A DNA stretch of 33,887 bases from an uncultured beta proteobacterium (GTDB taxonomy: Bacteria > Pseudomonadota > Gammaproteobacteria > Burkholderiales > SG8-41), in contig CAISJL010000050.1 of assembly GCA_903885665.1 (NCBI GenBank), forward strand, positions 1 through 33,887. Reading direction: 5' to 3'. The notes beneath the pieces were generated by a model, which saw only the letters and a list, made by a program, of their open reading frames with translations, ran no database searches and was not told the origin of the DNA. Positions within the stretch are counted from its first letter, which is position 1, and the number at the start of each line of letters is the position of its first letter. A program made the position numbers and the translations under genes. Below are positions 1 to 33,887 of the stretch, piece by piece.

Positions 1-299
1 ATCATTTATTTGATATCACGAATTTTATAGCTCTAAAGAATTAGTTAGTCATTTCGGCAAGAATATTCTTAGACAGATAAGAATAAAAAAAACTCAGGCA
101 ACAAAGAGAATCAATAATAAGTCACAGCAAATAAATTTGAAAACGTTTTAATGCTTGCATATTCTCGATAGATTTTCATTCACCCAAACGCTTTCTATTA
201 CCTTTTGAATAGGCTTATAAAGCGCTTAACAACGGCAACTAACTATCGACTACGAATGCCATTATCCTCACTCTTTAATTCTACACTCTTGAAAATATT

Positions 300-1256
300 T
301 TATTGTGGCTGAATCTTAGCGGCAGCCACAACTTTACGCCACTTTTCAATATTACGACGTACGTAGTCTGCGTATTGCTCGGGAGTGCTGGATATCGGTT
401 CTAATCCGAGGTTAGCATAACGTTCAATTAAATCTGCACTCTGCGACGCCTTAACCACAGCCTGACTCAACTTATTCACAATGTCTTTCGGTGTATGTGC
501 TGGTGCGGCCAGGCCATATGCAGAATCCACGGTAAAATCCGGGTATCCTACCTCAATAAATGTTGGGACATTAGGCAGACCACGAGCTCGCTTAAGGCTA
601 GCGGTAGCAAGCGCACGCAACTTCCCAGCCTTTACCATCGGAATGGTTGGAGGTACAGAAATAAACATTGCATCAACATGTCCACCAATCACATCATTCA
701 TAGCGAGGACAGCCCCTTTATAGGGCACGTGCAACATATCAATATGCTCGACAAGTTTCAGCATCTCACCAGCCAAATGCAGAGACCCTCCAGTGCCAGA
801 TGATCCGTAATTGAGCGTATTTTTTCGCGCTCTAACCATTGCCACAAACTCTTTAATTGTTTTGACTGGCACCACAGGGTTCACCACAAAAGTAATGTCG
901 CTATTAGCGGTCAAACTAATTGGCGAAAAATCACGTATGGTGTCATAGGGTAGGCGTGAAAATGCCACTGGGTTAATCGTAAATGCTGATGTTGTCGCCA
1001 ACAATGTATAGCCGTCAGGTGATGCTTTAGAAACCAAATCACTGGCTATAGACATATTTGCACCAGGTCGATAGTCGACCACAAAGGGTTGGCCCAATAA
1101 TTCCTGTAGCTTCTGAGTTATAGGCCGCACCACCAAATCAGCTGGCCCTCCTGCGGCGAATCCGACCAAAGTGCGGACAGGTCTCACTGGATAGTCTTGG
1201 GCATAAACAGCAAAGCAAAAATTGAATACTAAAATAAAAAATAATTTCAAATACAT
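300..1256 (-). CDS. Bug-family (TctC-like) periplasmic solute-binding protein
   Basis: This is a tripartite-tricarboxylate-type receptor that would bind a small carboxylate in the periplasm. The N-terminus is a signal peptide (MYLKLFFILVFNF... ending AVYAQ/DYP). The mature part carries the usual Bug landmarks: the YPVRPVR start, a GFAAGGPADL loop that contacts ligand carboxylate in solved family members, PDGYTLL, a PYDTIRDFSPI segment and HVPYKGA. The product is about 318 residues, normal for the family. I start it at ATG 1256; a GTG five codons upstream (1271) is possible, but GAAAG lies at better spacing for the ATG. It is the last gene of the minus-strand cluster, 41 bases after the asparaginase-like gene. 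No TctA/TctB partner is nearby, so its transporter, if any, is elsewhere. Family assignment is firm; ligand unknown. Confidence 0.93.
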   Translation of the reverse strand: MYLKLFFILVFNFCFAVYAQDYPVRPVRTLVGFAAGGPADLVVRPITQKLQELLGQPFVVDYRPGANMSIASDLVSKASPDGYTLLATTSAFTINPVAFSRLPYDTIRDFSPISLTANSDITFVVNPVVPVKTIKEFVAMVRARKNTLNYGSSGTGGSLHLAGEMLKLVEHIDMLHVPYKGAVLAMNDVIGGHVDAMFISVPPTIPMVKAGKLRALATASLKRARGLPNVPTFIEVGYPDFTVDSAYGLAAPAHTPKDIVNKLSQAVVKASQSADLIERYANLGLEPISSTPEQYADYVRRNIEKWRKVVAAAKIQPQ

Positions 1257-1297
1257 AATAATAACTTTCACAAAACGATTTCAATGGTTATGGCAAT

Positions 1298-2383
1298 TTA
1301 ATATTCTCGAAACATACGTTTGATTTCAGAAATATCACTGGTGCGTGTCAGCCCCAGCATTAATAAGATTCTAGATTTTTGCGGATTTAGAGTATCAGCA
1401 GGAACCATCCCTTCTGCATCAAATTCCTTGCGGGAAATTACACGTCCATTACCAGTTCGATTAGATCGAACAACAATGGCGCGAGATCCAATCGGACCAA
1501 GCAGTTTTAGTGCCTCACGCTCAGCATCAGAAAGACCGCCCGCCCCAGTTCCTGCAATTACAATGCCTTTTGCACCCGATACCCCTAAGGCTTTAATTAG
1601 CGCTAGACTCGGCTCAGAATATGCATACAATATTTCTACAGATGGGAGTGCTGTCAATCCAGAAACATCAAATTCAGAGTTAATGGTATGTCGCTTTGTT
1701 GAGGCTTTGTAGAAAGCAACCTCATCTGAATCAACATAACCCAAGAATCCTAACTCGCCAGATCGAAATGCTTCTACACGATATGTATTTGATTTTGTTA
1801 CATCTCGAGCGCCGTTTATTTCTTCATTCATCACAACCATCGCCCCCTTACCTCTAGATACGGGGGCGCCAGCAACACGTATAGCATTCAATAAATTTAA
1901 TGGTCCATCTGCACTAATTGCAGTTGCTGGCCTCTGCGCACCAACCAAAACAACTGGTTTATCTGATTTAACAGTTAAGTGTAAAAAATAAGCTGTTTCT
2001 TCTAATGTATTGGTGCCATGCGTGACCACCACACCAGAGACTTTGGGATCTTGCTTAAAAATCTCATTAATACGGTTCGCTAATTTAAGCCAAATCGCAG
2101 GATTCATATTAGTACTGCCAATGTTTGCAATTTGCTCAACCCTGACTTGCGCATAGCCTTTAATTTCGGGCACTGCATCTATCAGCTCCGATCCTAAAAT
2201 AGAACCAGACTTGTATTCGGTCAAACTCGTCGATGACCCCCCTCGACCAGCAATAGTTCCACCCGTGGACAATACAACCACTAATGGCAAATCGGCGGCA
2301 TAACAGCTCGAGATTACAATCAAAAAAGTCGGAGCAAACAAACAAGCTGAAAATATACTAAACAACCAAATCTTTATACGCAT
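1298..2383 (-). CDS. periplasmic type II L-asparaginase-family amidohydrolase
   Basis: This belongs to the asparaginase/glutaminase family, which hydrolyses side-chain amides and releases ammonia. A signal peptide (about residues 1-30, ending SSCYAA/DLP) places it in the periplasm. The nucleophile motif TGGTIAG is at residues 40-46 (Thr43), a conserved Tyr sits in TEYKSG, the second catalytic Thr is Thr124 in HGTNT (122-126), and the active-site Lys is Lys197 in ARDVTK. The 361-residue length is normal. Oddity: the residue after Thr124 is Asn125, where well-studied enzymes (E. coli AnsB Asp90) have Asp that binds the substrate alpha-amino group. That may mean a shifted substrate. AGGA precedes the ATG at good spacing. 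The gene lies inside a Bug/dioxygenase cluster, so a catabolic amidase role is inferred. Family certain, exact substrate not. Confidence 0.9.
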   Translation of the reverse strand: MRIKIWLFSIFSACLFAPTFLIVISSCYAADLPLVVVLSTGGTIAGRGGSSTSLTEYKSGSILGSELIDAVPEIKGYAQVRVEQIANIGSTNMNPAIWLKLANRINEIFKQDPKVSGVVVTHGTNTLEETAYFLHLTVKSDKPVVLVGAQRPATAISADGPLNLLNAIRVAGAPVSRGKGAMVVMNEEINGARDVTKSNTYRVEAFRSGELGFLGYVDSDEVAFYKASTKRHTINSEFDVSGLTALPSVEILYAYSEPSLALIKALGVSGAKGIVIAGTGAGGLSDAEREALKLLGPIGSRAIVVRSNRTGNGRVISRKEFDAEGMVPADTLNPQKSRILLMLGLTRTSDISEIKRMFREY

Positions 2384-2475
2384 AATGTTTCCTAATCATT
2401 TAAGAGTTGCCCATGTTAAAAACTTTGAGTTTCATATCTAAAAATATGGTTTGAATTTAGTTTTTATATAAAAAA

Positions 2476-3165
2476 CTATACTAATTGCAATTCCACTCCA
2501 AATTCATTCATCAGCACTGCACTAATTTCCGCATAACATACACCAGCACGCTGTACCTTAAAGTTTGAAAAGTTAATCATTGTGCTTGAGACCCCGAGAT
2601 CGTTTGCATATTGCGATGGCCCATAATCAATGACTACATCGGCAATATTAATAATTTCAGGCTCAATATCACATACGCGATATCGACTACCTTTTAAGGA
2701 GGTGTTTGCAGACGAGCCCACAAAAAGTTCACCGCTTTGCACTGTTAAATCAGCGATAGCCGCCCTCAGAGTACCAGCATTTAACAAAATATTTAGTGTT
2801 TCACTTTTAACAGCATTAGCCAATACAAACGGGTCCATTCGTTGTAGCAACGCATGCGTTTTGCGATAAGGGGCTATCACGGCTACAGGTAAATTATGCT
2901 TATTGGTAAGACTATCTATCATTAATTTTGCTTGATCAGACAATATATGCACTTCATCTTGGAACTGGCCGCTACCCACAATACCGGTAGGTTTATCAAA
3001 GCTTCTACCCTTAGCGGCATAAATACGTCTCACTGCATCAGCCGTTCTCGCCAATACCGCATAACCCACATCGAGATGTATAACCGCAACGCCACCATTG
3101 CGTACGCACTCGAACACGCTGTTTGCGTCACTCTCAATATCATGCCCTGTCATTGCAATTGCCAT
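2476..3165 (-). CDS. YrdC/Sua5-like domain protein in a catabolic cluster
   Basis: About 229 residues resembling the YrdC/TsaC fold, whose members bind ATP and make carbamoyl-type adenylates (threonylcarbamoyl-AMP synthase; the carbamoyl-handling domains of HypF and TobZ). Supporting motifs are VAVIHLDVGYAVLA (substrate strand), AAKGRSFDKP at about 51-59 (the K-x-R motif) and GSSANTS at about 153-159 (the SxN motif), then GVSSTMIN where canonical proteins have PSTIVD. The highly conserved WPGPVT segment of housekeeping TsaC is replaced by HNLPVAV. That divergence, and the position between a dioxygenase gene and an asparaginase-like gene, argue for a specialised paralogue rather than the essential tRNA t6A enzyme. 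No signal peptide is seen, so it is cytoplasmic. The start is uncertain: ATG 3165 or ATG 3153, neither with a strong ribosome site. Reaction unknown. Confidence 0.78.
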   Translation of the reverse strand: MAIAMTGHDIESDANSVFECVRNGGVAVIHLDVGYAVLARTADAVRRIYAAKGRSFDKPTGIVGSGQFQDEVHILSDQAKLMIDSLTNKHNLPVAVIAPYRKTHALLQRMDPFVLANAVKSETLNILLNAGTLRAAIADLTVQSGELFVGSSANTSLKGSRYRVCDIEPEIINIADVVIDYGPSQYANDLGVSSTMINFSNFKVQRAGVCYAEISAVLMNEFGVELQLV

Positions 3166-3246
3166 TAATAAATATATTCAGAGAATGAAAAAATAAAACC
3201 CCTATAATAAAAACATAGCACTTTTTAATATTCCAAAAAAATACCC

Positions 3247-4128
3247 TTATTTTATGGGTTTTGTGCCTTTTACTTGAGTGCGATGTAGCAATCGACGCTC
3301 AGCATCATCAAATGCTGTACGCTTATGCATCACGCAGCGATTGTCCCAAATCATCAAATCACCCACAGACCACGTTTGAAACCAAGCATCGCCAGTTTGC
3401 GTAGTATGCGCCCACAATCGACCTAATAAATCTTCACTCTCTTGAAGCGATAAACCCACTACATAACTAAATGGGCGCCGCCCAAGGAATAATGCACGTC
3501 GACCAGTCACTGGATGGCGCCTAACTGCCGGATGTATGGCACCAGGGGCATCACGTGGATCACTCACTTCAGCAAAACCTTTACGCAAATGCCCTGCACT
3601 ATTACGACTGGAATCATGCTTAATTTCTGAATGTTCAACAATTGCTTTTAAATCTGCAGGCAGTGACTCATAGGCCTCATACATATTTAAAAATCCCGTT
3701 AAACCACCCTCTTTTGTAACTTCTATAGCATAGAGCAACGCTGCTGACGGTGGAGTGTCGTTATAGGACATATCAGTATGCCAGACCGCCTCACCGTAAC
3801 CTAAACTTCCAATAACCTCGCCATTAACTTTGATATTAGACATCACTGCAACCTGAGGATAACCCTCTAACCACTCTTTACCACGGGTATTCACTGGCGC
3901 TTGATCCAACTCACCAAAACGCGCACTAAAGGCTAACAAATCTTCTTTGGTCAACTGTTGACCTCTGAATCGCAGTATCAAATGATCCATCCAAGCAGCG
4001 TGAATTTTTTGAAATGCAAGCGCTGATATTGGCATTGATAAATCAACGCCAAGTACATCAGCGCCGATATGCCCACCCAACTTCGCAATCGAAATACTTT
4101 CTACACTATTCACTGAATTTACTGGCAT
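3247..4128 (-). CDS. TauD/TfdA-family Fe(II)/2-oxoglutarate-dependent dioxygenase
   Basis: A cytoplasmic oxygenase that couples 2-oxoglutarate decarboxylation to hydroxylation of a substrate, often followed by loss of a leaving group. The facial triad is visible: His117-x-Asp119 in AVWHTDMSY and the distal His268 in CVMHKRTAF. The 2-oxoglutarate-binding Arg is in RRLLHRTQVKG (Arg283). The opening IGADVLGVDLS is the typical TauD start. At 293 residues it is normal for the group. I chose ATG 4128 because a GGGGG stretch lies just upstream; ATG 4146, six codons earlier, lacks a good site. It follows the DGLPVVPPT gene by 38 bases in the same direction, indicating co-transcription. Relatives act on taurine, 2,4-D and alpha-ketoglutarate-like acids; the substrate here cannot be told from sequence. 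Confidence 0.92.
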   Translation of the reverse strand: MPVNSVNSVESISIAKLGGHIGADVLGVDLSMPISALAFQKIHAAWMDHLILRFRGQQLTKEDLLAFSARFGELDQAPVNTRGKEWLEGYPQVAVMSNIKVNGEVIGSLGYGEAVWHTDMSYNDTPPSAALLYAIEVTKEGGLTGFLNMYEAYESLPADLKAIVEHSEIKHDSSRNSAGHLRKGFAEVSDPRDAPGAIHPAVRRHPVTGRRALFLGRRPFSYVVGLSLQESEDLLGRLWAHTTQTGDAWFQTWSVGDLMIWDNRCVMHKRTAFDDAERRLLHRTQVKGTKPIK

Positions 4129-4166
4129 ATTACCCCCAAGTTTCATTTCACATATTAAATGGTAGA

Positions 4167-5231
4167 TTATTTTCTAAGCTTCACTAAGCGACTCACTGCC
4201 TTAGTGCCACCGCTCCAAGTCGGCAGATAAGCTGCTTTAATACCTACCCCGCCGGCGACCACAATCATGACGTCATCCGGTGATAGCGCTATACGCAACA
4301 AATCGTCAACAGCACTGCCTGTACTCGCATTCACCTGCGCTCGATGCTCACGCACTGCAGTTGATAGCATGGACTTCGACAAGGTCGCACGCTCATAAAT
4401 AGCCTGCTTAGTTGCACGCTTATCACATCCTCCTCTTACAAATGCATTGGCTATCTCAGGTGGCATAATAATTAAGGGCTCTCCGCCACCTAATAAACCA
4501 GAGTTGCCTGCACCACCTGCGATCAACATAGATTGGGCATAGGTTTGTGCAATATCTGCTGCATTCTGACTTATAGAATCGACAATCTCAATTGAACCCG
4601 ATATACCAACAACTGTGACCACGCTGGCTTGCGGATCAAATCCACGATCAATATGCAAAGATGACCAAGGACTATCAATTGCATTTTCAGCAATACAGCA
4701 ACTAAATTTCGCAGACTGACCCAGTGTTGCCATATCTAGCTCTCCTGGAATTGCACCACCAACATTGCGTAACACTAAACTCATAGCGCGACCAATGGTG
4801 GCGTTAGCCCGAAATCCTGGACCTAATACATTACTACCAGCGTTCAATCCTACAGCACCAACGATCGGGCCGTTAACAATAATCATCGGCGCCGCCGATC
4901 CTGTAGTCGTTGATATACCCACTAAATTAAATTCAGGGGCGGCAATTCCCTCAATAGCGGCACCAACTATAGGTAAATACTCAGGCCTACAACCCGCCAT
5001 GACTGCATTTATAGCAACATCCTGCCATGTTACCGACGAAAATAATGGTGGTAGTTCAGCTAACATTGTGTTGGGGTTATATCCATGCATAGCCAACATA
5101 GCATTAACCCGCTCTGCTGTTGGCGGCACCACTGGTAGCCCATCAGTAATCCCTAACGCATGGATCGCATCTTGGGTCGCTTGCCAATAATCCACTTGGT
5201 CTACCTGGGATAGCTCCTGCCAAATATCCAT
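4167..5231 (-). CDS. DGLPVVPPT-motif protein of unknown function
   Basis: A 354-residue protein without signal peptide or obvious membrane segments. I recognise it as a family seen in betaproteobacterial catabolic loci, but no reaction is known to me. Features visible: DGLPVVPPT at residues 30-38, VMAGCRPEYLPIVGAAIEG near 78-97, the Gly-rich stretch APMIIVNGPIVGAVGLN, a GPGFRANATIGRA motif, NVGGAIPGELD, FSCCIAENAIDSPW and a late Gly-rich segment. The many small residues suggest a tight alpha/beta enzyme fold, but no named catalytic motif is present. From memory, unverified, relatives often sit beside UGSC-motif (seleno)proteins and Bug receptors; no UGSC protein is found here. It is 70 bases after a Bug gene and 38 bases before the dioxygenase gene, so it likely acts in the same pathway. 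GAAAG precedes the ATG. Confidence 0.72.
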   Translation of the reverse strand: MDIWQELSQVDQVDYWQATQDAIHALGITDGLPVVPPTAERVNAMLAMHGYNPNTMLAELPPLFSSVTWQDVAINAVMAGCRPEYLPIVGAAIEGIAAPEFNLVGISTTTGSAAPMIIVNGPIVGAVGLNAGSNVLGPGFRANATIGRAMSLVLRNVGGAIPGELDMATLGQSAKFSCCIAENAIDSPWSSLHIDRGFDPQASVVTVVGISGSIEIVDSISQNAADIAQTYAQSMLIAGGAGNSGLLGGGEPLIIMPPEIANAFVRGGCDKRATKQAIYERATLSKSMLSTAVREHRAQVNASTGSAVDDLLRIALSPDDVMIVVAGGVGIKAAYLPTWSGGTKAVSRLVKLRK

Positions 5232-5301
5232 AATCTACTTTCAACATTGAAAAATAATACCAACTACACACCAAACTTTTTTAGGCGTCACCAAACCCTA
5301 T

Positions 5302-6282
5302 TTAATCAATACGAATATTGGCCGTTTTTATAACCTTACGCCATTTCTCAACATCAGCTCTGAGAAATACCTCTAACTCTGAAGCACTACTCGCAATAAT
5401 ATCAACGCCATCTTGTGCCACTTTTTCTTTAAATGCAGCAACTGTTAATCCACGTCTAATTTCTGATTGTAATCGATTAACTATGGCTGTCGATAAACCG
5501 ACTGGCCCTAATAATGCATGCCAAGTCACCACTTCCATACCCTTATAACCGTTCTCATTAAGCGTCTGGATATCTGGAGCAATCACTTGGCGTTGCTCAG
5601 CTGCAACAGCCAGCATGCGTATGCGTCCGGCATCTTTATATGGGATTTGTGCTCTTAAAACATCAAACATGGTTTCGATATGACCACCTAGCAAATCAGT
5701 TCTAGCAGGAGCAGCACCCTTGTATGGTAAGTGTACAAGGTCAATTTTGGCAGTTTGCTTTAATAATTCAATTCCTAAATGACCAGCGCTGCCATTACCT
5801 GCACTACCGTAATTCATTTTACGTGGTTGATTTCGAGCTAGTGCCACAAACTCTTTAATTGTTCTAACAGGTACTGAAGGATGAACCACTAATGCATTAT
5901 ATTGTTTCGCGATCAAGGTAATCGGTGTGAAATCTTTAACAGGATCAAAGGGTGGTTTAGCAAATAGGCTCGGATTAACTGTATGTGTTCCATAACAGAC
6001 ATACAGCGTATAACCATCTGGTGGTGATTTCAGCACGAAATCGGCTGCAATATTACCGCTTGCTCCCGGTCTTGCATCCACCACAATTGGTTGACCCCAT
6101 AATGGGGTTAAATGTTGTCCTATATAACGCGCCATCAATTCACTTCCACCACCAACTGGCGTGCCAATCACAATTCGAATTGGTTTGTTGGGATATTCAG
6201 ATTGCGCATGAACTAAACTTGAATTCATTAACAGTACAGAACCTAAACCCAGTAACATTCGAAGACAATCATTAGATTTCAT
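5302..6282 (-). CDS. Bug-family periplasmic solute-binding protein, first gene of the minus cluster
   Basis: A 326-residue TctC-like receptor. The signal peptide MKSNDCLRMLLGLGSVLLMNSSLVHA is followed by the mature QSEYPNKPIRIVIGTPVGGGSELMARYIGQ. Typical Bug segments follow: PDGYTLYV, PFDPVKDFTPI, NYGSAGNGSAGHLGIELL and LVHLPYKGAAPA. The start is fixed by an excellent purine-rich ribosome site (GGGGGAGGG) three bases before ATG 6282; an in-frame upstream codon at 6345 would add a charged 21-residue stretch that spoils the signal peptide. As the first gene of the cluster it probably supplies the ligand-capture step for the enzymes downstream. Direct repeats about 60-90 bases upstream (6343-6369) could be regulatory. 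Ligand unknown. Confidence 0.94.
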   Translation of the reverse strand: MKSNDCLRMLLGLGSVLLMNSSLVHAQSEYPNKPIRIVIGTPVGGGSELMARYIGQHLTPLWGQPIVVDARPGASGNIAADFVLKSPPDGYTLYVCYGTHTVNPSLFAKPPFDPVKDFTPITLIAKQYNALVVHPSVPVRTIKEFVALARNQPRKMNYGSAGNGSAGHLGIELLKQTAKIDLVHLPYKGAAPARTDLLGGHIETMFDVLRAQIPYKDAGRIRMLAVAAEQRQVIAPDIQTLNENGYKGMEVVTWHALLGPVGLSTAIVNRLQSEIRRGLTVAAFKEKVAQDGVDIIASSASELEVFLRADVEKWRKVIKTANIRID

Positions 6283-6342
6283 AGCCCTCCCCCTTTTTTT
6301 AACATGGTTGCGATAGGAGCAATCCACATCTATACGATTCAC

Positions 6343-6369
6343 CATCTATTGACTCACATCTATTGACTC
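6343..6369. repeat. 13-bp direct repeat upstream of the Bug cluster
   Basis: CATCTATTGACTC occurs exactly at 6343-6355 and 6357-6369, one base apart (14-bp period). A third partial CATCTAT lies at 6327. The position, upstream of the minus-strand cluster start at 6282, would suit an operator, but slippage duplication is equally possible. Confidence 0.7.
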
Positions 6370-6445
6370 TATAACACTCATTGGCCAAATTGTGGACAGC
6401 ACTACTTTGAATACCTGATTATGCCTAAAATTCAGAGGGCAAACC

Positions 6446-6676
6446 ATGTATCAAAGACATCTACACGACAGCGATCAAAACAACGCCACCAAAGCATCGA
6501 CAGCAGAAAGAGCATTGAGTTATGATCATCTTGTAGATACCTGGGTATAGTGGGTATAAAAAGAAAATAGGCATCTAGACGAACAACTATGGAATTGAAC
6601 AATATGAACTTTTTAGCCTAGATCTAATCATAATAACCCATAATTTAGAATGATCTGGCCCCAATAATGATCTCCA
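6446..6676 (+). pseudogene. probable decayed MarR/PecS-like regulator fragment
   Basis: An ATG at 6446 preceded by AGAGGG opens a 34-codon frame that stops at 6550. Reading on in the same frame across two stops gives KENRHLDEQLWN. A +1 shift near 6585 then gives YGIEQYELFSLDLI, one more stop (TGA), and SGPNNDLHIT. The pieces recall the N-terminal half of MarR/PecS proteins: a W..E.R.LD helix, a YGI/L...(E/Q)F..L helix, then an SGPP..LT turn before the winged helix. No DNA-binding wing or dimer helix follows; the remnant runs into a tandem repeat and then the lyase gene. The identification is by eye from short matches and could be chance. A local regulator at this divergent junction would be the expected arrangement. 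Confidence 0.35.
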
Positions 6677-6718
6677 TATAACCGCATTCAATGATTTTAT
6701 AACCGCATTCAATGATTT
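6677..6718. repeat. perfect 21-bp tandem duplication upstream of the TPP enzyme gene
   Basis: Two identical 21-bp units abut at 6677-6697 and 6698-6718, each beginning TATAACCGC and ending AATGATTT. They end 22 bases before ATG 6741. The 21-bp period equals two helical turns, so paired protein sites would face the same side of the helix. It is also seven codons, so it keeps frame with the upstream remnant. Confidence 0.9.
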
Positions 6719-6740
6719 CTCAAAATTAGAAAATACACAT

Positions 6741-8390
6741 ATGGCAATGATAACTGGCAATGAACTAGTCGCTGAATCTTTAAAACGTATCGGTATTAAA
6801 GATTTCTTTTTTATTATGGGTGGGCCTATTAATGACACCCTCACAAATACTATGGCTAAAGGTATCCGTGGTATTGATGTCCGTCATGAACAAGCTGCTG
6901 CGATGAGTGCGCACGCCTATGCAAGGGTTACGAATATCCCAGGACTATGCATGGCAGCATCAGGGCCAGGAACTGTAAATCTGACCACGGGTCTTGCTAA
7001 CGCTCTCATCGACTGCAGTCCGATCGTCGCCTTTGGTGGCTCAAGCCCTATCAATGAATATCTCACTGGGGCGTTTCAAGAAATCGATCAAGTAGCGTTA
7101 ATGAAGCCTGTCACCAAATGGGCTAATCGGATTTACGACACGCACCGTATTCCTGAAATGATTGATCTCGCTTTCCGCCAAGCAATCTCCGGCAAGCCTG
7201 GTCCTGTATATTTAGACTTACCCTCCGATGTCATCAATAATAAAATTGAAGAGGATCTCGTCCGGTGGCCCGACCTCTCTAAAACTCTGATTAAACATCG
7301 GCCACAAGCCGATCCTAGGCTCATTGAGGAAGCCATTCAGTTACTAGCCGTCGCAAAAAAACCTGTTGTTCTTTCTGGTAGCGGTGTGTTGTGGTCAGAT
7401 GCTGCACCAGAGCTGCATCAATGGGTAACTACCATGGGCATGCCCATTTACACCACACCCCAAGGACGAGGTGTATTACCAGAAGATCACCCCCATGCCT
7501 TTTTAAACGCTAGATCTACAGCACTAAAAGAAGCAGACCTGTTGATTATTGTTGGTACCCGACTCAATTATGTCTTCGGTCAAATCTCTCCACCACGCGT
7601 TTCTAACACCGCAAAGGTTATTCGAATAGATATTGATCCTGCCGAAATCAGTTCAAATACCCGCGTAAATTTAGGAATAGTTGGTGATGCAAAATTAGTA
7701 TTGCAACAACTGCTAGCCGCAGCGAAAACGCGTATTCAATCGAATCAATTTATAGAATGGCGCGATCGCCTGAGTACAATTGATCAGTCTAAAAAAGCTG
7801 AATCAGAACAGGCATTATCCAATCAGCAAATACCTGTTCACCCTCTGCGTTTGTGCAAAGAGATTCGCGACTTTCTTGATCGCGATGCAATTCTCGTCGT
7901 TGATGGTCAAGAAATCCTAAACTATGGCCGACAATCGATACCTTCATTTAATCCACGCCATCGGCTCAATTCTGGAACATTTGGAATTATGGGTGTTGGA
8001 ATGCCATTTGGAGTAGGTGCAAAGGCTGCAAGACCCGATCAACAAGTACTAGTACTACATGGCGATGGTTCATTTGGTTTAAATGCTATGGAATTGGATA
8101 CTGCTGCTCGCCATAATCTACCGATTATTGTAGTGATTAGCTTAAATGGTGGCTGGACAGCCGATCCATTACGCGAGAAACCCGGTCGCGATCTCGGCTA
8201 TACCCGCTTTGATTTATTTGCTGAATCTCTGGGTTGCCATGGTGAACTAGTTGAAAAACCTGAAGATATCCGTCCAGCTTTAGAGCGAGCCAAAATTGCC
8301 ATCAAAAATGGTAAACCTGCACTAGTTAATGTTGTCACAGATTTTGCAGCGCGCGCAGTCACTGTACGATTCACCAAAACAGTGACTTAA
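6741..8390 (+). CDS. thiamine-diphosphate-dependent enzyme, 2-hydroxyacyl-CoA lyase / acetolactate synthase-like
   Basis: A 549-residue cytoplasmic TPP enzyme with Pyr, central and PP domains in order. The catalytic Glu50 is in VRHEQAAAMSAHAYAR. The TPP/Mg motif is Gly441-Asp442-Gly443, 25 residues, then Asn469-Gly-Gly. The segment TGAFQEIDQV matches the GAFQE of 2-hydroxyacyl-CoA lyases, where oxalyl-CoA decarboxylase has YEE; the LNSGTFGIMGVGMPFGVGAKAA stretch is also like that group. Lyases of this type split 2-hydroxyacyl-CoA into formyl-CoA and an aldehyde. Acetolactate synthase or another decarboxylase remains possible, and a CoA-binding site cannot be proved. A class III CoA-transferase gene lies 2 kb away, consistent with a CoA-ester substrate. 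No good ribosome site precedes ATG 6741; ATG 6747 is an alternative. The Bug gene downstream is probably co-transcribed. Confidence 0.88.
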   Translation: MAMITGNELVAESLKRIGIKDFFFIMGGPINDTLTNTMAKGIRGIDVRHEQAAAMSAHAYARVTNIPGLCMAASGPGTVNLTTGLANALIDCSPIVAFGGSSPINEYLTGAFQEIDQVALMKPVTKWANRIYDTHRIPEMIDLAFRQAISGKPGPVYLDLPSDVINNKIEEDLVRWPDLSKTLIKHRPQADPRLIEEAIQLLAVAKKPVVLSGSGVLWSDAAPELHQWVTTMGMPIYTTPQGRGVLPEDHPHAFLNARSTALKEADLLIIVGTRLNYVFGQISPPRVSNTAKVIRIDIDPAEISSNTRVNLGIVGDAKLVLQQLLAAAKTRIQSNQFIEWRDRLSTIDQSKKAESEQALSNQQIPVHPLRLCKEIRDFLDRDAILVVDGQEILNYGRQSIPSFNPRHRLNSGTFGIMGVGMPFGVGAKAARPDQQVLVLHGDGSFGLNAMELDTAARHNLPIIVVISLNGGWTADPLREKPGRDLGYTRFDLFAESLGCHGELVEKPEDIRPALERAKIAIKNGKPALVNVVTDFAARAVTVRFTKTVT

Positions 8391-8460
8391 GATCATACAT
8401 TAGTAATGTTATTTTTAATGGTGTTATCAAAATGACAACTGTTATTTGGTCTGCTCTGTT

Positions 8461-9444
8461 TTGAGCGATTATAAAAAATTATTTATCCTCGTATGGAGCG
8501 CTTGTTGTTGCCCATTCAATTTTTCATGGGCACAACAAACTCCCAAAGAATACCCATCAAAAACAGTCAGAATAATCATTCCAAGCGCACCCAGTGGAGG
8601 CACTGATTTAATCGCGCGATTAAGCGCACAAAAAGTGGGTGAAATTTGGCATCAGCCAGTGATCATTGAAAACGTTAGTGGTGGCGCTACTAGAACAGGG
8701 ATCAATGCCGTCGCGAAATCTAATCCAGATGGGTATACGCTATTATTAACAACGGTAAATTTCGCATTTATCCCTGCCATTTATTCAAAATTAAATTATG
8801 ACCCTGTAATAGATTTTTCACCAATACTAATGCTTGCCAGTACCAACAGCTTGCTGGCTGTACACCCATCACTACCAGTTAGATCAGTTACGCAATTAAT
8901 TGCACTTGCAAAATCAAAACCTAATAGCCTTCACATTGGTTCTGGCGGCAATGGAACAGTGGGCCACCTGGTGAGCGAAATGTTTCAGTCACAAGCTAAA
9001 ATTAAATTAATGCATATCCCTTATAAGGGAACAGGACAGAATACAGTTGCTCTAATTAGCGGTGAGTTGCAAACATTGATTGCAAATCTTCCAGCTCTGC
9101 TCCCCTACGTGCGTAGCAATCGAGTTAGGGCCTTAGCGGTTACAAGTATGACTCGCGCTAGAGCTCTACCTAAATTGCCAACCATGGCAGAGTCCGGATT
9201 GCCAGACTATGAATATAATGGCTGGTATGGCTTATGGGCACCGAGTAAAACAGCATCGTCAATCACCCAAAAAATAAACGAGGACTTTAATAAAGCATTA
9301 ATGGATCAAAGCATACATGAAAAATTTTTAGCATTGGATATTGATGTTACAGGCGGCACCTCAGATTTTTTTGCGCAGCATATTACAAAAGAACTAAAAA
9401 AATGGAATATTGTTGCAAAACAAGCGCAGATTAAAATTGAGTAA
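8461..9444 (+). CDS. Bug-family periplasmic solute-binding protein (TTG start)
   Basis: A TctC-like receptor of about 327 residues. After an N-terminal signal peptide (SDYKKLFILVWSACCCPFNFSWAQ) the mature chain shows EYPSKTVRIIIPSAPSGGTDLIARL, PDGYTLLL, NYDPVIDFSPI, HIGSGGNGTVGHLVSEMF and HIPYKGTG, all standard. There is no in-frame ATG: the frame is closed by TAA at 8416 and the only candidates are TTG 8446 and TTG 8461. I prefer 8461 because it gives a compact signal peptide with early lysines; neither has a clear ribosome site, so translation may depend on coupling or be weak. It lies 70 bases after the TPP enzyme gene in the same direction and probably shares its transcript. It meets a convergent Bug gene at 9479. 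Confidence 0.9.
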   Translation: MSDYKKLFILVWSACCCPFNFSWAQQTPKEYPSKTVRIIIPSAPSGGTDLIARLSAQKVGEIWHQPVIIENVSGGATRTGINAVAKSNPDGYTLLLTTVNFAFIPAIYSKLNYDPVIDFSPILMLASTNSLLAVHPSLPVRSVTQLIALAKSKPNSLHIGSGGNGTVGHLVSEMFQSQAKIKLMHIPYKGTGQNTVALISGELQTLIANLPALLPYVRSNRVRALAVTSMTRARALPKLPTMAESGLPDYEYNGWYGLWAPSKTASSITQKINEDFNKALMDQSIHEKFLALDIDVTGGTSDFFAQHITKELKKWNIVAKQAQIKIE

Positions 9445-9478
9445 CCATTCAAGGATTGGTGCAAAAATTCCTAATGCT

Positions 9479-10438
9479 CTAGTCAGCTTTTATACCATTC
9501 TCTTTTATCAGTTTTGCTAGCTTTGCAATATCTGTTCTGACCGTTACCGCTAAATCTTCGGGTGTACTCGCTACCACTTCGCTGCCTGCATTAAAAAACT
9601 TCTGCTTAATCTCTGCTTTATTAATAAATCGGGATATTTCGGAATGAATTTGCTGAATCAAATTAGACGGCAATTTAGCAGGTCCAAAGACTCCAAATGT
9701 AGCAACTGACTCATAACCAGGTAGCCCAGCTGCTGCGATTGTGGGTAACTGGGGTGCTAATGCTGAAGGCTGCGCACTAGTGACCGCTAAACCGCGTAGC
9801 TTTCCGGATTGTACAAATGGCGCAACAGTTGCAGCGTTATAAAACATAACATGCACTCGACCAGAAATTAAATCAGTAACCGCTTGCGATGGGTTTTTAT
9901 AATTAACTCTGACAATATTTACACCTGCCATCGATTTAAATAACTCACCAGAGAGATGATTTGAAGAGCCGGCAGCACCTGAACCATAATTCAAAGCGCC
10001 TGGCTTTGTACGCGCTAATACAATTAACTCTTTAACAGTCTTTACCGGCAATGACGGATGAACTGCTAACAAGTTGGGGGACATCACGGCCAATGTGATG
10101 GGTGAAAAGTCTCGTTGTGGATCATAGGGAACGCCTGGTTGTAACTGCGGAGATAGCCACATTGTTGACGCTGAAAGTAGCCATGTGTAACCGTCTGGCA
10201 GTGATTTAGCCACAATATCCGCAGGAATTACACCTACCGGTCGATTATCAACAACCAGCTGTTGGCCAAAAGTTGCAGCTAACCCCTGGGCAATTAATCG
10301 TGCAGCAAAATCACCTCCACCACCAGAGCCGGGCACTAATATTCGTATTGTCCTACTAGGAAACGCATCAGCACTAAAAGCATCTACGTGAAAAATTAAG
10401 AACAATATCAAGAAAAAAGTTCGCGCAAAATGATTCAA
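9479..10438 (-). CDS. Bug-family periplasmic solute-binding protein
   Basis: A 319-residue receptor with signal peptide (MNHFARTFFLILFLIFHVDAFSA) and Bug landmarks: FPSRTIRILVPGSGGGGDFAARLIAQ, PDGYTWLL, PYDPQRDFSPI, NYGSGAAGSSNHLSGELF and VNYKNPSQA. The usual HVPYKG motif is altered to RVNYKNP, and the ligand loop is unusually Gly-rich (GSGGGGD), so the ligand may differ from that of its four relatives here. The start is TTG 10438, supported by AAAGGA eight bases upstream. It follows the CoA-transferase gene by 63 bases on the same strand, suggesting that the receptor supplies the acid that is then activated to a CoA ester. Confidence 0.92.
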   Translation of the reverse strand: MNHFARTFFLILFLIFHVDAFSADAFPSRTIRILVPGSGGGGDFAARLIAQGLAATFGQQLVVDNRPVGVIPADIVAKSLPDGYTWLLSASTMWLSPQLQPGVPYDPQRDFSPITLAVMSPNLLAVHPSLPVKTVKELIVLARTKPGALNYGSGAAGSSNHLSGELFKSMAGVNIVRVNYKNPSQAVTDLISGRVHVMFYNAATVAPFVQSGKLRGLAVTSAQPSALAPQLPTIAAAGLPGYESVATFGVFGPAKLPSNLIQQIHSEISRFINKAEIKQKFFNAGSEVVASTPEDLAVTVRTDIAKLAKLIKENGIKAD

Positions 10439-10501
10439 GCTACAGTTCCTTTAATAAGTATATAAGATATAAGTTACGGCACTAGTGTTCTACAGAACCG
10501 T

Positions 10502-11737
10502 CTATGCCTTGATAGGGTTTTTAGATTGATATGCGGCAACATCAGCATCACTCATCTGCAACCACTCCTTGAGCACTTGCTCGGTATGTTCGCCTAAAAT
10601 GGGTGCTGCAGTAATTTTCACATTTGAGGCAGACATTTTTACAGGCCAACCCGGCATAACCATATCACCGCGTGTTTTATGTGAGATTGGGGCAAACATT
10701 CCGCGTTTACGCAAATTGGGGTCCTCACTTAACTCTTGGGTATCTAATACTGCACCAGCTGGAACCCCTGCTTTTTGCAATGTCTCCATTGCTTCAATTT
10801 TAGTCCGCTGACTACACCAAGCACCCACTAATGCATCCACTTCTGGCGCATTCTTAGCTCGCGCCTGAGGGGTCGAGAAACGTGGGTCGTCGATTAAGTC
10901 TTCACGATCCATCACTTTTAATAATCGTTGCCAATGCCAATTGCCTGCACGCGTGGTGTACACCATGACGTAATCGTTCACACCGCCAGGCTGACATAAA
11001 TATAATTCACTGGGTGCTGCTGCACCAAGAGAACTTTGATTACCAGAGCGCTCAACAGGCTTACCTTGCATTAATTGTCCAGCAAAAACGATTCGATTAA
11101 AGTTAATGACAGCATCTTGCATAGAGACCTCAATGCGCTGACCCAGCCCAGTGGTGTGTCGCTGTTGCAATGCGGCGAGGATCCCGATCAAACAATGTAA
11201 CCCAGCACCCGTGTCACCAATATGGGGCCCAGGTCGTAATGGTGGACCACCTGCCTCACCAGTAATTGCAAATGCACCTCCTACAGCCTGGGCAATCATG
11301 TCAAAACTCAAAAAGTTTGCATAAGGACCATCTGGCGCAAAACCCTTTATTTGCGCATAAATTAATCGTGGATTTAATTCTTTAACAACATCATATCCGA
11401 AGCCCAAACGTTCAATTCCACCAGGCGACATATTTTCAATCAGGATATCTGCTTGCTCAATCATTTTTTTCAGCATCGCTTTACCACTATCTGATTTCAT
11501 ATCACAGACCATGCTACGCTTATTAGCATTCATAATAATAAAATAATATGAATCTAATTTTTTATTCTCAGTCGATGCGAAACGACCACTCTCCCCCATT
11601 GGAGGTTCAATTTTAACAACGTCGGCACCTAGCCAAGCTAAGGCCTGCGTGCAAGAAGTACCAGCTTCATATTGTGTTAAATCAACAACTTTAAGACCGG
11701 CAAGTGCAGTGAGTTGAGTGGGGGGTGAATTGGACAT
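10502..11737 (-). CDS. CaiB/BaiF-type (class III) CoA-transferase
   Basis: A 411-residue class III CoA-transferase, which moves CoA between carboxylic acids through an aspartyl-CoA anhydride. The catalytic Asp is Asp175 in PHIGDTGAGLHCLIGILAAL, aligning with Asp169 of Oxalobacter formyl-CoA:oxalate CoA-transferase. Other family blocks are LAGLKVVDLTQYEAGTSCTQALAWLGADVVKIEPP, NANKRSMVCDMKS, NPRLIYAQIKGF and a C-terminal ILGEHTEQVLKEWL. Two differences from formyl-CoA transferase: the Gln17 position is Glu24 here, and the GGGGQ loop is missing, so I do not call it frc. AAAGGAGC lies upstream of the ATG at slightly long spacing. It heads a two-gene unit with a Bug receptor. Substrate unknown; a 2-hydroxy acid feeding the nearby lyase is an inference. 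Confidence 0.92.
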   Translation of the reverse strand: MSNSPPTQLTALAGLKVVDLTQYEAGTSCTQALAWLGADVVKIEPPMGESGRFASTENKKLDSYYFIIMNANKRSMVCDMKSDSGKAMLKKMIEQADILIENMSPGGIERLGFGYDVVKELNPRLIYAQIKGFAPDGPYANFLSFDMIAQAVGGAFAITGEAGGPPLRPGPHIGDTGAGLHCLIGILAALQQRHTTGLGQRIEVSMQDAVINFNRIVFAGQLMQGKPVERSGNQSSLGAAAPSELYLCQPGGVNDYVMVYTTRAGNWHWQRLLKVMDREDLIDDPRFSTPQARAKNAPEVDALVGAWCSQRTKIEAMETLQKAGVPAGAVLDTQELSEDPNLRKRGMFAPISHKTRGDMVMPGWPVKMSASNVKITAAPILGEHTEQVLKEWLQMSDADVAAYQSKNPIKA

Positions 11738-12164
11738 CGCAAGCGCTCCTTTAGTATTTGTTTAAAAAACATTAACAACCATAATGACAACTTGTAGCTG
11801 TTTTTTCAACTAGATCAGATATATGCAAATTGATCATAGGGACTGCATACTCTAGATACATTGATTCAGCTAATTTATTTATAATTGATGCTGAATTTTG
11901 CCACAGCTATACAATTTACAGTCTTTTGCTTACACAATCTGGGTTCATAGCCAATTCTTTATCTCTTTATCATATAGCGGACTGCAAAATTCTGCCCGAG
12001 CTATTAATAACTAGACTCAGATCCCACAAAGCGATTAACCTGTGAAAGATTAACCCTTGAAATACGCAATTAATCCGCATTAATCCTAAAAATAATAAGT
12101 GGGATTGCACTTATTAAAAAAGCAATCAAAAAACTATTTGTACAACATGATCCAAGGAGCGGGT
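11738..12164. other. 427-bp AT-rich divergent intergenic region
   Basis: This region separates the CoA-transferase gene (minus) from a Bug gene (plus), so it must hold both promoters. I see no convincing gene. Short direct repeats are present: GATTAACC at 12033-12040 and 12048-12055 (15-bp period) and TTAATCC at 12070-12076 and 12080-12086 (10-bp period). On the minus strand a TTGTCA with a TTTTAA 17 bases on, upstream of 11737, is a weak promoter candidate. Confidence 0.6.
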
Positions 12165-13247
12165 ATGCCATTCACATTTCCACCTTTCACGCAGCATGGA
12201 CCTGGAAAAAAATATTTTTTTGCATTATTCATTGAGCAGCAAACGAGCAGCTATTCTAAACCCCATACCTACTGTTACATTGCAGCCTTAGTATCAATAT
12301 CAGCACTATTGATTGCCAGTTTATTTTCACAATCCAGCATTGCCCAAAATTACCCAATGCGTAACATTACCTTGGTCATACCCTCAGTCGTTGGCGGTCC
12401 AACAGATTTAGTCGGTCGTGCAGTTGCTCAAATGTTGATTGATACCATAGGTAAGAATGTGACCGTTGATAACCGCGCAGGTGCTGGAAATACTCTAGGC
12501 ACTGAATATACTGCGCGCGCCAAACCCGATGGCTATACATTGATGATTGGCAGTCCCAGCTCTCACTCCATAGCCCCCGCAATAAATCCAAAGCTCTCTT
12601 ATGATCCTCTGAAAGATTTCACACCGATCACGCTATTAGCCACCGCCCCGTTATTATTGGTTGCACATCCAACACTACCCATTCGAAATGTTAAAGAACT
12701 AATTGCGCTTGCCAAGTCAAAACCTAATCAATTAAATTTCGGAACTGGTGGCAGTGGCACTACTGGCCACTTGACTGCTGAATATTTCAAATTAGCCACT
12801 GGCATTAAAGCAGTCCATATTCCTTATCGTGGCGTAGCACCTGCAACAGTTGATCTACTATCCGGTCAACTTCAATACATGTTCCACATTTTAAATTTAG
12901 GTGCAGTTCATGTGAATGCAAAGCAATTACGAGGGCTTGCCATTACTGGACGTAATCGCTCAAAATTAGTCCCCGAAGTGCCTACCATGGTTGAAGCTGG
13001 AGTCGCTAATTTTGAGGTATACACTTGGTATGGCGTGCTCGGTCCACAAGGTATTAGCAAAGAGATCACCGAAAAACTGCATACCGCAATATCTTCTGCA
13101 CTGCTGTTACCAGAGCATCAAAAACGTTTTGAGCAACAAGGATTAGATGTTGCATCTGCAAAAACTGATGAGTTTGCTGTATTAATGCGGGATGAAACCA
13201 TCCGCTGGGCCAAAGTAGTTAAAGCATCTGGTGCAAAAATTGACTAA
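12165..13247 (+). CDS. Bug-family periplasmic solute-binding protein
   Basis: A TctC-like receptor of 360 residues. The start is decided by AAGGAG at 12154-12159, five bases before ATG 12165; a GTG at 12099 is in frame but has no ribosome site. The N-terminus is unusually long: about 35 mostly hydrophilic residues precede the hydrophobic core YIAALVSISALLIASLF, with likely cleavage at SSIAQ/NYP. The mature part shows NYPMRNITLVIPSVVGGPTDLVGRA, PDGYTLMI, SYDPLKDFTPI, NFGTGGSGTTGHLTAEYF and HIPYRGVAPA. It precedes the enolase-superfamily gene by 89 bases on the same strand and probably captures that enzyme's substrate or a precursor. Confidence 0.93.
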   Translation: MPFTFPPFTQHGPGKKYFFALFIEQQTSSYSKPHTYCYIAALVSISALLIASLFSQSSIAQNYPMRNITLVIPSVVGGPTDLVGRAVAQMLIDTIGKNVTVDNRAGAGNTLGTEYTARAKPDGYTLMIGSPSSHSIAPAINPKLSYDPLKDFTPITLLATAPLLLVAHPTLPIRNVKELIALAKSKPNQLNFGTGGSGTTGHLTAEYFKLATGIKAVHIPYRGVAPATVDLLSGQLQYMFHILNLGAVHVNAKQLRGLAITGRNRSKLVPEVPTMVEAGVANFEVYTWYGVLGPQGISKEITEKLHTAISSALLLPEHQKRFEQQGLDVASAKTDEFAVLMRDETIRWAKVVKASGAKID

Positions 13248-13336
13248 GTATTTTCTTAACATATCAATTTCTCATGACTGAAAATTTACAATTCGTATAT
13301 TTATATTAACTTCGACCATATCCACACAGGATTTTT

Positions 13337-14470
13337 ATGATTATTACCGAAGTCAAGGCGTTTCCCTTATCAATCAAACTCAACAATGCACCTCGTCGCG
13401 GTGTTGGTCAGCCAGTCAAAAAAGATACCGTTGTTGTACGCATTAAGACTGAGGATGGTATTGTAGGATACGGCGAATCTCACCACGGTTTAGCACCTAC
13501 AGTGATTGCCGACCTAGTGAATTATAATTTAGCACCCATTGTTGTCGGGAAAAGTGCAATGGCTGTTGAGGATATATGGCAGTTAATTTACAGCAAACAA
13601 GGTCAAACGCATGGCCCAGGATGGGCGCTCTACAAAGCAATGAGCGGTGTTGATATAGCGCTCTGGGACGCGCGCAGCAAGGCATTAGGCATGCCTGTAT
13701 ACAGCCTACTCGGCGGCAGTAAAAAACGATTCCGTGCTTATGCGGGTGGGGTATGTTTAGGCTTTCAAGACCCTGCCCAACTATTAGCTGAGGCACAAAG
13801 CTTTGTAGATAAAGGCTATACAGCACTAAAATTACGCCTAGGCGATACTGTTGAGCGCGATGTAGAGCGCGTTCGGTATATTCGCAAACATCTTGGCGAT
13901 AGTATAGATATTATGGTTGATATCAATACTCGCTATCAATATTTGGATCTACAACGCGCCCTCCCTGCACTTGAAGAGTGTCGCATTGGATGGTTAGAGG
14001 AACCATTCTCGCCAGATGCGATTCAAGATTATGCCCATTTCAATCAGCGCTCAATGATTCCTTTTGCAGGCGGTGAAAATCATTTTACGCGCTATCAAGC
14101 ACGTCAACTCTTAGAAACCGGAGCCGTTGATATTATTCAACCGGATCCTTGCAAAGCGGGTGGCATTACTGAATGCAAAAAAATTGCTGATATCGCAGCA
14201 TCCTTTCGCCGCGCTTTTGCCCCTCATACAGGTCATACGGCCATAGACACTGCAGCTTGCGTTCATTTGCTCTGCGCTTCATCAAATGCATACATCTATG
14301 AGAGTGACTGCGCAGCGATTAACCCATTTCGAGATGTATTGTGTGGCGATACTGCACTCAAAGTCATAGACGGTCATATCGAACCCAACGATCAACCTGG
14401 TTTAGGTCTGGTGATTGATGAGTCCTTATTTGCCAAATACCCAGGCATACCTGGTCCATGCTATATCTAG
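13337..14470 (+). CDS. mandelate racemase/muconate lactonizing enzyme-type enolase superfamily protein
   Basis: A 377-residue enolase-superfamily enzyme that would abstract the alpha-proton of a carboxylate, giving racemisation or dehydration. The metal ligands Asp195 (DIN), Glu221 (LEEPF) and Glu247 (GGEN) and a His297/Asp270 dyad (FAPHTGH and QPDPC) fall at the same numbers as in Pseudomonas mandelate racemase. The acid/base motif on the second strand is Lys165-x-Arg167 (ALKLRLGD), not the K-x-K of mandelate racemase, so it is better called MR-like sugar- or hydroxy-acid dehydratase/racemase. The N-terminal capping domain spans about 1-125. AGGA precedes ATG 13337 at good spacing. Pairing with a Bug gene indicates a periplasmically captured acid substrate. 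Substrate not determinable. Confidence 0.92.
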   Translation: MIITEVKAFPLSIKLNNAPRRGVGQPVKKDTVVVRIKTEDGIVGYGESHHGLAPTVIADLVNYNLAPIVVGKSAMAVEDIWQLIYSKQGQTHGPGWALYKAMSGVDIALWDARSKALGMPVYSLLGGSKKRFRAYAGGVCLGFQDPAQLLAEAQSFVDKGYTALKLRLGDTVERDVERVRYIRKHLGDSIDIMVDINTRYQYLDLQRALPALEECRIGWLEEPFSPDAIQDYAHFNQRSMIPFAGGENHFTRYQARQLLETGAVDIIQPDPCKAGGITECKKIADIAASFRRAFAPHTGHTAIDTAACVHLLCASSNAYIYESDCAAINPFRDVLCGDTALKVIDGHIEPNDQPGLGLVIDESLFAKYPGIPGPCYI

Positions 14471-14563
14471 CCTGACTGATGACCAAAATATTCAAATTCG
14501 TGTTGAACACCTTGGAATCTGTCATAATTTTAAGCCACTCATAATAAACTGATAAATTCTCTA

Positions 14564-15592
14564 ATGCCTGAAACACCCACCACTCTACAAACCACGCAAG
14601 ATCGCCTTCAGCGTCCCCTCCGAGACTTACGCGTTTCGGTAACGGATCGCTGTAATTTTCGATGCGTCTATTGTATGCCCAAAGAGAAATTTGGTGCGGA
14701 CCATCAGTTCTTAGAACGTGCAGCGTTGCTAAGTTTTGAAGAAATCACTCGCTTGGCTCGCATTTTCACTGATTTAGGTGTCGAAAAAATTCGACTAACC
14801 GGTGGCGAACCACTTGTCAGGCGCAATATTGAGCAATTAATCTCCACGCTCGCCTTAATACCAAACCTTGATCTTACATTAACCACAAACGGTTCACTGC
14901 TTGCTAAAAAAGCGCAGGCGTTGCGAGATGCCGGCTTAAAACGTTTAACTGTGAGCCTAGACTCACTGGATGATCATACATTTAAAGCAATGAATGACGT
15001 AGACTTTCCAGTATCTAAAGTGATCGAGGGCATAGATATTGCGGCAACAGTTGGATTCAATCCCATTAAAATCAATATGGTCGTGAAACGCGGATTAAAT
15101 GAAACAAGCATTTTGCCAATGGCCAGGTTTTTTAAGCAACGCGGCCATATTTTGCGCTTTATTGAATTTATGGACGTCGGTGTGACCAATGGCTGGCAGA
15201 TGAAGGATGTATTAAGTGCACAAGAGATTGTTCAAATCATCTCGCAGGAAATGCCCCTAGAGCCTGTCTGTGCAAACTATAATGGAGAGGTTGCTAAACG
15301 CTGGAAATATGTCGACGGTCAAGGCGAAATTGGCGTCATTGCCTCTGTGACCCAAGCCTTTTGTAGCACCTGTACTCGGGCTCGCATTTCGACTGAGGGT
15401 AAGCTGTATACTTGCTTATTTGCTAATTCTGGCTTTGACTTATGCGAGTTACTACGTCAGCACCACAGCGATGCTGATATCACTGAGGCTATTAAACAGG
15501 TATGGCAAGTTCGTGCCGATCGTTACTCTGAGATTCGCAGCGAACACACGTCGCCAGTACCTAAAATAGAAATGTCATACATTGGTGGATAA
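14564..15592 (+). CDS. moaA: GTP 3',8-cyclase MoaA
   Basis: A radical-SAM enzyme that, with MoaC, converts GTP into cyclic pyranopterin monophosphate in the first step of molybdenum cofactor synthesis. The N-terminal SAM cluster is Cys30-x3-Cys34-x2-Cys37 ([14 protein letters not shown]) and the C-terminal substrate cluster is Cys267-x2-Cys270-x13-Cys284 ([19 protein letters not shown]). [11 protein letters not shown] is the SAM-binding GGE motif. The protein ends in the essential Gly-Gly (MSYIGG). Length 342 is normal. mobA follows after 26 bases and the two are likely co-transcribed; moaC, moeA and other cofactor genes are not in the window. No strong ribosome site is visible before the ATG. 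Confidence 0.97.
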
Positions 15593-15618
15593 GCATTATC
15601 ACAACCCTCTGACCTGTG

Positions 15619-16206
15619 ATGCCTAATCAACCATCTATTTCAGGAATAATACTTGCAGGCGGTCAAGGACGACGCATGGGCTATGTCGATAAAGGCCTAC
15701 AAATCTACCAAGGGCAGGCACTAATCTCCCATGTCATCGCACGGTTTGCGCCGCAAGTTGACGAGTTACTCATTAATACCAACCAAAATTTAATGGAATA
15801 CTCAAGATTTTCTTATCCAGTCATTAGCGATGAAATCACTGGTTTCGTAGGTCCATTAGCAGGATTGCACATTGGACTACAGCGTGCACAGCACTCACTA
15901 ATAGCAACCGTTCCCTGTGATACCCCTTACTTACCTCAAGATCTGTTTTCAAATCTGCTACAAGCTTTATTAAAGAATGAAGCAGACTTGGCAGTGGCTA
16001 CTACTGGCAGCCAATTACAACCAACCTTCTCCTTATATCGGCATTCAGTATTGTGTAGCCTGACTGAATATCTTCAAAAAGGCGGCCGAAAAATTCAATC
16101 TTGGCAACAATCATTAACCGTGGTGAGTGTAAACTTTATAGAAACAGCACATTTTTACAATATCAATACCCTTGAAGAGTTGAACCATTCACCACCTAAT
16201 TTGTAA
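15619..16206 (+). CDS. mobA: molybdenum cofactor guanylyltransferase MobA
   Basis: This enzyme joins GMP from GTP to molybdopterin to give the guanine-dinucleotide cofactor used by DMSO-reductase-family enzymes such as formate dehydrogenases. The nucleotide-binding signature GIILAGGQGRRMGYVDKGL is at the N-terminus, followed by LLINTNQN, GFVGPLAGLHIGL and VPCDTPYLP, all expected. At 195 residues it matches the family. The start is ATG 15619; a GTG directly before it (15616) is in frame. It forms a pair with moaA. The need for the MGD form suggests molybdenum enzymes of the formate dehydrogenase/nitrate reductase class elsewhere in the genome. Confidence 0.95.
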   Translation: MPNQPSISGIILAGGQGRRMGYVDKGLQIYQGQALISHVIARFAPQVDELLINTNQNLMEYSRFSYPVISDEITGFVGPLAGLHIGLQRAQHSLIATVPCDTPYLPQDLFSNLLQALLKNEADLAVATTGSQLQPTFSLYRHSVLCSLTEYLQKGGRKIQSWQQSLTVVSVNFIETAHFYNINTLEELNHSPPNL

Positions 16207-16237
16207 TACTGAGTAGTATTGATTATTGATTTTTTTG
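16205..16237 (+). terminator. possible weak terminator after mobA
   Basis: AATACT (16205-16210) and AGTATT (16215-16220) form a 6-bp, AT-rich hairpin with a GAGT loop overlapping the mobA stop codon; a T-run follows at 16230-16236. The stem is weak and the T-run is nine bases away, so function is doubtful. Confidence 0.3.
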
Positions 16238-16251
16238 AGGTCAGGATCCAA

Positions 16252-17556
16252 TCAGCTCAACTCCACAGCAACGGGAATTGACACGACCCCAGGGGCACTA
16301 GTAAGCGGCTGCGCACTCCCTTCTGCCTCTAATTGAACACTCTCTATCTGGGCAAAACGTTGCGATATTTTGGTGCTAGTCACTTGCACTTTCTCAACAT
16401 CCTCATGCGCCTGACGAATGTGTTTTGCCAAATCACGCATGCGATCATCAAAACGACTAAACTCCGATGAGAGCTTATGCAAAGAATCTTTAATCACATG
16501 AATCTGCTTACGAGTTTCCACATCTTTTAGCACGGCACGCGCAGTATTGAGAACAGCCATTAATGTAGTGGGAGAAACAATCCAAACCCTCTTGGACATT
16601 GCATATTCGGTTAATTCAGCGTGATGGGCGTGAACCTCTGAAAAAACCGCTTCAGCAGGTATAAACATCACCGCACCGTCAGCTGTCTCGCCAGGGATAA
16701 TATATTTCTTTGAAATATCATCAACATGTTTTTTGATGTCTGCTCTAAACTGCCTCTGGATGGCAACTCGCTCCACACTATTGCGATCAACTTCAAACAT
16801 TCGATGATAGTTCTCAAGTGGAAATTTGGAGTCAACGGCAATCGTTCCAGTAGGTTGCGGCAAATGAATCATGCAATCTGCACGAGTACCATTAGATAGC
16901 GTTGCCTGTAACTCAAATGCAGAGGGCGGTAACATATTACGCACTAACCCTTCTAGCTGCACCTCACCATAAGCACCTCGCGAGCGTTTGTCACCCAGTA
17001 AATCTTGTAAACTCACAACGCTGGTCGTCAAGCCTTCAATCTTCTTTTGGGCTTCATCTATTGTTGCAAGACGCGTCATGACATTAACAAAAGTTTCATT
17101 GGTTTTGCGAAAACCTTCATCCAATCGCTCATTAACGCGGCCAGAAATTTCCCCTAGCCGTGTATCAATTTTTAAATTAAGCGAATCAGTACTTTGCGTT
17201 AAGCGCTCTAGCATGGCTTCGCGTTGACGGGCAAGCTCCTCACTTAAAGTTAATCGTAGGCTATGCAATTGATCTCTAGTTTGCTTTAATTCATCAGCCA
17301 CAGCTTGCCTCTGCCTATCGCTGACATCAGTCAGCTGCTGCCCAAGGCGATCGCCTTGTCTAGTCAATCCCATATGTAAGTCTGCCAAAACAGCCCTATG
17401 TTTATCCTCTAATCCGTGCTGTAAGTTCTGTAGTAACTCGCTCGAGTGCTGATGCAGTTTCCCAGAAATACTGATCATGATCAGACTAGTGATTACAATA
17501 AAAATACATACACCAACCCCAATAAGCAGTATAGGGTTCATTAACCATTCGTTCAT
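16252..17556 (-). CDS. rmuC: DNA recombination protein RmuC
   Basis: RmuC is a predicted membrane-anchored nuclease-like protein that limits inversions at short inverted repeats. Residues about 9-31 form one membrane helix (PILLIGVGVCIFIVITSLIMISI). Residues about 35-190 are a long charged coiled coil. The conserved RmuC domain follows: SVVSLQDLLGDKRSRGAYGEVQLEGLVRNMLP, TIAVDSKFPLENY, KKYIIPGETADGAVMFIPAEAVFSEVHAHH and IVSPTTLMAVLNTARAV. Length 434 is typical. It converges with mobA and lies 68 bases after the ABC permease gene on the same strand, so it may be read from that transcript, although the functions are unrelated. High confidence in family. Confidence 0.95.
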   Translation of the reverse strand: MNEWLMNPILLIGVGVCIFIVITSLIMISISGKLHQHSSELLQNLQHGLEDKHRAVLADLHMGLTRQGDRLGQQLTDVSDRQRQAVADELKQTRDQLHSLRLTLSEELARQREAMLERLTQSTDSLNLKIDTRLGEISGRVNERLDEGFRKTNETFVNVMTRLATIDEAQKKIEGLTTSVVSLQDLLGDKRSRGAYGEVQLEGLVRNMLPPSAFELQATLSNGTRADCMIHLPQPTGTIAVDSKFPLENYHRMFEVDRNSVERVAIQRQFRADIKKHVDDISKKYIIPGETADGAVMFIPAEAVFSEVHAHHAELTEYAMSKRVWIVSPTTLMAVLNTARAVLKDVETRKQIHVIKDSLHKLSSEFSRFDDRMRDLAKHIRQAHEDVEKVQVTSTKISQRFAQIESVQLEAEGSAQPLTSAPGVVSIPVAVELS

Positions 17557-17624
17557 ATTTAACCTCTAAATATACCTACCATTAAACCCAGTCCTGAGTA
17601 ACGAAGTCTTTAAAAACTCTATCT

Positions 17625-20123
17625 TTAATAATATTGCCGCATGATTCTTATGGGCGAGATTCGCATCATATGCTGCAAACCTAGGTATCCGACTGCTACT
17701 GCTCCCACACCGCCACCAATAACACCGACAAACCATACCGTGACACTAAAACCATAATCTACATTAAGAAATTTTAAGGCTAATGTATATCCTAATGCTT
17801 GCGCTAAGACTGCTGCCAGCAATCCAGCAAATGCACCAATAAATATAAACTCAGAAAATCCAGCTCTCATGACTTGTGACCGACTGGCACCAATAACACG
17901 CATTATACTCGCTTGATATAAACGCTCATCTTGGGTGCTTGCCAGGGCCGCATACAGAACAATCATGCCTGATATTAATGTGAATAGAAATACAAACTGT
18001 AATGCACTAGAAACCTGCGCAATCATTCCGCGAACTTGCACCATCACTTGCCCAACGTCGATTAATAGTACATTTGGAAATTCCCGCACCAAAGCATTTA
18101 TTAATTCCACTTTTTCTGGTGGCACATAAAAGCTTGTCACATAGCTCACTGGTAATTTATTGAGCTGCCCAGGTGGTGAAACAATAAAGAAATTGACACG
18201 GAAAGAATCCCAGTCAACTTTTCTCAAATTCGATATATTGCCTGAAATAACATGACCAGCAATATCATAACTTAGCTCATCGCCAATCTTTAAGTTTAAT
18301 GCTCGTGCCACTCCCGATTCTACAGACCACTGGTTTTCTATGCCACTACCTTGACGCCACCAATCACCTTGTATGAGCTGATTACCCTTTTGCAGAGACT
18401 CCGCCCAAGATAGATTAAATTCTCTATCGACTAAGCGACGAGCACGGTCATCTGGGTAGTCTGCAGATTTGATTTCCCTATGATTTATCTTGATTAATCT
18501 ACCGCGAACCATTGGATGCATTTCGGGTTCGTCAACTTGGTGCTTTTTGAAAAACGCTTTAATTAAAACTAGTTGATCTTCTTGAATGTTAACAACAAAA
18601 CGATTCGGCGCATCAACAGGTAAACCACTTTGCCAAATTTGTAGTAACTCGCCACGGATCAGCGTTAAAGTAAGAAGCGCCATTAAGCCAATACTCAACG
18701 CAACAATCTGCACCACACTAGACCAGCGATGGCGAGATAATTGACCTAATCCAAAGCGCCATGACACACCAACCGATTGTAATCGAGACAACAAACCAAT
18801 GACCACCCAGACCAATCCAAATAGAATTAGCATTGCAACAACAAAACCAACAAATACCAGCGAGCCCAGACGTATATCACCCGCTTTCCAAATCATTAAT
18901 ACGCCAATTGTAGCAAGCCCCAAAAGATAGGCAAAAGCCGCATTACCCTTAGGCGCTATAAACTCTCGACGCAATACCCGTAGTGGTGAAACTTGACCTA
19001 GTGCCAGCAAGGGTGGCATAGCAAAACCAATTAATAAGAAAAAACCAATGACATAGCCTTGGATCGCTGGTAACCACCGCACTTCTGGCAACTCTACTCC
19101 AACGAACTGGCTCAACCAAAATGCTAACCCCTGCTGCGCGATAGCGCCAATTAAGCAGCCTACACCGTTTGCCATGAGACCTAGGCAGATAAATTGTACG
19201 CCATAGATTCTGAGCAATTGCTGACGTGCAGTACCCATACAGCGCATCACAGCACAAGCATCTAATTGTCTTTGTAAGAAACGTCGTGCAGCAAGCGCAA
19301 TAGCTACAGCCGCTAATATCACACTGAATAATGCGGTTAGATTTAAGAACTGTGCAGAACGTTCCAAAGCCGAGCGAATCTCTGGGCGTGCATCTTGAAT
19401 GCTTTCAATCCGTTGACCCGGAATCAGTTTTTGTACTAACCAAGCCTGATATGCTGCAATTGCAGTAGATTGACCACTAAATTGTAATCGGTAGCGAATT
19501 CGACTACCAATCTGATCCAATCCAGTCTTTAACAAGTCGGCTTGATTTAACATCAAACGCGGCCCACCCATAATAAATCCAACAGCGCTATCCGGCTCTT
19601 GGGTGATCATCGCCGCAACCTTCAACTGAATTCTACCAAGCTCAATTTTAGAACCAATAGACACATTAAGGCGCGTCAATAGTTTCTCATCAACCCATAC
19701 GGTGCCAGGTTTTGGAATTGCAGCGGCAAGGCGATCTACGGTATGAAGTTGATCGGCAATGCGCAACTCCCCCCGCAATGGGTAACCTGCGCTAACAACC
19801 TTCACATCGACCAAAACAGAATCACTGCGGTAACTTACCATACTTGGAAATCGCAGTATCTCAGTAGAGACGAGCTCAAAATCAGTAGCCGCAGCTCGCC
19901 AATTGGGATCAAATGGTCGGTCAGAAACAATCACTAAATCGGCACCTAATAATTGATTGGCTTGTCGCACCAATGCCTGCTCAACCCGATCAGCAAAAAA
20001 ACCAACTGTAGTGACACTAGCGACTGCAATAACCACAGCAATTGCCAAGACCTGTAATTCACCCGCATGCCAGTTTCGCAAAAATAATCGCATACCTAAA
20101 ACAAGATCTGCTAGCCATCGCAT
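17625..20123 (-). CDS. FtsX-like ABC transporter permease (YbbP type)
   Basis: An 832-residue inner-membrane permease with two FtsX-like domains. A first membrane helix (about 25-46, VLAIAVVIAVASVTTVGFFA) is followed by a large periplasmic domain, then helices near 260-290, 305-335, 350-375, 395-415, 420-445 and 470-490, a second periplasmic domain, and a C-terminal FtsX bundle around 690-820. This is the E. coli YbbP layout, a partner of the YbbA ATPase. ATG 20123 shares a base with the ATPase stop codon (TGATG), so translation is coupled; GTG 20126 directly before it is an alternative. The gene pair sits next to the tesA-like esterase as in E. coli. Such systems are thought to move lipids or lipoproteins or act mechanically, but the cargo is not established. 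Confidence 0.92.
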   Translation of the reverse strand: MRWLADLVLGMRLFLRNWHAGELQVLAIAVVIAVASVTTVGFFADRVEQALVRQANQLLGADLVIVSDRPFDPNWRAAATDFELVSTEILRFPSMVSYRSDSVLVDVKVVSAGYPLRGELRIADQLHTVDRLAAAIPKPGTVWVDEKLLTRLNVSIGSKIELGRIQLKVAAMITQEPDSAVGFIMGGPRLMLNQADLLKTGLDQIGSRIRYRLQFSGQSTAIAAYQAWLVQKLIPGQRIESIQDARPEIRSALERSAQFLNLTALFSVILAAVAIALAARRFLQRQLDACAVMRCMGTARQQLLRIYGVQFICLGLMANGVGCLIGAIAQQGLAFWLSQFVGVELPEVRWLPAIQGYVIGFFLLIGFAMPPLLALGQVSPLRVLRREFIAPKGNAAFAYLLGLATIGVLMIWKAGDIRLGSLVFVGFVVAMLILFGLVWVVIGLLSRLQSVGVSWRFGLGQLSRHRWSSVVQIVALSIGLMALLTLTLIRGELLQIWQSGLPVDAPNRFVVNIQEDQLVLIKAFFKKHQVDEPEMHPMVRGRLIKINHREIKSADYPDDRARRLVDREFNLSWAESLQKGNQLIQGDWWRQGSGIENQWSVESGVARALNLKIGDELSYDIAGHVISGNISNLRKVDWDSFRVNFFIVSPPGQLNKLPVSYVTSFYVPPEKVELINALVREFPNVLLIDVGQVMVQVRGMIAQVSSALQFVFLFTLISGMIVLYAALASTQDERLYQASIMRVIGASRSQVMRAGFSEFIFIGAFAGLLAAVLAQALGYTLALKFLNVDYGFSVTVWFVGVIGGGVGAVAVGYLGLQHMMRISPIRIMRQYY

Positions 20124-20815
20124 CACTGCAATACTCCAGCATGGAGTTTAAGAACCTGATTACAGCGTTGGGATAGAACTGCATCATGAGTCACCAATAT
20201 TAAAGTAGCACCCTGTTCATGATTCAGCTCAAATAACAGATCAATAACCTCTTGTCCTGTAGCGGCATCAAGATTCCCCGTAGGCTCATCTGCAAATAAG
20301 ATGAGTGGGCGGTTGACGAATGCACGTGCCAACGCGACCCGCTGCTGCTCACCTCCAGAGAGTTGTTGCGGATAATGATTCAATCGACTTGCCAAACCTA
20401 CACGATCTAGTGCCTCACGGGCGAGCTGTTTAGCTTGGGAGTTTCCAGCCAATTCCAAAGGCAACATCACATTTTCAATCGCTGTCATGGCTGGCAACAG
20501 GTGAAAAGACTGAAATACGAAACCGACCGCTTGCGCCCGTAGCGCTGCACGACCATCCTCATCAAGCGTATTCAGATCAACACCATTCAAACATACTGAG
20601 CCGCTGGTTGGCTGGTCCAAACCGGCAAGTAACCCCAGCAGTGTTGATTTACCAGAACCTGATGTACCAACTACAGCCACTGCAGCACCCTGCTCTACGG
20701 AAAAACTCAAATTATTGAGAATCGTCAACACCGACTCTCCAGTTGTCACCTGTTTTATCAGTTTATTGACTGTTAAAATCATTGTTTCGGAGTCTTTGTC
20801 TTTTTGAGGATGCAT
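20123..20815 (-). CDS. ybbA: ABC transporter ATP-binding protein (YbbA/LolD type)
   Basis: The 230-residue ATPase of the MacB/LolD-like group that powers the FtsX-type permease encoded next to it. Walker A is GTSGSGKST (residues 50-58), the Q-loop is VFQSFHLLP, the signature is [14 protein letters not shown] and Walker B is [13 protein letters not shown], with the H-loop in ILVTHDA. All catalytic elements are intact. The stop codon overlaps the permease start. ATG 20815 lies only five bases from the divergent tesA-like start at 20821; if the internal ATG 20782 (residue 12) is the true start there is more room for a promoter, and the charged [11 protein letters not shown] leader would be untranslated. 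I keep the longer form with that caveat. Confidence 0.93.
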
Positions 20816-20820
20816 AAGGT

Positions 20821-21498
20821 ATGAAATTCAATTGGTTATTTACGTGTTTGCCCAGATTTAATCTAGCGTATTGTAGATTAATCGCTTGTACTCTTCTGAC
20901 TCTCAGCGTATTACCCTTAAATGCGCAAGCCATTCATCCAGCCACTATACTGGTATTGGGTGACAGTTTATCTGCGGGCTATGGTTTAGCACGCGGAGAG
21001 GAGTGGGTGAATTTACTCGGTTTGCGTCTGAAAGAGCAAGGCTTCGATTATAAAATTATCAATGCCAGTGTGAGCGGGGAAACAACCCGAGGTGGCTTAG
21101 GACGCATCGATGCAGCATTGCAACAACACAGCCCTACTATAGTGATTCTTGAACTGGGCGCAAATGATGGCCTACGCGGCCTCGACCTTCAGTCCATGCG
21201 CCGTAATCTGCAAACTATGATACAAAAAATTCAACATAACAAAGCAAAAGTGGTGTTAGTGGGGATGCGCATTCCACCCAACTATGGGCAAACCTATGCC
21301 GATGGTTTTCACCATACATTTCGCGATCTCGCCCAATCTAAAAGCATTCCATATGTGCCTTTTTTACTGGAGGGGATTGCTGAAAAGCCAGAGTACTTTC
21401 AGCCCGATCGGCTACACCCGACAGCAGCCGCGCAGAGCATTCTTCTGGAGAATGTCTGGAAGCGCTTAAAGCCCATCCTTACATCTCCAAAGAGATAA
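20821..21498 (+). CDS. tesA: GDSL-type arylesterase / multifunctional acyl-CoA thioesterase I-like protein
   Basis: A secreted SGNH hydrolase of 225 residues that cleaves thioesters and short-chain esters in the periplasm. A signal peptide (about 1-37, core LIACTLLTLSVLPLNAQA) precedes block I LVLGDSLSAGYG with the nucleophile Ser49. Block II is around SVSGETTRGGLGRI, block III is LELGANDGLRG (Asn in the oxyanion hole) and block V is DRLHPTAAAQ with Asp196 and His199. This matches E. coli TesA closely in plan. It is divergent from the ybbA-like gene, the arrangement conserved in many proteobacteria, which hints at a shared envelope-lipid role. It converges with selD over a 31-base AT-rich gap. 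Confidence 0.94.
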   Translation: MKFNWLFTCLPRFNLAYCRLIACTLLTLSVLPLNAQAIHPATILVLGDSLSAGYGLARGEEWVNLLGLRLKEQGFDYKIINASVSGETTRGGLGRIDAALQQHSPTIVILELGANDGLRGLDLQSMRRNLQTMIQKIQHNKAKVVLVGMRIPPNYGQTYADGFHHTFRDLAQSKSIPYVPFLLEGIAEKPEYFQPDRLHPTAAAQSILLENVWKRLKPILTSPKR

Positions 21499-21529
21499 AA
21501 ATATTAATATAATCAAATAGTTATATAAT

Positions 21530-22591
21530 CTATACAACAATTTCGACCTTATTCATACCAGCCACCAGGCTACCAATTACTGCGGCATCAAAAAACCCTT
21601 GGGACTTAAATATTTCCAAAACTGTATCAACTGCTGATGGCGCGCAACTAACCAGCAAACCACCACTGGTCTGAGGATCGGTACAAATTCGCCGCAGCAG
21701 CGTAGTATCGCCCTGAGGTAACACCACATCCTGACCGTAACTTAACCAATTACGCTCAGAAGCCCCAGTGACAAATCCAGCCGCCAATAGAGGACGCGCT
21801 TCTGACAGAATAGGGATTTGTGATTCGTGTAGTTTGGCATTCAAGCCAGAGCCTCTACAAATCTCTAATAAATGCCCAAGCAGACCAAAACCAGTTACAT
21901 CCGTGAGGGCATGTACGCCATCTAACTCTGCTAAAGCAACTCCAGGTGTATTTAACTGCGTCGAGACCGCTAACATTTGTTGATAGGCCTTGTTAGACAG
22001 CTCATTTTTCTTAATTGCAGCGCTCATAATACCCACACCAAGACCCTTACCCAGTATCAATACGTCACCATCCTGGGCTCGATCATTACGTTTAACCCGA
22101 TCGGGGTGGACTAATCCGAGCACAACCAATCCATAGATCGGCTCAGGGGAGTCGATCGAGTGCCCGCCAGCAATCGGTATGTTGATCGATTCGCAGACTG
22201 ACTGACCACCCATAGTAATGCGTTGTGCCACACTCATTGGCATCTTACCTACAGGGATACCGAGAAGTGCTAAGGCCATAAATGGTTTTCCACCCATTGC
22301 ATATACATCAGAAATGGCATTGGTGGCTGCAATTCTTCCGAAATCATAGGGATCATCAACAATCGGCATAAAAAAATCCGTTGTTGCAACAATCGCCTGT
22401 GTATCGTTAATACGATATACGGCAGCATCATCATTATTTGCAGAACCAACCAGAAGATTAGCAAATGGCTGGGCTGCTGCCGATTGAGATAATATTTCGC
22501 TCAGCAACGCTGGCGTCAGTTTACAGCCTCACCCACCACCGTGAGAAAACTGGGTTAACCGCAAGTGGGGCTGTTCAATTTGTTCACTCAT
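21530..22591 (-). CDS. selD: selenide, water dikinase SelD, a UGA-encoded selenoprotein
   Basis: SelD makes selenophosphate from selenide and ATP, the Se donor for tRNA-Sec and for 2-selenouridine in tRNA. The conceptual product is 353 residues with selenocysteine at residue 21: ATG 22591 opens MSEQIEQPHLRLTQFSHGGG, then UGA at 22531-22529, then GCKLTPALLS and the full ATP-binding body (NDDAAVYRI, ATTDFFMPIVDDPYDFGRIAA, GGHSIDSPEP, ALTDVTGFGLLGH, TDPQTSGGLL). HGGG-U-GCK is the known active-site motif, with Sec where E. coli SelD has Cys17. Without readthrough the protein would lack its catalytic loop. A SECIS-like hairpin follows the UGA. Divergent from mnmH with 111 bases between starts. Ribosome site is weak (TAGGGA, distant). 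Confidence 0.95.
22498..22515 (-). promoter_or_regulatory. bacterial SECIS-like hairpin in selD
   Basis: Read on the minus strand, 13 bases after the selD UGA, CGC-CAGC pairs with GCUG-(A)-GCG around a GUU loop: seven base pairs with one bulged A. The loop begins 20 bases after the UGA. A short stem with a G/U-containing loop at this distance fits the SelB-binding bSECIS elements of known bacterial selenoprotein genes. Found by eye; no folding was run. Confidence 0.7.
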
Positions 22592-22702
22592 AACAATTAA
22601 TTTATCCCTAAAATTCCAAAATTTAGCACCATACTATGAAGAACACTGAAGCTAGACATGCAGATTTCGCTAGCAGGTAAAGAAATGCGATAATGTAAAA
22701 AT

Positions 22703-23863
22703 ATGGCTGAATTAACGACAAACATACAAACATCTAGCACGTCACAAGATGATCTGGTGCGGCATGTGCAACAAAAAGAGGCACACGAAGAGCGTGCCGT
22801 GAAAATGGTTACCGTATCACAACGCCATGAGTTTGACGAGATTATTGATGTTCGCTCGGAGGATGAGTTTGCACAAGATCACCTCCCAGGCGCTGTAAAC
22901 TTTCCTGTATTAAACAATGCCGAACGTAGCAAAGTCGGCACCATTTATACTCAAGTCTCTGCATTTGAAGCAAAAAAAATTGGTGCGGCCTTGATCAGCG
23001 CCAATATTTCACGCCACCTCAATGAGCACCTCAATCAACGCCCCAGGCAATGGCGCCCTCTGATTTATTGCTGGCGTGGCGGTGGCCGTAGCGCAGCATT
23101 TGCCCACGTGCTCGGTCAGATCGGCTGGAGAACCGGTCGAATGGCAGGTGGCTATAAAGCCTATCGTCAACTGGTCATCAACGAACTCTCAACGCTACCT
23201 AGCCAACTGACATGGCAAGTCGTCTGCGGCATGACTGGCACTGGCAAGAGCCGATTACTCCACACGCTTCACCAACAAGGCGCTCAAATACTTGATCTAG
23301 AAGCACTCGCATCACACCGCGGTTCTGTTCTGGGCCATCTACCAAGCACGCCACAACCCTCACAAAAACTGTTTGAAAGCATGGTGTGGGATGCACTCCA
23401 TCAACTCTCGCCCGATCAACCTGTTTTCGTTGAGTCGGAAAGTAAAAAAGTAGGCAATCTGCGAGTGCCTGAATTTCTAATTGAAGCCATGCGTGCCAGT
23501 ACATGCATCATTGTCAATGCCCCAATACCCGTTCGCGTCAAATTGTTACAAGAAGATTACGCGCACTTTATCTCCGAACCTGATCGCCTGAATCGACAAC
23601 TTGATTGCTTACGTGCTCTACATGGCCATCAAACAATTACCAAATGGCAGACGCTTGCAAATTCTGGTCAATGGGCAACGTTAGTTGAAGAGTTATTACT
23701 CAAACACTACGACCCCGCTTATTCCAAAGCTATTGACCAAAACTTCCCGAGACTACCTTTAGCCAAAGCGTTCACACTCAACAGCAATACAGAGACGGCA
23801 CTTCAAGAGTTAGCAACCACGATTTTGACACACATTAAAAATGATTCCCGATCAAATACTTAG
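22703..23863 (+). CDS. mnmH: tRNA 2-selenouridine synthase MnmH (SelU)
   Basis: This enzyme replaces sulfur by selenium at the wobble 2-thiouridine of Lys, Glu and Gln tRNAs, via a geranylated intermediate, using selenophosphate. The N-terminal rhodanese domain includes FDEIIDVRSEDEFAQDHLPGAVN and the active loop YCWRGGGRS with Cys123. The C-terminal P-loop domain has GMTGTGKS (176-183) and LDLEALASHRGSVLG. The protein reads 386 residues, about 30 longer at the N-terminus than usual; ATG 22805 (residue 35) would give a canonical start (MVTVSQRHEFDEIIDVR), so the true start is unsure. It faces selD, its selenophosphate supplier, across a divergent promoter region. Confidence 0.95.
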   Translation: MAELTTNIQTSSTSQDDLVRHVQQKEAHEERAVKMVTVSQRHEFDEIIDVRSEDEFAQDHLPGAVNFPVLNNAERSKVGTIYTQVSAFEAKKIGAALISANISRHLNEHLNQRPRQWRPLIYCWRGGGRSAAFAHVLGQIGWRTGRMAGGYKAYRQLVINELSTLPSQLTWQVVCGMTGTGKSRLLHTLHQQGAQILDLEALASHRGSVLGHLPSTPQPSQKLFESMVWDALHQLSPDQPVFVESESKKVGNLRVPEFLIEAMRASTCIIVNAPIPVRVKLLQEDYAHFISEPDRLNRQLDCLRALHGHQTITKWQTLANSGQWATLVEELLLKHYDPAYSKAIDQNFPRLPLAKAFTLNSNTETALQELATTILTHIKNDSRSNT

Positions 23864-23979
23864 CGTTTAATAGTGCGCAACAAATTAAAAGTCGTTCACT
23901 AACTATCTATGAAAGCCTTGCCAGCTTGCAGCATTTAAGCCAATATAAGGTCTTATTATTCTGATCTCTATTCCACACC

Positions 23980-24444
23980 ATGCTTAATCAAGTTGCACCA
24001 GATTTCTGCCTACCTGCCACCGGTAACCAAGAAATAACACTCTCTTCATACCGTGGAAAAACTGTTGTTCTCTATTTTTACCCCAAAGATAACACGCCCG
24101 GATGCACCACCGAAGGCCAACAATTTCGCGATCTCCATTCGGAGTTTACTGCCTCTCACAGCGTCATCATAGGTGTGTCTCGTGACAGCCTAAAATCACA
24201 CGAAAATTTCAAAGCAAAAATGGGTTTCCCATTTGAGTTGTTGAGTGACACCGAAGAAGTTGCTTGCCAACTATTTAATGTCATAAAAATGAAAAACATG
24301 TATGGTAAAAAGGTCCGAGGTATAGAACGTAGCACTTTTGTAATTGATGCTACAGGCGTGATTCAACAAGAATGGCGCACCGTTAAAGTGCCGGGGCATG
24401 TGCAAGAAGTATTAGCATTTGTGAAGTCATTAGCAGCAAAATAA
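23980..24444 (+). CDS. bcp: thioredoxin-dependent peroxiredoxin Bcp/PrxQ
   Basis: A 154-residue peroxidase that reduces hydroperoxides in the cytoplasm. The peroxidatic Cys42 is in YPKDNTPGCTTEGQQFRD, with the conserved Thr and later Arg of the family (IERSTFVID). The resolving Cys found five residues later in E. coli Bcp is absent (Gly/Gln there); Cys96 (EEVACQLF) is the other candidate, so it may be an atypical 2-Cys or a 1-Cys enzyme. Length and VAPDFCLPATGNQEITLSSYRGKTVVLYFYPK are typical. It lies between mnmH and phoH on the plus strand with about 100-base gaps. No selenocysteine codon is present in it. Confidence 0.95.
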   Translation: MLNQVAPDFCLPATGNQEITLSSYRGKTVVLYFYPKDNTPGCTTEGQQFRDLHSEFTASHSVIIGVSRDSLKSHENFKAKMGFPFELLSDTEEVACQLFNVIKMKNMYGKKVRGIERSTFVIDATGVIQQEWRTVKVPGHVQEVLAFVKSLAAK

Positions 24445-24494
24445 CGTGCGTCAATGTATTTGCTGTACTGGTTTTAATAGGGCGCTCATTAATA

Positions 24495-24519
24495 GTTGTC
24501 AAACAGGGTTGTCAAACAG
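24495..24519. repeat. 12-bp direct repeat upstream of phoH
   Basis: GTTGTCAAACAG is repeated exactly at 24495-24506 and 24508-24519 with one base between (13-bp period), 24 bases before the phoH start. It could be an operator or a slippage duplication. Confidence 0.7.
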
Positions 24520-24543
24520 ACTATTTAACTTGATTGGAGGCTC

Positions 24544-25971
24544 ATGGTTCATCGCAAGACCGTATCTCGTTCGAGCAAAAACTCTCACGTATCCAAAAAG
24601 TTTTTTGTTTTAGATACCAATGTCTTAATGCATGATCCAACATCATTATTCCGCTTTGAGGAACATGATGTTTTCATACCGATAGCCACCCTTGAAGAAT
24701 TAGACGCCAACAAAAAAGGGATGTCTGAGGTTTCACGTAACGCTCGTCAAGCCAGTCGCTATCTCGATGAACTTGTGGGTGCGTTTAGTGGTGACATATC
24801 TAATGGATTGGCGCTGAACCTCAGTCACGATAAAAGCGCTACTGGCCGCGTGTTTCTACAAACCGAAGCCATCGACTACCAATTACCAGCAAGCCTACCT
24901 AGTGGCAAAGCTGACAATCAAATTATTGGCGTTGTTAAATATCTTCAAGAAAAGCATACAGATCGACAAGTTATATTGGTGTCCAAAGACATCAATATGC
25001 GCATTAAAGCGCGCGCCCTGGGTTTAGCAACTGAGGACTACTTCAATGACAAAGTTCTAGAAGATAGCGATCTTCTCTATTCGGGCACTTGCACCCTGCC
25101 CCAGAATTTCTGGGATACGCATGGCAAAGATATGGAGTCCTGGCAGCAATCCGAACAAACCTATTACCGTATCAAAGGACCACTATGCCGAGATTTTATA
25201 GTTAACCAATATATCCATCTAGAAGGTGAACAACCATTCCAAGCCCAAGTTAGAGAAATCAATGGCAAAGTAGCCATTCTGCAAACTCTCAAAGACTATA
25301 CCCATCCCAGGCATAAAGTGTGGGGAATTAATGCTCGCAACATAGAACAGAATTTCGCACTAAATGCGCTACTAGATCCCAATATTGATTTCGTGACTAT
25401 ACTCGGTCAAGCAGGTAGCGGAAAAACATTGCTCACGCTAGCTGCTGGTCTCATGCAAACACTGGAAGACAAACGCTACACAGAAATCATTGTCACCCGA
25501 GTCACTATACCTGTGGGTGAGGACATTGGATTTCTGCCTGGCACCGAAGAGGAGAAAATGAATCCTTGGATGGGTGCGCTCGAAGACAACCTAGACGTTC
25601 TAAACACTACAGACGATGAAGCCGGCGAGTGGGGGCGCGCAGCCACGCGCGACTTAATACGCTCACGGCTCAAGGTAAAATCCTTAAACTACATGCGCGG
25701 TCGCACCTTTATTAATAAATTCCTAATTATTGATGAAGCGCAGAACCTCACGCCCAAGCAAATGAAAACCTTAATTACACGCGCTGGTCCTGGCACCAAG
25801 GTGGTTTGTCTTGGCAACATCTCTCAAATCGATACGCCCTACCTCACCGAAGGCAGCTCAGGCCTCACCTATGTAGTAGATCGAATGAAGGGTTGGGATC
25901 ATGGCGGTCATATCACCTTAATGCGTGGTGAACGCTCACGCTTGGCAGAACAGGCCACTATTGCACTCTAG
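24544..25971 (+). CDS. PhoH-family ATPase with N-terminal PIN domain (PhoH2 type)
   Basis: A 475-residue cytoplasmic protein joining an N-terminal PIN RNase domain to a PhoH ATPase. PIN elements: FFVLDTNVLMHDP (acidic Asp24), PIATLEELD and VSKDINMRIKARALG. The ATPase has Walker A GQAGSGKT at about 288-295, Walker B FLIIDEAQN near 393-401 and the late motif GNISQIDTPYL. Mycobacterial PhoH2 of this plan unwinds and cuts RNA, so an RNA-processing role is likely; the historical phosphate-starvation link is weak. GGAGG five bases before ATG 24544 supports the start. It converges with dnaB, 16 bases separating the stops. Confidence 0.95.
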   Translation: MVHRKTVSRSSKNSHVSKKFFVLDTNVLMHDPTSLFRFEEHDVFIPIATLEELDANKKGMSEVSRNARQASRYLDELVGAFSGDISNGLALNLSHDKSATGRVFLQTEAIDYQLPASLPSGKADNQIIGVVKYLQEKHTDRQVILVSKDINMRIKARALGLATEDYFNDKVLEDSDLLYSGTCTLPQNFWDTHGKDMESWQQSEQTYYRIKGPLCRDFIVNQYIHLEGEQPFQAQVREINGKVAILQTLKDYTHPRHKVWGINARNIEQNFALNALLDPNIDFVTILGQAGSGKTLLTLAAGLMQTLEDKRYTEIIVTRVTIPVGEDIGFLPGTEEEKMNPWMGALEDNLDVLNTTDDEAGEWGRAATRDLIRSRLKVKSLNYMRGRTFINKFLIIDEAQNLTPKQMKTLITRAGPGTKVVCLGNISQIDTPYLTEGSSGLTYVVDRMKGWDHGGHITLMRGERSRLAEQATIAL

Positions 25972-25987
25972 CGGTCTCGCTCAAACG

Positions 25988-27382
25988 CTAAAAGTGATCG
26001 ATTGACGCGTAGCTTTCAAAACGCGTATGACGTCCCAAGAATGTCAGATCAATTTGACCCACGGGGCCATTACGCTGTTTAGCGATAATTAACTCTGCAA
26101 TCCCCTTACGAGGCGAATCTTTGTTATACACCTCATCACGATAAATAAATAAAATCACGTCAGCATCTTGCTCGATCGCACCGGACTCACGCAGATCCGA
26201 CATCATTGGCCGCTTATCTTGCCGGGAGTCAACGCTACGATTCAACTGTGACAATGCAATAACTGGGACTTTAAGTTCTTTTGCGAGACTCTTCAAAGAA
26301 CGAGAAATTTCTGCAATTTCAGTTGCTCGATTTTCCTCACGTCCACCTGATGAGCCTGACATCAGTTGCAAGTAATCAATCACAATCAATGATAATCCAC
26401 CGGACTCGCGATGCACTCGCCTAGCACGCGAACGCAAATCAAGTACATTTAAACCAGCAGTTTCATCAATAAAAATCTTTGAGTCATTTAACTTACCAAC
26501 CGCATCAACAAGGCGCGGCCAATCATCTTCGTTAAATGTGCCAGTACGCAATAGATGCTGATCCACGCGTCCTACAGAACCAATCATCCGCATGGCCAAT
26601 TGCGGCCCCGACATTTCCATACTAAATACGGCCACTGCTTTTTTACTATCCAACGCGACATTTTCAACAATATTCATGGCGAGAGCAGTTTTACCCATGG
26701 ATGGCCGACCAGCGACAACAATCAGCTCGCCCTCCTGCAATCCAGAGGTCATCCGATCGAGGTCAACAAAACCAGTTGCCAAACCAATCACATCATTTTT
26801 ATTGTCACGGTTATAGAGCATATCAATGCGATTAACCGTCTCTGTGAGTAACGAGTCGATGTTGACAAAGCCCTGCTTTGTTTTCGCACCACTCTCAGCG
26901 ATTTGAAATACACGCGCCTCAGCCTCGTCAATCAAGACCATCGCATCTTTACCTTCAGCGCTAAATGCTGAATCCGCAATACTAGTCCCTACTGATGCCA
27001 GATCGCGCAAGATCGAGCGCTCGCGCACAATTTCCGCATAACGCCTGACGTTAGCCGCGCTGGGGGTATTTAAAGCCAAGCTACCAATATAGGGCTGGCC
27101 TCCAACATCATCCAACTTACCACTGCGCATCAAACTGTCAGCAACGGTTAATGCATCTGCAGGCTTATTCTGTTCAATTAATTTAGCGATATGCTGAAAA
27201 ATCGCCCTATGGTCAGCGCGGTAGAAGTCACCCTCTGTGACCACATCCGCCACCCGATCCCAAGCAGAGTTCGTGAGCAATAAAGCACCCAGAACCGACT
27301 GCTCCGCCTCGATTGAGTGCGGTGGCATACGCACAGCATCTAACTGAGCGTCTTTTATGATATGTCCAATATTCTGCGCCAT
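25988..27382 (-). CDS. dnaB: replicative DNA helicase DnaB
   Basis: The hexameric 5'-3' helicase that drives the replication fork. The N-terminal primase-interacting domain (about 20-125, PPHSIEAEQSVLGALLL, IFQHIAKLIE) leads through a linker to the RecA-like motor: Walker A GRPSMGKT (225-232), FSMEMSGPQLAMRM, LIVIDYLQLM (Walker B), PVIALSQLNRSVDSRQDKRPMMSDLRESGAIEQDAD and a C-terminal arginine-finger region. At 464 residues it is standard, with no intein. It lies 139 bases after rplI on the same strand, separated by a strong terminator, and so has its own promoter. No strong ribosome site precedes the ATG. Confidence 0.98.
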   Translation of the reverse strand: MAQNIGHIIKDAQLDAVRMPPHSIEAEQSVLGALLLTNSAWDRVADVVTEGDFYRADHRAIFQHIAKLIEQNKPADALTVADSLMRSGKLDDVGGQPYIGSLALNTPSAANVRRYAEIVRERSILRDLASVGTSIADSAFSAEGKDAMVLIDEAEARVFQIAESGAKTKQGFVNIDSLLTETVNRIDMLYNRDNKNDVIGLATGFVDLDRMTSGLQEGELIVVAGRPSMGKTALAMNIVENVALDSKKAVAVFSMEMSGPQLAMRMIGSVGRVDQHLLRTGTFNEDDWPRLVDAVGKLNDSKIFIDETAGLNVLDLRSRARRVHRESGGLSLIVIDYLQLMSGSSGGREENRATEIAEISRSLKSLAKELKVPVIALSQLNRSVDSRQDKRPMMSDLRESGAIEQDADVILFIYRDEVYNKDSPRKGIAELIIAKQRNGPVGQIDLTFLGRHTRFESYASIDHF

Positions 27383-27460
27383 CAGGATCTTTACTTGCTT
27401 AAATCAATATTGATCACAGGTTTGCAACCTATCCAATCTATTTCAAAGCCAATATAGTTG

Positions 27461-27486
27461 AAAAAGGGCTGTTTCCAGCCCTTTTT
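27461..27486 (-). terminator. intrinsic terminator after rplI
   Basis: An 11-bp perfect inverted repeat, AAAAAGGGCTG / CAGCCCTTTTT, around a 4-base loop, with a T-tract on the exit side in either direction. It is 36 bases beyond the rplI stop and ends the rpsF-priB-rpsR-rplI transcript ahead of dnaB. Confidence 0.9.
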
Positions 27487-27521
27487 CACAAAAAACAATC
27501 ACTTCATAAACTTAAAAAAGA

Positions 27522-27974
27522 CTAGGAAGTTTCACCTAAAACAGAAACAGTCACAGATACAATCACGTCTGTATGCAATGATACTTTCAAGGCGAAATCA
27601 CCAATCGTTTTAATCGGGCCATCGGGCATACGAATCGAAGATTTAGGAATTTCAAATCCCTGCTTAGCTAATGCCACCGAGATGTCACTATTACCAACCG
27701 ACCCGAACAATTTACCATCGACACCGGCCTTTTGGGTAATTTGTAGCAGTAAACCTTCCAGCTTGCTAGCTTTCTCTTGAGCTTGCGCCAAGATTTCAGC
27801 GTGCGCTTTTTCAAGCTCAGCGCGACGCGCCTCGAATTCAGCCAAGTTTACTTTGGTAGCGCGCTTGGCTTTTCTTTGAGGAATCAAGTAGTTACGTGCA
27901 TAACCGTCTTTAACACGAACAACATCACCCAAAGTGCCTAAATTAGTAATCTTTTCTAACAATATAATTTGCAT
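27522..27974 (-). CDS. rplI: 50S ribosomal protein bL9
   Basis: A structural protein of the large subunit that binds 23S rRNA near the L1 stalk. The N-terminal RNA-binding domain [36 protein letters not shown] is highly conserved, a charged connecting helix follows (about 50-75), and the C-terminal domain has [17 protein letters not shown]. The 150-residue length is normal. AGAGG precedes the ATG. It is the last gene of the rpsF operon, 12 bases after rpsR, followed by a clear terminator. Confidence 0.98.
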
Positions 27975-27986
27975 GTCTATTACCTC

Positions 27987-28274
27987 TTAATGCAAGTCAG
28001 TGTAGGGCAAGAGCGCTAAGAACCGTGCACGCTTTACCGCAACAGACAGTAGACGTTGGAAATGGGCCTTTGTACCCGTAATTCTTGCGGGAATAATGCG
28101 ACCATTTTCGTTAATGAAGTCTTTGAGCAAACTGACATCTTTGTAGTCAACTTGAGTCATTCCTTCAGCTGTAAAACGGCAAAACTTACGACGCCGAAAC
28201 AGCGCGTTGCCTTTTTTACGGTTGTCTTTACCTTTAAATTTACCTTTACCGCTATTACCACCTATTCTAGCCAT
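27987..28274 (-). CDS. rpsR: 30S ribosomal protein bS18
   Basis: A small-subunit protein that pairs with bS6 on the 16S rRNA platform. Core motifs: [17 protein letters not shown]-like [52 protein letters not shown]. At 95 residues it carries a basic Gly/Lys N-terminal extension of about 20 residues ([20 protein letters not shown]) relative to E. coli bS18. AAGAGGAAATTATT before the ATG is a good ribosome site. It follows priB by 14 bases in the rpsF operon. Confidence 0.98.
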
Positions 28275-28288
28275 AATAATTTCCTCTT

Positions 28289-28585
28289 TTATAACGCTTT
28301 CATAGTCGTCACATGCAGGACCAACTGCCTGCTCATTCGATGTTTACGATTCAAAAACCCTTGCACCTCTAGCTGACAACCGATTCGCTGCTGCGCTACA
28401 CGGTTGGCCAGTTCACCAGTTACTTTAGCAATCACCTCGATTTCAATCTGCCGCGGACTTCCTGACTCAATCTGAGTAGATTCATGCAACAAGGTGAAAT
28501 CAACTACTGGTAATCCTGCTGGGGTGTGACGCAAAGGCTCTATCGCAATAACTGTTGCTGTTAATTTAACTTGGTTCAGAACCAC
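28289..28585 (-). CDS. priB: primosomal replication protein N, PriB
   Basis: A small single-stranded-DNA-binding OB-fold protein that helps PriA restart stalled forks with DnaT-type partners. The 98-residue chain has the strands [68 protein letters not shown] and [10 protein letters not shown], as in PriB/SSB relatives. The start is GTG 28585, which begins on the base after the rpsF TAG stop, so it is presumably translated by coupling. The position between rpsF and rpsR is the conserved proteobacterial arrangement. Confidence 0.95.
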
Positions 28586-28963
28586 CTAAACCGCATTCTC
28601 CACAATATCAGCTGCACGAGGTGCATCTTCAGCAGGACGGGCACGCTCTTCGCGCATCATCGGCGAAGGCGTCACAACAGCCTCATTCATGCTGACCGTC
28701 AAGTGACGTAATACGGCATCATTAAATTTAAAAGCATGCTCTAACTCAACCAAGGTTTCGTTATTACACTCAATATTGAGTAGCACATAGTGTGCTTTAT
28801 GGAGCTTTTGAATTGGGTAGGTCAATTGACGACGACCCCAGTCTTCAAGGCGATGAATCGCACCTTGCTGGGTGGTAATCAATTGGCGATAGCGATCTAA
28901 CATTGCTGGAACTTGCTCGCTCTGGTCCGGATGGACGATCAAAACGATCTCGTAATGTCGCAT
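28586..28963 (-). CDS. rpsF: 30S ribosomal protein bS6
   Basis: A small-subunit protein that binds with bS18. The start is ATG 28963, giving [25 protein letters not shown], with AAGGAG seven bases upstream; the frame runs open further upstream to 29080, but that stretch is leader. Conserved elements include [30 protein letters not shown] and [17 protein letters not shown]. The 125-residue protein has an acidic, Ala/Pro-rich tail, common in proteobacteria. It is the first gene of the rpsF-priB-rpsR-rplI operon; a promoter and a leader hairpin are visible upstream. Confidence 0.98.
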
Positions 28964-28997
28964 AAATAAACTCCTTATGGGCTGTAAATCAAATGGA

Positions 28998-29023
28998 CCA
29001 CCCGCGATGCGTACGCAGTGTGG
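28998..29023 (-). promoter_or_regulatory. rpsF leader hairpin, possible autoregulatory element
   Basis: In the rpsF leader, CCAC-(A)-CUGCG pairs with CGCGG-GUGG around a 7-base loop: nine pairs including one G-U and one bulged A. It stands 34 bases upstream of the start codon. S6:S18-binding leader motifs are known for rpsF in several phyla, but I cannot confirm the consensus here, so the role is inferred. Confidence 0.45.
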
Positions 29024-29068
29024 CAAGGAAAACTCCAAGACAATCAGGTATTCTGAGAGCAGCCGTCT

Positions 29069-29096
29069 ATTATACTTCAACCAAGAACCAGATCAA
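29069..29096 (-). promoter_or_regulatory. sigma-70-type promoter of the rpsF operon
   Basis: On the minus strand TTGATC (29096-29091) and a perfect TATAAT (29074-29069) are separated by 16 bases. Transcription would start about 100 bases before the rpsF ATG, leaving a structured leader. Confidence 0.7.
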
Positions 29097-29155
29097 GCGC
29101 TTTTAAATCAGAGACTTACTTAAAATCAAGTGCATAAGCATCTGCCCGATCAAAT

Positions 29156-29917
29156 TTACGGCGTTTTTACGCTATCGGCCACCATCCGCTGGCGCCGCAC
29201 CTCGGACAAACAAATCCCTGCAGAAACAGAAACATTGAGACTGGCAACACTGCCTAACATCGGAATTCGTACCAAAATATCGCAATTTTCACGGGTCAGG
29301 CGCCGCATACCCTCGCCTTCAGCCCCTAACACCCACGCCAGTGAGCCTTGTAAATTTGCACCATAGAGCTGTTGATCTCCATGCTCATCCGCGCCAATCA
29401 ACCATATACCGCGCGCTTTTAAGTCACGCATAGCCCGTGCCAAATTGGTCACCATGAGATAAGGCACGCTATCTGCAGCACCGCTAGCAACCTTAGCCAC
29501 TGTAGCATTGAGCCCAACGGCCCGATCTTTAGGCGCAAGCACAGCGTGTACTCCCATTGCATCGGCCACCCGCAAGCAAGCACCTAAGTTATGTGGGTCA
29601 GTCACCCCATCTAAAATTAATAAAAATGGCGGCTCCGTCAAGGCATCTAGCACATCCTCTATGTCAGTCGGCATTATCAGCACTTCTGCGCGAGCTGCTA
29701 CGCCCTGATGCCTGGCCTGATTGGTCAGCGTATCTAAGCGCTTGGTATCCACTAAAACCACCTTAACGTGGTGCGCTTGGGCTAATGCCAGTAAGCCTTG
29801 AGCGCGGCGATCGTGACGTGACGCATCTAAGTAGATCTCGCGCACCGCTTCGCTTCGACGTCTCAAGCGGCTTTCAATCGCATGAAAACCATGAATTAAT
29901 TGTAAATCAGCACTCAT
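29156..29917 (-). CDS. rlmB: 23S rRNA (guanosine-2'-O-)-methyltransferase RlmB
   Basis: A SpoU-class SAM-dependent enzyme that methylates G2251 in the peptidyl-transferase P loop. The N-terminal substrate-binding domain (about 1-85) starts [15 protein letters not shown]. The trefoil-knot catalytic domain has motif 1 [20 protein letters not shown] (about 104-123), motif 2 [13 protein letters not shown] and motif 3 [18 protein letters not shown]. Length 253 is normal. CGGAG lies nine bases before ATG 29917. It follows rnr by 36 bases on the same strand, a pairing conserved in E. coli and many proteobacteria, so the two RNA-maturation genes are co-transcribed. Confidence 0.97.
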
Positions 29918-29953
29918 GAGCTAAGCTCCGTAACCATCTGATAAATATATGAT

Positions 29954-32146
29954 TTAAGATAATATAAAGTCTATTCGAGCACCATCTAAATCAACCCGTG
30001 CAATCTTAACCCGGACACGATCACCCAAACGATAGCGCTGTCCGGTACGCTCACCCAATAACTGATGCTTAGCTGCATCGTAGCGGAAATAATCCTTACC
30101 TAAATCTGAGATATGGATTAATCCCTCCACATAAACATCATCCAAAGCCACAAACGCACCAAAGGCTGCAACCCCAGCAATACTACCCATGAACACCTCG
30201 CCCACACGATCCCGCATGTAATAGCACTTGAGCCAAGCCGTAACATCGCGCGTAGCATCATCAGCACGGCGCTCAGTTAAGGAGCATTGCACTCCAATTT
30301 GCGCCCAGTCGGTGAGTTGATATTTGGTTTTCGCTAACACCGCTTTAATCGCACGATGCACTAATAAATCTGGGTAGCGGCGAATCGGAGAAGTAAAATG
30401 CGCATACCCTTCATAAGACAAACCAAAGTGGCCGTTATTTTTTGGGGCATAGACCGCTTGCTTTAACGATCTCAACATTGCAGTTTGTAACAATTGCGCG
30501 TCCGGCCTAGACTTAATCTTGGTTAGCAATTTCGCGTAATCCATGGCTAGTGGTTTATCACCGCCCGGCAGCTCCAAGCCGAAACCTTTCAAAAAGTCTC
30601 GTAACGCCTCAAGCTTTTCTGGAGTTGGCCCCTCATGCACCCGATACAGCAATGGATGCGCATTCTCATTTAGGAATGCTGCTGCGCAGACATTGGCAGC
30701 CAACATACACTCCTCAATAATTCGATGTGCATCGTTACGGATGACTAGCACTATATTGGTAATCTTGCCTTGACCATCAAAAATCATTTGTGTTTCTGGC
30801 GTTTCAAAATCAATGGCACCACGCTGCTCACGCGCCTTCGCTAACACCTCATAGAGCTGATATAGATTCTGCAAATTGGGTAGTAGAGCACTACGTTTAC
30901 GTGCAGCAGCAGAACGGGGCGCCTCTAAAATTGCAGCAACCTCGGTATAAGTGAGTCGCGCTTGAGAACACATAACGGCCGCGTAAAAACCATACTGACC
31001 CACCTGACCTTGGCGATTGATTTGCATGTCGCACACCATAACCAAGCGATCGACCTCTGGCTTAATCGAGCACAACCCGTTAGAAATCGGCTCTGGCAAC
31101 ATGGGAATTACTCTTCGCGGAAAATACACCGAGTTGCCACGATTACGCGCTTCCACATCAAGCGCATCACCGTCTGTCACATAATGACTGACATCGGCAA
31201 TCGCAACGACCAAACGGAACCCTTTAGCATTGCGCTCACAATAAACGGCATCGTCAAAATCTTTTGCAGTCTCACCATCAATGGTGACCAAATTCATCTC
31301 GCGCAAATCAACCCGCCCGCGTCGATCTGACACTCGCACAATTTTCGGCATTTTGCTAGCTAACAACTCCGCCTCCGGTGGAAAAAGCCATGGCAGTGCA
31401 TGCTTGCGAAGAGCAATTTCGATTTCCATACCAGGATCGGCATAATTACCTAAAACTTCTACCACTCGGGCTAAGGGCTGAGGGTGCCGACCCGGCTGAG
31501 AAATAATCTCCACCATCACGACCTGCCCCACTGTAGCGGCCCCCGATTCTCCCACAGGTATCACAAAATCTTGGCTGACTCGTTTATCTTCTGCAGTCAC
31601 AAAAGTCACTCCATGCTCAATACGCAGGCGCCCGACTACGCGCTGCTGCCCATGCTCAAGCACTTCGACAATCTTCCCTTCCGAACGACCACGACGGTCC
31701 GTTCCACTAATACGCGCCATCACGCGATCACCGTGCAACACTTTTTGCATCTCACGCGGGCTTAGAAACAAATCGGCGTCACCGTCCTCTCGTTGCAAAA
31801 AGCCAAAGCCTTCTTTATGCCCCAACACTCGACCACACAACAAGTCGAGTTTAGCAACGGCACACAAATCACCACGTCGATTTCGCATCATCTGACCATC
31901 ACGCTCCATCGCGCCTAGACGTCGCGCAAATGGTTCTTTTTCTGCTTTGCCGATCTCCAGATGCGCGATCAAATCTCGCTCATCCATCGGCACCCCAGCT
32001 TCTAACAATACCTCAAGGATTAACTCGCGGCTTGGCAGGGGATTTTCATATCGCCCAGCCTCTCTCAAATGGAAAGGGTCAGCCTTGCGGCGCGAGACCT
32101 TAGCCTTGACTTTGACTGGAGCAGACTTCTTTTTCGGTTTTTTCAT
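29954..32146 (-). CDS. rnr: ribonuclease R
   Basis: A processive 3'-5' exoribonuclease that degrades structured RNA and helps trans-translation and rRNA quality control. Domains in order: a basic Lys-rich N-terminus (1-25), a winged-helix domain (about 35-95), two cold-shock domains (about 100-250), the RNB catalytic domain with IDGETAKDFDDAVYCE (metal-binding Asp cluster near 290-305) and TSPIRRYPDLLVHR, and an S1 domain (about 650-730). The protein stops right after the S1 domain (ARIDFILS), with no Lys-rich C-terminal tail as in E. coli (813 residues), so helicase-related tail functions may be reduced or served by the N-terminus. It is divergent from tRNA-Leu. Confidence 0.97.
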   Translation of the reverse strand: MKKPKKKSAPVKVKAKVSRRKADPFHLREAGRYENPLPSRELILEVLLEAGVPMDERDLIAHLEIGKAEKEPFARRLGAMERDGQMMRNRRGDLCAVAKLDLLCGRVLGHKEGFGFLQREDGDADLFLSPREMQKVLHGDRVMARISGTDRRGRSEGKIVEVLEHGQQRVVGRLRIEHGVTFVTAEDKRVSQDFVIPVGESGAATVGQVVMVEIISQPGRHPQPLARVVEVLGNYADPGMEIEIALRKHALPWLFPPEAELLASKMPKIVRVSDRRGRVDLREMNLVTIDGETAKDFDDAVYCERNAKGFRLVVAIADVSHYVTDGDALDVEARNRGNSVYFPRRVIPMLPEPISNGLCSIKPEVDRLVMVCDMQINRQGQVGQYGFYAAVMCSQARLTYTEVAAILEAPRSAAARKRSALLPNLQNLYQLYEVLAKAREQRGAIDFETPETQMIFDGQGKITNIVLVIRNDAHRIIEECMLAANVCAAAFLNENAHPLLYRVHEGPTPEKLEALRDFLKGFGLELPGGDKPLAMDYAKLLTKIKSRPDAQLLQTAMLRSLKQAVYAPKNNGHFGLSYEGYAHFTSPIRRYPDLLVHRAIKAVLAKTKYQLTDWAQIGVQCSLTERRADDATRDVTAWLKCYYMRDRVGEVFMGSIAGVAAFGAFVALDDVYVEGLIHISDLGKDYFRYDAAKHQLLGERTGQRYRLGDRVRVKIARVDLDGARIDFILS

Positions 32147-32175
32147 TTGTATAATCAGCTTTCATGGGCTAGAAT
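32147..32175 (+). promoter_or_regulatory. likely promoter of tRNA-Leu
   Basis: TTGTAT (32147-32152) and TAGAAT (32170-32175) with a 17-base spacer sit just upstream of the tRNA at 32188. The -10 is good, the -35 poor. It abuts the divergent rnr start codon at 32146. Confidence 0.5.
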
Positions 32176-32187
32176 CACGCCCTCATT

Positions 32188-32272
32188 GCCCAGGTGGCGG
32201 AATTGGTAGACGCACCAGCTTCAGGTGCTGGCGGGTAATACCGTGGAGGTTCGAGTCCTCTTCTGGGCACCA
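32188..32272 (+). tRNA. tRNA-Leu (anticodon CAG)
   Basis: An 85-base tRNA with encoded CCA. The acceptor stem GCCCAGG pairs with TCTGGGC (last pair G-U), the anticodon arm is CCAGC-TTCAGGT-GCTGG with anticodon CAG at 32222-32224 (reads CUG), a long variable arm marks a class II tRNA, and the T-arm has TTCGAGTC. The D-arm GGTGGCGGAATTGGTAGACG is typical of tRNA-Leu. It stands alone between rnr and purA. Confidence 0.98.
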
Positions 32273-32581
32273 GAATTATTATGACACTACCAGTCATAAA
32301 GTCCTAAATACCAGACGATCGATGGTCACCGTGTTTAGTACGACTGTTTCAATCAGTGCTAGTAATAATAAATGGTGAGTTTTAAATCTAGATTTAGATT
32401 TAGATATAAATTTAAATCTATTGTTAAATTTATTTAAATCTTTATCACCCCATCGATCATTATTAAATCGATGACAACTGATCCTCTCAGTCCACTGCAT
32501 TGAATATTGGGTAATCTATTAGATAATCACCATCCATTCGTAAGTCAGATAATACATAACTATAAAAGTATGGGTTATGCA
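32273..32581. other. 309-bp gene-free region between tRNA-Leu and purA
   Basis: Both flanking genes end here, so it should hold two transcript ends. I see no gene and no classical GC-rich terminator. It contains an AT-rich repeat patch (32381-32441) and, just past the purA stop, a CATAAC/GTTATG inverted repeat with a 13-base spacer that is too weak to call. Confidence 0.6.
32381..32441. repeat. AT-rich repeat patch with palindrome
   Basis: TTTAAATCT occurs at 32381-32389, 32411-32419 and 32433-32441. The first copy lies in a 12-bp palindrome AAATCTAGATTT (32384-32395), followed by GATTTA hexamers in tandem from 32391. Many alternative AT hairpins are possible. Confidence 0.7.
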
Positions 32582-33886
<1,305 letters not shown>

Positions 33887-33887
33887 G

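Follow-up and report, generated by a model that had tools for sequence, protein, structure and literature searches.

The window, the whole stretch of DNA analyzed here (33,887 nt), is contig C50 of a 3.03-Mb draft genome in 187 contigs, for which the tools gave 99.97% completeness and 3.09% contamination. On its minus strand lies a gene for selenide, water dikinase (SelD) with a UGA inside its reading frame. The locus holds the following features:

21530–22591, minus strand: selD, selenide water dikinase, 353 aa, proposed selenocysteine (Sec) at residue 21, start ATG at 22591, stop at 21532–21530
22529–22531, minus strand: in-frame UGA, proposed Sec codon, opposite the leading Cys of SHGAGCGCK in E. 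coli SelD (3u0o_A)
22498–22515, minus strand: bSECIS-type hairpin, CGC-CAGC / GUU loop / GCUG-(A)-GCG, seven base pairs and a bulged A, from fold and codon constraint
21530–22507, minus strand: TTG open reading frame, 325 aa, from the mechanical ORF list, without the Sec/Cys-Lys loop

Based on the translation of 22591–21530 (minus strand) with TGA read as U, the product has 353 aa, a single recoded codon, and a normal stop at its end. Its N-terminus reads MSEQIEQPHLRLTQFSHGGGUGCKLTPALL...; in the DNA, MSEQIEQPHLRLTQFSHGGG is followed by the UGA and by GCKLTPALL..., and the frame stays open from 22591 until the stop at 21532–21530. This agrees with a sequence-only reading made before the present analysis, which had placed ATG 22591, HGGG, the UGA (22531–22529), GCK, and an intact SelD body in one frame. 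The protein is a full-length SelD by family scores (NCBIfam NF002098, 510.8 bits against a cut-off of 299; TIGR00476, 416.9 bits against 125), and the Pfam domains AIRS and AIRS_C are present. The match to E. coli SelD (3u0o) has E 6e-97 over residues 8–344, and HGGGUGCK aligns with HGAGCGCK of 3u0o_A; E. coli has Cys in place of Sec and needs no SECIS. As the criterion for the N-terminal loop, we took Cys or Sec followed by G-C-K. A weak ribosome-site-like AGGGA lies 13 nt upstream of the ATG. For this gene, the mechanical ORF list contains solely the 325-aa ORF from TTG 22507, in which the active-site loop is missing, and the earlier statement that the UGA hides the 5′ end of selD therefore holds. 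Since this ORF lacks the Sec/Cys-Lys loop, it is probably an artifact of the UGA. Mechanical ORF calling thus loses SelD's catalytic end, and the UGSC genes described below would be truncated in the same way.

To place the codon among relatives, SelD 5′ ends were read at 143 of 148 loci (L102, L185, L251, and L252 were unread, and L187 is an FdhA locus), giving 51 TGA, 82 TGC, and 10 TGT. A pattern preferring Cys or stop was used for 18 reads and a pattern without such preference for the other 125. The read set includes some duplicates, and the distinct UGA-selD sequences number 49. In all 49, the upstream frame runs open for 18 codons or more, and H and GGG precede the UGA; an in-frame ATG lies no more than 30 codons upstream in 48, and in the 12 inspected it lies 20 codons before the UGA. 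In a search of 61 genomes, the best SelD carried one TGA in 35 of the 37 genomes of the window's family; the exceptions are G003, with no SelD match, and G016, with the 3′ part only. The same search found no full-length SelD without TGA in this family. The sequence-only reading had named a Cys codon at this site as evidence against it; every selD 5′ end read in the family retains the UGA. Outside the family, UGA-SelD occurs in G041 and G048, from two other families of the order. When 399 genomes of the order were searched, 264 had a SelD match at E 1e-80, and among the matches listed, TGA occurred solely in families f1, f6, and f13. Genome G020 has two UGA-selD copies (L026 on C27 and L188 on C9); it is listed at 6% contamination and may represent two strains.

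These reads bear on an alternative in which the UGA is a sequencing error, or a Cys codon was lost to a nonsense mutation, leaving a pseudogene with a restart at TTG 22507. The 325-aa ORF of the mechanical caller speaks for such a reading. However, the same UGA recurs in 51 of 143 SelD 5′ ends from many assemblies, the downstream frame is intact, the upstream frame is conserved up to the H and GGG, and the shorter protein would miss the catalytic loop. The conservation of the UGA thus largely refutes an error or pseudogene, to which we assign a negligible probability.

The hairpin, CGCCAGCGUUGCUGAGCG (22515–22498), is 18 nt long and is separated from the UGA by 13 nt, and the earlier placement of a SECIS-like hairpin at 22498–22515, 13 bases past the UGA, is thereby confirmed. 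It has a 3-nt GUU loop with G first, 4 bp above the bulged A, 3 bp below it, and 20 nt from UGA to loop; the local 26-nt stretch that contains it folds at −8.6 kcal/mol. The bSECIS limits given in the Fig. 2 legend of PMC13188914 are a loop of 3–9 nt, an upper stem of 4–16 bp, G in the first two loop positions, 16–37 nt from UGA to loop, and a minimum free energy of at most −7.5 kcal/mol. The selD hairpin lies within all limits of that legend. The wider fold that had been proposed as a check, 22480–22535 on the minus strand (56 nt), did not stand out: z was −0.34, and 73 of 200 shuffles folded equally well. Across relatives, 27 distinct Sec sequences have a mean fold of −9.26 kcal/mol and a mean z of −2.02, with 20 below −1.5, whereas 77 distinct Cys orthologues have −5.89 kcal/mol and −0.19, with 14 below −1.5; these rows are related sequences and so are not independent samples. 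An Rfam search returned no SECIS at the gathering threshold, its sole match being a tRNA.

Covariation in the hairpin is weak: 97.4% of cells pair, one cell is changed on both sides, and the covariation score was reached by 19 of 500 shuffles. Therefore, the case for the hairpin rests on frozen synonymous sites. Among 40 full-length Sec genes, 5 of the 243 columns judged are codon-invariant, and all 5 (columns 5, 7, 8, 9, and 10 after the UGA) are inside the hairpin. Counted among rows with the residue in question, the codons are GCG for Ala in 49/49, CTG for Leu in 49/49, AGC for Ser in 44/44, ACG for Thr in 43/43, and TTG for Leu in 41/41. Among the 83 Cys rows, codons differ at these positions, and residues mostly do as well. 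Collectively, because UGA is carried by 51 of 143 SelD 5′ ends and synonymous codon choice is fixed across the hairpin, unlike in the Cys orthologues, the UGA is real on comparative sequence grounds.

A search with the Sec-hairpin model R1 gave the selD hairpin 62.7 bits, a score to be read with R1 having been built from the hairpin's own family. In the window genome, R1 reported selD at E 1.2e-13 and two more sites at E 0.73 and 0.79, both outside any long open frame. The UGSC sites were absent from its hits, so R1 is no test for other SECIS types. Among Cys-selDs, that of G047 (L221, contig C31) scores 33.4 bits (E 8.3e-6) with a codon for Cys, which may reflect homologous coding sequence or a relic of the hairpin; other Cys-selDs (G043, G045, and G050) reach 21–24 bits.

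The sequence-only reading had also expected SelA, SelB, and tRNA-Sec in the host and had treated their absence as decisive against it. All three were found within 6 kb of contig C163 (selA, 557.1 bits; selB, 433.6 bits; tRNA-Sec, 75.6 bits), and ARAGORN also calls a tRNA-SeC on this contig. Its composition raised the question of contamination: the sel stretch has a GC content of 51% against 44% for the window, with a tetranucleotide correlation of 0.63 (0.80 for the neighboring stretch). In a tree built with 30 of 41 SelBs detected, the SelB of the window genome joins 13 of its genus at 100/100. This grouping argues against contamination, and that origin for C163 is not supported. Additionally, one SelD match in the draft genome is over the family cut-off; two weaker matches, of 63 and 27.4 bits, start at profile positions 34 and 84, past the catalytic loop, and the SelD profile search found no Cys-SelD copy in the 187 contigs. 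Among the 37 UGA genomes, selB occurs at E 1e-60 or better in 35 and over the family cut-off in 34; it was not found in G010 (84% complete) or G029 (91%), and G036 is under the cut-off. The best of 11 FdhA matches in the window genome (L143/L187, C187), cut by a contig end, has Cys (CARVCH) at the presumed Sec site, which we placed by assumed correspondence to E. coli FdhF. Among the FdhA matches listed over 61 genomes, none contains a stop codon.

UGA readthrough occurs in bacteria, and the codon might be read without selenium, as Trp via a near-cognate tRNA or as Cys on tRNA-Sec, with the hairpin serving as a general readthrough or pausing element. A small amount of such product could restart SelD synthesis after selenium starvation. 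However, UGA-SelD accompanies selB in 35 of 37 genomes, the hairpin lies within the bSECIS limits, and all 83 non-UGA rows have Cys under a pattern that left the site free and required x-C-K/R after it. We therefore regard selenium-free decoding as very improbable and Sec as the residue presumably inserted.

Divergent from selD, with 111 bp between the two ATGs, lies a gene for a further user of selenophosphate:

22703–23863, plus strand: mnmH (ybbB/selU), tRNA 2-selenouridine synthase, NF008752 495.9 bits (cut-off 266), TIGR03167 367 bits (cut-off 219.75)

A divergent mnmH is present at 32 of 42 UGA-selD loci, and at the other 10 none lies within the flank examined. That these 10 loci mark genomes without mnmH was considered and rejected, as mnmH is over the cut-off in 35 of the 37 family genomes; the exceptions are G012, with no match, and G034, with solely a match at 6.3e-4.

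Searches with the UGSC family (NF041046) gave 11 matches in the window genome, each with one in-frame TGA:

Loci L240–L250, genome G000: UGSC-family matches on contigs C12, C157, C59, C175, C113 (twice), C19, C82, C4, C64, and C167

A single match exceeds the curated 125-bit cut-off; six more score 67–121 bits, and the remaining four score 37–46 bits. The UGSC motif stands at the TGA in 10 of the 11 (UGAC in one), and L246 is cut by a contig end. By eye, an inverted repeat of the GTCGTGGAGTGTCCAC/TGAC-like kind follows the TGA in L240–L244, and a second kind, CCCGCCGTGTTGCGGG, follows it in L248–L250. The family shares its UGSC motif and in-frame UGA with the selenoprotein described from the Global Ocean Sampling (GOS) data, which the available part of PMC2398784 names as the commonest selenoprotein in non-marine GOS samples. 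Here the family is multicopy, with up to 56 matches in a relative (G021), where all 11 among the matches listed carry one TGA. For scale, the largest bacterial selenoproteomes stated in the accessible text of PMC13188914 have 57 and 63 genes. The possibility that SelD is the sole selenoprotein, in a purely self-serving loop, was rejected after the UGSC searches. With 11 UGSC matches carrying in-frame UGA and with mnmH alongside, SelD probably feeds a real selenoproteome and tRNA selenouridine, as judged from gene content.

Furthermore, UGSC genes coincide with UGA-SelD. Among 46 genomes searched, UGSC matches were found in 28 of 28 in which UGA-SelD was seen and in none of 8 whose near SelD contains no stop. 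A Cys codon was seen in five of those eight (G043, G045, G046, G047, and G050); G044, G053, and G054 were classed as stop-free only. G003 and G016 have UGSC matches with the SelD codon not in view. Among 8 genomes without a near SelD, a UGSC match was found in G038 alone, with no stop in it; G038 has selB, mnmH, and this one stop-free match, yet no near SelD was found there. Nearly all UGSC matches listed have one TGA, the exceptions being the G038 row and one row each in G024 and G027. The 46 genomes are related, and the coincidence therefore counts as one or a few events rather than 36.

The window contains no UGA-GSC motif. It does contain a homologue of a gene that neighbors UGSC genes elsewhere, and this homologue stands without a UGSC gene beside it:

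4167–5231, minus strand: 354-aa protein, no Pfam or NCBIfam family at E 0.001, homologue of a UGSC-neighbor gene or domain

By tblastn, this protein matches sequence flanking UGSC genes in relatives at 35–36% (6 of 6 loci), and within its own genome 10 of the 11 UGSC loci hold a gene or fused domain with 29–41% identity to it.

Collectively, we hold it very likely that selD is a selenoprotein gene whose Sec-containing product would supply SelA, the UGSC proteins, and MnmH, with a single Cys-to-Sec origin as the likely history. SelD makes selenophosphate, SelA needs selenophosphate to form Sec-tRNA, and SelB needs the hairpin. SelB charged with Sec-tRNA-Sec would bind the hairpin and insert Sec at residue 21. 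This is the catalytic position, where E. coli SelD and the other betaproteobacterial SelDs read have Cys, and the residue is presumably needed for catalysis. The finished SelD would make selenophosphate, which SelA would turn into Sec-tRNA-Sec for more SelD and for the UGSC selenoproteins, while MnmH would spend selenophosphate on 2-selenouridine in tRNA. That SelD is needed for making SelD, as claimed earlier, follows from the gene content, because the draft genome has no second SelD over the family cut-off. With no Cys-SelD found, the selenium economy would hang on inherited or residual SelD in a positive loop; daughter cells would live on inherited SelD, and after starvation trace readthrough with a different amino acid could set the loop going again. 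The predicted gene set indicates that this loop is not closed on itself, as MnmH and about ten UGSC-type selenoproteins would also draw on selenophosphate. When an enzyme can be made only with the help of its own product, the question arises of how the pathway restarts after selenium loss.

To reveal the origin of the Sec form, we compared three SelD trees, all with the Sec/Cys column masked. On an unrooted tree of 122 rows, the Sec rows lie on one side of a branch with SH-aLRT 93; on an unrooted tree of 65 rows, they do so at 94/86, with a bootstrap that had not settled. A remote SelD (L253) was rejected as root for its long branch, and E. coli was taken instead. On the resulting tree of 56 rows, the Sec clade (99/85) lies inside Cys lineages, with the fork at 96/87. 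Some UGA rows (e.g., L264, L265, and L267) were left out of the trees, and all those included fell in the Sec clade. The E. coli branch is long (4.35), so this rooting is moderate and not final. As the Sec clade is nested in Cys lineages, a single Cys-to-Sec change is the simplest account, and the trees suggest that an ancestor shared by the three related families most likely acquired the Sec form from Cys in one step. In order-wide searches, and in a further search limited to the best 80 of 591 matches, the nearest non-Sec SelDs seen are betaproteobacterial Cys forms with 60–66% identity; thus, no foreign donor is seen among them.

Conversely, Sec-SelD could be ancestral or horizontally acquired, and the other betaproteobacterial Cys forms secondary, with no Cys-to-Sec conversion. 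Zhang 2006, as far as the available text of PMC1794560 goes, recorded changes of SelD from Sec to Cys and none from Cys to Sec, and the accessible part of the 2026 review PMC13188914 names Sec-to-Cys cases for SelD. Moreover, the root depends on one long outgroup while the two other trees are unrooted, and the R1 score of the G047 Cys-selD could be that of a relic. Against an ancestral Sec, each of the three trees has a branch that separates the Sec rows from the others, these rows fall inside Cys lineages with the E. coli root, and the other Cys-selDs stay at 21–24 bits with the hairpin model; the lack of a foreign donor among the nearest matches speaks against a horizontal origin. We consider an ancestral or acquired Sec-SelD unlikely and retain the single conversion from Cys.

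Sec-SelD is already known as a kind; the lineage, the probable conversion, and the coincidence with UGSC genes are new. The gene shares with known Sec-SelD/SPS2 (TIGR00476) the enzyme, the Sec position, and the UGA with a downstream hairpin. In the accessible text of PMC4561486, Sec is reported for 19% of the SelD genes detected in a 223-genome reference set, always at this site, in line with the earlier remark that Sec-SelD occurs in several bacteria. The same part of that paper describes a Pasteurellales Sec-SelD, likewise amid Cys-SelDs of one class, which its authors read as codon conversion and as the first clearly documented case. Pasteurellales belong to the Gammaproteobacteria, whereas the Sec form here spans three families within one betaproteobacterial order, which share a frozen hairpin and, in those genomes that were searched, UGSC-family genes. 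For betaproteobacteria, the available part of PMC1794560 gives one selenoprotein family (Table 2) and names FdhA as the sole selenoprotein; in contrast, it is SelD that would carry Sec here, and Cys occupies the presumed site in the top FdhA match. We found no published report of a betaproteobacterial Sec-SelD in a search beyond which lay most subscription papers, preprints, and supplements, and none appears in the accessible portions of PMC1794560, PMC4561486, PMC13188914, PMC5029168, PMC12013277, and PMC2398784. The clade therefore offers a case with no Cys backup found, an apparently single Sec origin, near Cys relatives, and a second large Sec gene family. Natural Cys/Sec SelD pairs at about 60–66% identity would make the cost and effect of the change testable in E. 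coli.

A broader scenario can be offered tentatively, and we think it somewhat less probable than its opposite. In the ancestor of the three families, SelD would have changed from Cys to Sec, a new SECIS would have remodeled codons and residues (IAP-G/A-VL to LTP-A-LL), and this would have proceeded in step with the UGSC expansion (11 matches here and 56 in one relative), so that SelD became a gate with a self-reinforcing, switch-like selenophosphate supply. The regulatory, switch-like effect of the loop is itself speculation. If true, the presence of selenium would commit cells to its use, and its absence would make them close the pathway.

Elsewhere in the window, look-alikes of Bug/TctC-type solute-binding proteins were seen by eye at 300–1271 (minus), 5302–6345 (minus), 8446–9444 (plus), 9479–10438 (minus), and 12099–13247 (plus).
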